DNA of 56,419 bases from a virus: positions 1-56,419 of the IMG/VR virus record IMGVR_UViG_3300028708_000002; one strand, written 5' to 3'. Positions 1-56,419 of the stretch are shown in pieces. Position numbers and translations under genes: made by a program. Position 1 is the stretch's first letter; each line of letters opens with the position of its first letter. Below the pieces are notes generated by a model that made no database searches, was not told the DNA's origin, and was given only the letters and a program-made list of their open reading frames with translations.

Positions 1-138
1 CGAGGTCACCTTGACCGGCGAGAGGTCGACTGCCATCTGGCGGAGGTAGAAGTCCTCGCAGACGACCTTGGCTGAGGGCCAGGACAGCACAAGCTCGATC
101 ATCTGGTCCACCTGGCTCTCCCAGGGGCCAACGAACTC
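1..138. repeat. Left copy of end-to-end overlap (circle junction)
   Basis: Positions 1-138 match 56282-56419 base for base except at 127 and 130. Both copies lie inside the same resolvase reading frame, and joining them gives one intact gene, so the ends overlap as in a circular or circularly permuted molecule. The two differences fall at third codon positions and change no residue. This looks like population variation rather than assembly noise, but a few mis-called bases at a contig end cannot be ruled out. Confidence 0.9.
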
Positions 139-276
139 GCCCGCCGACCAGTGTGCGACGTTCTCAAGGATCTTGTACTCAGGGTCCTCGATCGCCTCCC
201 GGTAGACCGACATCACCGCCCAGCCGGTCGTCCCTCCGGGGTCGAATGAGGCGCATGAGTAGAAGTCCTCATCCAT
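1..276 (-). CDS. RuvC-like Holliday junction resolvase, N-terminal part (runs off window edge)
   Basis: This is the first 92 codons of a gene that continues across the circle junction at 56281-56051; the joined protein is 168 residues. It starts with ATG at 274-276. The motif FDPGGTTGWA near residues 11-20 carries the first catalytic Asp (D12), and VVCEDFY gives E74. The joined C-terminal part supplies D146 and H150 in HARDALKH. This D/E/D pattern is that of the RuvC-like resolvases of actinobacterial phages, which cut branched DNA before packaging. The gene overlaps the end of the upstream 79-residue gene by 8 bases. The family call is firm; the exact substrate is inferred. Confidence 0.85.
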   Translation of the reverse strand, partial: MDEDFYSCASFDPGGTTGWAVMSVYREAIEDPEYKILENVAHWSAGEFVGPWESQVDQMIELVLSWPSAKVVCEDFYLRQMAVDLSPVKVTS

Positions 277-508
277 CTTCGCCCCCGTCCGCGTTCACCG
301 TCCACGGTGCCGCGCCGACATTGATGATCATCGCTTCTACCCGTAGCCCGCCCTGCTCCAGCGCCTCCGGTAGCAACTCCTTCAGGCCCTCAATAGGCAG
401 TGGGCCATCGGTGAATCCCGTCAATACAAGCTGGAACGGCTTCCATCCCGTCACGCCCTCGGGCTCCACGACAAAGAAAGACTTGTGGCGGATAGGCTCA
501 GTCGTCAT
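269..508 (-). CDS. Hypothetical protein, 79 aa
   Basis: A small soluble protein of unknown function starting MTTEPIRHKSFFVVEPEG. I chose the ATG at 506-508 over a longer frame because GGAGG sits 6 bases upstream and the upstream gene's TGA overlaps this ATG. The sequence has no recognised motif, is mildly acidic, and ends NADGGEDG. It overlaps the resolvase start by 8 bases, so the two are probably translationally coupled. Confidence 0.75.
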   Translation of the reverse strand: MTTEPIRHKSFFVVEPEGVTGWKPFQLVLTGFTDGPLPIEGLKELLPEALEQGGLRVEAMIINVGAAPWTVNADGGEDG

Positions 509-651
509 AGCGCCTCCAGGGCTGCGGTGAGTATGGTTGCGCCGATCCCCACTAGGAGAAGGGCAGCGCACACGGCGACCCACCAGCGCCACCCGGAGTC
601 CCAAACACTCTCCGGTGTCTCGTCTGGATTTGGTACCTCTCGCCAGCGCAC
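505..651 (-). CDS. Small single-pass membrane protein, 48 aa
   Basis: A GTG start at 649-651 has GGGAGG five bases upstream, and the stop TGA at 505-507 overlaps the next ATG. The first 26 residues are polar (MRWREVPNPDE at the start). A hydrophobic stretch WWVAVCAALLLVGIGATIL follows and would span the membrane. Function is unknown; it is one of several tiny membrane proteins in this genome. Confidence 0.6.
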   Translation of the reverse strand: MRWREVPNPDETPESVWDSGWRWWVAVCAALLLVGIGATILTAALEAL

Positions 652-720
652 ACTGCCCTCCCATAAAGATCGGCTCCAGACCTGAGGCTAGGACTGGAGC
701 CGCGTTGCCGGAAGTAACCG

Positions 721-1023
721 TTACGGCGATTCGTCACCGAACGCCGAGGCCGGACCCTCTGCCCGCCACACGCCAGCCGCGTCACGGGACACAGGCAGCG
801 TCTCGGCCGCATGGCGTGAGCCAGGCCCCGGCTCAGCCTGCGGCACTGCTACCCGAAGCTCATCGAACGGCACCCCGTGCAGCTTGGCCAGCGACCAGAC
901 GATCCAGTCCCTGTCCTCCGCAGTCGGGCACATGCACACCTCGCGGAGCCCTCCCACGGCGTCCTGTGTGAAGATGGCATTACCCAGCCACCAGATCTTA
1001 GCCAACGGCGTCATCGCAGTCAT
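721..1023 (-). CDS. Hypothetical protein, 100 aa
   Basis: The ATG at 1021-1023 follows GGGAGGAAG. The first 60 residues look folded (WWLGNAIFTQ, DWIVWSLAKLHGVPFDEL) and the C-terminal third is Ala/Pro/Glu-rich and probably disordered. No family is recognised. A 69-base gap without any signal I can name separates it from the next gene. Confidence 0.7.
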   Translation of the reverse strand: MTAMTPLAKIWWLGNAIFTQDAVGGLREVCMCPTAEDRDWIVWSLAKLHGVPFDELRVAVPQAEPGPGSRHAAETLPVSRDAAGVWRAEGPASAFGDESP

Positions 1024-1085
1024 CTCTTCCTCCCATCAGGCCCATATAGGGCCACAGACTAGCAACACGAACAGAACAGCGAACA

Positions 1086-1373
1086 CTAGGAGCGTGGCGG
1101 ATTCCCAGGACAGCGATGCCGAGCGCGCTGGGCGGTGTACTCCTTTTCGCAGTAGAAGCAACCTGGGCCATCTATGGCTAGCAGGCTCTCGCCATCCAGG
1201 AACGGGGTGTGTCCCAGATCCATCAGCCGGTCGATGTTCGCCCGGTAGACCACTGCCCAGATCCATAGGTGCTCCCCGCCCCGCGCGTCGTACTCCGGTA
1301 TCCGGTCGACCTTCCCCGGCACCTCCACATGAGAGCCGGTGTCCACCCATTCCCGCAACGGCATCTCAGGCAC
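1086..1373 (-). CDS. Hypothetical Cys-containing protein, 95 aa
   Basis: The GTG at 1371-1373 lies inside the end of the upstream gene, an arrangement expected for coupled translation; an ATG three codons later is an alternative start. The C-terminal CFYCEKEY followed by RHRCPG could bind zinc through two or three cysteines and a histidine. The central EYDARGGEHLWIWAVVYRA looks like a beta-rich core. Function unknown. Confidence 0.7.
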   Translation of the reverse strand: MPEMPLREWVDTGSHVEVPGKVDRIPEYDARGGEHLWIWAVVYRANIDRLMDLGHTPFLDGESLLAIDGPGCFYCEKEYTAQRARHRCPGNPPRS

Positions 1374-1566
1374 GGTCGTCCCATCTCTTCAGCGCGTCCA
1401 CGAACAGTAGCGCGGGCACTTCCTGGTTGCTGAACTGTCCGGTCGTGGCGTGCGACCCAACCCGGATCGCGCACCAGTAGGCGAGCGACCGGGGCAGCCG
1501 GAAAGCGATCCTCCGCCACCAGGTGTCAGCGCGCCGATTCTTCTCCCACCAGTGGATGTACATCAT
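1366..1566 (-). CDS. Hypothetical protein, 66 aa
   Basis: A short basic protein starting MMYIHWWEKNRRADTWW. Its start overlaps the end of the preceding two-helix membrane protein and its stop overlaps the next start, so it belongs to the same coupled run. No motif is recognised. Confidence 0.7.
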   Translation of the reverse strand: MMYIHWWEKNRRADTWWRRIAFRLPRSLAYWCAIRVGSHATTGQFSNQEVPALLFVDALKRWDDRA

Positions 1567-1730
1567 GTCACCAACCAGTAGGTCACGAGAGCGATTGCCG
1601 TCACAAGGATCATGACAGCTGTCACAACATCGCTCAACCCGGCGCGAGCGAGCTTGGATAGTCCGACGTCAAGAGCAGCCATCCCTAGTGCCCAGATGAC
1701 GATTGAGACCGTCCACTGCCACCATTCCAT
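1563..1730 (-). CDS. Small two-helix membrane protein, 55 aa
   Basis: The ATG at 1728-1730 overlaps the TGA of the thyX-like gene. The sequence has two hydrophobic segments, TVSIVIWALGMAALDVGL and VVTAVMILVTAIALVTYWL, separated by a short loop with Lys and Arg, so it should cross the membrane twice. Function unknown. Confidence 0.65.
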   Translation of the reverse strand: MEWWQWTVSIVIWALGMAALDVGLSKLARAGLSDVVTAVMILVTAIALVTYWLVT

Positions 1731-2782
1731 CAGGCACCGATCCGGTACCGAGGAGCCGGGAGGAAGGTCCGGTTGTCTTGCTTGGCCCACGGGAGGTCGC
1801 ACTGCCCCTCGACCGACTCCCACCCCTGGAAGGTGCACTTGTGGATGTCGCCTACGCCGTAGCAGTCCGGGCAGGGTTGATCCTTGCCATTGACCGCAGG
1901 GTAGTAGCCGTGCCCCTCGCAGGTCTCGCAGGGCTTGATGGGCTTCTCACAACTGATCTTGATGTACGGCTCCAGGAACGGGTGTGCCTCGATGACGATC
2001 CGCCGCGCCTCTCGGGCGTACTGCACCATCTCCCAGAGGAACATCGAGCAGCCCCGGTAGGCGAACACCGCAATGAACTCCCGCACGGTGTACTCACACA
2101 GGATGTAGTTGGTAGTCCCCTCCGGGAGGATGTAACGAGCGTCCTGATAGGACACTCCGGCGTCGCACGCGGCCTTGTACGCGGCCCACGACGCGACCAG
2201 CGCCTGCTTCCAGAGATCCGAGACGTTCGACCCCGCCCTGAACACGCTCTCCGGCCAGCGCTGGTTCGGCCGGTCCCCGTACCAGGTAGCCCGTTGGGAC
2301 TGCTGGTGATACGCTGCCTTGCGGGTACGGACAATCTGGTGCGTGAGAGCACGGGACGCGCCGGTCACCTGGAACACGAGCGTCTGGCTCTCAAGCGCCG
2401 CCTGGAGCCCGCCCCGCATCATCTCGTGCGCGTCCTCCTCGGTCTCCGGCTCATCGGGGTGAATGCCGGTCGTGGCCCGGAGCGCTCGCGACAGGACGCG
2501 CTTGAACGATGCCTCATCGATGCCCTGAATGAGTTCAACCTTCAGGTTGTCCACGCCGATGTCCACGCGCCCCTCATCGTACGGAGAGACGTGCGAGCCG
2601 TCGTTGTTGGAGTGGCTGGAGAAGTTCCTGTCAGACAGCAGCGCCGAGGGCCTGGATCCCTCGATGCCTCGCGGGTCGCGGGAGTACATGAGCCCGCTGT
2701 GCCAGGACGACCGGACCGAGGCCGGGTCCCAGTCCCCGTTGTACGGCTGTTGCCCCCTATGGCGCTCCAGCCACGTACTCAT
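1730..2782 (-). CDS. thyX: Flavin-dependent thymidylate synthase with C-terminal zinc segment
   Basis: ThyX makes dTMP from dUMP with FAD, NADPH and methylene-tetrahydrofolate. The signature RHR-x7-S appears here as RTR at residues 152-154 and S162. The block ARYILPEGTTNYILCEYTV (215-233) and the conserved Arg region before FLWEMVQYAREA (248-259) also fit. At 350 residues it is longer than the usual 210-250. The extra length includes a 60-residue N-terminal leader and a C-terminal segment, CETCEGHG (285-292) and CPDCYGVG (304-311), of the DnaJ zinc-finger kind; C278, C316 and C328 are further candidate ligands. The gene overlaps both neighbours by a few bases. The family is clear; altered chemistry is possible because of the H-to-T change. 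Confidence 0.88.
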   Translation of the reverse strand: MSTWLERHRGQQPYNGDWDPASVRSSWHSGLMYSRDPRGIEGSRPSALLSDRNFSSHSNNDGSHVSPYDEGRVDIGVDNLKVELIQGIDEASFKRVLSRALRATTGIHPDEPETEEDAHEMMRGGLQAALESQTLVFQVTGASRALTHQIVRTRKAAYHQQSQRATWYGDRPNQRWPESVFRAGSNVSDLWKQALVASWAAYKAACDAGVSYQDARYILPEGTTNYILCEYTVREFIAVFAYRGCSMFLWEMVQYAREARRIVIEAHPFLEPYIKISCEKPIKPCETCEGHGYYPAVNGKDQPCPDCYGVGDIHKCTFQGWESVEGQCDLPWAKQDNRTFLPAPRYRIGA

Positions 2783-3171
2783 CGGCGCGTCCTCTCCGGA
2801 ATCGGCGCGAACGGCTTGACGACCGGAGGCCCGGCCGGGAGGAGATCCGTGTTTGGGTGGAGGATCAGCTGCGCCTCCGCGATCGTGTGGAGGTACGCCG
2901 TGATCTCCTCCAAGGCGTCCAGGGTGGAGCCGAGCGTTGACTCCATGCTGTCCAGTCGCTCGTTGACGACCCGCATCTGGCGCCGGTCAGTCACGCCGCG
3001 ACGCCGGTACTCCTCGGCGAACTCAGCGAGGACTGCGCCCAGGAGCGCGAGGATCGTCAGCGCCCCGGCCGCAACCGCGAACCACCAGCGGTCCGCCCCG
3101 GCTCCGAGCGCGAACGCCGTTGCGCCGAAGCCCCACAGCGCCAGGAATAGGAACACACCTTTGAGTCTCAT
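2779..3171 (-). CDS. Membrane-anchored coiled-coil protein, 130 aa
   Basis: The ATG at 3169-3171 follows the GAAGGGAACTGAG start signal used at many genes here. Two membrane helices (GVFLFLALWGFGATAFAL and WWFAVAAGALTILALLGAVL) are followed by a basic patch (EEYRRRGVTDRRQ) and a coiled-coil-like stretch with heptad hydrophobics. The tail is Pro-rich. No known family. It overlaps the thyX start by 4 bases. Confidence 0.7.
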   Translation of the reverse strand: MRLKGVFLFLALWGFGATAFALGAGADRWWFAVAAGALTILALLGAVLAEFAEEYRRRGVTDRRQMRVVNERLDSMESTLGSTLDALEEITAYLHTIAEAQLILHPNTDLLPAGPPVVKPFAPIPERTRR

Positions 3172-3172
3172 C

Positions 3173-3475
3173 TCAGTTCCCTTCATTGCATTCCCCGGTC
3201 CCGAGGAGGGCGGGGCAGTGCTTGCGTAGGTGCGAGAGGAGCCTGTTGCTGTTGTCGATAGCCCGATCCAATCGGCCATCTCCATGGCGCGCCCAGCCAG
3301 CATCAGTGATCTCCCCGGCAAGCGAGATGGTGGGCACCCCTTTGCCATCACGTAGCAGGGTCATGGTTTCGGGCCGGATGAGCCAGGATGATGTTCCATC
3401 CTTCCCGCTTGCAAACCGGACCTCGACAAGCACCAGTCCGGCATCGGGTATCCGTAGCGCATCCTCATTGATCAC
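3173..3475 (-). CDS. Hypothetical protein, 100 aa
   Basis: A soluble, mixed alpha/beta-looking protein with no recognised motif, starting MINEDALRIPDAGLVLVEVR. An AGAGGAG sits about 10 bases before the ATG. It is followed immediately by the membrane coiled-coil gene. Confidence 0.7.
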   Translation of the reverse strand: MINEDALRIPDAGLVLVEVRFASGKDGTSSWLIRPETMTLLRDGKGVPTISLAGEITDAGWARHGDGRLDRAIDNSNRLLSHLRKHCPALLGTGECNEGN

Positions 3476-3499
3476 AACAGGCTCCTCTCACGTCTCCTA

Positions 3500-3514
3500 G
3501 CCTCCCGAGGAGGC
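3500..3514 (-). terminator. Short hairpin between genes
   Basis: GCCTCC at 3500-3505 and GGAGGC at 3509-3514 form a 6-bp stem with a 3-base loop, 10 bases past a TAG stop. No U-run follows on the transcript, so it may be a pause or processing site instead of a terminator. Confidence 0.3.
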
Positions 3515-3524
3515 GCGGCTGCCG

Positions 3525-4106
3525 CTAGGCCTGGGGGTTGTCCTTGATTGGTCTGCCACCCTGGTACAGCGGCTCGCCACCCCACTCCTCGTCGTCACGC
3601 TTCTCCTCGGCCGCGACCATCTCCAGGTCATCGTCGGCGGTGCCTCCCAGGCGCTCAGCCACGCCCTCATCAACAGCCACAGCCTCAGCCTCCGCAGCCT
3701 TGGCAGCCTGTTCCGCAATCACCTGACGCTCGTGCTCGGCGATGGACTCCGCGACCTTCTCCGGCGTCGTGTCGAGATCGCCCAGCTTGTGCATCTCGCC
3801 GGTCTTGCTGTTGAGCCCGTAGATCCCAGGCCCGTCAACCATCCCCTCGGCTGCGGCCTCCCGGATGGCCTCCTTGAGGACCTCCTTGTCGTCATCGTCC
3901 AGGTTCGCTCCGTCGCCGAGGATCGACGCCAGGAGCGCTACCTTGTCAGCCGCCGCGACCTCGCTGCGGAGCTTCTGCGCCGTGGCGTACATGATGGCCG
4001 CAAGCGTCATGGTGTCCTCCAACAAGACATCTGCCACGACGTCAACGCCATCCTCGCCGATCCGTGCCCGCCACAGCTGAAAGCGGTAGCTTGCCTTGGT
4101 GTCCAC
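3525..4106 (-). CDS. Hypothetical acidic protein beside polymerase gene, 193 aa
   Basis: The start follows the polymerase stop directly (4107). The N-terminal half looks folded (SYRFQLWRARIGEDGVDVVADVL). The middle is helical with DDDDKEVLKEAIREAAAE, and the C-terminal third is Glu/Ala/Asp-rich and probably disordered or coiled coil. No family is recognised. Tight linkage to the DnaE gene suggests a role in replication, which is inference only. Confidence 0.7.
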   Translation of the reverse strand: MDTKASYRFQLWRARIGEDGVDVVADVLLEDTMTLAAIMYATAQKLRSEVAAADKVALLASILGDGANLDDDDKEVLKEAIREAAAEGMVDGPGIYGLNSKTGEMHKLGDLDTTPEKVAESIAEHERQVIAEQAAKAAEAEAVAVDEGVAERLGGTADDDLEMVAAEEKRDDEEWGGEPLYQGGRPIKDNPQA

Positions 4107-6395
4107 TTACTCCTCCTCCGGGTCAATGACCACGATCTCCTCTGCGTACATGCTCGCTCCAAAGCCTCCCTTGGACTTCCGTGCCCGCACATAGATGACA
4201 TCGTGTCCCGGCCTGATCTTTGACAGAGCCCGCTGCAGTCGCGGGTAGTCGAACCGGTTCACGCGGACGTACACATCCTCATCATCCGCGTCATAGCAGT
4301 GCAACACACAGGAGGTCGGGAGGTCGGGACGGCGCATCTCCTTTCTAATGGTCGCCACGTCCTTGCCGCTACGGGCGCGCTCATCTTCAATGAAGTCCTT
4401 GTACTCCTTCAGCTTGACGTAGCCCATCCAGTAGATCCGCGCGTCAGCCGGAGCGTCTAGGATGCCGTCGCTGTTGTGCGTAGGACGGGGCAGCGGGATC
4501 GAGCCGGAAGCGATATCGGCAGCCACAGCGGCCAGCCCGCGCCGCACGCGGAGCAGCCCGAACGGATCGTCAGACTCAAGCTGCTCGCGGAACTTCTCCA
4601 GCACGGCCGGACCGACCCCGTTCACCTCAAGGAGTTGATCAACCGACACCAGCGCCTTGCCCTTCTCCGCCGCGTACCTGTCCAGCTTTCGCCCCAGGAC
4701 CTCGCCCACCCCGTTCAGCTGGGTGTAGCCTGCCAGGACCTCGCCGGAGCGGATCGTCCACGAGCTACCCGACGCGCCGAGGACGACGCCGCGAACCTTG
4801 ATGCCGTGCTTCTCCGCATCCTTGATGAGACGCGCCCACTTCTCCTTCGGGAGCTTCGCCAGCTGCGCCGCATAGAACGCCTCTGGGTAGTGGACCTTCA
4901 TGTACTGCGCCCAGAATCCGATCAGCGTGTAGGAGAGGCTGTGCGCGTACACAAAGGCGTAGGACGCGGAGGTCACGACCCGCGACCAGACCTCCATCGC
5001 TAGCTTCCGCGAGACCCCGTGGAGGTCGGCGCTCCGGTTCATGAAGTCCTCGGCCGATGTGTTGAACTGTGCCTCGCCTAGCTTCTGCGAGATGATGCGC
5101 CGGATGTCGTGGACGCGCCGGAGCGGGAGCCCACCGAACGTCGAGAGCGCCCGCAGGATCTGCTCCTGATAGATGATGGTCCCTTTGGTACCCTTGGTGA
5201 TCTCATCGATGATCGGGTGCAGCGATACCATCTCCCGCTTGCCGTACTTGACGTCGATGTACTCGGCTGTGGTGCCGCTGAACAGAGGACCGGGGCGGGA
5301 CAGCCCGTTGATATCAACACACTCCAGGAAGGAGTCCGGCTTGACGTCTCGGGTCACTAGCCGCGTGGCCCGCCCCTCAAACTGGAAGATGCCGACCACG
5401 TCACAGCGCCGGAACGCCTCCAGCGTCTCGGGATCGTCGGTCGGGATCGCGTACAGATCCTCCAGGCTCATCCCGACCTCGGCGATAGCGCTGGCGAGCA
5501 TCCCCATAGTCTTCAGTCCAAGTAGGTCGATCTTCATCAGCCCGAGGTACTCAGCGTCATACTTGTTCACCGAGACGGCGACGGTCCTCCGCCCCTTCGC
5601 GTCCTCGCGCTCATACTGTGCGCAGACCTCGGCGATGGGTGTGTTGGTGATGATGAGTCCGGCGGAGTGGGTCGACATCCCCCGGTAGTTGCCCTCCAGT
5701 GCCACTGCCATCTTAAGCGCCGGGTGCTTCTCCAGGATCTCCGCCGCTTGCGGGAACATGGCGAGCGTGTCCTCAAGCGTCGCGTCCGCACGGGAGTCTC
5801 CACCCGACCGGTCGATGATCATATCCTTCAGAGCCTCGGCGTCGCTCTTGGGGATGCGGTAGACGCGCGCTACATCATCGATCGTGTTGCGGCCCTTGAA
5901 CTTGGTGAAGGTCCCGACGTTACCGACCCTGTCCTGATTGAACTTCTCTGCCGCGTGCGCCTGAACCTCGTTGCGACGCCCATCGTCAAAGTCGATGTCG
6001 ATGTCTGGTGGGTCCTCCCGGCCGGGCACGATGAACCGGGAGAAGTCCATCAGCGGGTAGAGCAACGGGTCGACCTCGGTGATGCGGAGAAGGAAGCACA
6101 CCAGCGACGCAGCCGAGGAGCCGCGCCCCGGACCGACTGCGATGCCGTGATCCTTGGCGTACCTGACGATGTAGGAGACCACAAGGAAGTAGTCCACGAA
6201 GTCCTGGCCTACGATCAGCCTCATCTCCAGCCTGATCTGGTCGACCGATCCCGGTTGCGGAGTCCAGCCGTGTGCTAGCCGGTACCGCCATCCCTCACGG
6301 AGCCAGTCCCACAGCAACTCTTCGGACGGGATAGGCCTGCCAGTACCAGACCGGTCGCGCTCCTTCACAGGGGCGAGCCGTGAGCTTGTTGCCAA
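4107..6395 (-). CDS. dnaE: DNA polymerase III alpha, polymerase core (split gene, lacks PHP)
   Basis: This 762-residue protein covers the palm, thumb, fingers and beta-binding part of bacterial C-family polymerases but has no PHP domain. Visible motifs in order are GPGRGSSAASLV, PPDIDIDFDDGRR with the two catalytic Asp, GLMKIDLLGLKTM with the third Asp, GIFQFEGRATRLV, and SRPGPLFSG. A helix-hairpin-helix-like LEVNGVGPAVLEKF comes later. The first start after an in-frame stop is TTG at 6393-6395; GTG ten codons on is an alternative. The matching PHP half is the separate gene at 7024-7974. The two proteins meet end to end at the usual linker, so they presumably work as a complex. Confidence 0.93.
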   Translation of the reverse strand: MATSSRLAPVKERDRSGTGRPIPSEELLWDWLREGWRYRLAHGWTPQPGSVDQIRLEMRLIVGQDFVDYFLVVSYIVRYAKDHGIAVGPGRGSSAASLVCFLLRITEVDPLLYPLMDFSRFIVPGREDPPDIDIDFDDGRRNEVQAHAAEKFNQDRVGNVGTFTKFKGRNTIDDVARVYRIPKSDAEALKDMIIDRSGGDSRADATLEDTLAMFPQAAEILEKHPALKMAVALEGNYRGMSTHSAGLIITNTPIAEVCAQYEREDAKGRRTVAVSVNKYDAEYLGLMKIDLLGLKTMGMLASAIAEVGMSLEDLYAIPTDDPETLEAFRRCDVVGIFQFEGRATRLVTRDVKPDSFLECVDINGLSRPGPLFSGTTAEYIDVKYGKREMVSLHPIIDEITKGTKGTIIYQEQILRALSTFGGLPLRRVHDIRRIISQKLGEAQFNTSAEDFMNRSADLHGVSRKLAMEVWSRVVTSASYAFVYAHSLSYTLIGFWAQYMKVHYPEAFYAAQLAKLPKEKWARLIKDAEKHGIKVRGVVLGASGSSWTIRSGEVLAGYTQLNGVGEVLGRKLDRYAAEKGKALVSVDQLLEVNGVGPAVLEKFREQLESDDPFGLLRVRRGLAAVAADIASGSIPLPRPTHNSDGILDAPADARIYWMGYVKLKEYKDFIEDERARSGKDVATIRKEMRRPDLPTSCVLHCYDADDEDVYVRVNRFDYPRLQRALSKIRPGHDVIYVRARKSKGGFGASMYAEEIVVIDPEEE

Positions 6396-6591
6396 TTGCC
6401 CATCCCTTCATCGGTATCTCCCGGTCCAGACGGTAACGGTTGCGCGCGGCGCGCTCATTCAGGTGCCTCAATAACGCGCGGCGCTTGTACGGAGGTAGAT
6501 GCTCCAACAGGTAGCCCCGCAGCGGTTCCATCGGAGACCGGTCGATCATCATCACCAACGGTTCCAACACAGTCGCCTTTCCAGTCCTCAT
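6295..6591 (-). CDS. Hypothetical basic protein overlapping dnaE start, 98 aa
   Basis: The frame overlaps the polymerase gene by 101 bases and the preceding frame by 137 bases. The part from PLRGYLLEHLPPYKRRAL onward looks like a real, helical, basic protein. The first 20 codons are doubtful because they lie inside the neighbouring frame, and later ATG codons near residues 14-21 are possible starts. No motif is recognised. Confidence 0.5.
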   Translation of the reverse strand: MRTGKATVLEPLVMMIDRSPMEPLRGYLLEHLPPYKRRALLRHLNERAARNRYRLDREIPMKGWAIGNKLTARPCEGARPVWYWQAYPVRRVAVGLAP

Positions 6592-6748
6592 GTTCCCACG
6601 GCCACCACACGACCGGGCAACCCCTCTCGCATACCATCACCGGGATCTTCTGCCTCACACCGCCGAACGTCCATCGGTGCGGGAGCGTGACCTCCGGCCT
6701 CGGTGCGGCCGGGCGAGCGAGACTCCCCAGCCACCTACGGATACCCAT
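6455..6748 (-). CDS. Hypothetical protein, 97 aa
   Basis: Starts MGIRRWLGSLARPAAPRP. The central PHRWTFGGVRQKIPVMV and VCERGCPVVWWPWEHEDWKGD look protein-like, with two cysteines close together. The last 30 residues overlap the next frame and are low complexity. Either two overlapping genes exist here or the longer product is made by a shift between frames. Function unknown. Confidence 0.5.
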   Translation of the reverse strand: MGIRRWLGSLARPAAPRPEVTLPHRWTFGGVRQKIPVMVCERGCPVVWWPWEHEDWKGDCVGTVGDDDRPVSDGTAAGLPVGASTSVQAPRVIEAPE

Positions 6749-6818
6749 TTGCCTCTCCTCACATACCTACAGTCCCAGGACCGAAAGCATACGGGACAAG
6801 GCAGGTAGCTTCCCCAGC

Positions 6819-7031
6819 TCACTTCTTTGGTGCGTCGCACGGACCGTGATGAGCGTAGTGGAGCCGACAGGCCAGGTTAGAGCACGGTCCCTTGATGTCG
6901 CGCAGTTCCGTCTCCCGGATCAGGAGGACGTTCACCAGCGCCGACACTTGGCTCTGCAGGCGCTTGATGGTCGCCTCATCCTTCCCGCCCCGGCCAGGCT
7001 CCGATCGCACCGGCTTCATCCTGTTACTCAT
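6819..7031 (-). CDS. Small coiled-coil Cys/His protein, 70 aa
   Basis: The frame overlaps the PHP gene stop by 8 bases. The middle, TIKRLQSQVSALVNVLLIRETEL, has the heptad pattern of a short coiled coil. The C-terminal GPCSNLACRLHYAHHGPCD carries three Cys and three His and could bind zinc. It lies between the two halves of the polymerase, so a linking role is conceivable but unproven. Confidence 0.65.
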   Translation of the reverse strand: MSNRMKPVRSEPGRGGKDEATIKRLQSQVSALVNVLLIRETELRDIKGPCSNLACRLHYAHHGPCDAPKK

Positions 7032-7974
7032 TCCATCTCCTGTCGGATTCCGTTCCGGCGAACCGGAACCGTGCGGCCTTGGGAAGGGTTACGTTGCAGC
7101 GCCCAGCGATCACACCTGTGTTGCGGAGCGCCTGCCGTGCGCCGTCCTCGCTCAGGCCCGCCCGCAGCGCGCGCTCCCAGATCCCTTCCGTGACAACAGC
7201 TCCGTCGTCATCGAGCACGTTCGTGTCGCTGAGGGGCGGGTAGTCGGGCACGTCGTACTCCCACGAGGACAGTTGCTGAGCGATACTGTTGGTACCGCGA
7301 CCAGCCGCGTGAAGCAGCGCTCTCATCTCGCTCTGGCCGGGCAGGAGGGTATGGACGTCGGAGGTCGCCACGAGCGGAATCCCCAGCTGTCGATGCATTG
7401 ACTCATAGATCGTGTTGATCTCAATCGAGCGCTGAAGCTCCGGGAAGATCTGACACTCCAGATAGAACCGGTCGCCGAGGAGGGCCTGGAAGCGCTCGGC
7501 TAGCTCCAGGGCCTTGAACACACTCGCCTGCTCCACAGGGATCATCTTTCCGCCGAGGAGAGTACAGGCGAGGAGCGAGTCAGAGCATCCTGATAGGACG
7601 ATCAGGCCCTCGTGGTGATCCCGCAGCATCGGCCCGAGGACGGTGGGCCACTTGTGGAAGCCCTCGGCCCACGACCGGGTGCACAGCCGCATCAGGTTGG
7701 CGTAGCCGTCCTGGTTCATCGCCAGCAGGGTAAGATGGCACTTCCGGTCGCTCTTGGGCTCCAGCGCGGTGTACGCCTCCAGCCCGAAGATGGGCTTGAT
7801 GCCTGCCTTCAGCGCAGCCTTCTCCAGGCCTACATGGGAGGAGACATTGCCGTGCTCAGTGAGCGCAAGCGCCGTCATACCTAGCTCGACGGCACGAGCG
7901 ACGTGCTGCGCCGGAGTCCCATAGGCGTCCATGTAGGAGAAGGTCGAGTGGTGATGAAGGCTCACGTACTTCAA
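7024..7974 (-). CDS. dnaE: DNA polymerase III alpha, PHP domain (split gene)
   Basis: The 316-residue product is the N-terminal PHP part of a C-family polymerase. It shows LHHHSTFSYMDAYGTP at the start, TEHGNVSSHVGLEKAALKAG, KPIFGLEAYT, HLTLLAMN, VLSGCSDS and VATSDVHTL. These hold His, Glu, Cys and Asp positions typical of a metal-loaded, potentially exonucleolytic PHP. I chose TTG at 7972-7974 because the upstream small gene stops in TTGA and the conserved sequence begins four codons later. The protein ends ITAGRCNVTLPKAARF-like (VIAGRCNVTLPKAARF), exactly where the polymerase core protein takes over. It may proofread in trans, which is inference. Confidence 0.9.
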   Translation of the reverse strand: MKYVSLHHHSTFSYMDAYGTPAQHVARAVELGMTALALTEHGNVSSHVGLEKAALKAGIKPIFGLEAYTALEPKSDRKCHLTLLAMNQDGYANLMRLCTRSWAEGFHKWPTVLGPMLRDHHEGLIVLSGCSDSLLACTLLGGKMIPVEQASVFKALELAERFQALLGDRFYLECQIFPELQRSIEINTIYESMHRQLGIPLVATSDVHTLLPGQSEMRALLHAAGRGTNSIAQQLSSWEYDVPDYPPLSDTNVLDDDGAVVTEGIWERALRAGLSEDGARQALRNTGVIAGRCNVTLPKAARFRFAGTESDRRWNE

Positions 7975-8078
7975 CGCCGGTGCCCCCGCTGCTGGCAGTG
8001 GTACATCTGTGACAGGCGACCGATCACATACCCGACGATCACCCCTGCGAAAGCAGCGGTGAGGATTGCGTAGCCCAT
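7971..8078 (-). CDS. Tiny single-pass membrane protein, 35 aa
   Basis: The ATG at 8076-8078 follows AGGGAGGATCTA, and the TGA overlaps the TTG start of the PHP gene. The hydrophobic YAILTAAFAGVIVGYVIG spans residues 3-20, followed by a His/Arg/Cys-rich tail. The stop-start overlap on both sides supports translation. Function unknown. Confidence 0.55.
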   Translation of the reverse strand: MGYAILTAAFAGVIVGYVIGRLSQMYHCQQRGHRR

Positions 8079-8257
8079 TAGATCCTCCCTCGCATATGGT
8101 CCTCAAGGTGCTTCGCCATCTCGGCGGAGCCCTCCTCGGTCGTGTCCGTCTCCTTCGGACACCGGGCGCACCGGAAGGTACGGCCCCAGTTAGCCATCAG
8201 GACGTTGCGGGCGAAGCTCTCCGGCGTCAACGGTTGCGGTTGCGGGTCCTCGCTCAT
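8078..8257 (-). CDS. Small C2H2-type zinc-finger-like protein, 59 aa
   Basis: AGGAG precedes the ATG at 8255-8257, and the TAA overlaps the next ATG by one base. FRCARCPKE followed by AKHLEDHMRG gives a C-x2-C ... H-x3-H pattern that could hold one zinc. It may bind nucleic acid, but no target can be named. Confidence 0.65.
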   Translation of the reverse strand: MSEDPQPQPLTPESFARNVLMANWGRTFRCARCPKETDTTEEGSAEMAKHLEDHMRGRI

Positions 8258-8469
8258 CAGTCTCCTCCCCAGTCGGGATCGTATGCCTCGCGGTAGGCTG
8301 CGCCTAGCTCATCGGCGTCGTCTTGTTTCCGGCCCCACTTCTGATGGAATATGATCTCGCATTCGCAGGGCACACCCTCCCTCTTCCCCTTGGGGACACG
8401 CCACTGCGGGCACTCCATGTAGTGCTGCTTCTCCATCCTCCTCCGCTTGTGGTCGTCTGTTTGGCTCAT
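8257..8469 (-). CDS. Hypothetical basic protein, 70 aa
   Basis: The start MSQTDDHKRRRMEKQ is at 8467-8469, inside the end of the upstream zinc gene, and the stop overlaps the next start. Cysteines in MECPQWRV and VPCECEIIFHQKW could bind a metal. No family is recognised. Confidence 0.65.
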   Translation of the reverse strand: MSQTDDHKRRRMEKQHYMECPQWRVPKGKREGVPCECEIIFHQKWGRKQDDADELGAAYREAYDPDWGGD

Positions 8470-8666
8470 CGCAGACCTGCCTGGGACTGGAGCCGCTTGA
8501 TGTCCTCCATGCGCGCGAACTGGCATCGCCGACAGCGGAGGTCGAGATACGGGCGCTTGCTCCGGCCCCGGACACGGCGTGGGAAGTCCGTGCCCGGCCG
8601 CAGCTGACCGCAGCCGTTACAGGACGCAGCGAGGAGCGTTCTCTCACCCGCCCGCAGCGGCCACAC
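8466..8666 (-). CDS. Small zinc-ribbon protein, 66 aa
   Basis: The GTG at 8664-8666 has GGAGG seven bases upstream. CNGCGQLRPGTDFP and, about 20 residues later, LRCRRCQFA form a four-cysteine treble-clef or zinc-ribbon pattern, as in small phage proteins related to HNH or endonuclease VII zinc folds. The catalytic His residues of HNH nucleases are not seen, so nuclease activity is unlikely. Confidence 0.65.
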   Translation of the reverse strand: MWPLRAGERTLLAASCNGCGQLRPGTDFPRRVRGRSKRPYLDLRCRRCQFARMEDIKRLQSQAGLR

Positions 8667-8937
8667 GGTGAGCCTCCAGTCGCGCGCAACAGGCCGTGAT
8701 GGCGGTGGCGTACATGGTCACTGCTGACATGTGGAAGTCAACAGCCTTGTAGGCGTCGCCCCGGTCCTGATCATCCCGCCGCGCGATCCGGAGCGCTACG
8801 GCATCGCCGTGCGCCTTGTGCTTCAGCCGCATGTCCGCGTGATCCCACTCGGCTGAAGCCCTCTCAAACTCGTGAAGATGGTGGACCAGCCTTTCGGTCA
8901 TGTACTCCACGTCATACTTGTTCGGGTCAGCGTTCAC
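8644..8937 (-). CDS. Hypothetical helical protein, 97 aa
   Basis: Starts MNADPNKYDVEYMTERLVHHL and is predicted mostly helical and rich in charged residues and His. It overlaps both the UDG gene (11 bases) and the zinc-ribbon gene (23 bases). No motif is recognised. Confidence 0.7.
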   Translation of the reverse strand: MNADPNKYDVEYMTERLVHHLHEFERASAEWDHADMRLKHKAHGDAVALRIARRDDQDRGDAYKAVDFHMSAVTMYATAITACCARLEAHRVAAAGG

Positions 8938-9526
8938 GGATCCACTCTCCTAGTCGCTCCCAGTGCTCCTCGATGACCGGCCGCAGCCTCTTCTCATACA
9001 GCCCCTTCGCCGGATGGTACATCGGCCAGAAGACGAAGGGTGTCCGGTACATTGCTTGGCCTACCACCTGCCCCATCGGACCAAGCTCCGCCGCGAGGGC
9101 ATTCTTGGCAGTCGCGCCGAGGAGGACGATGGTGTAGGGACCTCCCACCGCCCTCCACTCGCGCCGGAGGTAGTCGCGGGACGCCACTACCTCGGCAAGG
9201 GTCGGAGTCCGGTTGCCCGGAGGCCGGTACTTCACGACGTTGGTAAGCCAGGCGTTGGCGTCCCGCCGTATGCCATCCTGGCCGATCGTCTCGGTGACGC
9301 TGATACCGGCGACGCCCATCAGCTGATCGAGGACCCGCCCGGACGCGCCACAGAACGGCCTGCCCTTGGTATTCTCGGTCGCTCCCGGCGCTTCCCCCAC
9401 AAGGAGGTAAGTTGCCGATTGCGAACCGATCCCAGGGACTAGACGGATATGCGCAGTCCGCAAGTGCTCAAACAGTGGGTCCTCGCGGATGTCCTCATAG
9501 ATGTCAGCCACGCTCTCCGATGGCAT
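8927..9526 (-). CDS. Uracil-DNA glycosylase superfamily protein (family 4/5-like)
   Basis: The 199-residue protein shows LLVGEAPGATENTKGRPFCGASGRVLD at about residues 41-67, the family 4/5 active-site block. The second motif is MYHPAKGLYEKRL near the C-terminus. This family removes uracil from DNA. Most family 4 enzymes hold a 4Fe-4S cluster through four Cys, but here only one Cys (C59) is present, so the cluster must be absent. I start at ATG 9524-9526 behind GAAGGGAACATCG. The gene overlaps the upstream gene by 23 bases. It could act in repair or in handling dU next to ThyX. Confidence 0.85.
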   Translation of the reverse strand: MPSESVADIYEDIREDPLFEHLRTAHIRLVPGIGSQSATYLLVGEAPGATENTKGRPFCGASGRVLDQLMGVAGISVTETIGQDGIRRDANAWLTNVVKYRPPGNRTPTLAEVVASRDYLRREWRAVGGPYTIVLLGATAKNALAAELGPMGQVVGQAMYRTPFVFWPMYHPAKGLYEKRLRPVIEEHWERLGEWIRER

Positions 9527-9902
9527 CGATGTTCCCTTCGCGCGGCACACCGTTGTCGATCATCTCGACAGCGAGGAGGCAGTGCCCGATGAGGTCCATC
9601 AGGATCTCGCGTTGGCCCTCTCGCGGGAGGTCAGCACCCTCCCACATCGCGCGCCGGAGCGGCCCGATCTTCCGCCAGATGTCTGCGAACTGCCCCATCG
9701 GTCCGAGCACGTGGTGGTTCCATCGTCCGTACTGCCGTGCGCCGAGGATGACGTTGTCGGCGACTTCGGCCAGGAGCTTGCTCAGGATGTACATATGCGC
9801 CGGGCCCACACTAGGGTCAGGGACCGGGCTGATTGGCGCTCCCTGTGGGCCTAGGGTGTGCTGCAGGCGCAACTCTGCAGTCACGTCGGCTGGGATGTTC
9901 AC
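9504..9902 (-). CDS. DUF1599-like (nucleotide-modification-associated) protein, 132 aa
   Basis: I chose GTG at 9900-9902 behind GAGGAGG because the longer frame runs into another gene. The C-terminal half shows a pattern of aromatic, RK and D residues (VILGARQYGRWNHHVLG, FADIWRKIGPL, ILMDLIGHCLLAVEMID) resembling the DUF1599 fold found with nucleotide enzymes. The match is by eye and modest. The gene sits between UDG and SDR/HAD genes, which agrees with a nucleotide role. Confidence 0.55.
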   Translation of the reverse strand: MNIPADVTAELRLQHTLGPQGAPISPVPDPSVGPAHMYILSKLLAEVADNVILGARQYGRWNHHVLGPMGQFADIWRKIGPLRRAMWEGADLPREGQREILMDLIGHCLLAVEMIDNGVPREGNIDAIGERG

Positions 9903-9960
9903 GGGGTCCTCCTCGGTCTCGCCAGGAGACTCAATTGGACCTCCGGAGGAGGGCTTGCCG

Positions 9961-10146
9961 CTAGCGTTGTCCACGGCGCAAGCCCTTCCAGCGACGCGAC
10001 CCGTTCCGGTACCGGTAGCTCCGCGTCCGCTCTGCGGAGCCGCGCGGCCTCGGGTCCTCATGCGTCCCGCACGGGCAGTTCTGACCTGGGATCGGGTTGG
10101 GGTTGAGCAGTCGATAGACCAGGTGCTGTCTAGCGTTGAGCATCAT
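9961..10146 (-). CDS. Hypothetical Arg-rich protein, 61 aa
   Basis: Starts MMLNARQHLVYRLLNPN and overlaps the SDR stop by 4 bases. CPCGTH in the middle and a very basic tail (RSYRYRNGSRRWKGLRRG) suggest nucleic-acid contact. No family is recognised. Confidence 0.6.
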   Translation of the reverse strand: MMLNARQHLVYRLLNPNPIPGQNCPCGTHEDPRPRGSAERTRSYRYRNGSRRWKGLRRGQR

Positions 10147-10892
10147 CTTCCTCCGTTCACGGGGATCACAGCGCCGGTCTGCGCCTGCGGCCCGAGGAGC
10201 GTGGACACCACAACCTCGGCGACCTCGACAGGATGGACCATCCGCCCGAGGGTGTTGCTAGCTAGCTCACGGTCCTCGGCCTCCTCAGCGCTCCAACCGC
10301 GTAACTCGGTCACGCGCTTGTCGACGTACTCCGTCATTGAGGTGTCGGAGACCTTGCCCGGTGCGACAGCGTTCACCTTCCAACCGCGCGGAGCTAGCTC
10401 GCGCGCCGCGACCTTGACTGCCATCTCCAGCGCGGCCTTGCTGGCGCAGTAGTTGAGAGAGGTCCGCATCGGTCGCCAGGCCGCGTCGCTCGTGATCGCA
10501 ACGATGGATCGTGGGACCTCGTGTGTTTCGTTCAGCGCCAGCAACCCCTGCATGACGTTGATGAAGCCGTAGACATTGATGTCCATGATCCGCTTGAAGT
10601 CCATGTAGGAGGCGTCGCCTATCCAGTCGAGTGCCGTCACCCCAGCTGAGTACACGACGTAGCGCGGGTTGGCATCCGCGATCACCTCCCAGACCGGACG
10701 CCGGACGCGGACATCAGCGTCAATCTTGTCGACTCCTGTTGCCCGCAGACCGACCATCCGGAGCCGGTCGACACAGGCCGCGCCGATGCCAGAGCGCCCA
10801 CCGAACACTAGGGCCGTTGGCGTCCCAGTGTCACCCCCGAAGCCACCTGCACTGCCCTCCACGATCTCAGGCCGTGTCGGATGTGGTCCCAT
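10143..10892 (-). CDS. Short-chain dehydrogenase/reductase (SDR)
   Basis: A complete 249-residue SDR. The cofactor loop is FGGRSGIG (about residues 30-37), followed by VVYSAGVTAL, MDINVYGFINVM, the active-site Ser region AITSDAAW, NYCASKAALE with the YxxxK pair, and VAPGKVSDTSM. SDRs use NAD(P)H on alcohols or ketones; the substrate here is unknown. ATG at 10890-10892 follows GGAGGACGC, which supports an 85-base overlap with the upstream HAD gene. SDR genes are rare in phages, so this is an acquired metabolic gene, perhaps for a sugar or nucleotide derivative. Confidence 0.85.
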   Translation of the reverse strand: MGPHPTRPEIVEGSAGGFGGDTGTPTALVFGGRSGIGAACVDRLRMVGLRATGVDKIDADVRVRRPVWEVIADANPRYVVYSAGVTALDWIGDASYMDFKRIMDINVYGFINVMQGLLALNETHEVPRSIVAITSDAAWRPMRTSLNYCASKAALEMAVKVAARELAPRGWKVNAVAPGKVSDTSMTEYVDKRVTELRGWSAEEAEDRELASNTLGRMVHPVEVAEVVVSTLLGPQAQTGAVIPVNGGR

Positions 10893-11521
10893 GCGTCCTC
10901 CAGTGTTAGCGCGCGGCGTAGTGGGGTGACGTGTTGGTTGTACGGCTGGTCCCGGAGGATGATGGCAGGGCCAGGCTTGAGCGGGATCGGCTCGCCAGTC
11001 TCCTCGATGTAACCTGTCCAGGTCGGGAACAGCCGATTGGCTTCATAGTACATCTCAGGAAGGTCATCCAGGATCGCCGCGACCCGCCCACCGGCCTGTC
11101 GCTTGAGCTCCTTGTACTTGTCCTCGCCAAACAGCACCGCGTCGTACTTGATGTTGTTACGCCGCAGCCACTCCCGCGTGTCTGGGTCGATGTTGTCCAG
11201 CCGGAGGTAGGGGCGGGTGGTGCAGATCCAGACCTCCGCCCCGGCGTGCCGGACGCTTGTGGTTAGCTCGCTCGCGTACGGGTACGCTGGCATCCAGCGC
11301 TTGAAGCCTCCCTGCCGGAACGCGAGCTTGGCTGCCCGGTAGTTGGCGAGCGACACGCCCATGAACCGGTGCAGCCGCTCACCGGGGTTGATCGTCTGGG
11401 CGTCCGGCATCGGCTTGTCCAGGTACTGCTCGGCGAACCAGAGGAAGTGCCGGTGGTAGTCGCCTAGCGTCCCGTCCACATCGAGCGCAACCACCGGCTT
11501 GCCCTCTCCGTTACCCCGCAT
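10808..11521 (-). CDS. HAD-superfamily phosphatase, probable 5'-deoxynucleotidase
   Basis: The nucleophile motif ALDVDGTLGDY has D14 and D16. Motif II is ICTTRPYL, a conserved Lys lies in the DKYKELKRQ region, and the acidic motif is AILDDLPEMYYEA. Length (237) and motif order fit the NT5C-like 5'-nucleotidases that dephosphorylate dNMPs. Next to ThyX, UDG and MazG-like genes it probably helps shape the nucleotide pool. The last 40 residues extend beyond the usual fold and overlap the SDR gene. Confidence 0.75.
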   Translation of the reverse strand: MRGNGEGKPVVALDVDGTLGDYHRHFLWFAEQYLDKPMPDAQTINPGERLHRFMGVSLANYRAAKLAFRQGGFKRWMPAYPYASELTTSVRHAGAEVWICTTRPYLRLDNIDPDTREWLRRNNIKYDAVLFGEDKYKELKRQAGGRVAAILDDLPEMYYEANRLFPTWTGYIEETGEPIPLKPGPAIILRDQPYNQHVTPLRRALTLEDAWDHIRHGLRSWRAVQVASGVTLGRQRP

Positions 11522-11657
11522 CGCGCACGCGGTCCCAGGAGTCCTCGGCGCGCTGGAAGCAGTCGCCGCACTCCCAGTGCATCACATCAGCCGTTATGCC
11601 GCCACATACCTCGCAGCGACCTCGGCTGCCGTGTGCGCCAGGACTCCCTTGGTCCAC
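11511..11657 (-). CDS. Small double-CxxC zinc-ribbon protein, 48 aa
   Basis: CEVCGGITADVMHWECGDC holds two C-x2-C pairs 13 residues apart, a typical small zinc ribbon. The GTG at 11655-11657 is the first plausible start upstream of the cysteines, but its ribosome site is weak. A later GTG-ATG would lose the first pair. The gene overlaps the end of the FAD-protein gene. Confidence 0.5.
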   Translation of the reverse strand: MDQGSPGAHGSRGRCEVCGGITADVMHWECGDCFQRAEDSWDRVRDAG

Positions 11658-12400
11658 GTCCCGTATCGCCCTACCCGGACGACGCTGGGGAAGCACACAC
11701 ACGTTGACTTGACTGGCTTCGTCACCAGCGCGACGTTGTTCAGGGGCGGCTTGGTCGCCATGGGCCACTCGCAAGTCTTGTACCCCTGAATGTTGCTGGC
11801 TCTGTACCATGATGGGTTCCCTTCTCCGTTGCATACCACGGTGTTCATCGGGACCTGAACCGGGCAGGTCACGCCGCGCTCCGGCGCATCGCCCACGGCC
11901 CAGACCGACTGCGATTGGAACTGGTGCGCCGCCCGGTCGATGCACAGATTCATTGCCGGGATCGAGGAGACGATCAGTGATCCAGTCTCCGTCAGGTGCT
12001 TGACCGCGATGTCATCGATGTGGCGTCGCTCCACGAGAGCCCCGTACCGGCTCCAGGCGTCATAGTACGCGCGCCGGATATCCCACGCCGGATGCGTCCC
12101 CACAAGGCTCTCCGGTGAGACCTCGATGTCTTCCCTCGGCCTCCCGTACACCTTGTCCTTGTAGGAGATCGCGGAGCCCTTCAGCTGGTAGTCGATCGTG
12201 AACGGATCGTCATCTCCATCCAGGCCAAGGATCGGAGCGTGGAGGTACTGCGCGCCAAACATCTCCGAGCGCCGGGCCTCCTTGCTGAATATGGAGACGC
12301 TCCAGCCGTGCCGGATGAACTCGTGCGCGGCGAACAGTCCGGCCGGGCCGCACCCGAGGACAACAGCCGTCGTGATCTTCTTGTGTCGGAATAGCTTCAC
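11594..12400 (-). CDS. FAD/NAD(P)-binding oxidoreductase-like protein
   Basis: AVVLGCGPAGLFAAHEF (GxGxxG, about residues 12-28) and VSIFSK make the dinucleotide-binding Rossmann start. A second cofactor-associated block near SVWAVGDAPERG contains the GD pattern of FAD enzymes. The protein has 268 residues, short for a full two-domain FAD oxidoreductase. Several Cys follow (VTCPVQV, YKTCEWPM, STCVCFP). The GTG start overlaps the stop of a tiny membrane ORF. Substrate unknown; location beside SDR and ThyX suggests a small-molecule or nucleotide modification role. Confidence 0.7.
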   Translation of the reverse strand: MKLFRHKKITTAVVLGCGPAGLFAAHEFIRHGWSVSIFSKEARRSEMFGAQYLHAPILGLDGDDDPFTIDYQLKGSAISYKDKVYGRPREDIEVSPESLVGTHPAWDIRRAYYDAWSRYGALVERRHIDDIAVKHLTETGSLIVSSIPAMNLCIDRAAHQFQSQSVWAVGDAPERGVTCPVQVPMNTVVCNGEGNPSWYRASNIQGYKTCEWPMATKPPLNNVALVTKPVKSTCVCFPSVVRVGRYGTWTKGVLAHTAAEVAARYVAA

Positions 12401-12465
12401 AGCGCCTCCAGCGCGAATCTCAGAAGTACCAGGCCAACTACCGCGATGATCATGCCCCAGGCCAT
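12397..12465 (-). CDS. Possible 22-aa membrane peptide
   Basis: ATG at 12463-12465 gives MAWGMIIAVVGLVLLRFALEAL, almost entirely one membrane helix, ending in GTGA that overlaps the next start. The next gene's GGAGG lies inside it. The overlap suggests coupling, but the peptide is very short and its own ribosome site is weak. Confidence 0.35.
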   Translation of the reverse strand: MAWGMIIAVVGLVLLRFALEAL

Positions 12466-12469
12466 GAAG

Positions 12470-12688
12470 TCATTGAAGGTGATCGTGCTCCTGTCCTTCG
12501 CTCCATCGCTCCCAGTCGTGGAGTATGCCGTGATAGATCCGCCAGGTGGTGGGGTTGTTGAGACGGCGCGGCTCCGACTCCCGCCCCGGCAGCGGACGGA
12601 AGTCCATCGCCAGGTCCTCGCTGTGGCGCGCCTGGAGATGCTTAATGAACGTCTCATCGTCCATGTCCTCTGTGTGCGGGACTCTCAT
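12470..12688 (-). CDS. Hypothetical His-rich protein, 72 aa
   Basis: Starts MRVPHTEDMDDETFIKHLQARH at 12686-12688, overlapping the BldC-like gene stop (ATGA). It is acidic to neutral, helical, and has several His (HLQARHSEDL, RIYHGILHDWERW). No family is recognised. Confidence 0.65.
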   Translation of the reverse strand: MRVPHTEDMDDETFIKHLQARHSEDLAMDFRPLPGRESEPRRLNNPTTWRIYHGILHDWERWSEGQEHDHLQ

Positions 12689-12906
12689 CCCTTGTTCAGG
12701 CCTGCCATGTATGCCCGGAACACAACGTCTGCCCGGAACCTGTGGTGCCCGCCCGGCGTGTTCACGACAGAAAGCCTTCCAGCTTGCCCCCACCGCGTGA
12801 CTGTCTTCGGGTCAACACGGAACAGATCAGCCACCTCGCCCGGCTTGATGAGCGCACCGGGATCGTTGACAGCCAACTCTTCCAGTCGAGCTATGGTCAT
12901 GCTCAT
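12685..12906 (-). CDS. BldC-like MerR-type DNA-binding protein
   Basis: The 73-residue protein contains KPGEVADLFRVDPKTVTRWG and RLSVVNTPGGHHRF. This is the winged helix-turn-helix of the small MerR-like BldC family, with the PGGHxRF wing. BldC binds direct repeats and controls development in Streptomyces. A phage copy could control phage or host promoters, or act as a small excisionase-like factor, although no integrase is present. It is strong evidence for an actinobacterial host. Confidence 0.85.
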   Translation of the reverse strand: MSMTIARLEELAVNDPGALIKPGEVADLFRVDPKTVTRWGQAGRLSVVNTPGGHHRFRADVVFRAYMAGLNKG

Positions 12907-12983
12907 ATCTATCCTCCCTCCTGCCGAGAGGGGCGGGACAAGCGCCGTCCCAACGCCTGCCCCGCCCCGGAGTCAGCTGCGGC

Positions 12984-13517
12984 CTAGAACGGGTCCGGCC
13001 CGTCCTCGGCGCTCTCCGCAGCGTCCTCCTCGGCGTCCTCGGCGTCATCCAGCGGCAGGTACCCACCGCCGTTCAGCCGGAGACGCTTGCCATAATCGGG
13101 GTCATTCTCCTGCTTGACCGCGATGTAGACCTCCAGCCCCTCCTCGATCGTCTGCTTGCCGATCTTGGTCAGGTATCCATCCTCATCAGTCACGGTGTTG
13201 TTGATGATGTCCTTGGCCGAGACACCAAGCGCCGCGCAGATAGCCTTGGCGCGGAACGCCGAGGACGCGGTCATGGGCATCTCATCGAACACCGGGCAGC
13301 CGTCGTACTTCTTGTGCTCCTTCTTCCAGGAGCCGTCCAGGATCCAGACCCACTTGATCTTCGGGTTGCCCTGCGTGGACTTGCCCTGCAAGGCGTGCCG
13401 GAGCGTGAACCGGTACACCCCTGGTGTCGGGATGTCACCGGAGTACGGCGTGAAGCCGCTCTCTGCGCTGTCGATGTCCTCAACGGAGATGTCTCCGCCC
13501 CACTTGACCTTAGGCAC
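12984..13517 (-). CDS. Probable single-stranded-DNA-binding protein with SSB-like tail
   Basis: The 177-residue protein has a beta-rich core (PTPGVYRFTLRHALQG, KIKWVWILDGSWKK, LEVYIAVKQENDPDYG). A strongly acidic tail ends in EDGPDPF, close to the SSB C-terminal tip (acidic then PF) that recruits partner proteins. It sits directly upstream in sequence of the Sak4-like ATPase, with an 8-base overlap, and near the RecB-like nuclease. The fold assignment is inferred from tail, length and context. Confidence 0.65.
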   Translation of the reverse strand: MPKVKWGGDISVEDIDSAESGFTPYSGDIPTPGVYRFTLRHALQGKSTQGNPKIKWVWILDGSWKKEHKKYDGCPVFDEMPMTASSAFRAKAICAALGVSAKDIINNTVTDEDGYLTKIGKQTIEEGLEVYIAVKQENDPDYGKRLRLNGGGYLPLDDAEDAEEDAAESAEDGPDPF

Positions 13518-14352
13518 GTGCCCTCCTCCTTGTTGCCTTAACGGGGACCGGCGCTGCTGGTTGCTCCTCGCCAGCGTCGATCGTCTGAAGCACCTCGGTC
13601 ATGTTCGTATCGTCCATCCACCGAGGTAGCATGTTGAACTGGTCCTTGGCGAAATACTTGACGTCCGTCTTCGGGTCGCGCGTCTCCCGCCAAAGGAGCC
13701 TACGGACCTCCTCTGGGGGCTTGCCCTCGGCCTTTCGCATCCTGATGTCGAGGTACCCGACGCAGTGCATGAGACCGCAGATATAGTTGGAAACCTCGCC
13801 ACCCTTGCCCTGAATCCCAGGTAGCACAAGCAGTTCACCGTCGGTGTCCTCGGTCCGCATGGTGTGGGCCGTGATGAGGACGTTACACGGGAGGTCGATC
13901 AGCCGCGCAACCCATCCCTTCATGAAGTTCTGGGTGTTGAAGTAGTCCGGCTTGTCGGGGAGGTTGCGGTGCGCGCGCTTCATCGGGTTGGCATCGAACG
14001 CCTCTGCCGCGTACCCGAGGAGGAACTTGTTGCCCATCGTGGAAGCGCCGTCCACCACCAGCCAGTCGAACTCCTTGGCCGCGCCGTCCTCCAGCCACGC
14101 GACTCCGGCGAGAGCCGATGCGGTGTCTGGGATGAGCCGCCCCTTGCCCTTCCCGCCCAGCCGGATCGCCGAGATGTACCCAGGCTCTCCCGCAAACCAG
14201 AAGTTCTTGCCCGGTAGCGATCCGGCGAGGACCGTCTTGCCCACGCCGGAGTCGCCGTACACCAGAATGTTCTTGTACTCCGAGGAGCCCTCCAGCTCAA
14301 AGATGGCAGCCTCAAAGTCGGCGCTGCTCATCCCCTTCTTTTCGGTTGCCAT
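13510..14352 (-). CDS. Sak4-like RecA-fold recombination ATPase
   Basis: Walker A is GDSGVGKT at residues 33-40, and Walker B is FDWLVVDGAS. The sequence LPCNVLITAHTMR follows, as in the AAA_24/Sak4 group of phage single-strand annealing and recombination ATPases. Length 280 fits. It overlaps the SSB-like gene and is close to the PD-(D/E)XK nuclease, a normal setting for Sak4. It probably loads on SSB-coated DNA to promote annealing. Confidence 0.8.
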   Translation of the reverse strand: MATEKKGMSSADFEAAIFELEGSSEYKNILVYGDSGVGKTVLAGSLPGKNFWFAGEPGYISAIRLGGKGKGRLIPDTASALAGVAWLEDGAAKEFDWLVVDGASTMGNKFLLGYAAEAFDANPMKRAHRNLPDKPDYFNTQNFMKGWVARLIDLPCNVLITAHTMRTEDTDGELLVLPGIQGKGGEVSNYICGLMHCVGYLDIRMRKAEGKPPEEVRRLLWRETRDPKTDVKYFAKDQFNMLPRWMDDTNMTEVLQTIDAGEEQPAAPVPVKATRRRARA

Positions 14353-14355
14353 CCC

Positions 14356-14838
14356 TCACCGTCCCGAGGTCGTGAGCGTGCAGACGGCGCGGCTGTTGGG
14401 ACCGGCGACCTTGACGCGCGGTGAGTCGGCCTGTGGCACCACCTTGTTGTTGTCGAGGATCCGGCAGTAGACCTCGCCTGTCTTCTCCTGCACCGTGTAC
14501 ACGCTGAAGGTGACGGTGGCGACCTCGCCCTTGCGGTAGTGGAGCACCTTGGCAAACGGCGTCGCGTCCACCACGTCGATCGGCAGCGTCGGCTGTCCTT
14601 CGTCGCTCGGGAACTTCCGGCCGTCCGCGAGGTACCCGTCCAGCGCCATGTGCGCCCGGTGGCCTAGCGGCGTGCTACAAGCGATCACCGTGATCGTGTT
14701 CTGACCGGGGATCACAGGCGCTGGTGGGACCTCGCACACAGCCTCGGGCTGCGGCTTGGGATCGGGCTCCGGCCCTTCGGGAGGTCGCGCGCAGGCGAGC
14801 ACAGCCAGCACGAGGAGCGCCGCGAGGACGCGCCTCAC
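14356..14838 (-). CDS. Phage-encoded lipoprotein, 160 aa
   Basis: The N-terminus MRRVLAALLVLAVLACARP is a lipoprotein signal: two Arg, a hydrophobic core and the lipobox LAVLAC with the Cys at residue 16. A Pro-rich linker leads to an extracellular beta-type domain with Cys at VCEVPP, VIACSTP, VYCRIL and AVCTL that could form disulphides. It should be anchored outside the cytoplasmic membrane. Superinfection exclusion is a known role for phage lipoproteins, but nothing here proves it. Confidence 0.7.
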   Translation of the reverse strand: MRRVLAALLVLAVLACARPPEGPEPDPKPQPEAVCEVPPAPVIPGQNTITVIACSTPLGHRAHMALDGYLADGRKFPSDEGQPTLPIDVVDATPFAKVLHYRKGEVATVTFSVYTVQEKTGEVYCRILDNNKVVPQADSPRVKVAGPNSRAVCTLTTSGR

Positions 14839-15014
14839 TCCACGACCTCCACAGACACGTTGATCTGCTGGGCCTCGCGGATTGTGTCAGCCGCACCGGC
14901 CTTGGCGACGTACAGCACCTCTCGTGTTGCCTTGTTCTCGAACACAATGAACGTCTTGGTCTCCCGAGCCCGTTCCATCTTGATCGTCTGGGCAACCTTG
15001 CCGCTGCTAGCCAT
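14835..15014 (-). CDS. Hypothetical protein, 59 aa
   Basis: Starts MASSGKVAQTIKMERARETK behind GAGGAGGGAAC. A compact alpha/beta small protein with FIVFENKATREVLYVAKAG. The stop overlaps the lipoprotein start by 4 bases. No motif is recognised. Confidence 0.65.
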   Translation of the reverse strand: MASSGKVAQTIKMERARETKTFIVFENKATREVLYVAKAGAADTIREAQQINVSVEVVE

Positions 15015-15076
15015 GATTGTTCCCTCCTCGATTGATCTGACTCCCGAGAGGCTACCGGGCGGGTACGACTGCCGCG

Positions 15077-16216
15077 CTACTCCTCGGCGGCTGACTTCCG
15101 GTGATCCCCGTACGGGTCCTTGACGCGGTAGTTGAGGCGCTTGAAGTCCTCCCAGTTGCCACCCTCCTCCTTCAACTCGCACATGGTCTTGTGCGGGCAG
15201 AACATGCAGTTCATGCTGGATGGGTTGAGGGTTACCGGGAGGAGCCCATCACGGACCGTCTGCATATGAACGGCCTCATCCTGGATCCGCCTCAGCTGCG
15301 TCGCGCGCTCCTTGGAGGTCCGGTGGACGGTGTGCCGGAGGAACAGCGCCGGAGGCTGGACTTTGGATCGCGCGCCGAGGACCGTCAGCCTGGACTTGAG
15401 TGCGATCTGGGACAGCAGCCCCATCGGGGCCTTGTCGAGATCCGCCCCTCTGTGCCCGGACTCGCGGAGCGCCGCGAGGTAGTCTGCCTTGACCGGGAGG
15501 TTGGTGGCGTACCCCTCGGCGTCGCGGGGCCGATCGTCGGGCAGCCCCTTGCGGAGGAAGTTGTACTCAATCCCGCGCAGGCTTTCCTTGTCCCCCAGCA
15601 CGCCCTCGCGCCGGAGCGACTGGGTGGCAATCGCCCAGTAGCTACCGGCCTGGTTGTCCATCTTCAGGTGGCCAGTCTGGATGGACTTCGCGGTCTTGTG
15701 CTCCCCCAGCATCATCCAGTCGGTCCGGAGGTCGCGGTACACAAGGTCCCATGTCCCGAAGTACTGGACTAGGAGCGCACCCGGCTCGACATCATACACG
15801 CCCTGCCGCTCCTCTGGCCACGGCACGTCGATGCCGAACGTCCTTTCAGGAGCGACCACGTGCATGTAGTCATCCCGGCCATACCGCTCGACGTAGCCGT
15901 TCAGCATCCCCACGCCAAGGTCGATCGCGTCGGTGTACTCCGCCACGTCCTCATCTGTGGCGTCCTTGGTCTTCACAAACGCCAGGCCGCGCTCCTCCTC
16001 CGCCAGGCGCGCGAACGTCTCAGCAGGGTGCGGACCTCGCTTGAGGCCGGGGCCGCAGTACCACTCCGCAAGCGCGACGTGGACCAGGCCACCGAACCAC
16101 AAGCGGAGGTCCGCCCGGCCCTTGGGCACCAACCCTTCCCGCCAAGACCACCACCACTGCTGTGGGCAGCGCCCAAACGTCCCGCGCTCCGAGGTCCTGA
16201 GGATTGGTACCGTCAT
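15077..16216 (-). CDS. RecB/Cas4-type PD-(D/E)XK nuclease with Fe-S cysteines
   Basis: The 379-residue protein has GTWDLVYRD (catalytic Asp), MMLGEHKTAKS (ExK) and the QAGSYWAIA glutamine motif of the RecB nuclease family. One Cys near the start (FGRCPQQWWW) and three near the end (CMFCPHKTMCEL) match the AddB/Cas4 4Fe-4S pattern. It probably makes single-stranded ends for recombination with the Sak4-like ATPase. Confidence 0.85.
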   Translation of the reverse strand: MTVPILRTSERGTFGRCPQQWWWSWREGLVPKGRADLRLWFGGLVHVALAEWYCGPGLKRGPHPAETFARLAEEERGLAFVKTKDATDEDVAEYTDAIDLGVGMLNGYVERYGRDDYMHVVAPERTFGIDVPWPEERQGVYDVEPGALLVQYFGTWDLVYRDLRTDWMMLGEHKTAKSIQTGHLKMDNQAGSYWAIATQSLRREGVLGDKESLRGIEYNFLRKGLPDDRPRDAEGYATNLPVKADYLAALRESGHRGADLDKAPMGLLSQIALKSRLTVLGARSKVQPPALFLRHTVHRTSKERATQLRRIQDEAVHMQTVRDGLLPVTLNPSSMNCMFCPHKTMCELKEEGGNWEDFKRLNYRVKDPYGDHRKSAAEE

Positions 16217-16648
16217 CTACTTCCCCGTTCGCTTCCAGGTGCCGCAGCCGTCGCTCTTGAAGCCGACATCCTTGGCAGCTATGGTGACTCGCATCCGCGC
16301 TCCTTCGTTCCCGGAGCCGTACTCTATGGCCTCGTTGGGATTGCCGCTAAACCCGCTCAGGCGCTCCCAGAAGCAGAATGCGAAATCCCCGGTTGGGACA
16401 GTGGACGTGTAGGTCCCGGCCTTGATCTCCGCCCCCACCGCCCACGTTCCGTCGCCGAACTCCTCTGCGGCCGGAGCGTCCGGGTTGGTAATGCCACCCG
16501 GTGTGTGATCCTGCGGCTCCTGCTGGCCCGTAGCGGGCTGAACGGCGTTGTTGGTACCTCCGACAGCGGCGAGGAGCACAGCCCCTCCTCCGCACAGCAG
16601 GAGCACCGCGCCAACGCACACCGCGACGATGATGACGACCTTCTTCAT
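16217..16648 (-). CDS. Membrane-anchored secreted protein, 143 aa
   Basis: MKKVVIIVAVCVGAVLLLCGGGAVLLAAVGG is a signal anchor. A Gln/Pro linker precedes a domain with GDGTWAVGAEIKAGTYTS, CFWERLSGFSG and SDGCGTWKR. This DGTW...GTY...C-W-RLSG...GCGTW pattern is common in exported proteins of Actinobacteria and their phages. It should sit outside the membrane with one or more disulphides. Function unknown; it supports the host assignment. Confidence 0.7.
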   Translation of the reverse strand: MKKVVIIVAVCVGAVLLLCGGGAVLLAAVGGTNNAVQPATGQQEPQDHTPGGITNPDAPAAEEFGDGTWAVGAEIKAGTYTSTVPTGDFAFCFWERLSGFSGNPNEAIEYGSGNEGARMRVTIAAKDVGFKSDGCGTWKRTGK

Positions 16649-16731
16649 TTCTCCTCCATCTAGATAGGGCGGTGGCCCCAGACCCACCCAGGTCCAGGGC
16701 CACCGCAGTGACACGCCGCGCTTCTGCTGGC

Positions 16732-17151
16732 CTAGAAGGGCGTGTCTGCTACACCCGGCGAGGACTTGCGCGGCTGCGCGCGCCGGACGCCAGCCTTGAC
16801 CGGACCCTTGCGGACAGCTGGGGCCTTGGCCGGGGTCTCCTCGACCTCCTCCGGCTCCTCGACCGGTGCGGCCTTGGCCTTGGTCGCCTTGGCTGGCTTC
16901 GCCGGAGCGGCCTTGCGGGCGATGCCGGGCACCTTCACGCCGCTGTCCTTCCACGCGCCGTGGTTCGTGTCACTGCGCTGGAACGTCGGACGGAGGTACG
17001 CGCCGAGTGCGACGCCAGCCCTGAAAGCCTCCTCCTTGGACTTCGCCTTGGCCGGGTCATACCCGGTCTCCTCCAGCAGCCAGTCCGCGAACCGGACCTG
17101 CATGTCAGACGGTGCCTTGGTGGCATAGGCCGACAAGTCGTCTCGTGCCAT
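16732..17151 (-). CDS. Hypothetical protein with Ala/Lys linker and SSB-like tip, 139 aa
   Basis: A folded N-terminal domain of about 65 residues (MQVRFADWLLEETGYDP, FRAGVALGAYLRPTFQ) precedes a long Ala/Lys/Pro linker and the end GVADTPF. The final PF after an Asp resembles the tip of SSB proteins and echoes the PDPF end of the protein at 12984-13517. A second ssDNA-binding or SSB-partner-recruiting protein is possible. Confidence 0.6.
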   Translation of the reverse strand: MARDDLSAYATKAPSDMQVRFADWLLEETGYDPAKAKSKEEAFRAGVALGAYLRPTFQRSDTNHGAWKDSGVKVPGIARKAAPAKPAKATKAKAAPVEEPEEVEETPAKAPAVRKGPVKAGVRRAQPRKSSPGVADTPF

Positions 17152-17203
17152 GTCTCCTCCTTTGGTCTAGCTGAGCGTACTGCTGCAGCTCAATTGCCGA
17201 AAG

Positions 17204-17362
17204 TCATCGTCTCACACGGAGCGTCCGCAACTTCACGCCGCTCCTCGGCTTTCGCTCCGCGACGATGGCGCGGTATCGGGCATACCGCCCACGCTCGCGC
17301 CGGACCCCCAGGACTATCCCGAGGGCTCCGGACGCGAGCACAGACGCCACCCACACAACCAT
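17204..17362 (-). CDS. Small membrane protein, 52 aa
   Basis: The ATG at 17360-17362 overlaps the TGA of the SNF2 gene. MVVWVASVLASGALGIVLGV forms one membrane helix, followed by a strongly basic cytoplasmic tail. Function unknown. Confidence 0.55.
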   Translation of the reverse strand: MVVWVASVLASGALGIVLGVRRERGRYARYRAIVAERKPRSGVKLRTLRVRR

Positions 17363-19338
17363 CAACGCAAGCTCTCCGTCAGTTCAATGACGCGACGGTT
17401 GAACTCTATACCGCGCCGCCCGTCGAGCACCTTGTGCGAGCCTCGCTCCAATTCAGTGTTAGCAAGGGCAATCGCCTCCTCGATGGTGCCGAGTGACCGC
17501 AGGTACCAGTAGAAGACGGGGCGGGGGTTGGAGACTCGGTGGATCCGGTCCTCGGCCTGCGCCTGGTCATCCGGCACCCAGGTCTCATCGAGGAACACCA
17601 TGTGGTCGGCGGAGTCGATCGTCAACGCCACACCGCCTGTCCTGGTCTGCAGAAGGAGCACCTGCGCTCCGCCGTCTGTCCGGTTGAAGTCCCCCAGGAC
17701 CTCCGACCGGTTCGTGGTGTCCCCGGTGATGATTCCCGTGGTAGCGATGGAGGAAAGCGCTTCCCTCACCAACTCCAGCATCTGGGTGTACTGCGACAAG
17801 ACCACGACCTTGCCGGTGGGGTCCTCGGGATAGCCCATCTCTGTCAGCATCTGCACCAGGTAGTCGACCTTGTTGGAAGGCATTGTCGGGATCAGGATCG
17901 TCTTCGTGACCTGGTGCTTGTGGTCCGTCCTGTCCGGGCAGGCGGAGTCCTTGCACTTCTGCCAGACCTGGCGCTGCTCCGGACGGCCAGCCGAGGAGGC
18001 GAACTGCTTGAGCCGCGTCATCTCCGCGAGCGTCCCGATGGCGCTGAGGTCACCTTCGGCCAAGATGGCAACAGAGGTCTCCTCCATCTCCCGATATGCC
18101 TTCTCCTGTGCGGGGTCCAGCGGCAGCCACACGCCGCGACCGAGCGCCACCGGGGTCTCGCTCTCCGGGCCGTCCACGAGGTTGGTCCCCATGTAGCTCT
18201 TGGGCGGGAGGTCCGGCGCGACCTCGGCTTTGGTTCGCCGCAACATGATCCGGTCCAGGTCGCTCCACAGCAGCGCCTCCCGGTCCTCCCGGAGCCCACC
18301 GAGGTTGCGCGATCCGCCGTAGCCGAAGGTCACGTTGAAGTAGGTCTCGACCCACTGCCAGTAGCCCCGGAACTCCTCAGGCCGGAGCCAGTTCAGCGTG
18401 CCCCAGAGCAGCTGCGGCTTGCTCCGCATCGGCGTACCTGAGGAGGCCACGCGCAGCCCGTCCTGGCGCGTACGGAGGAGCATCATCCCGTTGCGTACCT
18501 GGGTGGGAGTACCGCGTCGGCGGATGAGAGCGTTCTGGCTCTCATCGAGCAGGATGGCACCCCACTCGCGCTGGAATAGCTCGGGCCACTCGTGCTCGTG
18601 ACGGGTCTTGGTCCGGCGTGGGTCGTGCTCGCACACCAACTCCTTCTTGTGGCGTACAGGTGTCTCCCGCCCACACTGCCCACAGATCCACCAACTCTTG
18701 GTCGAGACCATCTGGGGGTGGACGACAACCCATGTATTATGGAGCGAGGGCTCAGCCTTGATCTCATCCCAAACGCGCTGCCGGGCCGTCCGTCCGTCTG
18801 GGAAGTTCACCACGATCCCGTCGTCCAGCCAGCGCAGTAGCTCGCGCGCCCACACGGTCTCGGTTGCGGTCTTGGTCGTCACCACGAGGTAGGGACCGGT
18901 CACCCCATCCTCGATCACGCCGCCGATGAGCTCCAGGGTCTTCCCAAGCCCCATCTCGTCTGCGATCAGGACGTTGCGGCCCTTGGCGATGAACCTCGCC
19001 GCCACACGCTGGTAGGTCCGGGCCTCCATCGCCTGCGCGAGGTCCGGCGCGACGTCAGGCACATGCTCCAGGTCCGCGTCCATCAGCTGCCCGAGGTCGC
19101 GCATGGCCTCGCTCGTGGCGCGCCGGTCACTGTACCAGGCGGCAAGCTCGCTGCCCACCTTCATCGTGTCGCCGAAGCGCTCCCGGAGCGCGACGCAGGA
19201 GGCTGCTGTGAGCGGGACCGTCCAGGCCGCGTCGCGCTTGGAGAAGTACGCGCCTGGGATCGACTCACCAAGCCGCGCCACATGATGGTCAGAGCGGATG
19301 CGGATGCGCCGCCCAGCCAGATCTGCTATCACCGTCAT
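17362..19338 (-). CDS. SNF2-family DNA helicase/translocase
   Basis: The 658-residue protein has motif I ADEMGLGKT (residues 126-134), a DEAH-like DESQN box, SSGTPMRSKPQ, and motif VI QAQAEDRIHRVSN. The N-terminal 100 residues resemble the small HARP-like region of SMARCAL1-type annealing helicases, by eye only. CGQCGRE ... LVCEHD and CKDSACPD may hold zinc. The start ATG lies behind GAAGGGAACGAAG with the GCGAGAG leader. It likely remodels replication forks or displaces proteins from DNA. Confidence 0.88.
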   Translation of the reverse strand: MTVIADLAGRRIRIRSDHHVARLGESIPGAYFSKRDAAWTVPLTAASCVALRERFGDTMKVGSELAAWYSDRRATSEAMRDLGQLMDADLEHVPDVAPDLAQAMEARTYQRVAARFIAKGRNVLIADEMGLGKTLELIGGVIEDGVTGPYLVVTTKTATETVWARELLRWLDDGIVVNFPDGRTARQRVWDEIKAEPSLHNTWVVVHPQMVSTKSWWICGQCGRETPVRHKKELVCEHDPRRTKTRHEHEWPELFQREWGAILLDESQNALIRRRGTPTQVRNGMMLLRTRQDGLRVASSGTPMRSKPQLLWGTLNWLRPEEFRGYWQWVETYFNVTFGYGGSRNLGGLREDREALLWSDLDRIMLRRTKAEVAPDLPPKSYMGTNLVDGPESETPVALGRGVWLPLDPAQEKAYREMEETSVAILAEGDLSAIGTLAEMTRLKQFASSAGRPEQRQVWQKCKDSACPDRTDHKHQVTKTILIPTMPSNKVDYLVQMLTEMGYPEDPTGKVVVLSQYTQMLELVREALSSIATTGIITGDTTNRSEVLGDFNRTDGGAQVLLLQTRTGGVALTIDSADHMVFLDETWVPDDQAQAEDRIHRVSNPRPVFYWYLRSLGTIEEAIALANTELERGSHKVLDGRRGIEFNRRVIELTESLR

Positions 19339-19359
19339 CTTCGTTCCCTTCTCTCGCCT
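19339..19359 (-). promoter_or_regulatory. Start-associated leader, GAAGGGAACGAAG with GGCGAGAG
   Basis: On the transcript GGCGAGAG is followed directly by AAGGGAACGAAG and the ATG of the SNF2 gene. The stem seen at the other leaders is absent, because only three pairs can form here. Confidence 0.5.
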
Positions 19360-19400
19360 ATCACCGAGGAGCGTACGCCAATTGGCCTGCTAACGGAATG

Positions 19401-19430
19401 ATGGCCCGCCCTCCGGAGAGAGCGGGCCAT
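19401..19430 (-). terminator. Hairpin terminator, 9-bp stem
   Basis: ATGGCCCGC at 19401-19409 pairs perfectly with GCGGGCCAT at 19422-19430, loop 12 bases. It lies 11 bases past the stop of the membrane coiled-coil gene. Only short T clusters follow, so it may also act as an RNA-stabilising end. Confidence 0.6.
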
Positions 19431-19440
19431 CACGGTCCGG

Positions 19441-20148
19441 TCAGACGTTCAGCGGTACGGGGCTCTTGGGGGCCACCGTCTGAAGCTCCAGCGACTTGAT
19501 AACCATCGCCTGGATCTCCGTCTTCTTCAGGCCATCGAACGGGAGGCCCATGTCGGCTGCCTCGTAACGGAGGTCCGCGAGCCGCAGCCCGAGCACCCGG
19601 TTGCGCTCGCGGGTGAGGCGAGCCTTTTCGTTGATCGCGTCCTGCTCGACCTTGCTCCGCTTCGCGCCAACCTCGCGGGCAACCTGGACGTTCGACTCCT
19701 CGGCGAGGATCGCCTTGAAGTCCGGCTTGATGAGGCTCTTGAGGATCTCGGCACCGGCGATGAGGAGGACTACCGCGATGAACGCGAATCCCAGCACCAG
19801 CGTCGCGGAGCCGAGGAAGTTGATCGTGGCACTCACGCCCACCGGGAAGACCAGCAGGATCAGCGCCATCTTCTTGGCCGGTGCGGCCATCCCCGCCGCG
19901 CTCAGGACCTTGACGCAAAGCAGGATGAACATGTCCATCGCCAGCGGGATGATCGCCGCGCTGAACGGGTCGGCCTTGGCAGCGTGACCAAGGAAGTGGA
20001 ACTGGTGCTGGAAGCTAGCAACCATCACCAGCAGGGTGATCGCGAGGCCCAGGCGCTTCGCCCACTTGATCGCGGACAGCATCTCCTCGACGGCCTTGGA
20101 GCCGTACTGCTCGGCGAACTTCTGGCCGGGGGTCTTGGTGGAGTTCAT
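19441..20148 (-). CDS. Four-helix membrane protein with coiled-coil tail (DUF2637-like)
   Basis: The 235-residue protein has four hydrophobic segments (AITLLVMVASF, IIPLAMDMFILLCVKVL, ALILLVFPVGVSATINFL, LVLGFAFIAVVLLIAG) and then about 90 charged, helical residues. The PLAMD in the second helix is like the PxxxD of DUF2637 membrane proteins of Actinobacteria; the match is tentative. The leader carries a GCGAG hairpin. Possibly a membrane anchor for phage complexes. Confidence 0.65.
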   Translation of the reverse strand: MNSTKTPGQKFAEQYGSKAVEEMLSAIKWAKRLGLAITLLVMVASFQHQFHFLGHAAKADPFSAAIIPLAMDMFILLCVKVLSAAGMAAPAKKMALILLVFPVGVSATINFLGSATLVLGFAFIAVVLLIAGAEILKSLIKPDFKAILAEESNVQVAREVGAKRSKVEQDAINEKARLTRERNRVLGLRLADLRYEAADMGLPFDGLKKTEIQAMVIKSLELQTVAPKSPVPLNV

Positions 20149-20210
20149 CTCGGTTCCCTTCGTTGGAGGAAGACTCGCCATCTTCCCTTGCAACACCAAC
20201 GCTACTCCAA
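20149..20210 (-). promoter_or_regulatory. Hairpin leader and upstream box of membrane protein gene
   Basis: Stem GGAAGA (20168-20173) / TCTTCC (20181-20186) has a 7-base loop reading TGGCGAG on the transcript, and GAAGGGAACCGAG then precedes the ATG. Farther upstream lies TTGGAGTAGCGTTG (complement of 20197-20210), a box shared with two other leaders. Confidence 0.6.
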
Positions 20211-20213
20211 CTG

Positions 20214-20249
20214 CAACGGGATGGCTACATTTCCGCAGCCATCCCGTTG
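20214..20249 (-). terminator. Strong hairpin terminator, 13-bp stem
   Basis: CAACGGGATGGCT (20214-20226) pairs perfectly with AGCCATCCCGTTG (20237-20249), loop 10. It lies about 18 bases beyond the TAA of the 317-residue gene and just before the promoter-like box of the next leader, so it separates two transcription units. Confidence 0.75.
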
Positions 20250-20266
20250 GTAAATATGAAGATTCT

Positions 20267-21220
20267 TTACGCCTCGATGTCTACCAGCACATTCTCTGAG
20301 GATCTAGTCTGCCCGCCCGTGAACGCCTTGCCCCGTCCCACAGCCACGAGGGCGGAGAGCCGGAACGCCCGGAAGCCAGTCCCAGCCTGGCAGCAGAACA
20401 GCACCACTCGCTCGCCCAGCTGCTCGGTGACGCGGACCGTCCTGGGGTCGCCCACCTTGGCCGTCTCCGTCCCGCCGCTCAGCCGGTTGTGCCACTTCAC
20501 CACATGCCCGGCAATCGCGTCCACCACAACCCGCTCCGGCGCGGTGGCGGGGTCGAACGGGAGGCGTACCACCTTGGGCATGACCTCCGCGTCCCTGCGG
20601 CGGAACGCCTTGTTGGTGGCGACCCTCGCCAACTCCTCGGCTGCCTCGGTCGGCTTGCGCTCCGCGAGCTTCAACGCCGCGCTGACATTCCGCGTCTGCA
20701 CCGTCCGGTCGCCCACCGTGTAGGTCGCTCCAGCGTTGACATACACGCCGCTGTCCCACGCCTGGTGGATCGCCTCGATGACGTCAGCGCCGCGCGTCGC
20801 CACAACCTCGGTCAGTTCACCCTCGGTCCGGTAATGCCCGATCCACCCTAGCGCCTCGATAGCCGTGCAGAACACCCGAGCCTTGGCCTCGCTCTTGGTT
20901 TCCGGTACTGTGGCCTCTCCGTTGGAGCTAGGGGCCTTAGCGGCAGTCTTCTGCACCGGCTCAGCCGGGCGGGTACGCGGCCTGGGACGCTCAGCCTCGG
21001 TCTTGTCGTGGAGCCGCAGCGCGTCCTGGAGCGCCTGCTTGCCCATCGTCCGTGCCTCCAGGACCTCCCGGCGCACGGCCTCGGCACGAAGCTCGGTGAG
21101 CCTCCAGTCGCCGTAGACATCAGCCGTCTCCACGATCGTGTTCGGCATCCGCTGTGCGGCTCGCTCGCGCTTGGCGTCCGCGACCCGCCGGAGCCCTCCC
21201 TTGCGTACTGTGGTCGTCAT
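20267..21220 (-). CDS. Hypothetical two-part protein, 317 aa
   Basis: Starts MTTTVRKGGLRRVADAKRER. About 75 basic, helical residues come first, then a Pro/Ala linker, then a C-terminal domain of about 200 residues (FCTAIEALGWIGHYRTEGEL, VVLFCCQAGTGFRAFRL). No family is recognised. Expression from a GCGAGAG leader groups it with the DUF2786 and SAP proteins. Confidence 0.7.
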   Translation of the reverse strand: MTTTVRKGGLRRVADAKRERAAQRMPNTIVETADVYGDWRLTELRAEAVRREVLEARTMGKQALQDALRLHDKTEAERPRPRTRPAEPVQKTAAKAPSSNGEATVPETKSEAKARVFCTAIEALGWIGHYRTEGELTEVVATRGADVIEAIHQAWDSGVYVNAGATYTVGDRTVQTRNVSAALKLAERKPTEAAEELARVATNKAFRRRDAEVMPKVVRLPFDPATAPERVVVDAIAGHVVKWHNRLSGGTETAKVGDPRTVRVTEQLGERVVLFCCQAGTGFRAFRLSALVAVGRGKAFTGGQTRSSENVLVDIEA

Positions 21221-21402
21221 CTCAGTCCCCTTCTCTTCTCTCGCCTGATCTTGTTCCTGCGGCGGTCGACCTTCCGCAGTACCCTCTCGGGTATTCCCTG
21301 TGCTATGAACGGCTTCTGGGTGATCCGCTCCGCCCACTTGAACCATCCCCGTTGGTACGGATCGACGTTGCCGACCGGATAGCCTCCGGCCTCACTCGGC
21401 AC
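21217..21402 (-). CDS. Hypothetical basic protein, 61 aa
   Basis: Ends in a run of Arg/Lys (KVDRRRNKIRREKRRG) that suggests nucleic-acid binding. It begins MPSEAGGYPVGNVDPYQRGW. The stop overlaps the next ATG (ATGA), and its start overlaps the preceding gene by 11 bases. Confidence 0.65.
   Translation of the reverse strand: MPSEAGGYPVGNVDPYQRGWFKWAERITQKPFIAQGIPERVLRKVDRRRNKIRREKRRGLR
21221..21246 (-). promoter_or_regulatory. Start-associated leader with GGCGAGAG
   Basis: The transcript reads GGCGAGAG, AAGAG, then AAGGGGACTGAG and the ATG at 21218-21220. The loop sequence is present but no stem of more than three pairs was found. The leader lies inside the upstream small gene. Confidence 0.45.
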
Positions 21403-21673
21403 GGCGGCACACCTCCAACTTCTCCTCCGGCCATCCTGGAACCGCCCACCCGCTCTCCATCTCGATGAAGTTGAGGCTGTGGGGCAGGGTCCCGCCCGTC
21501 ACCCGGCGCACAACCGCGTCGCCGCCATACCCCTGGAGCGTGTCGCCCTGCACGAGGCGACGGACCTCCACCAACCGCGTCTCGCCGGACGCAAGCCGCG
21601 CCATCCGCTCGCGCTGCTCCTTGGTAACCCGAACGGTCTTGCTTGGCCTGGTGGCTACTGCCTTGCTGACCAT
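21392..21673 (-). CDS. Hypothetical protein, 93 aa
   Basis: ATG at 21671-21673 follows GAAGGGAACAAGAAG. The N-terminus KAVATRPSKTVRVTKEQRERM resembles a short DNA-binding or toxin-antitoxin-like helix, but no clear helix-turn-helix is seen. The rest is beta-rich. The upstream TACTCC resembles part of the shared box. Confidence 0.6.
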   Translation of the reverse strand: MVSKAVATRPSKTVRVTKEQRERMARLASGETRLVEVRRLVQGDTLQGYGGDAVVRRVTGGTLPHSLNFIEMESGWAVPGWPEEKLEVCRRAE

Positions 21674-21772
21674 CTTCTTGTTCCCTTCTCTGGAGTTTCG
21701 TCCCGAGCTTACTCCTGGAGGCTGCAGGCCGCGCGCCGGAGGACGTGTCTCGGCGCGCGGCCGCAACGGGCA

Positions 21773-22774
21773 CTAGCTGGTGAGCTCACCGCTGGGAGTC
21801 CGAGTGCCTGCCTCCTCCACGCGCTGGGCGCGTGAAGACCTATCAACCTCGACCTCGCTCGCAGCGTCCCGCCCGAGAGCAGCACCGGCGCGAGCCTCAG
21901 CCGAGTAGTGGTAACGCTGGTACCGCGCCTCATCGGCTTGCGTCCAGCCCTTCTTGCGGGACTTCTTGGCGGGGGTGGTCTCCTGAACCTCGATCTCGAC
22001 CGGCCGCAGCTGCGGGAAGAATCCATAGAACGCCTCCAGCACCCGCTCCTCGCGCCCGTGCAGCTGGACCGCGCCGCCGAGGCTGTCCGCGCCGTCCCGC
22101 GCCTCCCGCAGCTGGGACTGGAGACCGTTGCTGAATCCGTTGGCGAAGCCGTAGCGGAAGGTCTTGACGTTGACGCCGCGACCGGCCACCATCTCTTCGA
22201 CGCCGCGACGCTCGCACTCCGCACGGTACATCTTCGTGGCCCGCGTGGTGTGGGTGGCGTCGCGGTTGCCCCAGAGCGCGTCCGCGATCTCATAGCGGTT
22301 CCATCCTGCCGACCGGAGCCGGAACACATTCACCGCGTCGCTGAGGCTGGGGTCCGGGTTGACGTCGATCCGGTTGATGAAGACGAGACGCGCGGCGTTG
22401 AACAGGTACTCCGCATACCGCACGTCACCCTCGTAGCCGACCAGCGCGGCCTGTGCCATCCAGCCGTCGACCGGGTGGAAGTAGTTCTTGATATGGACGT
22501 TAACGCCGCAGTGATCGGCGATCCGGCGGATGAAGATGGAGTACCAGCTGGAGTACCGCGTGGTGTTGAGTCGGCAGAGGTCGATGATGGAGAGGATCGG
22601 CTCAACGGCGGTGGCGTCCTGCGCCAGCAGATGCTCCTGCTCGATCCGGTACTTGCGCATAAGCTCCTCGGCCTTGGCCCGGTAGGTCGCTGCGGCCTCA
22701 GGCGGGGTAGCGGGATCCTCGGCCACGTTCAGCAGTCCGCTGATCTTGTTGAGGATCACATCCAGGTTAGCCAT
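21773..22774 (-). CDS. DUF2786 domain protein, 333 aa
   Basis: The N-terminus ILNKISGLLNVAEDPATPPEA followed by KAEELMRKYRIEQ is the DUF2786 helical repeat (residues about 7-46). The next 150 residues resemble the C-terminal region that usually accompanies it. A basic, probably disordered tail follows. Function is unknown across the family; many actinophages carry one copy near replication or host-takeover genes. Confidence 0.75.
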   Translation of the reverse strand: MANLDVILNKISGLLNVAEDPATPPEAAATYRAKAEELMRKYRIEQEHLLAQDATAVEPILSIIDLCRLNTTRYSSWYSIFIRRIADHCGVNVHIKNYFHPVDGWMAQAALVGYEGDVRYAEYLFNAARLVFINRIDVNPDPSLSDAVNVFRLRSAGWNRYEIADALWGNRDATHTTRATKMYRAECERRGVEEMVAGRGVNVKTFRYGFANGFSNGLQSQLREARDGADSLGGAVQLHGREERVLEAFYGFFPQLRPVEIEVQETTPAKKSRKKGWTQADEARYQRYHYSAEARAGAALGRDAASEVEVDRSSRAQRVEEAGTRTPSGELTS

Positions 22775-22808
22775 CTCGGTTCCCTTCTAAGAGCCCTCTC
22801 GCTGGGCT
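22775..22808 (-). promoter_or_regulatory. Hairpin leader of DUF2786 gene
   Basis: AGCCC (22792-22796) pairs with GGGCT (22804-22808) around a 7-base loop reading AGCGAGA on the transcript, followed by GAAGGGAACCGAG and the ATG. The stem bases differ from the other leaders while pairing is kept. Confidence 0.6.
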
Positions 22809-22830
22809 AGGACTGAGCGTCCTGGGCGAG

Positions 22831-22853
22831 GAGCGAGGCGCTGGGCCTCGCTC
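22831..22853 (-). terminator. Hairpin terminator, 9-bp stem
   Basis: GAGCGAGGC (22831-22839) pairs with GCCTCGCTC (22845-22853), loop 5, immediately beyond the TGA of the SAP/zinc gene. No long T-run follows. Confidence 0.6.
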
Positions 22854-22866
22854 CCACCCGATGGGC

Positions 22867-23598
22867 TCAGGCCAGCTTCTGCAGGATCTCGCTGACGTTC
22901 CGGACGTTCTTGCCGTTGACCTGGGTGACGATCCGGCGACCGGAGTCCGACCACACGCAGACGATACCGGCCTTGCTAAGCTCCAGCATCACGCCGCCGT
23001 CCGTCTCGGTGATCTTCGCGCCGGAGAGGCCGCGAGCCTTGAGGAGCGCCTTGACCTCGGTGGCCTTGGTCGCGCCGTAGGCCTTGATCGTGACGTTGAA
23101 CGTCATGCCGAGTCGCGGGGTGCCTACCCGGACCTTCGCGCCGCTGGCCTTGTTGAGGTTCGGCTGGCAGATCCAGCAGGACTCCATCTCCTGCTTGGTC
23201 TCCGCGATGTAAGCGTCAACCTCGGCCTGCTCGGTGAAGTGGGTGTTCTCCAGCGAGTAGGTGTCGATGTCGTCGTGGCCGTGGTCGCTGTGGGCGTTTT
23301 CCCATCCAGCCTCTTCGTAGCAAAGCTCGCAGGTCATGCCCTCGGCGGTGAGGGGGCTGGCCGGGCGGATCTCGCAGACCGCGCAACGCTTCTTGCCGGT
23401 GGCCTTGGCGGGCTTGGACTCCGGGGTGACGACTGCCTGCCGCTGGTTGTCAATCTCAACCTTCATCGCGTAGAGCTTGTCCAGGAGGTCAGCCTTGCGG
23501 CCGCTCGACATCCCCTTGACCCCAACCTGGCCAGCCAGCTTGCGAAGCTCGACGGTGGTCATGTTCTCCAGGTTAACCTGCATCAGGTCGATGTTCAT
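22867..23598 (-). CDS. SAP domain protein with zinc-binding Cys pairs, 243 aa
   Basis: Residues about 13-45 (MTTVELRKLAGQVGVKGM, GRKADLLDKLYAM) are a SAP-type helix-extension-helix DNA-binding motif. KRCAVCEIRP and MTCELCYEE form one zinc site, and SCWICQPN may add another. The C-terminal 90 residues look like a separate alpha/beta domain. It probably binds DNA; it may alter host chromosome or transcription, which is inference. Confidence 0.7.
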   Translation of the reverse strand: MNIDLMQVNLENMTTVELRKLAGQVGVKGMSSGRKADLLDKLYAMKVEIDNQRQAVVTPESKPAKATGKKRCAVCEIRPASPLTAEGMTCELCYEEAGWENAHSDHGHDDIDTYSLENTHFTEQAEVDAYIAETKQEMESCWICQPNLNKASGAKVRVGTPRLGMTFNVTIKAYGATKATEVKALLKARGLSGAKITETDGGVMLELSKAGIVCVWSDSGRRIVTQVNGKNVRNVSEILQKLA

Positions 23599-23655
23599 TT
23601 CAGTTCCCTTCGTTTCGGGGCTCTCGCCGCCCCTTTCAAGGACAACGCTACTCCA
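23599..23655 (-). promoter_or_regulatory. Hairpin leader and upstream box of SAP/zinc gene
   Basis: GGGGC (23617-23621) pairs with GCCCC (23629-23633); the 7-base loop reads GGCGAGA. GAAGGGAACTGAA precedes the ATG. TGGAGTAGCGTTG, complement of 23643-23655, is the shared box, and TTGCAATAAGAT just upstream is AT-richer and promoter-like. Confidence 0.6.
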
Positions 23656-23676
23656 TCTTATTGCAATTGGCTACAA

Positions 23677-24198
23677 TTACACTCTACCTGCGCAAACAGG
23701 TCCAATGCCGGCCTCGATCGAAATCTCATCGGTGAGCGTCCGGCCGCACACGCAGCAGACGCCATAGAGCTTCCCGAACTGCTGCGCCTCCTCCAGCGTC
23801 ATCCGGTCCTCCGGGCGGAGCTTGAGGATGCCGCCTGGGACGTACTCAAAGTGCCACTCTCCTCTGGGCTCATCGGTCAGGACCTTGGCGTAAAGCCTGC
23901 GGCCGTCGCCACCGGCGCGGTTCCACTGGACCTTCCAGATCTCCCCGGTCGTGCCCTCGTTGTGCGGGTCCTCGATGATGGCCCGGTACATGCCATCCTG
24001 CGTCACCAGCGCCCGGTCAAATCGGAGATCCGTCCCGCTGGATGGGGGAGACGTCCGGATGATCTCAGAGCCATAATCCGTGCGCATCCAATCCGGCTCG
24101 CTCGGACGGGTAGGGGGCCGGTGGGACTCGAAAGCCTGGCACTCGCGCACCTGCGCCACAGTCTCGTGGCGTCCCTCGCAATGTCCGCACTTGATCAT
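23677..24198 (-). CDS. DUF6011 protein with N-terminal Cys/His finger, 173 aa
   Basis: I start at ATG 24196-24198. MIKCGHCEGRHETVAQVREC holds Cys/His ligands of one finger. The C-terminal GVCCVCGRTLTDE and GIGPVCAGRV is the DUF6011 zinc motif found in many actinobacterial and phage proteins. The middle resembles a small beta domain. Role unknown, probably nucleic-acid or protein binding. Confidence 0.75.
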   Translation of the reverse strand: MIKCGHCEGRHETVAQVRECQAFESHRPPTRPSEPDWMRTDYGSEIIRTSPPSSGTDLRFDRALVTQDGMYRAIIEDPHNEGTTGEIWKVQWNRAGGDGRRLYAKVLTDEPRGEWHFEYVPGGILKLRPEDRMTLEEAQQFGKLYGVCCVCGRTLTDEISIEAGIGPVCAGRV

Positions 24199-24359
24199 CT
24201 CACGCCTCCCCGGATTTCGTACTTGGCTAGGCAGCGATCGCAATCGCACTCCACGACGCTCCCGTTAGCGTTAAGCGCGTTACCCTGCGCATCCATCCAC
24301 GGATAGGTCTTCTCTTCGGTCTCCGGGTTGGTTTCCGGCCGAGTCTCTTCGTGCTCCAT
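24195..24359 (-). CDS. Small acidic protein with CxCxxC, 54 aa
   Basis: ATG at 24357-24359 follows GAAGGGAATCAAG. The protein is acidic (EHEETRPETNPETEEK) and ends in ECDCDRCLAKYEIRGG, a compact three-Cys motif. The TGA overlaps the next ATG. It is the first gene of the unit downstream of the late terminator. Confidence 0.6.
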   Translation of the reverse strand: MEHEETRPETNPETEEKTYPWMDAQGNALNANGSVVECDCDRCLAKYEIRGGVR

Positions 24360-24420
24360 CTTGATTCCCTTCTACGGGGAGGTCTCTCGCTCCTCCCTTT
24401 ACGACGCCAATCCTACTCCA
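24360..24420 (-). promoter_or_regulatory. Hairpin leader and upstream box of first early unit
   Basis: GGGAGG (24377-24382) pairs with CCTCCC (24392-24397); the 9-base loop reads AGCGAGAGA. TTGGAGTAGGATTGG is read from the complement strand near 24406-24420. AAAGAATCTTC (complement of 24469-24479) lies about 50 bases farther up, at the same distance as in the leader near 20200. Confidence 0.6.
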
Positions 24421-24491
24421 AGTTTTGACGGGAGGAAAGTCGAGAGCGTTGGATCTACCAGGGGTAACGAAGATTCTTTTGCAAAGAGAAG

Positions 24492-24524
24492 GGGACCGGT
24501 CGGGGCGAGAGTCCGACCGGTCCC
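24492..24524 (-). terminator. Late-operon hairpin, 12-bp stem
   Basis: GGGACCGGTCGG (24492-24503) pairs perfectly with CCGACCGGTCCC (24513-24524). The 9-base loop reads ACTCTCGCC on the minus-strand transcript. It lies about 115 bases past the holin stop in a 280-base gap without any gene, and should end the structural transcript. The loop is complementary to the GGCGAGAG leader loops. Confidence 0.7.
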
Positions 24525-24639
24525 AGAGGAGTCCGCACGTCACGCGAGGAAGGGAACCGCAATCTCAAACGAGACGCTAAGCGTTGTCCTCCACCATCTT
24601 CTCCTGGTTACAAGAGTACGCCGTGCCAGAAAGTTGCGG

Positions 24640-24993
24640 CTAGCGCCTGGCGTAGGCCGGGCGTTTGTCGTTGACCAAGATGTCCTGCGCCGTGTCGGTC
24701 GCGCCGGTGGGCCTCCAGAGCCCGAAATGGACCGCCACTGCGAGGACGAAGTTCACGACCACGTTGTACGCCACCACCGTCCACACGAACGGAGCCCCGG
24801 CCTGGAGCGCCGCGACCCACGCCTGCAGGAACGTCGAGATGGCAGCGAAGAGCAGTAGCAGCACCGCTTTCATGGCCGCTGGCTGGGATCTTTTCGTGAT
24901 CAGCGACACCGCAAGTGGTAGCAGGACCGTGATCACGAGCGACAGGAGCCCGCCCAGGTCCGGCTGGAAGACATAGAACTCAGGTGCGTTCAT
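24640..24993 (-). CDS. Holin, three membrane helices
   Basis: The 117-residue protein has hydrophobic segments LLSLVITVLLPLAVSLI, VLLLLFAAISTFLQAWVAAL and VWTVVAYNVVVNFVLAVAVHFGL, then a polar tail. Size, topology and position next to the lysin fit a phage holin that opens the membrane for the lysin. It is the last gene of the late operon. Confidence 0.8.
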   Translation of the reverse strand: MNAPEFYVFQPDLGGLLSLVITVLLPLAVSLITKRSQPAAMKAVLLLLFAAISTFLQAWVAALQAGAPFVWTVVAYNVVVNFVLAVAVHFGLWRPTGATDTAQDILVNDKRPAYARR

Positions 24994-24995
24994 CT

Positions 24996-25943
24996 TCAGA
25001 CCTCAGGCTTCGGGTAGACCGGAGGCTTGCCAAGAGCCTCCATGATTGCGTTCGCGTGCTCCCGCCCGTCGCGCCAGACCTCGCGGAGCGCGTTCTCAAG
25101 CGCGTACGTCGTGTTGGGCTTCGGCCCAAGGTAGTCCGCGTTGTTGATGGGCGGCTGCGGCACCGGCACCCGGTCGCACGTCAGCACAGACTTGCCGACT
25201 GCGGCCTGGAAAGCCTTGTCGGCCGTGAGCTTCTTGCACACCGCGTCCGCGATTGCCGTGATATCACTGGGCTTCACGTCATCTCCTTCCGTCATGTCGA
25301 GCAGCTGAGCCTTGGTCATCTTGGTAGCGTTGAGATCGACGTTGTTACCGATCCCTCCGGCGTCGCCCTTGGACGTGAACTGGAGGATCGCTGCCGTCTT
25401 CCACCCTCCGTAGTTCGGTGCCCACCATGCAGACGGGATGGTCGCCGCGAGGCTCGCGGGGTTGTCGGCGACGGTGTTGGTGTCGGGCTGCTTCATGTAA
25501 TGCGAGTCCCAGAGGTACGGCGTCACGGCTCCGCCGTCCCACTTCCGCCCCGGTGCGTCCCACCACCACTTGCCCGTGTAGATAGCGAACGGGTGGGCGT
25601 CCGTCCTCGACTCCCAGCGAGCCGCCCACGCCTTCACGTCCGCGTAGGTCGCGGTGTCCTCGCAGTCCAGCTGGATCAGCAGACCGTTCGGGCCGCCCAC
25701 CTTCTCCAGGTTCTTGAGGAACCAGTCGCACTGCGCCGCGCCGGAGCCCTTCTCAATCCAGTGATACGCGCCGGGAATCATCCCGGCCTTGCGGATACGA
25801 CCGATCCACTCCGCAAACCCTGTGGCGTAGAAGGAGGTCCCCTGGGTGCACTTCACGACCGCGAAGGTGTACCCCTGCTTGGGCAGATCCTCGATCTTCA
25901 GGCCCTTCTGGTACTGCGGATGGACATCGACTCCGTATAGCAT
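24996..25943 (-). CDS. Endolysin, GH25 lysozyme family
   Basis: The 315-residue protein begins YGVDVHPQYQK, then VVKCTQGTSFY, IPGAYHWIEKG, LIQLDCEDTATY with the acidic active-site pair, and FAIYTGKWWW, all in the order of GH25 muramidases. About 90 C-terminal residues form a separate region, probably cell-wall binding. It cuts the glycan strands of peptidoglycan at lysis. The lack of a signal peptide fits holin-dependent release. Confidence 0.9.
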   Translation of the reverse strand: MLYGVDVHPQYQKGLKIEDLPKQGYTFAVVKCTQGTSFYATGFAEWIGRIRKAGMIPGAYHWIEKGSGAAQCDWFLKNLEKVGGPNGLLIQLDCEDTATYADVKAWAARWESRTDAHPFAIYTGKWWWDAPGRKWDGGAVTPYLWDSHYMKQPDTNTVADNPASLAATIPSAWWAPNYGGWKTAAILQFTSKGDAGGIGNNVDLNATKMTKAQLLDMTEGDDVKPSDITAIADAVCKKLTADKAFQAAVGKSVLTCDRVPVPQPPINNADYLGPKPNTTYALENALREVWRDGREHANAIMEALGKPPVYPKPEV

Positions 25944-25952
25944 CGAGCCTCC

Positions 25953-26258
25953 TTACGGGAGCACATAGTACTGCTGGGCGAACAGCACCGGATTCAGGAT
26001 CTCGCCCAGCCCGGTGTTGTCCTGACCGGTAATCAGGATGTCGTTGGTGTTGATGACATAGTTGAACGACTCAGGTGCCACCTTGTCCTGGATGGTACGC
26101 CGGACCGTGAGCACACCTGCGATCTCAGAGAACACGCTCCAGACCGTCCCGCCGTTCGCGGTCACGTTCAGACCGTTGATGATCTGGGCGCTGTTCGTCC
26201 CGTTGTACTTCAGGCTCCGCATCTTCGGGACAACCTGAATGACTGGCTCGTTGGCCAT
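25953..26258 (-). CDS. Small probable virion protein, 101 aa
   Basis: Starts MANEPVIQVVPKMRSLKYNG at 26256-26258, overlapping the upstream tail gene by one base. Predicted beta-rich (INGLNVTANGGTVWSVF, FNYVINTNDILITG). It may be a small tail-tip or fibre-associated protein by position. No family is recognised. Confidence 0.6.
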   Translation of the reverse strand: MANEPVIQVVPKMRSLKYNGTNSAQIINGLNVTANGGTVWSVFSEIAGVLTVRRTIQDKVAPESFNYVINTNDILITGQDNTGLGEILNPVLFAQQYYVLP

Positions 26259-27307
26259 TACGCGACCCTCTCTGCAGCGACGATGTATGCGGTCAGGGTA
26301 TTCGCAGCGTTCGACGTTCCCCATTGGGCAGTTATCACGAGGTCCCGAGACGCTGTGGTGTCAACGGTAATCGCTGCCGATCCACCGTCCATAATCGTTT
26401 GGGTCGCTGCAGACGGGGCTGCGCCTGCGATCGTCAGGGTCTGCGTCACCATCTGCACACCCCGGATCGTACCTGCCGCACCGATTGTGATACACGAGAC
26501 GAGCAGGTCAACCTCAAAGTTCTTGTTGGTAACACCAGAGGATGAGGTGAGCGTTCCGCTGGATGCGATGGCGGTACCGGCGACGCCGGAGATCCGCGAC
26601 CGGAAGGTCATTGTGGGGGTGGTGGCCGTGAGAACGCCCGCCGTGCCCCTGATACGGATCCGATAGATCGCGCCCACTGCCATGTCGTTCGCGGGGATCG
26701 TGAGCGTTCCGATCACCGTCTCTGCAGCTGTTCCGGCCACAGTCGTGACAGCACTGAACTGGTTGTTGTAGCGCCGCGTCCCGAGGAAGAGTCGGCCGTT
26801 GATGGTGTGGTCAGTCTGGACGATTAGCGCCGTGTCCGTCTTCAGTGTGCCGACCGCACTCCGGTAGAACGCTGTGTCAGTCGCCGCAGCCCCGCCCGGT
26901 CCCCACTCGATCCGACCGTCAATCCTCATGAGGGAACTCACCTGCGCGTCGCCGGTCTTGTAGAACTCCAGCGCGTTCACCGTCGCCGGAGTCCGGTTCA
27001 TGGTGATGCGGTCGCGCATGATCGTCTGTGCACCGAGGTCCTGGATGGCACCGAACTGTGCGGTCCCAACAAGAGCCTGGATCCAGGCCGCCCCGTTCCA
27101 GATGTAATACTTGCTGGTGTCGGTCTCGCGGATACCCTGCCCGTTGTACGGGCTGCCTGGTCGTGTGCCCGAGGTACAAGCGACCCAGCCCACCTTGGCG
27201 TCTAGGTTGTCGGCGTTGTTGTTGATGTCAGTGACAACGCTGACATTGTCAATGCCAGTGGCGTCTGGCTTATAGAGCGCCAACCTTGTGGTCGTAGTCC
27301 CTGGCAT
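26258..27307 (-). CDS. Minor tail or fibre protein, 349 aa
   Basis: The N-terminal LALYKPDATGIDNVSVVTDI, followed by a Trp/Gly region (YYIWNGAAWIQALVG), is common in tail-fibre proteins of actinophages. The rest is Thr/Ala/Gly-rich and beta-like. Position between the large tail protein and the lysin fits host recognition. Confidence 0.7.
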   Translation of the reverse strand: MPGTTTTRLALYKPDATGIDNVSVVTDINNNADNLDAKVGWVACTSGTRPGSPYNGQGIRETDTSKYYIWNGAAWIQALVGTAQFGAIQDLGAQTIMRDRITMNRTPATVNALEFYKTGDAQVSSLMRIDGRIEWGPGGAAATDTAFYRSAVGTLKTDTALIVQTDHTINGRLFLGTRRYNNQFSAVTTVAGTAAETVIGTLTIPANDMAVGAIYRIRIRGTAGVLTATTPTMTFRSRISGVAGTAIASSGTLTSSSGVTNKNFEVDLLVSCITIGAAGTIRGVQMVTQTLTIAGAAPSAATQTIMDGGSAAITVDTTASRDLVITAQWGTSNAANTLTAYIVAAERVA

Positions 27308-27316
27308 TGTTGCTCC

Positions 27317-30300
27317 TTACGAATATGAGAAGGTGAGCTTTATGTAGGCGAACTCAGCGCTGGCGATTCCGGCGTACACATTCGCTCCGGTCGGAGCGGG
27401 GCCAACAGCGATCCCCTTTGACACCCCTGATTTGAACTCATTGCCGATCGTCGTGCCTAGCTCGACGGAGCGCGTTGCCCCCTCCGGCCAACTGGGGCTC
27501 TGCACGCGGTTCTGGTTGACACGGGCATCGTCCCAGGTATCAGTGAAGGGTCCGTAGTCATGCGTCCCAAGCACAGCCGTGCCGCTGTTGCCATACCAGT
27601 TCCAGTAGTTCAGGGTGAGCTTGCAAGATAGCAGGGTCTTCCCAGCAAGATCCGACTGAATCCTGTTGTAGTCGAATCCAGCCAGTCCGGCGTACTGCGC
27701 GCCGTCCGACTGCCCGAGGTTGCCGCTGTCCGAGGACTGCCCAGCAGAGTTGTATGAGTACGCCCAGATTGCGTTGTACGTCAACGTGTTCCCGTACACC
27801 GGATCGATCGGCGTTCCGCTGCCATCATTGATGATCCCGGTATTCAGGAAGAGATCGAGTGGCCCCATGTCCTCGACCCAGAAGAACGAAGGTCCGGATG
27901 GTCCATCTAGCTTGCCGGTCCCGATTACCGCAAAGAAGGTCCAGAGGAGTCTGTGTAGCCCCACCGTGAAGTCCGACTTCAGCCAGGTGCCCGTGAGGGT
28001 TGAGTTGACACCGGCACTCTGTGTGGCCGGGAAAGCGTTGGTGCCGATAGAAGTGCTGGATACCGTGGGCTGCGACGCACCGCCGTCGCGGAGACGGAAG
28101 GTGTACCGCTCGTTAACCGCCGCGCTCGTGGAGTCCATGTCGCCGAAGCAGACCACGCGATACATCCGATTGGCCTCGGCAACGAACGCCAGCTCCATAT
28201 ACCCCAGCTCAACGTTCGGGGCAGAGTTTAGCACCAACACACTGCTCTGCCCCCATGCGATGATCCCTTTAGGACGTTTGTTGATAACGTCCGCGACAAT
28301 GTCGACGCCACCGATGAAGGATCTGTCTACATAGGAGTCCTTGGCGACGACAACGCCCGTGGAGTCGATCCGGGCCAAGGTGTGCAGCCCGTCGCCGAAC
28401 GCCACGAAGTCCCCGGAGGAGAGCGGGTCGGCGCTGATGGCAACCGTCTGTAGGCCAGCAGCGTTGTAAGCCTGGATCCCCAGAGAGTTGAGCTCAACGC
28501 GCTGGCCCATCGCTGCGGTTTTGATGGCCGCCGCAACGATCCAGTCTGAGGTGATCGTTCCGGCAGTAACCTTGCTGACCGAGAGGTCGCTCACGTGCTG
28601 ATTGTCGATCAGCAGGATGCTGGCCTGCACAGCCGTGCTCGCTCCGGACTTGTTGCCCTGCCTGTCGACAGCGATGACCTTGACCCAGACGTCGGCAGTG
28701 TTCTCCAGCTGGAATGTTGCCACGACTGGGATCCGGCCGATCAGGTTGCTCTCGTTGGCAGGTATCCGCCCCACGAGGCTGGTGCTGTCAGGGAAGAAGA
28801 ATGTGGAGCCTACATGCACCTCAAGGTGGTTAAGGTCCGGCTCCAGGTTGAACGTGCCGCCCGAGGACTTGCCGAGGAGGTGAACGACCTGGATCCCGAG
28901 CCGCGACGCGGCAACGGTAGGCGCAGCCGGGACGCTCGGAGCGAGCACGTCTCCCGTGGTCGTTATCGTCAGGATAGACGACCAGGCTCCGACATTGGGC
29001 GGGTTGGCGGTGTCGACGGCACGGATGCGGAACTCATACTCAACCGCAACAGATAGCTCCTGGATCAGTGCCACCGTCTGGTCGAACGGGACCATGACGG
29101 TGTTCCAGTTGTCGCCGGTGTTGGCGTCGTTGGAGAGCGGACGGCCCCACGTCTGCAACTGGTTCCAGTGAAACAGGCTCGCCTGGTTCCAGGTGATGGG
29201 ATAGGAGTACGCCTGTGTGACACGGTACTGGATCTCATAGTGGTCTCCGTCGACGATGGTGGATGCGTCGACGTTGAGCGGCTGCGTCCATGTAAGCTGG
29301 ACGGCCGCCTTGAGGTCATTGATCGCCGAGGACTGGTAGGCCGCTGTGGAGTACGCGCCGAACACGACCTGTGCTGGCACCGTCGCATCCGCCCCGGCGC
29401 TAGGAGCGTTGACGCGAACACCGATCGGCTCGCCTGCGATGCCGGTGAGGTTGCGGGAGAAGTCCCCCACCACAACCGTCGTGTCCCCGCCCTCCGGCTC
29501 ATAGTAGCGCGACAGGTCCGTCCAGACGCCGTTCACGTCGCGGTAGGCGACCGTCCAGCCGGGCGGGATCGGGTAGCTCAGCTCAATACACCGGAGCGCG
29601 ATCGGGTTGATTGGCTCGCCACGCCACGGGATCTCATTGGCGACGTCAAAAAAACCGCTTTCCTTGTCCCAGATGTACAGGTAGTCGCCTACCACGAGGT
29701 CGCCCTTGACGTCATAGGCGTCGGTCGACAGCGTGACGTTCGCTCGGGCGGCCTGGAACCGGTTCAGCTGCAGCTGCGCGCGGGCAGTCGCGTTCGTGGG
29801 GTCCGTCTCGGACTCCGAGACGAGACGGGTCAGCTTGACGGTGTTGTTGTGGATGTCCTTGTACGGCACCACAGCCGCGTTGGCCGCGCCGGTCGAGATC
29901 GAGACGCCTTCGCCCTCGGCGAGGACGACCACGCGGGTGGTGTAGTCCTCGACATCAGACGCCAGCCGCATCTGGCCGGGCAGCGCCCGCATCCCCATCT
30001 CCCTGCCATCCTGCCGACGGACAAGGAGCGTCTGCGGAACGGTCCGGTACAGCTGCGCGACTGTGCCGGCATCTAGCTTCCCGTCACCCGTCACCCGCCA
30101 CTCGCCGGTGAACAGCGAGGTCACATAGTCCAGCGCGTCCCGAGGGCTCTGCCACTGGAACGTTTGCGTGATGGTCCCGGCAATCGCGTTGATAGTCCCG
30201 GCCGTCACGGAGCCGCTGGGCGGGAGGAGCGCCGCGACCGAGGCAGCGAACGTCTGGGCCGTCAGCACCACCGCCGTCTCGAATACATCCCCCTTGCCAT

Positions 30301-30553
30301 CCTCATCGCCAAGCCAGAACGCCATCCCGCAGCCGCCGATGGTGTAGTCCTCGCTCAGGTCCCGGACCCTCAGCACGCCAACGTATCGAGCGACCGGCAG
30401 CGCCGCGTCGGTGAGACCCTCGGCGATGACCTCGCCCGGCCACATGGCAACGTGGCCGAAGTATGAGAGCGTGTCCAGCACAACCTGCGGGGTCTCCTTC
30501 TTGAGCCGGAGACCCCAGGAGCCCAGTGCCTGCTTGACTTCATTAACGCTCAA
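27317..30553 (-). CDS. Large minor tail protein with fibronectin-type domains, 1078 aa
   Basis: The N-terminal 350 residues look like a tail-tip hub domain. The middle shows FN3-like repeats (YEIQYRV, YEFRIRAVDTAN). The C-terminal 300 residues are beta-rich (CKLTLNYWNWYGNSG, FAYIKLTFSYS), as in receptor-binding ends. Order after the tape measure and distal tail protein supports a tip or receptor-binding role. Start MSVNEVKQALGSWG overlaps the preceding gene by 4 bases. Confidence 0.78.
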   Translation of the reverse strand: MSVNEVKQALGSWGLRLKKETPQVVLDTLSYFGHVAMWPGEVIAEGLTDAALPVARYVGVLRVRDLSEDYTIGGCGMAFWLGDEDGKGDVFETAVVLTAQTFAASVAALLPPSGSVTAGTINAIAGTITQTFQWQSPRDALDYVTSLFTGEWRVTGDGKLDAGTVAQLYRTVPQTLLVRRQDGREMGMRALPGQMRLASDVEDYTTRVVVLAEGEGVSISTGAANAAVVPYKDIHNNTVKLTRLVSESETDPTNATARAQLQLNRFQAARANVTLSTDAYDVKGDLVVGDYLYIWDKESGFFDVANEIPWRGEPINPIALRCIELSYPIPPGWTVAYRDVNGVWTDLSRYYEPEGGDTTVVVGDFSRNLTGIAGEPIGVRVNAPSAGADATVPAQVVFGAYSTAAYQSSAINDLKAAVQLTWTQPLNVDASTIVDGDHYEIQYRVTQAYSYPITWNQASLFHWNQLQTWGRPLSNDANTGDNWNTVMVPFDQTVALIQELSVAVEYEFRIRAVDTANPPNVGAWSSILTITTTGDVLAPSVPAAPTVAASRLGIQVVHLLGKSSGGTFNLEPDLNHLEVHVGSTFFFPDSTSLVGRIPANESNLIGRIPVVATFQLENTADVWVKVIAVDRQGNKSGASTAVQASILLIDNQHVSDLSVSKVTAGTITSDWIVAAAIKTAAMGQRVELNSLGIQAYNAAGLQTVAISADPLSSGDFVAFGDGLHTLARIDSTGVVVAKDSYVDRSFIGGVDIVADVINKRPKGIIAWGQSSVLVLNSAPNVELGYMELAFVAEANRMYRVVCFGDMDSTSAAVNERYTFRLRDGGASQPTVSSTSIGTNAFPATQSAGVNSTLTGTWLKSDFTVGLHRLLWTFFAVIGTGKLDGPSGPSFFWVEDMGPLDLFLNTGIINDGSGTPIDPVYGNTLTYNAIWAYSYNSAGQSSDSGNLGQSDGAQYAGLAGFDYNRIQSDLAGKTLLSCKLTLNYWNWYGNSGTAVLGTHDYGPFTDTWDDARVNQNRVQSPSWPEGATRSVELGTTIGNEFKSGVSKGIAVGPAPTGANVYAGIASAEFAYIKLTFSYS

Positions 30554-31776
30554 CGTCTGACCCCTGCTTCTTTGGCGGACATCGTCCCTATGTACTGGTC
30601 CCTGATGTTAGTCGCCTGATCCCCGGAGATCGCTGCACCACCGTTGTATACAACGCCGATGTAGAAATCCAGCGACGTCACCGCCGTCTTCTGCACCCCT
30701 CCTCCGGCGACCGCAGTCACGCTGGCCTTGGAGGACCCTGCGATGTACCGATCGCCAAATCCATCGTCACCAGTCGCGACAACGTATCCCGAGGCCGTGT
30801 TGTCCGTCTGCGTCTCGCTGCTCTGGAGCGTGACCCCAAGCGTCGCCGAGGAGTCCGTCTGAACAAGCACCTCCACGAAGCGCGAGCCGCGCCGGAGCGT
30901 CAGATCCACGGTGTCCCGCCCCGGCGCGCGGTCCCGGACTAGCCGGAGCGTGACGGCCTCAACGTCGTTGCGGAGCACAGTCGCCGCACTGAAGGTGGAG
31001 AGCGCGATGCTAGCCCCGGCGCGCTGGACGTTCCAGGCCTTGCTGTCGTACGCTGCGCCGTTCCACACACCGATGCTCAGCAGGCCCGAGGCAGCCAGCG
31101 GGGACACCCGGACGATCCCGTTGTCAAGCACCCAGGTTGTGGTGGGGACGTTGATCCCGGAGGCCGCGCGAGCTATGCCCGCCGACACGAGCGTGACCCG
31201 CCCCAGGAGCGCCGAGGAGACCGGGCAGCCCCAGCGAGGGTTGATGCCGGAGGGCACGCTCAGGAACACGGTCATGTTCCCGTAGGCAGTCGGCCGGACG
31301 ACCGTGCCGGAGGGCGGGGTGGTGCCGGTGTAGTAGGCATAGTGTCCGATCGGTGGCGCGTGCCAGCGCGTGCCGCCTAGCGCGAAGCCGTTGGCGCGGA
31401 CAACGTGGCTGAACCGCGCCTCCACATCGATCGCCGCGTCAGGACCTTGGTATGTAAGATCCATCTGCCAGACCGCAGCCTGCGCCTCGCCCGCCCACCG
31501 CGTGTGTTCGACGCCGGAGTCTGTAACGATGTAATAACCATTGTTGCCGGACTTGCTGGAGAAGGAGATGGGAACGAACTTGTCCTTGAGCCCCAGGATG
31601 TCCTCGGCGACAGCCGCCACATCGGCCTCAGAGAGGAGCCGAGGAGAGCCGGGCCAGTACTCCGTACCACCAACCGTGATACTCCTGGTACCGATGGTCT
31701 CGTGCTGTCGGCGAGACACAAGGTGGGCCTCGGCAAGGAGTACCTTGCCAACCTGCATCTGTCCCCACGCGGTCAC
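30550..31776 (-). CDS. Probable distal tail protein, 408 aa
   Basis: Directly follows the tape measure gene with a 4-base overlap, the usual place of the distal tail protein. Beta-rich throughout (VLLAEAHLVSRRQHETI, GYYIVTDSGVEH). It probably joins the tail tube to the tip complex. The assignment rests on order and size. Confidence 0.65.
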   Translation of the reverse strand: MTAWGQMQVGKVLLAEAHLVSRRQHETIGTRSITVGGTEYWPGSPRLLSEADVAAVAEDILGLKDKFVPISFSSKSGNNGYYIVTDSGVEHTRWAGEAQAAVWQMDLTYQGPDAAIDVEARFSHVVRANGFALGGTRWHAPPIGHYAYYTGTTPPSGTVVRPTAYGNMTVFLSVPSGINPRWGCPVSSALLGRVTLVSAGIARAASGINVPTTTWVLDNGIVRVSPLAASGLLSIGVWNGAAYDSKAWNVQRAGASIALSTFSAATVLRNDVEAVTLRLVRDRAPGRDTVDLTLRRGSRFVEVLVQTDSSATLGVTLQSSETQTDNTASGYVVATGDDGFGDRYIAGSSKASVTAVAGGGVQKTAVTSLDFYIGVVYNGGAAISGDQATNIRDQYIGTMSAKEAGVRR

Positions 31777-34739
31777 TTGTGCTCCCTCTCATACCGGTCA
31801 ATCTCTTCGGCCAGCATAGCGATGATCTTCCGGGCAGCGCTCGGGTCGGTGAAGTCCCAGACTCCTCGGATGACTATCTGCTGGATGGTGGTCTGCTTGC
31901 TGGGCGCAGTCGGGACCATCGGTCCCGTGTTGCCGAAGCGAACGGCTCCGGCCGTAGCGGTCGTGAGCGCAGCCTCGACTACGTTGGGCTGAGACACAAG
32001 AGCGGTCACGTCCCCGAGCTTCTGGCGCAGCATCGGGATCACCTTGTCGATCCCTCGCAGCAAGCCCTCCATGATCCACTGGCCCGAGGGCGTGAGGATC
32101 TTCTTGTCCCGCTCCTCCGGACCCTTCCAGGATGGCAGGAGATTGGTGATGGAAGAAAGCTTGGAGGCGAGCGATCCGATCATCGAGGAGATGCCGTTGA
32201 TCAGGCCCTGGATGATGCTCTTGCCAGCGTTCACCAGGAGGCCACCGAGGTTCCCCACCGCACTGAGGATCTTCCCAGGGATGCCCTTGACGAACGCAAT
32301 CAGGCTGCCCGTCCCGCCCTCGGCGGCCTTCTTGAGGTCGTTGAAGAATCCCCGGATCTTGTCCACGAAAGCCTTGACGCCATTGGCGATCGAGACAATG
32401 TTAGCGATCGCACCCTTGACGATCCCGCTGATCGCGCTCCAGACGGATGACACGACCGACCGGACAGCGTTCATCACCGTCGTCACGACGGTCTTGACGA
32501 TGTTCCATCCTGTGGAGACGACCGACGAGACGGCGCTTACAGCGCTGGAGACTGCTGAGCGGATCGTGTTCCAGATGGCCGAGAGGTACGGCGCGAGGAA
32601 GCCCATCACTGCCGTGATGATCGCCTTGATGGCGTTGAACGCAGGCCCCACCGTCGCCTTGACAGCCTCGACTCCGGCCATGAACACGGCCTTGATTAGC
32701 GTCCAGGCCACCTGGATGATCGCGGAGATCGCTGTCATCACCGTCGACACAACGGCCTTGATGGCGTTGAATACCGCCATCACCGGAGGGCCGATCGTCG
32801 CCCAGATCGCGCTCCAAGCCGTCGCTAGCGCCTGTGCTCCGGCCTTGATGGCGTTGAACACAAACTTGGCGGCCTCCCAGACCGCCATCAGCGGAACAAT
32901 CACCACCGCCGCGAGGACGGTCCCAATTGTCTTCATGATGCCGAGGAAGGTCTGGAACGCTGACACAATCTGGGGGATGTGGGCGATCAGGAAGGAGATC
33001 GCGCTGATGAGGAGGCTGAAGACCGGGCCTGCGAGCTTGAGGACAATGGGGACTACGGTCCCGATGATCTTGCCCATGATCTCAAAGCTGGTCGCTAGCA
33101 CACCAGCGATGAACTTGGCGATCTTCTCCAGCGTAGGCCGGGCAGTCTCGAAAGCGTCCTTGAGCTTGTTGAAGGCCGGAAGCGCGCGGGTCTCGATCCA
33201 GTTCTTGATAGCAGCGAACGCCGGACCGAGGTTGTCGATTGCCTTCTTGAGCCCTGACTGGATGATCGGGATGATCTGCGTCCGAACGAAGTCCACGAGG
33301 CGCTTGAATCCCTCGATCGCGGAGGCCACGACCGTCTTGATGAATCCAAACGCTGTCTGGACTGCGCTACGGAACGCTGCCGAGCGCTTCCAGAGTGCCG
33401 TGAAGGCTGCGATCAGAAGACCAACCGCAACCACTATCGCGCCGATGATGGCAGCAATCTTCACAGCCACAAGCGAGGCCGCGACTCCGGCGATGACCGC
33501 CCCCACCGCCGCTAGCGCTGCGATCACGCCGAGGAGCGCCGCAGCTGCGGCCGCGCCGAACGCGATAAGCTTCTGCCACTTCGGGTCCAGGCTGCTGAAC
33601 TTGTTGGCTAGCATGGTGATGAACTCAGCAACCTTGCGGATCACCGGAAGGAACGCTGTGCCGATCACGATGGCCGCAGTCTCCAGCGACCCCTTCAGCT
33701 GCTCGATAGCTCCGGCAACGTTGTCGAGACGCTTGGCTGCCACGTCCTGGGCGGAGACCTTGCCCATGGCCGTAGCCATCTCGTCAAAGCCCTTCGCCCC
33801 CTCCTTGGTGAAGACGGCAGCTGCCCGGATCGCGTCGGATCCGAAGATGGTCTCAAGAGTCGCCAGCTGCTGCGCCTTGGTCTGGCCCTTGAGAGCGTCC
33901 TGGAGAATCTGGGAGACCTGACCAAAACTCTTCAGCTTTCCCTTGGCGTCAAAGAACTTGTTCGCTCCATCCTCGGTGATGATACCGAGGTCCTTCATCA
34001 ACTCCTTCTGCTTCTGGGTGGCCGGGTTGAGGTTCAGGAGCATCGTCTTGAGCGAGGTACCGGCGTCGGAGCCCTTCACCCCGGCCTTGCCCATGAGCGC
34101 GATGGCGACCGAGAGGTCATCGAACGACAGGCCCACAAGGTTCGCCACCGCGCCGGACTGCGCCAGCGACATCCCGAAGTCGTGCACGTCGATCGCGGAG
34201 GAGTTGGCCGCGCCCGCGATGAGGTCAGCGACGTGCGCCATATCCTTGCCAGCAAGGTTGAACACGTTCATCGCGTTGGCCGCGATCGATGCGGCCTGCG
34301 GAAGGTCGATCCCGCCCGCAGCGGCTAGGTTGACCGTCGCGTCGGCTGCGCCGTTCAGCACTTCCTCGACGGTCAGGCCAGCCTTGACCAACTCCTCCAT
34401 GGCCTGCGCGGACTCGCTGGCCGAGAATGCTGTGTCTGCTCCAAGCTGGAGTGCCTTCTGGCGAAGCTGGTCCATCTCCTTGGCGCTAGCGCCGGACACC
34501 GCGCCGATCGCAGAGATCTGCTTCTCAAAGTCGATGGCCTTGTTGACCGAGACGGCAAGCGCCGCCGTGATGAGCCCCGCCCCGGCTCCGGTGATAGCGG
34601 CAACCTTGGTGAACCCAGATGCCATCTTCTGGGCGCTGTTCTGGAAAGTCTGCAGGCCCTTCTGCGCCTTGCCAACACCAGCGCCGTCGTACTGGACCTC
34701 AATCTTTCCTCGGGCCGTTCCAAGGTTGTAATCGGCCAC
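31773..34739 (-). CDS. Tape measure protein, 988 aa
   Basis: N-terminal helices with ASGFTKVAAITGAGAGL are followed by the phage tail tape-measure core (FEKQISAIGAVSGA, MLLNLNPATQ) and hydrophobic segments (LLGVIAALAAVGAVIAGVAA, IIGAIVVAVGLLIAAF). Long Ala/Ile-rich helical repeats with regular Trp follow. The family sets tail length; at roughly 1.5 angstrom per residue this predicts about 150 nm. The C-terminus holds TTIQQIVIRGVW. Confidence 0.92.
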   Translation of the reverse strand: MADYNLGTARGKIEVQYDGAGVGKAQKGLQTFQNSAQKMASGFTKVAAITGAGAGLITAALAVSVNKAIDFEKQISAIGAVSGASAKEMDQLRQKALQLGADTAFSASESAQAMEELVKAGLTVEEVLNGAADATVNLAAAGGIDLPQAASIAANAMNVFNLAGKDMAHVADLIAGAANSSAIDVHDFGMSLAQSGAVANLVGLSFDDLSVAIALMGKAGVKGSDAGTSLKTMLLNLNPATQKQKELMKDLGIITEDGANKFFDAKGKLKSFGQVSQILQDALKGQTKAQQLATLETIFGSDAIRAAAVFTKEGAKGFDEMATAMGKVSAQDVAAKRLDNVAGAIEQLKGSLETAAIVIGTAFLPVIRKVAEFITMLANKFSSLDPKWQKLIAFGAAAAAALLGVIAALAAVGAVIAGVAASLVAVKIAAIIGAIVVAVGLLIAAFTALWKRSAAFRSAVQTAFGFIKTVVASAIEGFKRLVDFVRTQIIPIIQSGLKKAIDNLGPAFAAIKNWIETRALPAFNKLKDAFETARPTLEKIAKFIAGVLATSFEIMGKIIGTVVPIVLKLAGPVFSLLISAISFLIAHIPQIVSAFQTFLGIMKTIGTVLAAVVIVPLMAVWEAAKFVFNAIKAGAQALATAWSAIWATIGPPVMAVFNAIKAVVSTVMTAISAIIQVAWTLIKAVFMAGVEAVKATVGPAFNAIKAIITAVMGFLAPYLSAIWNTIRSAVSSAVSAVSSVVSTGWNIVKTVVTTVMNAVRSVVSSVWSAISGIVKGAIANIVSIANGVKAFVDKIRGFFNDLKKAAEGGTGSLIAFVKGIPGKILSAVGNLGGLLVNAGKSIIQGLINGISSMIGSLASKLSSITNLLPSWKGPEERDKKILTPSGQWIMEGLLRGIDKVIPMLRQKLGDVTALVSQPNVVEAALTTATAGAVRFGNTGPMVPTAPSKQTTIQQIVIRGVWDFTDPSAARKIIAMLAEEIDRYEREHK

Positions 34740-34742
34740 GGC

Positions 34743-35003
34743 TTACCCCTTCGGCGTGTTGAATCCTCCTCGGTCAAGCCACCTATGGAGGACCATGCTT
34801 CGGGCCATCGCCTGCCGCTTCTGGCTCTTGCCTTTCCCTGCTGTCTCTAGCTCATTGTCCAGCGACCGTCCGAAGAGGAACACCGCTCGATCGAGGAAAT
34901 ACGCCGTTGTCTCGTGCTCAACTGCCAGCAGCTGGCTCGGTCGCGTCCGGTACGCCTGGGCCATCTGCCACATCGCCCACAAAGTCCTCGGTTGACTGAC
35001 GAA
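34743..35003 (-). CDS. Tail assembly chaperone extension, read by +1 frameshift
   Basis: This frame holds RTRPSQLLAVEHETTAYFLD and AVFLFGRSLDNELETAGKG, the usual C-terminal half of frameshifted tail chaperones. It is open back to at least 35186 but only looks protein-like from about 35000. Relative to the first chaperone it is +1 (or -2). TTT-C at 35001-35004 (codon TTT 35002-35004) lets tRNA-Phe slip from UUU to UUC. The fused product would be about 251 residues. The exact slip site is inferred. Confidence 0.7.
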   Translation of the reverse strand, partial: FVSQPRTLWAMWQMAQAYRTRPSQLLAVEHETTAYFLDRAVFLFGRSLDNELETAGKGKSQKRQAMARSMVLHRWLDRGGFNTPKG

Positions 35004-35499
35004 ACGCCCGGTAATCCGCCGACCCGCCGATCGTCCAGTCCATGATGAACATCTTGTCATCGAGGTCCACGTCATCCGCGTACAGCAGTTCCGGATCGCG
35101 CGGCTCAGCCGGTAGCAACATCGTGTTGCCCGCCGCGTCGGTGACCTGTGTGGGCTTGGGGATCGGGTAGACCCTCGGCTCGACAACCGCTGCGATCACG
35201 ATGGAGTCGATGAGGCCCATGGCCTCGTCCATCTTGTCGGCCACCCCAGCCATCTTGGCCGCGTCGGCGGCCGTGATCTTCCCGCTGATCTCAGTGATCC
35301 CGGTAGCCACCAGCGAGGTCAGCGTGTCCATGCTGTCGAGGATGCCGAGCTTGATGAGTCCTTGGACTCCGAGACGGCGCGCCCGGCAGACGTTGGGGTC
35401 GCCGTCATCATCGAGGCTTGGAAGTTCAAGATCAAAGACCTTGCCCTGACCGCCCATGCCGTACTTCTTCTTGTCCTTGCGAGGCTTGCTGACTGGCAT
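34918..35499 (-). CDS. Tail assembly chaperone (G-like), 193 aa
   Basis: Starts MPVSKPRKDKKKYGMGGQGK. Acidic, helical, with WTIGGSADYRAFRQSTED near the end, as in the first chaperone of actinophages. It lies between the major tail protein and the tape measure, the standard location. The short form ends TEPAAGS; a longer form is made by frameshifting into the next frame. The proteins fold around the tape measure during tail assembly. Confidence 0.85.
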   Translation of the reverse strand: MPVSKPRKDKKKYGMGGQGKVFDLELPSLDDDGDPNVCRARRLGVQGLIKLGILDSMDTLTSLVATGITEISGKITAADAAKMAGVADKMDEAMGLIDSIVIAAVVEPRVYPIPKPTQVTDAAGNTMLLPAEPRDPELLYADDVDLDDKMFIMDWTIGGSADYRAFRQSTEDFVGDVADGPGVPDATEPAAGS

Positions 35500-35523
35500 C
35501 CTAGTGCTCCTTGTCAGAATGGT

Positions 35524-35898
35524 TTAGAACGGCCCGAAGATACCCACCGTTACGGTCGTGAGGGTACCCGTGGCCGTCAGGTTGACTCGGCCGTTCGCGT
35601 CACGGAACCGCGAGGAGTTGTCGATCCACGCGATCAGTTCCGTCGTGGCCGTCATGCCTGCTCCCTGGACCTGTGCGTCCGCGAAGCCTGCCACGGCCGT
35701 CGATCCAACAGGGACCTGAGTGCTCGGGTCGGTGACCTTGAAGGCACCCGCCCCGGTCGGTGTCACGCCACACTTGTAGTGCAGCATGTACCGCGCGTTG
35801 GGCTGCGCGGTGAAGAAGTCCGCTGCCGTCACCTGCGTGTACGTCGGTGCGACGCCAACCAGAGCTGGCTTCTGGACAAATGCCGTCATGTCTGTCAT
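35524..35898 (-). CDS. Small virion-associated protein, 124 aa
   Basis: Beta-rich, Thr/Ala/Gly-rich protein (ADFFTAQPNARYMLHYKCG, VNLTATGTLTTVTVGIFG) directly after the major tail protein gene. It may decorate the tail tube or be an extra tail domain. No family is recognised. Confidence 0.6.
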   Translation of the reverse strand: MTDMTAFVQKPALVGVAPTYTQVTAADFFTAQPNARYMLHYKCGVTPTGAGAFKVTDPSTQVPVGSTAVAGFADAQVQGAGMTATTELIAWIDNSSRFRDANGRVNLTATGTLTTVTVGIFGPF

Positions 35899-35910
35899 GT
35901 CGTCGCCTCC

Positions 35911-36465
35911 TTACGGGATAGCAGCAGCAGTTTCGTTCTGGACGAAGTCCCACACCCGGTCCAGTGCGGCCGGGAGAAGAGACTTCAGGCCGACGCCGGA
36001 GGCACCGGTCAGGAAGAATGACCCATCGGTGAGCTCACCGGTGAGGTTGTCGGTCGCCTTGGCGCGGTAGATGACGATGTGGAAGTCGCCACCGGAGTCG
36101 CTGATGGACTGGCCCTCAATCTTGAAGTAGGGCCGTACGTCCGTCACGAGCTTGCGGAGCGTCTTCACCTGGTTGGGGGTGGAGCCGGTGGTGCTGACCG
36201 TGCCGCCATACATCGCGGCCACGGCCTCAAACGAGACACCGCCACCCTCAAGTTCCCACTCGACCTGTGGGCCGCTGCCGTGCGTCGCCACGAGGCTGTC
36301 GTCACCCCGAAGCTCCTCAAACTCCTCGGCCTCGGCGAACGTCAGCGTGCGGGAGTTCGGCAGGTCGACCGAGGCACCCGCAAGCACCGTCGCAGTCGCG
36401 TCAGTGTAGGGGGTGATCTTGAGATCGCGCAGACCGAATGGCAGCGAAATCGTGTTCAGAGGCAT
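35911..36465 (-). CDS. Major tail (tube) protein, 184 aa
   Basis: SVDLPNSRTLTFAEAEEFEE (33-52) and VEWELEGGGVSFEA look like the beta-sandwich tube proteins of siphoviruses. The gene is placed between the tail terminator group and the tail chaperones. Length 184 is normal. The start overlaps the preceding zinc gene by 65 bases. Confidence 0.78.
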   Translation of the reverse strand: MPLNTISLPFGLRDLKITPYTDATATVLAGASVDLPNSRTLTFAEAEEFEELRGDDSLVATHGSGPQVEWELEGGGVSFEAVAAMYGGTVSTTGSTPNQVKTLRKLVTDVRPYFKIEGQSISDSGGDFHIVIYRAKATDNLTGELTDGSFFLTGASGVGLKSLLPAALDRVWDFVQNETAAAIP

Positions 36466-36661
36466 TGTCCCTCCCTTCTAGATCCCTGAACCTCAGTGTA
36501 TCCAACAGTTTTCCCTCGGTGTTGAAGCGGTGGAGGACCACCCGCCCCGGTCCGGCCCCGCAGAAGCGCGAGGAGCACTTGATCTCGATGATGGGCTCAG
36601 CCTCATCCTCGGCCAGTAGCTCTCCGTGCTTCTTGGAGTCGCACCGAAGCTCAATCCTCAA
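36401..36661 (-). CDS. Small Cys-rich protein, 86 aa
   Basis: TTG at 36659-36661 follows GGAGG by 9 bases and gives MRIELRCDSKKHGELL. The pattern RCDSKKH, then IKCSSRFCGAG, is a zinc-ribbon-like Cys/His set, followed by VVLHRFNTEGKLLDTLRFR. The long overlap with the major tail gene leaves the C-terminus uncertain. Such proteins are common in actinophage structural operons; role unknown. Confidence 0.6.
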   Translation of the reverse strand: MRIELRCDSKKHGELLAEDEAEPIIEIKCSSRFCGAGPGRVVLHRFNTEGKLLDTLRFRDLEGRDNASEHDFAAIRSARSQDHPLH

Positions 36662-36974
36662 CCTCGACAACCTCCAAGTCTTGTTCGTTCGTGAGGAAGC
36701 GAACCTGCTCCTCCTCCGTGAGGAAGCCCAGCGCGTCGAGCGGCTGAACCCAGTTGTTCCCCTTGTTCCAACGCAGGAACATGGGGACCTCACGCGGCTC
36801 CTCGCCCTCGGGCGGTGGGCCGATGAGACGGCGGAAGTCCATCGCTGTGAACTCCCGCTCATCGAACGGGTACAGGTGGCCCTTCCACACGATCTCTCTG
36901 CGTGTCTTCGGCGCGGCCTCGGGATCGCCCTCTGCCGTCACGTTGGCCTCGCCGTTGCGTGCCTTGCCTGTCAT
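36651..36974 (-). CDS. Hypothetical protein in tail operon, 107 aa
   Basis: ATG at 36972-36974 overlaps the TAA of the tail-terminator gene. Contains REIVWKGHLYPFDEREF and FRRLIGPPPEGEEP, and ends acidic (EQDLEVVEVED). Perhaps a tail chaperone or connector. No family is recognised. Confidence 0.65.
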   Translation of the reverse strand: MTGKARNGEANVTAEGDPEAAPKTRREIVWKGHLYPFDEREFTAMDFRRLIGPPPEGEEPREVPMFLRWNKGNNWVQPLDALGFLTEEEQVRFLTNEQDLEVVEVED

Positions 36975-37387
36975 TACCATCCTCCCGTCGCCGCAATCCG
37001 GTACGCGCTGTTGCGGGTCCACGCCTTGTAGCCGTCATCGAACAGATCCGTGCTGTCGCCGTTCCAGTTCAGCCCAATGATCCAGCCCGGATTGATCGGA
37101 GTCCCGGCCAGTCCCAGCAGGACGCTGCGCGCCGCCCGGAGTATCCCTGTGATGGGAGTGTAGTTGCCAGCCCGGTTGTAGGCCCACAAGTTCATGTTCT
37201 CCACGCGAGCGTCGCTGTCGTTGCCCGGTCCTACCTCGGTTACGCCCCAACGCATCACAGCGAAAGTCTCTGCCTGGATGGTGTCGGTCCCGGCCGGATA
37301 CAACGTATCCGTGGTGAGCCCGAGCGCGATCAGCGTGGGGTCGGACGTCAGCACGTCGTACACCCGGTCACGAAGGTTGGTGGTCAT
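36974..37387 (-). CDS. Probable tail terminator protein, 137 aa
   Basis: NLRDRVYDVLTSDPTLIALG and MNLWAYNRAGNYTPITGIL fit the tail terminator family (DUF3168/gpU-like fold) in size and position between the stopper and tail tube genes. It caps the tube. The assignment rests partly on order. Confidence 0.65.
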   Translation of the reverse strand: MTTNLRDRVYDVLTSDPTLIALGLTTDTLYPAGTDTIQAETFAVMRWGVTEVGPGNDSDARVENMNLWAYNRAGNYTPITGILRAARSVLLGLAGTPINPGWIIGLNWNGDSTDLFDDGYKAWTRNSAYRIAATGGW

Positions 37388-37767
37388 GCTCCACCCAACC
37401 TTCGGAAGATTCTGTTGAGCGTCCCCATGAGCTTCGGTCCCTGGTCGATCAGCGCCGGGACGATCACGGCGTACCGACCGGCGAACCGGACCTCAAGCCA
37501 GATGTTGTAAGGCATCCGGCCGAACAGATGGAGCGTGTGGCGCTTCCGCGCCTCGTGCTCGGTCACCGTCGAGAGACCCTGCCGCGCGTTACCAGTGCGG
37601 TCGGTCCACGGCGCGTTGTCCTTCATCCAGCCCTGTGCGATGGTCGCCTGCCGATCGAACGTGGTGGCCACAAACCCATCGAGCCGGTCATCCAGGACCT
37701 TGACGCCGTGCAGCAGTGGCGTCATGTCCATCTCGATGTTGAGGTTGGCTCCGTTACGACTCGCCAC
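37384..37767 (-). CDS. HK97 gp10-like head-tail joining protein, 127 aa
   Basis: GTG at 37765-37767 gives MASRNGANLNIEMDM. RDGFVATTFDRQ-type helices (DDRLDGFVATTFDRQATIA) and WTDRTGNARQGL then HTLHLFGRMPYNIWLEV are the hallmark pattern of the gp10-like minor capsid or tail-completion family. The start overlaps the stopper gene by 14 bases. Confidence 0.75.
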   Translation of the reverse strand: MASRNGANLNIEMDMTPLLHGVKVLDDRLDGFVATTFDRQATIAQGWMKDNAPWTDRTGNARQGLSTVTEHEARKRHTLHLFGRMPYNIWLEVRFAGRYAVIVPALIDQGPKLMGTLNRIFRRLGGA

Positions 37768-38140
37768 GGCGCACCACCTGTGCCCGGCGCTCATAGCCGT
37801 TGTCGGGCAGTAGCTCCGCGATCTCCCAGCGGAGCCCGTTCGCGTCAACCCAGGTGTCGTACAGCCCGATGGCCGCCTGGTAGCTGCCAAGCAGCTGGTA
37901 CTCGACCCTCCGCTCAACCCCATCGGCAGTGTGTACGGAGCCCTGGACTGGGCCGCGCGTACTGCTCTGGTCGATCACCCGGAGGACCTGCGGAGCGCGT
38001 GGTGGTCCCTCGACCCACTGGAAGCCCGAGCCACGCTTGATGCGGCTCCTCGGGATCAGCGTGAGCGTGGTCGGGTTTGAGTCTATGAATGCCTGTGTGT
38101 TACGGCGCTGTAGCTCCAATTCTCCGGCCAGAAGGGTCAT
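37754..38140 (-). CDS. Head-tail stopper-like protein, 128 aa
   Basis: Beta-rich protein with PTTLTLIPRSRIKRGSG and WEIAELLPDNGYERRAQVV. Size and place after the adaptor fit the stopper that closes the head after packaging. Assigned by context and general pattern. Confidence 0.6.
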   Translation of the reverse strand: MTLLAGELELQRRNTQAFIDSNPTTLTLIPRSRIKRGSGFQWVEGPPRAPQVLRVIDQSSTRGPVQGSVHTADGVERRVEYQLLGSYQAAIGLYDTWVDANGLRWEIAELLPDNGYERRAQVVRRGES

Positions 38141-38144
38141 TGCC

Positions 38145-38456
38145 CTACCTCCGGAGCCGGGAGACGCGGGTGCCTCGCCCAGAGGCCAAGCTAGGGCTCT
38201 GCCCGCCGAACTGCGCTGCCATCCTTAGGAACTGCTCCTGGAGATCGCCCATCTTGCGGCTGGACCCGCCCTCGGAGATGTCCACGAGCGAGGAGGCGCT
38301 AGCGGCCTTGTTGGTCCAGACGTTGTACGCCACGAGGTCGAGATCACCCGAGGCCGCGTCGATCGCCGCGCCGAGGACAGCGTCCGTGTAGGGATCGGCG
38401 TTGAGCGGCTGGTCAATCTTCAGCCGCAGCAAGGCAATCTGGTCAGCGGTTGCCAT
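38145..38456 (-). CDS. Head-tail adaptor-like protein, 103 aa
   Basis: Helical N-terminus (ADQIALLRLKIDQP) with DPYTDAVLGAAIDAASGDL is like the gp15/gp6 adaptor family that binds the portal ring. The C-terminus is basic and probably extends over the portal. It follows the 15-bp hairpin. Confidence 0.65.
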   Translation of the reverse strand: MATADQIALLRLKIDQPLNADPYTDAVLGAAIDAASGDLDLVAYNVWTNKAASASSLVDISEGGSSRKMGDLQEQFLRMAAQFGGQSPSLASGRGTRVSRLRR

Positions 38457-38478
38457 GCCTCCTCCTCCCTAGGCGAGT

Positions 38479-38521
38479 CCCGGACGCGCGACGCCACCGC
38501 AGGCGACGTCGCGCGTCCGGG
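38479..38521 (-). terminator. Very strong hairpin inside structural operon
   Basis: CCCGGACGCGCGACG (38479-38493) pairs perfectly with CGTCGCGCGTCCGGG (38507-38521), loop 13. It separates the capsid genes from the connector and tail genes, only a few bases after a stop. No T-run follows, so partial termination or mRNA processing are both possible. Confidence 0.65.
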
Positions 38522-38527
38522 GGTCGG

Positions 38528-38830
38528 TCACTCGTCGGCTGGCTCGGCGTCGGCCAGTGACTCGTCGTGTGCCTCCAGGCGTGCGGCCAGTTCGGCCTTG
38601 GTCCCGGACGCGCTCATCTGCAGCGTCGGGTCCTGCTGGTTGCGCTTATCCACCTCGGCCAAGAGATCGGCCTTGCCCCACAGCGTGTAGTCGGGGGCCT
38701 CCTCGGCCTCATCCTCGTCCACGCCATTCTCCTCATCCAGTCGTGCGATGAGGTCCTCCCGCCCACGGTCGCTGAGGTACTTGCGATCCTCGCGCGTGAG
38801 CGGCTCATCCATCGGAATGTTCCGTGCCAT
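38528..38830 (-). CDS. Protein with repeated SAP/HeH-like motifs, 100 aa
   Basis: Three short helix-loop-helix units can be read: LSDRGREDLIARLDEENG, LWGKADLLAEVDKRN and ASGTKAELAARLEAHD. Each has the K/R-x-x-L-[IL]-x-x-[LV] pattern of SAP/HeH or Rho-N-like motifs. The rest is acidic. Such proteins often follow the capsid gene; they may bind capsid or DNA. Confidence 0.7.
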   Translation of the reverse strand: MARNIPMDEPLTREDRKYLSDRGREDLIARLDEENGVDEDEAEEAPDYTLWGKADLLAEVDKRNQQDPTLQMSASGTKAELAARLEAHDESLADAEPADE

Positions 38831-38846
38831 CTTCGCCTCCTCCCCG

Positions 38847-39983
38847 TTACCAGACGAATGCGGCTGGAACCGCGTAGGCGGATGCGGACACGCGGACGAT
38901 TGCCGCCGCGCCGCGCTGGGCCACACCCGATCCCAGACCCCGGATGAAGAAGGAGTCAATGAGCGGGTAGTTGGAGTTGTTGCCGGGACGGAGCACGAGA
39001 CCCCGAAGCGCGGCATTCTCCGACTCGCGGAGACCGACGATGTTCAGGTTGCTGGACCGGCCCTGCGACGCTGCCGCGACGAAGTACCCGGCAGGGATCT
39101 GCGGGTCCTCCACGATCAGGTACGGCCCGTAGGAGCCGACCACCGACAGACCGGCGAACGTGTTCGCAGGCTGCGATCCCGCCGCGACCTCCCAGCCGAC
39201 GGGCAGCTGGAAGCCAGTCCCCTGAGCCGGGATGAAGTCGTACACGGCCGTCTGCGCGTTGTTGTTCGCCACGCCGCGCCGGAACGTCTTGACAACGTCC
39301 GACTCCGCCTTGTTCATGAGGAGGATGACGGTGTACCCGTTCTGCCGGGTGAAACCGTGCTCCTCCACCAGGAACGCCGCGTCAGTCAGGTCCGTGCTGT
39401 CGATCGCTGCCGCACCGGTGTTGATGTAGTGCGTGTGCGAGCCAGGCGTGAACGTCAGGCCCTTGTAGGGCGGGATGTAGGAGCCGTCCGCGTTGTACAG
39501 CGCCGTGACCGTGTACGGCGTAGTGCCGATGGTCGCGGTCCTGTTGACGTTGTTGAACAGCGCCTTCATCACGAGGTCGAACTGGAGTGCGTTGTCGGCC
39601 TCCATCACCTGCTGGAGGATCGCGTCCAGCTGCTGCGTCGACGCGCCGCCAAGCTGGTTGGGGCCTCCGGCGAGGAACTGGAAGGTGTAGGACGCGCGGA
39701 TGTCGTACCACTTGAACGGGAATGCCCGCTGGGTAACGACAGGCTGCGGCCGGATCGAGACCGGGATGCCGAACTCTGTGGCCTCCTCGAATCGCTCCGT
39801 ACCCGGCTGGACGATGTCCTCGATGACGTTCGTGACACCGAAGGACAGGAGATCCGCGAGCGGAGTGCGCGCGCTGTTGAAGTCCTGCAGCGCCTGCTGG
39901 TAGCTGTCCCACACCGCGTTGAGATCCTGCCCATCCCGCGTACGGGTGAGGATGTCAGCACTGGTGGCGTAACCCTTAGCCAT
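38847..39983 (-). CDS. Major capsid protein, 378 aa
   Basis: HK97-fold type by position after scaffold and decoration genes and by size. Recognisable parts are FGIPVSIRPQPVVTQRAFPF, FQFDLVMKAL-like region (ALQFDLVMKALFN), VILLMNKAESDVVKTF and the C-terminal VAQRGAAAIVRVSASAYAVP. Forms the icosahedral shell. Confidence 0.87.
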   Translation of the reverse strand: MAKGYATSADILTRTRDGQDLNAVWDSYQQALQDFNSARTPLADLLSFGVTNVIEDIVQPGTERFEEATEFGIPVSIRPQPVVTQRAFPFKWYDIRASYTFQFLAGGPNQLGGASTQQLDAILQQVMEADNALQFDLVMKALFNNVNRTATIGTTPYTVTALYNADGSYIPPYKGLTFTPGSHTHYINTGAAAIDSTDLTDAAFLVEEHGFTRQNGYTVILLMNKAESDVVKTFRRGVANNNAQTAVYDFIPAQGTGFQLPVGWEVAAGSQPANTFAGLSVVGSYGPYLIVEDPQIPAGYFVAAASQGRSSNLNIVGLRESENAALRGLVLRPGNNSNYPLIDSFFIRGLGSGVAQRGAAAIVRVSASAYAVPAAFVW

Positions 39984-39997
39984 CTGTCATCCCTCCC

Positions 39998-40396
39998 TTA
40001 CGTGGTAGACATGGGGCAGCGGACGATCATGCGTGTGGTGCTGACCATCTTGCCGATGATCTTGCTGGTCGCGGCCACAGCGTCAACGACGCCGACACCG
40101 CCAGCTGTTCCGTGCGCGTAGACGATGTCACCAGCGGCCCATGCGGTACCACCGGTCTTGGTCGCCTCCACGATCTCGCCATCAGTCATGACGTCGATCG
40201 GCTCTGCGGCCGACATCGGCCGGACCGCGATGATGACCCCGATGATGGCAGTCTCAGCGGCTCCGCCAATCACGACCTGTCCAGACGTGTTGATGCTCAC
40301 CGCCTGGATCTTGCCGACGTCTGTGCTGGTGATGGCAGCCAGAAGCGGAGCGCGGAATCCGCCCACTCGTGGCTCATACTTGTCGTACCTAGACAC
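39998..40396 (-). CDS. Capsid decoration protein, 132 aa
   Basis: Ala/Gly/Val-rich beta protein with GQVVIGGAAETAIIGVIIAV and TAWAAGDIVYAHGTAGG, like DUF2190-type head decoration proteins. It lies between scaffold and capsid genes as usual. Confidence 0.7.
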   Translation of the reverse strand: MSRYDKYEPRVGGFRAPLLAAITSTDVGKIQAVSINTSGQVVIGGAAETAIIGVIIAVRPMSAAEPIDVMTDGEIVEATKTGGTAWAAGDIVYAHGTAGGVGVVDAVAATSKIIGKMVSTTRMIVRCPMSTT

Positions 40397-40416
40397 CCTT
40401 CACCACCCTTCTCCTC

Positions 40417-41085
40417 CTAGCCTCCCAGGCGGGAGCGCAATGCCGGCAAACGCTTGGACATCTCGGACTTGTCAGGCTTCCCGGCCTGACCAGCCTTGCC
40501 CTGGTTCATCGGCGGAACACCCGTCTGTTGCTGACCGCCGTCCCCTTCGGACTTCGGCTTGAGCATCCACGGGTACTGCTTGGCCAGGCCTTCAATGATG
40601 GCCTTGAGCCCCACGACCTGGCCTTGATCGTCTATTTCAAGCTTGCTGATATCGACCATCCCGAGCGCGACAGCGGGGTCTTGCCAGTCGTACGTGTTGT
40701 CACTGAGGAATCCGTTTCGGACGCGCTCACGCCGCAGGTCCTGATCGGCCTGCGCGAGCTTCGCCTTGAACTCCTCGGCGTCACGCTTGAGCTTGTCCAT
40801 CTCCGGGAGGTCCTTGTCACGGATCTCTCGCAGCTGTGTCTCCAACTGTGCTGCCCGCTGGTCTGCCGCGCGCGTCCTCGCCTGCTGGGCCGCCATCTCC
40901 TCAGCCGTGTGAACCGCTGTCGGAGTCGCCGGAGCGCCGCCCTGTGCGTCCGCTGTCTGGCCCTGCTGGCCGGTGGCACCGCTCTGTGTGCCCGCGCCGC
41001 TGGTGCTCGTATCCGCCCCTGCACCGGCGCTCTGTCCGGTGTCTCCAGCGCCGCTCTGTGCGCCGGGGTCGAGTGGTGCCGTCAT
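40417..41085 (-). CDS. Scaffolding protein, 222 aa
   Basis: A low-complexity Gly/Ala/Thr N-terminus precedes a coiled coil (DQRAAQLETQLREIRDKDL, LKRDAEEFKAKLAQADQ). A short C-terminal capsid-binding region, GVPPMNQGKAGQ to RLPALRSRLGG, follows. Typical of internal scaffolds upstream of the capsid gene. Confidence 0.85.
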   Translation of the reverse strand: MTAPLDPGAQSGAGDTGQSAGAGADTSTSGAGTQSGATGQQGQTADAQGGAPATPTAVHTAEEMAAQQARTRAADQRAAQLETQLREIRDKDLPEMDKLKRDAEEFKAKLAQADQDLRRERVRNGFLSDNTYDWQDPAVALGMVDISKLEIDDQGQVVGLKAIIEGLAKQYPWMLKPKSEGDGGQQQTGVPPMNQGKAGQAGKPDKSEMSKRLPALRSRLGG

Positions 41086-41130
41086 CTTGCTGCCTCCGGA
41101 TGATAGTTCCTCTGTACGCTGGAAGTCGAA

Positions 41131-41382
41131 TCAGCTGGCAAGCCAATCCTCGAATGCCTTCCGTGCCTCCTCGGTTGGCCTCTGCCTGAACTGTAGTCCA
41201 CCGTCCCCGGTAAACGGCTTACGGTGGTCCGCACCCTCAAGGCCAATAGCCATAGGGATTCCGGCAGGGAACGCATCGCACGTCCGGACAGTTCGCCCTC
41301 CGGGGTCGATCGCGGTGGCAGGCCTCGGCTCGCCCTGTAGGCGCTCACATGCCAGGCATTGCACTGGGCGTCGGCTTGTCAT
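41131..41382 (-). CDS. Small conserved Cys protein next to MuF, 83 aa
   Basis: VQCLACERLQG, then TCDAFPAGIPMAIGLEGADH and FTGDGGLQF, form a pattern seen in small proteins beside phage MuF genes; the Cys may bind zinc. The start overlaps the MuF stop by 4 bases. Role unknown, perhaps a partner of the MuF fusion protein. Confidence 0.65.
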   Translation of the reverse strand: MTSRRPVQCLACERLQGEPRPATAIDPGGRTVRTCDAFPAGIPMAIGLEGADHRKPFTGDGGLQFRQRPTEEARKAFEDWLAS

Positions 41383-43082
41383 GGTCTTGTTGCCTCCTCG
41401 GCCATCCGCTGCATAACCCTGCCTATCTTGAGGATCCAGGGTCGCGGGCGACCTGATGTTGTGTACTCCGACCAGATCTCAGCGAACATCTCCGCCTGCG
41501 AGTGCGCGCCGTACTTGGAGACGCTGAACTCAATGACGGTCTTGTTCTGGGCCACCCAGGCATCGGCCTCGGTCCAAGTCAGCCCGATATCCCTGTGCCG
41601 TCCCTTGGTGATGACCGGCTTGCGCAGCCCAAGCTCCTTCGCCACCACACTGAAGATGCGCTCGGCTTGGTCAACCGTGTAGTTCCCGAATCCATCGTTG
41701 AACCGGAAGTTGACGTGGTGGCCATACTCGTGTGCCACCGTCGCCTCTAGCCCCGGCCGGTCGGAGTGCGAGTGCCATCCAGAGCCGTGGTCTTTCCGCG
41801 ACAGCGCCGTCATCCTGTCCAGGTCATCGAAGTGCCCAGGACTGATGCTGATGTCGCGCTCTGCCAACCGGTAGTAGGCGAGCGTGTTCTCTCCCTGGGA
41901 GTTGATGAACTCCCTGCCATACATCGTGGAGGAGCCCTCACCACGGACTCTGTTCAGCTTCATCATCGTATACGGCGTCTTGGTGGCCTGCGTCCGTAGC
42001 TCGCGCCCCGCTGCGGTCCGGGCCTTGCCGGATGCCATCAGGTTTATGGTCTTGGCGTGCTCCTTGGCCGTCCGTACGGTCTGCGCGCGGATCTGTGCGG
42101 GTGTTGGACCGAGGAGCCGGAGCGGAGCGGATGCGGTGACCCGCCCAGCGCCGGGCAGGCTCGGGCCGATCCTCTGACCGGGCAACGCGCCGTGACCACC
42201 GAGGTAATTGTCATACTTCCCAGCAAATAGCCCATCGATGAACGCGTCATCGTCAACGACTACAGGGGTTGCGTAGCACAGGCACTGCGGGTGCGGCTTG
42301 CGGGGTACGTCCCGGACCGGGAACACTCCAGGCCCCATCTTGAACTGGTCGTCGTGAGCGAGGGTGTCGCAGTCGTCTGCCTTTGGGTGGGAGCGCGAGA
42401 GGTTCCAGCGCATCCCGAGCACCCAGGGCTTGTCAGCGGCCTCAACCGACATAGCGTGGAACGCATTGTTGATCTCGGTCCGCGCCAGTCGCATCGCCGC
42501 GTACCGCATCCCGCCCGGCGTGCTGGGGTCAAAGAAGTTCAAAGCCTCCGCCGCGAACTCCCGCGCGCTCAAGCCCCGTGCCAGAGCGCTGTTGATCATC
42601 CGGTCGATCTGCCCGCCCGTCCGGACCGTGTTGTTATAGATCCTCTGGCTGAGCGGGATCGAGGACTGCGTGATGCGCGCCGTCGCCACGTCGATCGTCC
42701 TGAGTAGACTCTGCTCAAGGCTGTCCGCGAGAGCCTTAGCTGTCGCCGAGTCGCCCACCATCCCGAACAACGCCGCGTCGAGCCGCGCGCTGAGATGGTC
42801 GGCGGCCAGAGCGGCTCGCGCGCGGCCCTGACTGATGACATCGCCGATCCGGCCGAACACCTTGACCTGCTGCCGAAGCATCTCCTTGCGGATCTCCCGC
42901 AGCTGGCTGACCCGCACGAAGTCGCTGATGCTTCCCTTGCTACGCGCCAGGATGCGCTTGATCTGAGCGTCCAGATCCTTCTGTGCCTCTAGCAGGACGC
43001 CCAGCAGCTGATGGTCAGCAAGCTTCTGGACCCCCGCATAGGCGCGGATCCACTCTTGCGGGTCAGGAGCCGTAGCTGGCAT
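41379..43082 (-). CDS. MuF head-morphogenesis protein fused to zinc metallopeptidase
   Basis: The first 270 residues are a MuF-type head protein, ending in the Cys/His cluster SHPKADDCDTLAHDD and KPHPQCLCYATPV. A linker leads to a C-terminal domain with HEYGHH at 451-456 (HExxH zinc site; bases about 41718-41732) and a later SQAEMFAEIWSEY (E531, E535) that could supply the third zinc ligand. MuF proteins enter the capsid with the portal, so the peptidase could be carried into the host or act on the head. Length 567. Confidence 0.82.
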   Translation of the reverse strand: MPATAPDPQEWIRAYAGVQKLADHQLLGVLLEAQKDLDAQIKRILARSKGSISDFVRVSQLREIRKEMLRQQVKVFGRIGDVISQGRARAALAADHLSARLDAALFGMVGDSATAKALADSLEQSLLRTIDVATARITQSSIPLSQRIYNNTVRTGGQIDRMINSALARGLSAREFAAEALNFFDPSTPGGMRYAAMRLARTEINNAFHAMSVEAADKPWVLGMRWNLSRSHPKADDCDTLAHDDQFKMGPGVFPVRDVPRKPHPQCLCYATPVVVDDDAFIDGLFAGKYDNYLGGHGALPGQRIGPSLPGAGRVTASAPLRLLGPTPAQIRAQTVRTAKEHAKTINLMASGKARTAAGRELRTQATKTPYTMMKLNRVRGEGSSTMYGREFINSQGENTLAYYRLAERDISISPGHFDDLDRMTALSRKDHGSGWHSHSDRPGLEATVAHEYGHHVNFRFNDGFGNYTVDQAERIFSVVAKELGLRKPVITKGRHRDIGLTWTEADAWVAQNKTVIEFSVSKYGAHSQAEMFAEIWSEYTTSGRPRPWILKIGRVMQRMAEEATRP

Positions 43083-44656
43083 TACGCCTCCGGAGGCGCG
43101 GCCTCGGTGTCGAGCCGTCCGCCAACCACGTCAAGGGCAGCAGCCTGCTCGTCAAGGATCTGCTGGAGCATATCGTCCGGGAAGTTGAGCCCCAGCGTCT
43201 TGGCGAGGTAGCTCAGCGCCCACTCCCGAGACACCAGCCCTGCCTGGACTAGCGCCGTAACCTCGGCCACTACCTCCTTGCGGTTCAACGGGAGCATCGG
43301 CCCGAAGGAGGACACCGCCTCCAGCCGCTCATCCGGCGTCAGCCCCTCATACGCTGGGATCCAACCGTGGATGAGGTCATGCATGAACTGGTCGAGCTTG
43401 CCGCCTAGCTCGGTCTGCTTTTCGCTGTTCTTGGAGGTCAGTGGAGCGAACCGGATGGCCAGCGCGATCCCGGACTCAGCAGCTGTGACCTCAATCGTCC
43501 CAACCGCTACCTCAGGCGTGCCAGTCGTCTCCAGCGCCGCGCTCCGCAGCGCGCCGTAGTGCCCGAGTCCAGGCTCCACCGTCGTAACGCCTTCAACCCG
43601 ACCGAACTTCTTGCCATCCTGTAGCTCGACCATCCCGGCCGGACTGATAACCCAGTCCTGCGTCACCCCGTTAGCGTCAACAGGAGGCGCACTGTCGGTC
43701 CAGTAGACGCCCAGGCTCTGCAACGCTAGCGCGAGGTCCTGGTCACTCATCGTGGTCGTCATGCCGCCGAGGACTGTCTCAACGCCCTGGATCTCCGACA
43801 CGCCGAACACGCCCGGTGCGCCGCCGCGCCGATTGCGGAAGTGATACACGGGGATCGCTGTGATCTGGCTCGGCAGTGGCATCCCGGCCATGAGGAGTTG
43901 GTTGCCGGGTGTGTCTAGGCGCGTCGGTACCTCCGCACCCTCCAGATCCTCCTCGGTCAGCGGGTAGCGGTCATCCCACTTGGCGAGGGCATAGAAGCCC
44001 ATCTGCACCGCGACAGTCCCGATCGGCGAGCCGAACGCAGCCGCGTCCTCCTCATCCATCACGCGCCGGTACATGAGTCGCTGGGCGATCTGCGTCGTGC
44101 CATCGTCAGCGAGGACGATGTTCACGATGTAGCAGCCGATCACGCGCTCTTCATCAACCGGGTCAACAATCGGGAAGTACTGCGCCGGATCTAGCTCGGT
44201 GATCCGGATGCGGGTGCCCTCGGCCTTGAGCGGGTCGGCGGTCACATGGATCATGCCGTCGCCGCGTGCGAGCGTCCATCGCTTGACCGAGCCGAACTTG
44301 GACAGGAACTCCTCACGCCGGAACAGCGCGTCCACGAAGCTCTGCGTCACTAGCCGCTGCGCGTCCTCTGCTGGCTCTCCGGTGTCGCTCATGATCCAGG
44401 TCCAGGCGAGGTCCCGAGCGAGGTAGGAGTTGGTGGACTCGATGATGGTGCGGGCGCCAGGGATGTACCTCCGGCTAATCTCATCCCCATCGTCCCGGAG
44501 GAGCGCCTGGAACGCCGAGGGTGCGTTGTTGTAGATGTCTGTGTATGCCCAGTAGGCCTGCACACGCTGCTGGTCGTCCACCTGCTTGGTGTTGACGAAC
44601 GTCGGCGGTGCGCCTCCCAGTGCAACCGCAGTCGCGTATGGGGATTCCGCAACCAT
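43082..44656 (-). CDS. Portal protein, 524 aa
   Basis: Located between large terminase and MuF genes with one-base overlaps. SFVDALFRREEFLSKFGSV, VTADPLKAEGTRIRITEL, and MPLPSQITAIPVYHFRN fit actinophage portals of the SPP1-like class. It forms the dodecameric DNA channel. Confidence 0.85.
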   Translation of the reverse strand: MVAESPYATAVALGGAPPTFVNTKQVDDQQRVQAYWAYTDIYNNAPSAFQALLRDDGDEISRRYIPGARTIIESTNSYLARDLAWTWIMSDTGEPAEDAQRLVTQSFVDALFRREEFLSKFGSVKRWTLARGDGMIHVTADPLKAEGTRIRITELDPAQYFPIVDPVDEERVIGCYIVNIVLADDGTTQIAQRLMYRRVMDEEDAAAFGSPIGTVAVQMGFYALAKWDDRYPLTEEDLEGAEVPTRLDTPGNQLLMAGMPLPSQITAIPVYHFRNRRGGAPGVFGVSEIQGVETVLGGMTTTMSDQDLALALQSLGVYWTDSAPPVDANGVTQDWVISPAGMVELQDGKKFGRVEGVTTVEPGLGHYGALRSAALETTGTPEVAVGTIEVTAAESGIALAIRFAPLTSKNSEKQTELGGKLDQFMHDLIHGWIPAYEGLTPDERLEAVSSFGPMLPLNRKEVVAEVTALVQAGLVSREWALSYLAKTLGLNFPDDMLQQILDEQAAALDVVGGRLDTEAAPPEA

Positions 44657-46194
44657 TACTTCCTCCTACTCGTGACATTCGTGCGGTTGCTCTGCGCGGG
44701 CACGCGGAACGGGTTACCGAACAGTCCTGAGAGGAGCCGTCCCAGTGCCTCAGGGCAGTGGTTGTCCTTGGACATCGGCTCCTCAGGCGCTGCCCGCCCC
44801 CGGTCGCCTGCCTTCTGCGAGTCCGGATAGCGCCATTCGTTGAACTCGCGGATCGTGTTGACGCACTTGCGGCTGATGGTGAGGCCAGGCTTGCGCTCAG
44901 GGTGGCCCAAGTCTAGGTGCTCCGGGGTCATCTTGAGGAATCGGCGCATCCACTCGATCCGCCCCTGCAGCAGGATCGACCCCCCACGGTAGGCCGGAAC
45001 CTGGAGCGCCTCCGAGATGGCGCGCGTACGGTCCGGCTCCGCTGGGTCCGGATAGAACATCCGCGTCTGGGCGGGACACAGGCCGCGCGAGCGGATGTCC
45101 TTGATGGCCTCCTCGGTCGTCACGCCGGTCTTGTAATACTCATCCAGGATGTGAATGCGCTTGCGGTCCGGCGAGACCTGTACCAGCAGCCAGGCGAACG
45201 GGTTGGTGAAGCCGTAGTCCACCGCCGCGTAGGTCGCCCACGCAGAGTTGAAGTCGTGGTCGGTGACGTGTAGCTCTTCATCGAAGTCCTTGAGCACGCG
45301 CCCAACGAACTCTGTGAACTGCGCGGCCTCCTCCTGGTTGAACATCTCCATGCTCATGTCGAGGAACAGCGCCCAGATCTCTGGGTGGATACCGGTCGGT
45401 GCGGCCGCGCCGTGCGTCGCGCTGAAGAGCATCTTGAGCGTCGGTATCAGCCGGTCCATCCGGCCGTACCGGCGCGCCTCCGTCAGCCGCGACAGCAACT
45501 CCTCATCGACTCCTCCGGGGAACAGGTGCGGGTTCACCCAGGCTGGGGCGCGCCAACTCTGCCAGTCGGTCCGCTGTGGGTCCAGTCCGGCCATGTACAG
45601 GTCATAGAACCAGTTCTTGCCCTCGGGGGTGGAGAGGAATGCCGTCCAGCCGGTAAAGTCCGCTAGCGTTGGACGTAGGTACTTGATCCACACACTCGGC
45701 TTGAGCTTGGCGGCCTCGGAGAAGATAGCTCCACTCAGGCCCTCGCCAACCAGCGTCCCCGGATACTTCGCGCTCTTGGCATGCACGATGAATCGCCGGT
45801 CGAACAGGCTGGCAACCATCTCGCCGGACTCTGGGTTGTAGTAGCTCCCAGGATGGTCGAGCCGCATCCCGATCCGGGTGATGGAGTCCCAGAAGACACG
45901 GAACTCCTTCTCAGAGTCGCTGTACTCAGGCCCGACAATCCAGTACTCCCGGCGCTTCCCTTCGCGCTTGAGATCATCCAGCTCATACCATGCGCGATAC
46001 GCCTCCGGCACCAGTAAATGCCCACCAGTCTGGCTCTTGCCAGCGCGCCGCCCGAACGCCACGACCTTGTTGCGCGCTCGGCTCGTGATGACCTCGCGCT
46101 GGAGCGGGTACGGCTGCCAGTTCGTACGATCCCATGTCATCTTGTGGATCTGCAACGGGATCGGTGGCGTCCGCCACATAGTCGGTGTCGTCAT
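44656..46194 (-). CDS. Terminase large subunit, 512 aa
   Basis: Walker A is GRRAGKSQ (48-55). The RNaseH-like nuclease part contains ATYAAVDYGFTNPFAWLLV and MFYPDPAEPDRTRAI with Asp residues. ATP-driven motor that packages and cuts DNA. Gene order TerL-portal-MuF is standard. Confidence 0.93.
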   Translation of the reverse strand: MTTPTMWRTPPIPLQIHKMTWDRTNWQPYPLQREVITSRARNKVVAFGRRAGKSQTGGHLLVPEAYRAWYELDDLKREGKRREYWIVGPEYSDSEKEFRVFWDSITRIGMRLDHPGSYYNPESGEMVASLFDRRFIVHAKSAKYPGTLVGEGLSGAIFSEAAKLKPSVWIKYLRPTLADFTGWTAFLSTPEGKNWFYDLYMAGLDPQRTDWQSWRAPAWVNPHLFPGGVDEELLSRLTEARRYGRMDRLIPTLKMLFSATHGAAAPTGIHPEIWALFLDMSMEMFNQEEAAQFTEFVGRVLKDFDEELHVTDHDFNSAWATYAAVDYGFTNPFAWLLVQVSPDRKRIHILDEYYKTGVTTEEAIKDIRSRGLCPAQTRMFYPDPAEPDRTRAISEALQVPAYRGGSILLQGRIEWMRRFLKMTPEHLDLGHPERKPGLTISRKCVNTIREFNEWRYPDSQKAGDRGRAAPEEPMSKDNHCPEALGRLLSGLFGNPFRVPAQSNRTNVTSRRK

Positions 46195-46415
46195 GCAGGC
46201 TCCCCGGCTGGCGGGGCCACGTCAAACGTGAAGGGGCGCTCAAAGCTGCTGCCAACTGAGGTGATTCCGAACCCAAAACGTATCTGTGACGCCGCAACCC
46301 TGGTCTCCTCGATCAGCCCCAACGCTCGGGCTGCCAGGTCCTCCATCGTGTCCTCGGTCGCGTCGCTCTCGACCTCAACAATGTGACCGGCGATCTCAAG
46401 ATGGACCTTGCGCAT
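46191..46415 (-). CDS. Hypothetical protein, 74 aa
   Basis: Starts MRKVHLEIAGHIVEVESDATE at 46413-46415 inside the end of the small-terminase-like gene. Compact beta-alpha pattern; ends in FTFDVAPPAG. No family is recognised. Confidence 0.6.
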   Translation of the reverse strand: MRKVHLEIAGHIVEVESDATEDTMEDLAARALGLIEETRVAASQIRFGFGITSVGSSFERPFTFDVAPPAGEPA

Positions 46416-47049
46416 TGGGCTCCTCGGTGTCGGCGTACTCACCCTCAAAGAGCTTGCGGAGCCCTTCCTGCCATCCAGGCATCGAGACGTCAACCTCAAA
46501 GCCGCCCTTGATACCCGCCCGGTCTAGCAGGCTGTTGCACGCCGCAATCACGTCCTTCTCCGGCGTCATGGGGTTGAAGGCTATGGCCAGCAGCCGGGCC
46601 GCTACGGCGTCGCTCGCTCCGGCGATCCGCATACGCGCGGCCTGCCGTACCGCTGGGTTGTAACCGCCATGCGTGACGCAGACCTCGGCTCCGGGGATCG
46701 AGGCGCGGAGGCAGGGGCGGGTGAGAGCGTCGTTGTCCGCGTCGACCACATAGCGCCCCTCCTTGTCGCGGAGGTAGCTCCGGGCCTTACAGGGGTTTGC
46801 CATCCTGGAGACGAACTCGCCTGCCTCGTCCAGGTCCTCCTGCAGCCCGTTCCAGCGCCACTGCGCGCCGAACGGTACGTTGGTCTCTTCGTCGCCGATG
46901 CGCTCGATGTCTTCCCAGTGCGCCATCAGCCATTCGAGGTCTGCCTTGGTATTGCCGCGAGAGGCCGTGGGGACCTTGACATCTGTCCGCCCATCGTCCC
47001 CTCGCGGCATACCGCGCTTGGTGCTTACGCCCTTCTGTCCACCTGCCAT
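46396..47049 (-). CDS. Probable terminase small subunit, 217 aa
   Basis: A region with CLRASIPGAEVCVTHGGYNP, then VAARLLAIAFNP and ACNSLLDRAGI, is often found just upstream of terminase in actinophages. The rest is basic and helical. Position before TerL is the main evidence. It would recognise the packaging site. Confidence 0.6.
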   Translation of the reverse strand: MAGGQKGVSTKRGMPRGDDGRTDVKVPTASRGNTKADLEWLMAHWEDIERIGDEETNVPFGAQWRWNGLQEDLDEAGEFVSRMANPCKARSYLRDKEGRYVVDADNDALTRPCLRASIPGAEVCVTHGGYNPAVRQAARMRIAGASDAVAARLLAIAFNPMTPEKDVIAACNSLLDRAGIKGGFEVDVSMPGWQEGLRKLFEGEYADTEEPNAQGPS

Positions 47050-47067
47050 GAGGAGGAGTGTAGCTGG

Positions 47068-47490
47068 CTACTCCCAGATCTCCGTGTCGTACCACGCCAT
47101 CCAGCCATCGTCGGCCCGGACGATCCCCATAACATGGAGGAGCGCGAACAGTCGGTGCTGGCTGATGTGGGCGCTCTCAAACAGCACCGTCTCGGGCACC
47201 GGCGTCTCGTTAGCCTCTTCCAGGTCCTCGCCCATAACCAGTGCAACTCGCACGCTGACCCAGTTGCCGAGGTCGCGCACCGTCACGTGCGTCTCGCGGT
47301 CCGAGGCCTGGTACACGAACTCGCGGTCATCCCGCAGAACGTCGTCAATCTCCAGGCGCTGTTGGTGTTTATCCGCCCAGCCCGACGACAGGAGCTTGGC
47401 CCACAAGGCTTCCATCTCCGGCGTCTTGAGGATCGGGGTGAACGGGTCCGGCGCGCCGGACGTGCCGTGTACGGTCATCAGGCGCTCCAT
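47068..47490 (-). CDS. Hypothetical protein, 140 aa
   Basis: Starts MERLMTVHGTSGAPDPFTPIL. Mixed alpha/beta with RETHVTVRDLGNWVSVRVAL, probably a small enzyme-like or structural fold. It lies next to the small terminase gene. No motif. Confidence 0.65.
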   Translation of the reverse strand: MERLMTVHGTSGAPDPFTPILKTPEMEALWAKLLSSGWADKHQQRLEIDDVLRDDREFVYQASDRETHVTVRDLGNWVSVRVALVMGEDLEEANETPVPETVLFESAHISQHRLFALLHVMGIVRADDGWMAWYDTEIWE

Positions 47491-47936
47491 GGTCGCGGGG
47501 CAGGGGTCCTGCCTGGGGTATACATTGGTGTTCCTGGGTACGGCGTCGGCGCGCGACCCGTGACACGGCCGCCCATCCTCGCCACGTTCTTGTTCAGGTC
47601 ATCAATCTCCCGTCGCTGCCGGGTTACCTCGGCCACAAGCCAGTCCACTGTGGGGTCGGAACGTTGGGCCTGGCCGGGTTGTACGTAGTCCGGTTGGCCC
47701 GGCACAGGCTCGGTGAAGAATCCATTGTCAGCCAACAGCGTCTGGTCTTGCTGGTCGCCCTCCCAGACGATGTGCACGATGAAAAATCCCTCCGTGTCGG
47801 TCGCGCTGGCGTACTGCTTCCACCAACCGTCGTACCGCCAGCCGTTCTTGCTGCCCTGAGCCTTGAGGCTGGCGATGTACTCCTCGGCCTGCGCCTGCGT
47901 CTTGAACTGCTCGAAATGCTCTCGCGTCCTGCTCAC
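47478..47936 (-). CDS. Hypothetical protein with Pro-rich tail, 152 aa
   Basis: GTG at 47934-47936 overlaps the stop of the previous gene. The first 55 residues (TREHFEQFKTQAQAEEYIAS, GFFIVHIVWEGD) look folded. A coiled-coil-like part (VAEVTRQRREIDDLNKNVA) follows, and a Pro/Thr tail ends it. No family. Confidence 0.65.
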   Translation of the reverse strand: MSRTREHFEQFKTQAQAEEYIASLKAQGSKNGWRYDGWWKQYASATDTEGFFIVHIVWEGDQQDQTLLADNGFFTEPVPGQPDYVQPGQAQRSDPTVDWLVAEVTRQRREIDDLNKNVARMGGRVTGRAPTPYPGTPMYTPGRTPAPRPWSA

Positions 47937-48187
47937 CCCGGACTCCCTGCTGCTTGCGTAGGCGCTGCCTCGGCCGGATCGTTGAGCCGGGCCTCGACCT
48001 CGGCCAGCAGCGCCACCAGTCCTCGCGTGTCGTCGTACGGCCCTGCGTAGTCCACAGTGATCAGCTGTGTGATCAGAACGTGGAACTTGTTGAGGGTGTC
48101 GACCCGCCCAGCGAGGACTCCAGCCTGCCACGCCGCGTCGTGAACAGCATCCACCTGCTCCTTGGCGTACCTCACTGTGTCACTCAT
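47933..48187 (-). CDS. Hypothetical helical protein, 84 aa
   Basis: Starts MSDTVRYAKEQVDAVHDAAW at 48185-48187 and is helical. It is the first gene after the 13-bp hairpin, so it may open the late operon transcript. No motif. Confidence 0.65.
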   Translation of the reverse strand: MSDTVRYAKEQVDAVHDAAWQAGVLAGRVDTLNKFHVLITQLITVDYAGPYDDTRGLVALLAEVEARLNDPAEAAPTQAAGSPG

Positions 48188-48234
48188 AGCCCGATCCTCT
48201 CCCGAGCGCCACGACTGCGGCGAGTGCAGACGCA

Positions 48235-48268
48235 GAGACACCCCGCCGGATCGGTGGCGGGGTGTCTC
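48235..48268 (-). terminator. Hairpin terminator, 13-bp stem
   Basis: GAGACACCCCGCC (48235-48247) pairs perfectly with GGCGGGGTGTCTC (48256-48268), loop 8. It lies about 20 bases past the stop of a 26-codon ORF and 48 bases before the next gene. It marks the edge of the late operon. Confidence 0.7.
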
Positions 48269-48287
48269 TGGCCCGGGTAGGCGGAAT

Positions 48288-48368
48288 TCAGACCTTGGCG
48301 GAGTCGGCGTCGTCCTCGGTGCCGCTCTCCACAGTGTCGCCGTCAGGCGAGGTTCTGAGCTTGTGCAT
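48288..48368 (-). CDS. Possible 26-aa acidic peptide
   Basis: ATG at 48366-48368 has GGGAGATC seven bases upstream. The peptide MHKLRTSPDGDTVESGTEDD... is acidic in its second half and ends SAKV. It lies between two strong hairpins. It may instead be an incidental reading frame in a leader RNA. Confidence 0.4.
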   Translation of the reverse strand: MHKLRTSPDGDTVESGTEDDADSAKV

Positions 48369-48417
48369 GCGATCTCCCGTCATCGATGGTTCCCCGGTCC
48401 GGAGGATCGTACCGCGC

Positions 48418-48455
48418 GACGCGACCCCCGACACGGGGGCACCGGGGGTCGCGTC
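48418..48455 (-). terminator. Hairpin terminator, 12-bp stem
   Basis: GACGCGACCCCC (48418-48429) pairs perfectly with GGGGGTCGCGTC (48444-48455). It lies about 110 bases past the stop of a Cys/His protein gene; that gap holds no other gene that I can support. Confidence 0.65.
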
Positions 48456-48566
48456 TGGGGAGTGAGATTTTGTTGCGGCTTGGATCCTGTGAGGAGGAGT
48501 GGCTACCGCATCCAGTCTCCCATCGTCGGCCCTGTGCCTGACGGTACGCCCAAGGAGGCCGTGCCG

Positions 48567-48731
48567 CTACCGCCCGTGCCCGGCGTGGATCCATTGACGG
48601 TCCACAATCCTGCACTCGTCGCCCGGAACAATGGGACGTTCGCAGTACTCACACCAGTCCTCGAATGCGACCACGACAATCTGATCAGGCGGCATGTTCT
48701 CGTGCAGCTGATCGCTTGGCACGCTCTCCAT
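48567..48731 (-). CDS. Small Cys/His zinc-binding protein, 54 aa
   Basis: AGGAGG precedes the ATG at 48729-48731. DWCEYCERPIVPGDECRIV followed by WIHAGHGR gives Cys x3 and His x2, a LIM-like or zinc-ribbon pattern. It overlaps the preceding gene by 47 bases. Function unknown. Confidence 0.6.
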   Translation of the reverse strand: MESVPSDQLHENMPPDQIVVVAFEDWCEYCERPIVPGDECRIVDRQWIHAGHGR

Positions 48732-48885
48732 CGGCTACCTCCTGGTTGAACTCCTCGGTGATGTCCTCGCCGGATAGCTCGACGCACTTGCGGTGGTTGT
48801 GCCGCCGTACGACCCGTACCAACTCCTGATTGATGAAGTGGGCGAGCGGGTACGGCTTACACCAGCGGCATCTGGTCTTCTGCAT
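48685..48885 (-). CDS. Small Cys/His protein, 66 aa
   Basis: Starts MQKTRCRWCKPYPLAHFINQ; C-x2-C, then HNHRKC, could hold zinc. The C-terminal half is helical and charged (EEFNQEVADGERAKRSAA). Overlaps both neighbours. No family. Confidence 0.65.
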   Translation of the reverse strand: MQKTRCRWCKPYPLAHFINQELVRVVRRHNHRKCVELSGEDITEEFNQEVADGERAKRSAAREHAA

Positions 48886-49051
48886 GGACTTCGCCCTTCT
48901 TGAGGTAGATCAGGCCGCTGGCGTCGCTTCCATCCTCGGCCGGATACGTGAAGCTGATGGCGAACTCATCCGCCGCGCTCCACTTGATCCGCCCTCGGTG
49001 CTCGCCTAGGGACTTGGGGAGGAGGACGCGATCTCCCGGATTCAATGACAT
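48857..49051 (-). CDS. Small beta-type protein, 64 aa
   Basis: Starts MSLNPGDRVLLPKSLGEHRG at 49049-49051; SH3- or KOW-like small barrel pattern (GDRVLLP ... GRIKWSAADEFAISF). Its start overlaps a small membrane ORF. Role unknown. Confidence 0.6.
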   Translation of the reverse strand: MSLNPGDRVLLPKSLGEHRGRIKWSAADEFAISFTYPAEDGSDASGLIYLKKGEVHAEDQMPLV

Positions 49052-49167
49052 GCTGACCTGACTTCCTGCACCGTGTGCCATACGTACCATCCGGCGAGGA
49101 TCGTTACAACGATGCTCAGCGCGAGGACGGTAACCGCGAACCAGGGGCTGGGCCTGCGCCAACTCAT
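49042..49167 (-). CDS. Small single-pass membrane protein, 41 aa
   Basis: ATG at 49165-49167 overlaps the TGA of the upstream gene. WFAVTVLALSIVVTILAGWYV is one membrane helix, followed by a short charged tail. Two-sided overlaps support it. Confidence 0.55.
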   Translation of the reverse strand: MSWRRPSPWFAVTVLALSIVVTILAGWYVWHTVQEVRSACH

Positions 49168-49469
49168 CAGACGATCGTCCGGAAGTTCAGCGGGATCTCC
49201 AGATGGTTGATGACGATCCCAGGCTCAGGCACAACAGTCTGGGCCTCGCGTAGCTCCTCGCCCTCCCAGAACCAGACGTTGACGCTCTGCCCGATCTCCA
49301 TCCATTGCAACATGACTTCGTCTCGGTTGCCCTTGTACGTCACCGAACACTTCCGGAGCTTCACCAGCGCGCCGAACGGTGCCCTCACCCGACCAGCCGA
49401 CAACTCCACATCGCTATCCGCGTCCGCCAGATCCTTCACGGCCACTACGTAGGCCTGCTGCGCGCTCAT
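49167..49469 (-). CDS. Hypothetical protein, 100 aa
   Basis: Starts MSAQQAYVVAVKDLADADSD behind a GAAGGGAAACGGG signal. Beta-rich C-terminal half (VNVWFWEGEELREAQ, IEIPLNF-like HLEIPLNFRTIV). No known family. Confidence 0.65.
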   Translation of the reverse strand: MSAQQAYVVAVKDLADADSDVELSAGRVRAPFGALVKLRKCSVTYKGNRDEVMLQWMEIGQSVNVWFWEGEELREAQTVVPEPGIVINHLEIPLNFRTIV

Positions 49470-49488
49470 CCCGTTTCCCTTCCTCGGA

Positions 49489-49518
49489 AGCGCCTAGCCT
49501 CGCGCGTCCGGAGGCGCT
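49489..49518 (-). terminator. Possible weak hairpin
   Basis: AGCGCCT (49489-49495) pairs with AGGCGCT (49512-49518), loop 16. It lies between the MazG-like gene and the next start signal; too weak to be sure of termination. Confidence 0.3.
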
Positions 49519-49600
49519 GCCGCTAGCCAGCAGCTGTCCGACTGGCCTCAACATAGTGGTGAACGCCTTACAGACGATGGCGACCGAGACGTTGTCGTTG

Positions 49601-50128
49601 TCAGGAACGCTTGCCACCATGCCGGACCTCTCGCGTCTCGTTGAACTCCATCTTGGACTCGACAGCCGCGTCGATGTCGACCCCATACGCCCCACAGATG
49701 TCGAGCACGCGGATGATGATGTCGGCTAGCTCGCTGGGAATTCCGATCGGCTTGGTGTACCAGCCCTCATCCCGCAACGCCTCCCGGTCCAGGGCTCTGT
49801 TGAGGTCTATGAACTGCTTGTGGCCGTCCGGGAACCGCAACCTCATCTCCTGGCCATGCGCCTCCAGATTCGCGGTAGGGGCCTCTGGCGTCCGGGAGGT
49901 CACCTGCCAGCGCGGCTTGTCGACCTCATAGCCGTTGCGCCAGTCCTCCAGGGCCTCGGCGCACTCGCTCACCACGAGCATCAGTAGCTCCGCGAAGGAG
50001 CGCTGGTCTAGTGCCCAAACGCCAATGCCTGCACCGTTGACGGTGACCTCTTCGCCCTCGCGCCCGTCCCACCAGCCCTTAGCGCGCGCCGTCTCGTGTA
50101 CCGCGTCGCGTAGCTCATTCAGGCTCAT
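49601..50128 (-). CDS. MazG-like nucleotide pyrophosphohydrolase, 175 aa
   Basis: LLMLVVSECAEALEDWRNG gives the ExxE part of the helical metal site, and LADIIIRVLDICGAYGVDID the second acidic helix (ExxD-like). The sequence then continues KMEFNETREVRHGGK, as in MazG-type NTP pyrophosphohydrolases. It may reduce ppGpp or modified nucleotides. ATG at 50126-50128. Confidence 0.75.
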   Translation of the reverse strand: MSLNELRDAVHETARAKGWWDGREGEEVTVNGAGIGVWALDQRSFAELLMLVVSECAEALEDWRNGYEVDKPRWQVTSRTPEAPTANLEAHGQEMRLRFPDGHKQFIDLNRALDREALRDEGWYTKPIGIPSELADIIIRVLDICGAYGVDIDAAVESKMEFNETREVRHGGKRS

Positions 50129-50348
50129 TGATCCTGATCCCTTTCCAGGTCTCATCGAGGACGGGCAGCTTGGCCGCGTCCTCTTCCTGCACGAATGTGA
50201 TGCGCCGCATCGTGAGCGGAGCGAGGTCCTGCAGCATTTGCACCGGGATCGCCACGGCCTTCTGTGTACTGGTGGCTTCGTCGGCGGTGAGCGCTGGCAC
50301 CATCCACTCAGTCCCATCCGGCTCCATGAGTACCAACAGTATCCTCAT
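50115..50348 (-). CDS. Hypothetical protein, 77 aa
   Basis: Starts MRILLVLMEPDGTEWMVPAL at 50346-50348, overlapping the upstream gene by 4 bases (ATGA). Small alpha/beta protein with RRITFVQEEDAAKLPVL. No motif. Confidence 0.65.
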   Translation of the reverse strand: MRILLVLMEPDGTEWMVPALTADEATSTQKAVAIPVQMLQDLAPLTMRRITFVQEEDAAKLPVLDETWKGIRINEPE

Positions 50349-50695
50349 GGGTGCCTCCCGTCCTGACCGCCATCGATGAAACCAGCCGCATATCCCGCCG
50401 CGTAACCGCGTCTTGGCGGCTCCGCCGGAGAGGTCTGGTTGAAGTGGATGTTGACCGGCTCCGAGGACGCGCCGCGTAGGAAGCGAAGCATCGCCAGCGC
50501 TCCCTGGCACATCTCCTCGCTCGGCACCAGCGAGTCCTCCGGTATGGGCTTGACGGCCTCGGCCCTGAGGGCCGCACAGCGCAGGATGACCGGTCCGGAG
50601 GTCTCGGTGAGTACCAGCGCGACGCCGCGTGAGATGTACAGGCCTACTTCGCCGTTTGGTAGCGTCCGCACCCGTTGCCCGAACTCCATACTCAT
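50345..50695 (-). CDS. Hypothetical protein, 116 aa
   Basis: Starts MSMEFGQRVRTLPNGEVGLY. The first part resembles a small beta domain, and a helix with ALAMLRFLRGASSEP follows. The tail AAGYAAGFIDGG is Gly/Ala-rich. No family. Confidence 0.65.
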   Translation of the reverse strand: MSMEFGQRVRTLPNGEVGLYISRGVALVLTETSGPVILRCAALRAEAVKPIPEDSLVPSEEMCQGALAMLRFLRGASSEPVNIHFNQTSPAEPPRRGYAAGYAAGFIDGGQDGRHP

Positions 50696-51147
50696 GCCTG
50701 GTCCTCCAGCTGACGATGGGGATCGAGGACACCGGTCTGCTTGGTGTCCCGCTGAAGCAGCATCATCGATAGGTTGTCGAGGACGCCCAACAGATGATCC
50801 GCGATCATCCAGTCCATCGTCCTAAGTCGACCGTCATAGTTGAACCGGTTGAGGAGCTGAGCAAGGTGCGACCTGAAGTTCAGGGCAGGGTCGAACCTCT
50901 GCTGCTCCATCTTCTCCTGCTCCTCCATCTTCTCCTTGCGCCAGCGCTCCTGCTCTGCCTCCTCATAGGCGCGGACCAGCTGCCTGACCTCGCAGGGCCA
51001 AGGATCGGTGCACTGGACACAGATCACGTACGACTTCAGGCTGGTGGACAGACGCTCCTCCGGCCTGTGGTTGCTGCGTAGCACTTCCCGCACGTCGATG
51101 TCGTCAAGATGGGCGGTGACCCACGTTCGGTAGTCCGTATCACTCAT
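50692..51147 (-). CDS. Hypothetical coiled-coil protein, 151 aa
   Basis: Starts MSDTDYRTWVTAHLDDIDV. Central helix LVRAYEEAEQERWRKEKMEE is highly charged and coiled-coil-like. A small YVICVQCTDPWPCEV segment has three Cys. No family. Confidence 0.65.
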   Translation of the reverse strand: MSDTDYRTWVTAHLDDIDVREVLRSNHRPEERLSTSLKSYVICVQCTDPWPCEVRQLVRAYEEAEQERWRKEKMEEQEKMEQQRFDPALNFRSHLAQLLNRFNYDGRLRTMDWMIADHLLGVLDNLSMMLLQRDTKQTGVLDPHRQLEDQA

Positions 51148-51180
51148 CCGTCGAGCCTCCCCGCCCCGGCGTGCCTGCCG

Positions 51181-51924
51181 CTAGCGACGGAGAGTGAGAG
51201 CCAGGACAACAGACAGCACGATCCCTATGATGGTCATCGATGCCGTCTGCACGAACCGGTTGTCAGTCTTACCCTCCACGCGCGCCTCAGTGCGTGCTGT
51301 CATTGTGGTGATGGCCTGTGCCAACGCAGTCTCCAGCTTTCCCTGCCGGTCCTTGAGGTCCGAGACCTGACCCTGTAGCGCCAGGTTCTCTGCCCTGGAG
51401 GTAGCGGCCTGCTGATCGAGGAGCTTCTGGAATGCGACCTCCTGCTTGTTGGAGGCCGTGGCGTTGGCGAGGTTCTGCTGCGCCACGCTGGCGCTGGCTG
51501 CTGACATAGCCGCGTCGAGCGAGGTCTTGGCCTCAGTCGCGGCCTGCTTGACGCGCTCATCCCGCTCCGCGAGCTTTGCCTCAAGGCCAACAATCTTCTC
51601 GGTGGCGACATCGGCCACGTGCGAGATCCGCTCCAGACAGTACTCCCGGAGAGCTGCCATCTGACGCTCGACGTCAGCTGCCGCCTTGGTTCGCTCTGCC
51701 TCGGCACGGTCCGCGTTCTGCTCAACCTTGGTGGCGTTGAGCGCAGTAGCCTTCTCCATTCCTGATAGCCGGGTGTCGACGTACTCCCGGAAGTGCCCGA
51801 CAGCGCGGTCTACCGCCTGTTGGGTGAGGATGGTGGGGTCCGGAACCGGTACCCAGTCTTTCCTGAAATCTCTTCCCACAGTCGCGTAGTCCGGCTCCGC
51901 CTCCCGTAACCCCTCTGCTGTCAT
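51181..51924 (-). CDS. Long coiled-coil protein with C-terminal membrane anchor, 247 aa
   Basis: Mostly Ala/Glu/Lys-rich heptads (AEAERTKAAADVERQMAAL, EKIVGLEAKLAERDERVK) and, at the end, FVQTASMTIIGIVLSVVLAL as a membrane helix. Tail-anchored topology would place the coil in the cytoplasm. Role unknown; it could organise phage factories at the membrane (inference). Confidence 0.7.
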   Translation of the reverse strand: MTAEGLREAEPDYATVGRDFRKDWVPVPDPTILTQQAVDRAVGHFREYVDTRLSGMEKATALNATKVEQNADRAEAERTKAAADVERQMAALREYCLERISHVADVATEKIVGLEAKLAERDERVKQAATEAKTSLDAAMSAASASVAQQNLANATASNKQEVAFQKLLDQQAATSRAENLALQGQVSDLKDRQGKLETALAQAITTMTARTEARVEGKTDNRFVQTASMTIIGIVLSVVLALTLRR

Positions 51925-52241
51925 GTACCACCCTCCCTAACAAGGAACCCAATCTCTAGACCAGTCTCCTCGGTGACGCACGTACCGGCCTCGGGGAACC
52001 ACCAGGAGTAGGGCACGTTACACGCGGAGCCGAACTCGTGGAACTCCTTGACCTTCGCCCATCCCAGCGCCCGCCCCAGGTGAGCCTCGCACGCCTGCGT
52101 CATGTTGTTGGTGTCCTCATACCAGATGTGCCACACCGCGTCCTTCCAGCACTGGTTCGCCGGATCGACGTTGTCCGGCCAGCCCTCCATGAAGAGGCAC
52201 AGCGTGGTGTCCTCGCAGCTGAGGTTGGAATCACCCTCCAC
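51921..52241 (-). CDS. Hypothetical Cys/Trp-rich protein, 106 aa
   Basis: Contains CEDTTLCLFMEG, NQCWKDAVWHIWYED, ACEAHLGRALG, SACNVPYSWWF and TCVTEE; the five Cys and His suggest a zinc site or disulphides. Overlaps both neighbours. No family. Confidence 0.65.
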   Translation of the reverse strand: MEGDSNLSCEDTTLCLFMEGWPDNVDPANQCWKDAVWHIWYEDTNNMTQACEAHLGRALGWAKVKEFHEFGSACNVPYSWWFPEAGTCVTEETGLEIGFLVREGGT

Positions 52242-52470
52242 TTCGTGCCGCCCAGTTGATCTCCACCTCGGGAGGCTCGGGCCGCCTCTCGCCTGCCCTC
52301 GGGGGACGGGACGTCACAGCGTAGATCGGCTCTCCTCCATGGTCCGTCCCGATCCTCTGGCCGTTGGTAAGGAACAGGTTGCCCGTTGAGTACCCATCCG
52401 GGCATCCAAGGCAGTGATCAATCGAATGCCGCCCATGCTCGCACCTGTCGAGGTCGCTGAGGCTACTCAT
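52231..52470 (-). CDS. Hypothetical Cys/His protein, 79 aa
   Basis: RCEHGRHSIDHCLGCPDG (residues about 9-26) is a dense Cys/His motif, probably a small zinc site. The rest is Pro/Arg-rich. The stop overlaps the next start. Confidence 0.65.
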   Translation of the reverse strand: MSSLSDLDRCEHGRHSIDHCLGCPDGYSTGNLFLTNGQRIGTDHGGEPIYAVTSRPPRAGERRPEPPEVEINWAARSGG

Positions 52471-52706
52471 TCAGCGCTCTCCGCGTAGTCAGCCGCGATA
52501 GCCTGGCGTACATGCATCGGCGGATCGAGATTGTCGTTGTGGGCGTCCACCACGTCCTGGGCTATGTCCTTGGTCTCCATCAAGCCGAGGAACACATCGC
52601 AGTTGCCCTCGGTGCCGTCCTCCCGCTCTCCGTCGCCAAGCACAGCCCAGATTGTCCGGCCATGCTTCGATCCCACGCGCCAGACGCAGTCAGCGTAGTC
52701 ACCCAC
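52467..52706 (-). CDS. Hypothetical protein, 79 aa
   Basis: Starts MGDYADCVWRVGSKHGRTIW; alpha/beta mix with CDVFLGLMETKDIAQDVVDAHN. It is part of a tight run of overlapping small genes. No motif. Confidence 0.65.
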   Translation of the reverse strand: MGDYADCVWRVGSKHGRTIWAVLGDGEREDGTEGNCDVFLGLMETKDIAQDVVDAHNDNLDPPMHVRQAIAADYAESAE

Positions 52707-52923
52707 GGGACTTCACCGCCTCGACCTCTGCTCGGTGTACCGCCTCAGCGAGCGTCATCGACTCCGCATCCTCCTTGTCGTACTTCGCCGCAAACCCAAC
52801 GTGCGGCGTATGCGGCATACGGTGCCCAGGCTTCCGCTCGCAGCGGAACGTCACTGTGTGGTTCAGCCGCGCCTCAAAATGCGGCACCTCGACCTCCATC
52901 GTCTCACCGCAGGCTTCGCTCAT
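52699..52923 (-). CDS. Hypothetical protein, 74 aa
   Basis: Starts MSEACGETMEVEVPHFEARL; CERKPGHRMPHTPHVGF is rich in His and Cys and may bind metal. Overlaps both neighbours by 4-8 bases. Confidence 0.65.
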   Translation of the reverse strand: MSEACGETMEVEVPHFEARLNHTVTFRCERKPGHRMPHTPHVGFAAKYDKEDAESMTLAEAVHRAEVEAVKSRG

Positions 52924-53120
52924 CGATTCGTCCTCGGCATCGCGTCAACGTCAGCCGTCTCCGGCGTTGAAGTCGCGTCGGTCGGGTTGGTTGCATAGAT
53001 CTCCCACAGTTGCTCTTCAGGCCGCAGATCACGGTCCATCCTACGTTGTGCATCTATCATTGTGCCATCGTCCGCACCAATAAACTCAGTGTGGTCAGAT
53101 GGCACCTTCTTGTACGCCAT
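52920..53120 (-). CDS. Hypothetical protein, 66 aa
   Basis: Starts MAYKKVPSDHTEFIGADDG at 53118-53120. It is the first gene downstream of the AT-rich region, with GGAGG about 10 bases before the ATG. No motif. Confidence 0.65.
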   Translation of the reverse strand: MAYKKVPSDHTEFIGADDGTMIDAQRRMDRDLRPEEQLWEIYATNPTDATSTPETADVDAMPRTNR

Positions 53121-53138
53121 TACATCCTCCAATCGTGG

Positions 53139-53400
53139 CGGGCCCATATTAGGTCGCCGAACAGCTGTGCCTATAGGGGACACACGAACGTATTATCTAC
53201 TCATAAGTAAGTACTGAATAGTCCGTTTGCGTAAGAGCCTCTTAACTATTACCTATTAATTAAAAAGAAGTAAGTTATTAGGCCCGGAACCCACGTTTTC
53301 GCAGGCCAATGCCCGGTCCCATAGTGGTTTCATATTGGGCCCGGATTGGTACCCTTGGGCCCGGTGCAAAGCGATTGTCCCGGGCCCATTACGGGCCCAT
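53139..53400. promoter_or_regulatory. AT-rich region with repeated GGGCCC boxes; candidate origin or control region
   Basis: About 270 bases without a gene. Positions 53190-53280 are far more AT-rich than the rest of the genome. Repeats are TTGGGCCCGG at 53335-53344 and 53355-53364, CGGGCCCAT at 53139-53147, 53381-53389 and 53392-53400, and AGGCCCGG at 53280-53287. The last spacings are 20 and 11 bases, about one or two helical turns, like iterons. The adjacent primase-helicase gene supports an origin or its promoter; not proven. Confidence 0.5.
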
Positions 53401-55851
53401 ATCTGAAGGGTCGACCGGCGTCCCGCCGACCCGCAGCGACCATCCATTGCGGAGCTTCAGCCCAACCCTCACCCATATCTTCTCCCGACCGTCCTCAGAG
53501 GACTCCCCCACGCGGAGCCGTACCCGGTCCAGCCCTCGCTTGCTCAGCTGTCGGCCGAACATCTGCGCCGTCTCGGGACGACTGCCGTTGTCTGTGCACC
53601 ACTCCTTGTACGCCTGGTAGATATCCGCAGCGCGTACCGCAGCCTCGGCCTCGGTTACACAGGCCTCCTTGAGGAATCCGTCCAGGTCCGATAGCTCCTC
53701 GCGGGTCTGTAGAGTGGCCTCAACGATCGCCGCAGGCACGTCCAGGAGCTTCTCCTGGCAGTACATCCTCCAGCCCTCCACGAGCCAGGAGAGGATGGCA
53801 GAGGCGCACGCCTCAGAGGCCAGCTGGTCCGGCAGCGTCACGTCCTCCTCAGAAGGGTCAAGAGTCCCGTCCATTCGGATCGTGTAGAGACGCCGGTATA
53901 GCGCCAGGTCTGCCCCGTTGATCGTGGGCGGATCGTTGGAGACGATCCATGGCGTGAACGATGGCTTAGCCACCACCATCTCGTTGGCGAAGTTCAGTCG
54001 CGCCGAGAGGGTGTCGCCGCCGGTGATCCGCTTGATCTCATCCGCGTGCAGGAACCAGTCTGACGATGCCTCGCTGGCGACAATGAAGCGTCGCCTCAGT
54101 AGCCGCACCAGTTGTACGTTCGCCCCCTGATCCTTGGTAGCGCGGAACAGCGACAAGTTGAACGGCGCGGCGTAGTCCCCCAGGACGTACTCCACGGCCT
54201 CTGCGAGAGTGGTCTTGCCCGAGGAGGTCTTGCCCTGTATGAGAAACAGCAGCCGCGCCGAGTTACGCCCGTACATGGAGTAGCCCATTGCCTTCTGTAG
54301 CCAGTGCCGGGTAGGCGCGTCCGGGACCAGGCGTGTGATGAACTTGTCCCATAGCTCCGAGGTCGCACCCTCTACATAGGACGCTGCGGTCACGAGCGTG
54401 ATACGGTCCTCGCGCTCGACTGGGCGGAAGGAGGCCCCATCAGCCTCCAGCTCCAGCACCCCGTTCGGGCACAGCAGCCGCGCCGGATTCGCGTCTAGCT
54501 CCTGGGCCTCCCAGGTCATCCCGCGCATCGACCTAGCCAGGTCCACCATCGCCTTGAGCCGTCCGGCGTTGCCCGAGGAGCGGATCCAGGCGATGAACGC
54601 CGCACGCGCCTTGGGCTCCTCGATGAACTCTGCTTCGCGCTCCATGCTACGCACCATTTCAAAGGCCCACCGCTGAACCTGGCCGGAGCGGTCCAGCACC
54701 CAGCGCCCCCGCTCCCAGATGTGCCATCCTCCGAGGCCATCGACGTAGCGGATGTCGTCGCCTACCCAGTTCACGAGCCGCTGCGCGTTCCCGATGTCAT
54801 CGCGTGCGTAGTCGAACGCTCCCGACCCAGTGCGCGCCGCCCGGGTAGGGCTCCACTCCGACGTCAACAGCTCACAGGGGTCATCCTCGGCCACGTCCCC
54901 CTCGGCGGAGACCTTCTGGACTCCCCGGATGAGCATCCGTGCCCACTCGCCACGCGCCTGTCGCTCACCACGCCGCCCCTTGACTGCCTCCAGGAACGTG
55001 TTGCGGAGCTTCCCCAGTCCCGAGAGGACTCCCCCGTGTCCGGCAGCCGCATCGCCGATCAGGGCCCACGCCCCGTTACGTGCTACGTCGTGCGCGCCGC
55101 CGTCATCTCCAGCCTCCCGTACCTGCCGCTGGTACTGGGCGAGCGTCCGCGACATCACGGCACAGGCCTCGCCGGAGCCCCGGTCCGCGAGCCAGGCGCG
55201 GATGTCGTCCTGGGATAGCTCCTCGGTCGCCCGAGCCGCCCAGGTCTTCCCGGAGGTCAACCCCTCCACCCATGAGGATGGCAACTCAGGTAGATCGGAG
55301 GGCTCCGGGACCTCGTCAGCGACCCACTGGCCGTCCGGCCGTCCCCAGACGTACTGCGCGCCGTTCGGATGCATCGAGGGGCACACGACGGCATAGCGAT
55401 GGTCCCAGCGGATCAGGTCCACTCCGCCACCGTGGAACTTCCGCAGGCTCTCTGGCCACGAGAGCCCTTCGGGGACGCGGTACAGCCGGATACCGCTACC
55501 CGTACCCGGTCGGGACGTAGCGACCCACGTAGCGGGCAGCGCGCCCCATGCCTTCTCCGCCGCAGCGAGCGTCTTGCTCCCCGCCCGGTCGTCATAGGCG
55601 TCCACGTCGATCCCCAGCACGCCACGAGGTAGCCGGAGGGCAACGTTGCCGCACGGGAACGACACCTTGCCGTCGCCAACCTGATACCGGGCGCGAGGCT
55701 TCGCCCACTCACGGGACTGGATGTCCCCTACCCAGACGCCATCGGCTCCTGTGTAACCGTCTGGGGGCGGGTGCTTGTCGCCGGTAGGCAGAGGGATAGG
55801 GCTCCAACCAAAGCCAGCGTAGTCAACAGCTGCCAGTTGGTACGGGGTCAT
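53389..55851 (-). CDS. Prim-Pol primase / SF3 helicase fusion, 820 aa
   Basis: The N-terminal part has LGIDVDAYDD (catalytic Asp pair), SGIRLYRVP, GGVDLIRWDHRYAVVCPS and HPNGAQYVW, matching archaeo-eukaryotic Prim-Pol. The C-terminal part has Walker A GKTSSGKTT at 540-548, then YAAPFNLSLF, VASEASSDW and FTPWIVSNDPP, typical of D5/SF3 helicases. It would unwind the origin and prime. Gene overlaps the RHH gene by 4 bases. Confidence 0.9.
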   Translation of the reverse strand: MTPYQLAAVDYAGFGWSPIPLPTGDKHPPPDGYTGADGVWVGDIQSREWAKPRARYQVGDGKVSFPCGNVALRLPRGVLGIDVDAYDDRAGSKTLAAAEKAWGALPATWVATSRPGTGSGIRLYRVPEGLSWPESLRKFHGGGVDLIRWDHRYAVVCPSMHPNGAQYVWGRPDGQWVADEVPEPSDLPELPSSWVEGLTSGKTWAARATEELSQDDIRAWLADRGSGEACAVMSRTLAQYQRQVREAGDDGGAHDVARNGAWALIGDAAAGHGGVLSGLGKLRNTFLEAVKGRRGERQARGEWARMLIRGVQKVSAEGDVAEDDPCELLTSEWSPTRAARTGSGAFDYARDDIGNAQRLVNWVGDDIRYVDGLGGWHIWERGRWVLDRSGQVQRWAFEMVRSMEREAEFIEEPKARAAFIAWIRSSGNAGRLKAMVDLARSMRGMTWEAQELDANPARLLCPNGVLELEADGASFRPVEREDRITLVTAASYVEGATSELWDKFITRLVPDAPTRHWLQKAMGYSMYGRNSARLLFLIQGKTSSGKTTLAEAVEYVLGDYAAPFNLSLFRATKDQGANVQLVRLLRRRFIVASEASSDWFLHADEIKRITGGDTLSARLNFANEMVVAKPSFTPWIVSNDPPTINGADLALYRRLYTIRMDGTLDPSEEDVTLPDQLASEACASAILSWLVEGWRMYCQEKLLDVPAAIVEATLQTREELSDLDGFLKEACVTEAEAAVRAADIYQAYKEWCTDNGSRPETAQMFGRQLSKRGLDRVRLRVGESSEDGREKIWVRVGLKLRNGWSLRVGGTPVDPSDMGP

Positions 55852-56024
55852 ACGGCGTCCTCTAGCTCATCGAGGTACTTGTCCAGCGCCTCACGCATGA
55901 TGCCGCTCATCGGGACGCCGTACCGTCTCGATGCCCGGCGTAACCGCTCCTTTGTGTCCTCAGGTAGGTGGAAGTCAAAGGCAGGGCCGATCTTTGGCCT
56001 GCCAATCTGGGGCAGCGTTTCCAT
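55848..56024 (-). CDS. Ribbon-helix-helix DNA-binding protein, 58 aa
   Basis: GPAFDFHLPEDTKERL followed by SRRYGVPMSGIMREALDKYL has the strand-helix-helix pattern of CopG/Arc-like regulators. GGGAGG precedes the ATG at 56022-56024. Placed at the start of the primase gene; may autoregulate this unit. Confidence 0.75.
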   Translation of the reverse strand: METLPQIGRPKIGPAFDFHLPEDTKERLRRASRRYGVPMSGIMREALDKYLDELEDAV

Positions 56025-56050
56025 CTATTTCCTCCCGTGGAATAGGGAGG

Positions 56051-56419
56051 CTACGTTACCCGATGCGCGCCGAGGATCTCTTTGGCTCGACGGAGCCAGG
56101 TTAGGTTGTGCTTCAAGGCATCCCGCGCATGCGGCTGTCCGGTCAGGGAGGCGTAGTAACCCCACGCCCGGAGCCGGTCGTCAGTGATAGCCATAGCTAG
56201 CGCGGGCATCTGCTTGATGACGGGGCGGACAGGACCACCCTTGTACTTGCGGGAGATCCGTCGCATCTCATACTCAAACGCCGAGGTCACCTTGACCGGC
56301 GAGAGGTCGACTGCCATCTGGCGGAGGTAGAAGTCCTCGCAGACGACCTTGGCTGAGGGCCAGGACAGCACAAGCTCGATCATCTGGTCCACCTGGCTCT
56401 CCCAGGGACCCACGAACTC
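56051..56419 (-). CDS. RuvC-like resolvase, C-terminal part (runs off window edge)
   Basis: Codons 46-168 of the split resolvase, which starts at 276 on the other side of the junction. It carries E74 in VVCEDFY and, near the end, HARDALKHNL with D146 and H150. The reading frame is open to the last base of the window (EFVGPWE). The stop is at 56051-56053. Confidence 0.85.
   Translation of the reverse strand, partial: EFVGPWESQVDQMIELVLSWPSAKVVCEDFYLRQMAVDLSPVKVTSAFEYEMRRISRKYKGGPVRPVIKQMPALAMAITDDRLRAWGYYASLTGQPHARDALKHNLTWLRRAKEILGAHRVT
56282..56419. repeat. Right copy of end-to-end overlap
   Basis: Matches 1-138 except at 56408 and 56411. In the shared frame the two copies encode the same residues (GTG/GTT for Val, GGT/GGC for Gly). 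Confidence 0.9.

Follow-up and report, generated by a model that had tools for sequence, protein, structure and literature searches.

Why should a hairpin that recurs ahead of phage genes keep one loop while its stem is rewritten from gene to gene? This question is raised by a viral DNA of 56,419 nucleotides (positions 1 to 56,419 of the IMG/VR virus record IMGVR_UViG_3300028708_000002, here called the window), in which several genes are preceded by hairpins of unlike stems whose loops all contain GCGAG. In phages of actinobacteria, post-transcriptional control is little known, and the SAS elements have stood without a mechanism since 2011. The genes of the window point to proximity with this phage group: its DnaE-like polymerase is about 48-50% identical to those of Onyinye and the cluster D mycobacteriophages, and its terminase about 49% identical to those of Gordonia phages. 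A near DNA match to the window was not found among the 50,697 phage records compared, and a search of GTDB genomes for relatives or hosts returned just two distant matches, at about 30% identity. The leaders lie in a region between lysis genes (holin, endolysin) and DNA metabolism genes, where all genes are on the minus strand and terminator-like hairpins are present between transcription units.

Results

Hairpins and promoters in the leaders of the window

A sequence-only reading had described GCGAG-loop hairpins before the four genes starting at 20148, 22774, 23598 and 24359, as well as GGCGAGAG without the stem before the genes starting at 19338 and 21220, and all of these are present as written (Table 1). 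Each of the four hairpins has GAAGGGAA 4-7 nt downstream and an ATG 17-18 nt downstream; the loops in the window are less regular, being 7-9 nt long with GCGAG sometimes not adjoining the 3′ arm. The seventh gene with GAAGGGAA (start 21673) has a GAGTA box, and both GCGAG and the hairpin are absent from its leader. Because the window contains GGCGAGAG alone about as often as chance predicts (10 matches versus 6.33 expected; 10 of 100 shuffles as high), the signal is the hairpin together with its position, not the word. Stem enrichment around GCGAG regardless of place was also weak (4.4%, versus 1.9-3.4% in letter permutations), and position was therefore brought into the test.

Overlooked by the sequence-only reading is the coupling of the hairpin to a promoter and its place where the transcript is predicted to begin. 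GGAG-TANNNT stands 11-12 nt upstream of the hairpin in three of the four window leaders and is absent from the 22774 leader, whose hairpin would thus be internal. In the IMG/VR relatives, the order of the module is a sigma70-like promoter (-35, 17 bp, GNG-TANNNT), 8-12 nt, a hairpin of 5-8 bp, a Shine-Dalgarno (SD) sequence and the start codon, the -35-like element 17 bp upstream of the GNG-TANNNT box being TAGCCA, TTCCCA or TTTGCG. Spacing is tight, with 9.2 ± 1.8 nt from the -10 to the hairpin and 18.1 ± 2.2 nt from the hairpin to the ATG. If transcription starts about 7 nt past the -10, the hairpin is predicted to begin at about +2 to +6 of the mRNA, and folding predictions with the hairpin formed leave a median 73% of the SD unpaired. 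Leaders of the clade partly deviate from this layout, some keeping the promoter yet carrying no hairpin or a different loop.

Upstream of several leader promoters we found AAGAATCTTG (at most one mismatch), its distance to the -10 being 42-43, 53-54 or 63 bp, in steps of one helical turn, and a scan of 551 kb of strand sequence gave nine exact copies of AAGAATCTT, eight of them immediately upstream of a leader. AAGAATCTTG looks like a putative activator binding site, which supports the idea that the promoters of the leaders are regulated. One more AAGAATCTTG entry, at 58 bp, reflects an alternative -10 assignment in a leader already counted (L239).

Table 1. Leader elements and associated genes in the window (R2, the whole-leader covariance model described below).
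Feature	Coordinates	Strand	Basis or remark
Helicase leader: promoter (-10 TACGCT, 19370-19375), GGCGAGAG and SD, without GCGAG-loop stem	19345..19401	(-)	R2 match, E 4.7e-4
GGCGAGAG ahead of helicase gene (start 19338), stemless	19351-19358	(-)	
Gene for 235 aa protein	19441..20148	(-)	hairpin also at L269 orthologue
Hairpin GGAAGA(TGGCGAG)TCTTCC, leader of gene 20148	20168..20186	(-)	R2 match 20154-20230, E 3.3e-10
-10-like TAGCGT, 20148 leader	20199..20204	(-)	pattern and R2
-35-like TAGCCA, 20148 leader	20222..20227	(-)	within 3′ arm of terminator-like hairpin
AAAGAATCTT site, 63 bp upstream of 20148-leader -10	20259..20268	(-)	
GGCGAGAG ahead of gene 21220	21238..21245	(-)	without stem; without promoter match
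DUF2786 protein gene	21773..22774	(-)	hairpin also at orthologues in three relatives
Hairpin AGCCC(AGCGAGA)GGGCT, leader of gene 22774	22792..22808	(-)	promoter not found; weak R2 match 22780-22808, E 0.29
Rho_N/SAP-domain protein gene, zinc-binding-type cysteines	22867..23598	(-)	orthologues carry leader in both clades
Hairpin GGGGC(GGCGAGA)GCCCC, leader of gene 23598	23617..23633	(-)	R2 match 23605-23676, E 5.8e-14
-10-like TAGCGT, 23598 leader	23645..23650	(-)	pattern and R2
-35-like TAGCCA, 23598 leader	23668..23673	(-)	pattern and R2
Hairpin GGGAGG(AGCGAGAGA)CCTCCC, leader of gene 24359	24377..24397	(-)	R2 match 24366-24441, E 3e-9
-10-like TAGGAT (context GGAG-TAGGAT), 24359 leader	24410..24415	(-)	pattern and R2
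-35-like TTTCCT, 17 bp upstream of 24359-leader -10	24433..24438	(-)	inferred by spacing
AAAGAATCTT site, 63 bp upstream of 24359-leader -10	24470..24479	(-)	

Stems vary and pairing is kept among relatives

Relatives were found by protein alignments of the helicase and of a Sak4-like protein, at about 40-60% identity; two contigs were near-identical and showed hardly any variation. The stems of the relatives differ, for example GGCCG(AGCGAG)CGGCC, GTGGGG(AGCGAG)CCCCGC and GGGGAGGT(GCGAG)ACCTCCCC, and in a sister group the loop is AGAGAG or GGUGAGAG, as in GCCCG(AGAGAG)CGGGC and GCGAGG(GGTGAGAG)CCTCGC. When 55 leaders of the clade were picked by promoter and SD alone, blind to structure and loop, 44 contained GNGAG. 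At least five Watson-Crick pairs flanked it in 31 of these 44, versus 99 of the 2834 GNGAG (3.5%) found anywhere in that DNA (Fisher p = 1.6e-37, a value that is only nominal because the leaders share ancestry). A set of 38 hairpins had 20 different 5-nt arms.

For 19 gapless hairpins with a six-base loop, the covariation was 0.676, compared to 0.205 ± 0.042 after shuffling (0 of 500 as high) and 0.05-0.22 with the pairing partner slid. All six pairs of this alignment vary two-sidedly, with 26 two-sided changes and 93.9% of cells paired, a percentage biased by the choice of these hairpins for their stems, which makes the spread of pair types the informative part. RNAalifold, unaided, recovered five of these six pairs, the inner ones. 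It had been proposed from the window that changing stems with pairing kept signify a selected RNA structure, and covariation in related genomes had been named beforehand as the point on which this might fail; the six pairs, which vary on both sides and still pair, favour RNA structure, and the leader hairpin is well supported as such.

A covariance model of the hairpin only (R1) gave a best E of 0.52 in the window, with controls scoring up to 16.6 bits; it was too poor in information and was replaced by R2, a model of the whole leader made from 34 leaders of relatives only, with the window excluded. R2 found three window leaders at E 5.8e-14 to 3e-9, along with the stemless helicase leader through its promoter and SD. 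The match of the 22774 leader is weak because the promoter is absent. All 17 of the 17 whole records searched had R2 matches at E up to 0.01, that of G016 being weak and without such a hairpin, and most matches beyond the training set show a hairpin with the loop expected of their own clade. Controls outside the clade scored lower, and the highest of them (L308) itself carries GGCGC(GCGAG)GCGCC.

Scanning IMG/VR for the pattern of loop and SD alone returned mostly single chance matches; once the -10 was added, the scan, run over all of IMG/VR, found true modules in this clade only. The bearers of the element are a group of uncultured, actinophage-like soil phages with the hairpin at many of their predicted message starts. 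None of 4227 Rfam models scored above its gathering threshold, positions 19300-24480 yielding just sub-threshold chance matches, and a published description of this hairpin element was not found in the literature searched, which took in few subscription journals.

The loop type follows lineage

A loop-blind hairpin search of the R2 matches gave 24 GCGAG and 0 GAGAG loops in the seven genomes of the window's clade, and 22 GAGAG or GTGAG and 0 GCGAG loops in the seven genomes of the sister clade; as R2 itself favours these loops, the leaders chosen blind to loop and stem are the cleaner evidence. Within each genome, the stems vary between leaders and the loop stays one type. In the helicase tree each loop type forms one clade (support 97 and 100). 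The Sak4 tree, which is based on a shorter alignment, resolves its branches only in part and does not unite the GCGAG group in a single clade. A single change on the tree may separate GCGAG from GAGAG. Genes of the same family retain the hairpin with new stems across the loop switch; at the Rho_N/SAP zinc protein gene, the loop is GCGAG in L269 and the window and is of GAGAG type in most members of the sister clade. We read this clade-specific change across leaders as co-evolution with a factor that would read the loop.

The SAP/Rho_N zinc protein was the best local candidate for a universal reader and was rejected, as it was not found in five hairpin-bearing records (G003-G006 and G017).

Discussion

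The element probably functions in cis, as an mRNA hairpin at the 5′ terminus whose loop is read by a factor acting in trans on stability or translation; both this reader and its effect are our inference. Transcripts of the early region would begin, a few bases from their 5′ end and between a phage-type promoter and the Shine-Dalgarno sequence, with a 5-8 bp hairpin bearing a purine-rich loop, (N0-3)-GNGAG. The hairpin would leave the SD mostly free and would shield the 5′ end of the transcript from decay enzymes, while the loop would be recognized by a trans-acting factor (a phage or host protein or, less likely, an RNA) that would set the stability or translation of all tagged messages jointly. 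The case for a reader comes from stems that drift freely between the leaders of one genome around a loop that remains constant; this contrast points to something that recognizes the loop and thereby controls a whole set of phage genes. The suggestion from the sequence-only reading, that the hairpin may bind a protein or RNA and set a shared regulon, fits this picture well. A further proposal, which is tentative although we would place it close to an even chance, is a loop-typed leader code in which the hairpins of one clade mark many early mRNAs at their 5′ ends for a dedicated factor, and in the sister lineage the loop (from GCGAG to GAGAG) and the factor have switched together, resulting in a lineage-specific post-transcriptional regulon.

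The predicted start, 2-6 nt from the hairpin, and the free SD would also suit 5′ stem-loop protection by a generic stabilizer of the ompA type, in which a hairpin near the 5′ end blocks 5′-dependent decay and the loop is a GNRA-like cap without a specific reader, and the loop cores GCGA, GAGA and GUGA all match GNRA. However, such a cap would allow mixed loops (GAAA, GCAA) within a genome, whereas each genome keeps one type, and an extra G is fixed after GNGA, so that the position of the hairpin is explained and its loop is not; we regard this reading as unlikely. Less likely still is an antitermination or processivity signal resembling lambda boxB or HK022 put, with the hairpin, alone or together with a phage protein, loading on RNA polymerase for read-through of the intergenic terminator-like hairpins. 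The purine loop conserved on changing stems near a promoter and the separation of units by terminator-like hairpins would fit, but a boxA-like sequence was not found beside the hairpins, promoter and hairpin are repeated for most tagged genes rather than supplied once for an operon, and the spacing from hairpin to ATG is kept.

Explanations in which the hairpin is not an RNA element fare worse. If it were an operator or promoter part acting as DNA, with the look of a hairpin arising from symmetry only, its location inside the promoter region at a rigid spacing from the -10 would be natural; arms that change wholly with pairing kept around a loop that alone is constant are the reverse of a DNA palindrome, and we consider this very improbable. 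That the leaders are related is evident from their common promoter and SD, and stems form easily in GC-rich DNA, so the hairpins might be functionless products of chance and common ancestry in duplicated leaders. Drift would nevertheless break stems, whereas two-sided changes abound and nearly all cells pair in the 19-hairpin set (itself chosen for stems), and background GNGAG hairpins are rare; this account is scarcely credible.

For the preferred reading, that of a cis-acting hairpin with a recognized loop, natural variation already supplies the variants, about 50 leaders in which the stems are scrambled and the loops are of two types, so that the role of the loop can be tested. If the factor exists, GCGAG and GAGAG with their respective readers would constitute an orthogonal pair of RNA tags.

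Comparison with known systems

Like the SAS and ESAS of cluster K mycobacteriophages, short repeats found directly before many starts (Pope et al. 2011, PMC3203893), the leader hairpin is a short repeated element that precedes many start codons, mostly outside structural genes, in actinobacteriophages. SAS is a near-fixed 13-mer, GGGATAGGAGCCC, adjoining the start, and the ESAS repeats were considered unlikely to form hairpins in RNA (PMC3203893). In contrast, the leader has a free stem sequence, a fixed loop and an attached promoter, and its arms of 5-8 bp, which are not conserved, set it apart from ESAS, which are 17-bp imperfect inverted repeats with a conserved arm. The distinction from SAS drawn in the sequence-only reading stands, since sites resembling GGGATAGGAGCCC are at chance level in the window (23 with at most three mismatches versus 24.96 expected; four with two mismatches, none at leaders). 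Unlike the cluster O repeat (PMC4351075), the leader hairpin is not a DNA palindrome. The cluster D mycobacteriophages Hawkeye and SirHarley have a similar promoter and a GAAGGGAATC SD, with weak R2 scores, and the GNGAG hairpin was not found in those of their leaders that were inspected.

Stabilizing stem-loops of the ompA type are single-gene elements without a common loop sequence across a regulon; the leader hairpins would resemble them in lying a few nt from the predicted 5′ end with the SD accessible. In boxB, a conserved loop is carried on a variable stem. The leaders are like lambda nut boxB and HK022 put in placing a hairpin of nascent phage RNA close to an early promoter, and they share with lambda-type boxB a purine-rich loop near an early promoter, here GNGAG on changing stems and mostly 8-12 nt after a -10. 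Lambda-type nut sites also go with an N-type arginine-rich antiterminator, a kind of peptide too short and divergent for family models. Unlike lambda nut, which serves a long operon with one hairpin, the leaders have a hairpin for each gene, immediately ahead of the SD, and boxA-like sites with one mismatch numbered 10 in the window versus 8 expected, none at leaders, in a scan that left actinobacterial boxA variants aside. The put RNA acts on RNA polymerase alone (PMC9378689). In T4, a single phage factor, RegA, acts on the initiation regions of about 30 early mRNAs to control them (PMC3014915), at sites that, unlike the leader hairpins, are unstructured, A+U rich and located at or next to the AUG. 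Among these systems, the element is best placed with the cis-regulatory RNA hairpins of phages, as one whose loop is fixed.

Results and Discussion

Upstream of their -10 elements, two leader promoters of the window and promoters of six relatives' loci (L238, L239, L263, L271, L277 and L285) carry AAGAATCTTG, which is probably an activator site. Its distance to the -10 is 42-43, 53-54 or 63 bp across these loci, in steps of a helical turn, and 8 of the 9 exact copies of AAGAATCTT in the clade's loci lie at these upstream promoter positions. Of the 11 hairpin-bearing genomes compared, 10 encode a member of a ~75 aa protein family (MxDETLMKHLExRHxDD...EWRTFHxxMH) that has no BLAST match in the two outgroup genomes; this family is a candidate clade-specific factor, though a weak one.

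The terminator-like hairpin near the 22774 leader lacks a T run; relative to its counterpart in L010, most stem bases are changed (GGAGCGAGGC/GCCTCGCTCC versus GGGGCGAACC/GGTTCGCCCC) with pairing retained. In the window, L270 and L271, the 3′ arm of the preceding gene's terminator-like hairpin overlaps the next promoter's -35 or spacer. Elsewhere, the two DnaE-like ORFs align to neighbouring phrog_405 segments (337-901 and 41-321), a division apparently found in relatives too.

Features of the window and compared loci
Feature	Locus	Position	Strand	Remark
AAGAATCTTG site	window	20259-20268	-	upstream of leader -10
AAGAATCTTG site	window	24470-24479	-	upstream of leader -10
~75 aa family member	window	12470-12793	-	
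DnaE-like polymerase, separate ORFs	window	4107-6395; 7024-8106	-	phrog_405 matches
Terminator-like hairpin	window	22827-22857		upstream of 22774 leader
Terminator-arm/promoter overlap	window	20199-20240		
	L270	4060-4100		
	L271	3960-4000		
Repeated leaders	L026	6537-6592		cluster D mycobacteriophage
	L029	6576-6630		cluster D mycobacteriophage

L026 and L029 have repeated leaders with CGAATCGGGYCGA, GTAACGTTC and GAAGGGAATC ahead of ATG; the promoter and Shine-Dalgarno module seems to predate the hairpin, and cultured phages, the cluster D mycobacteriophages, possess it as well.
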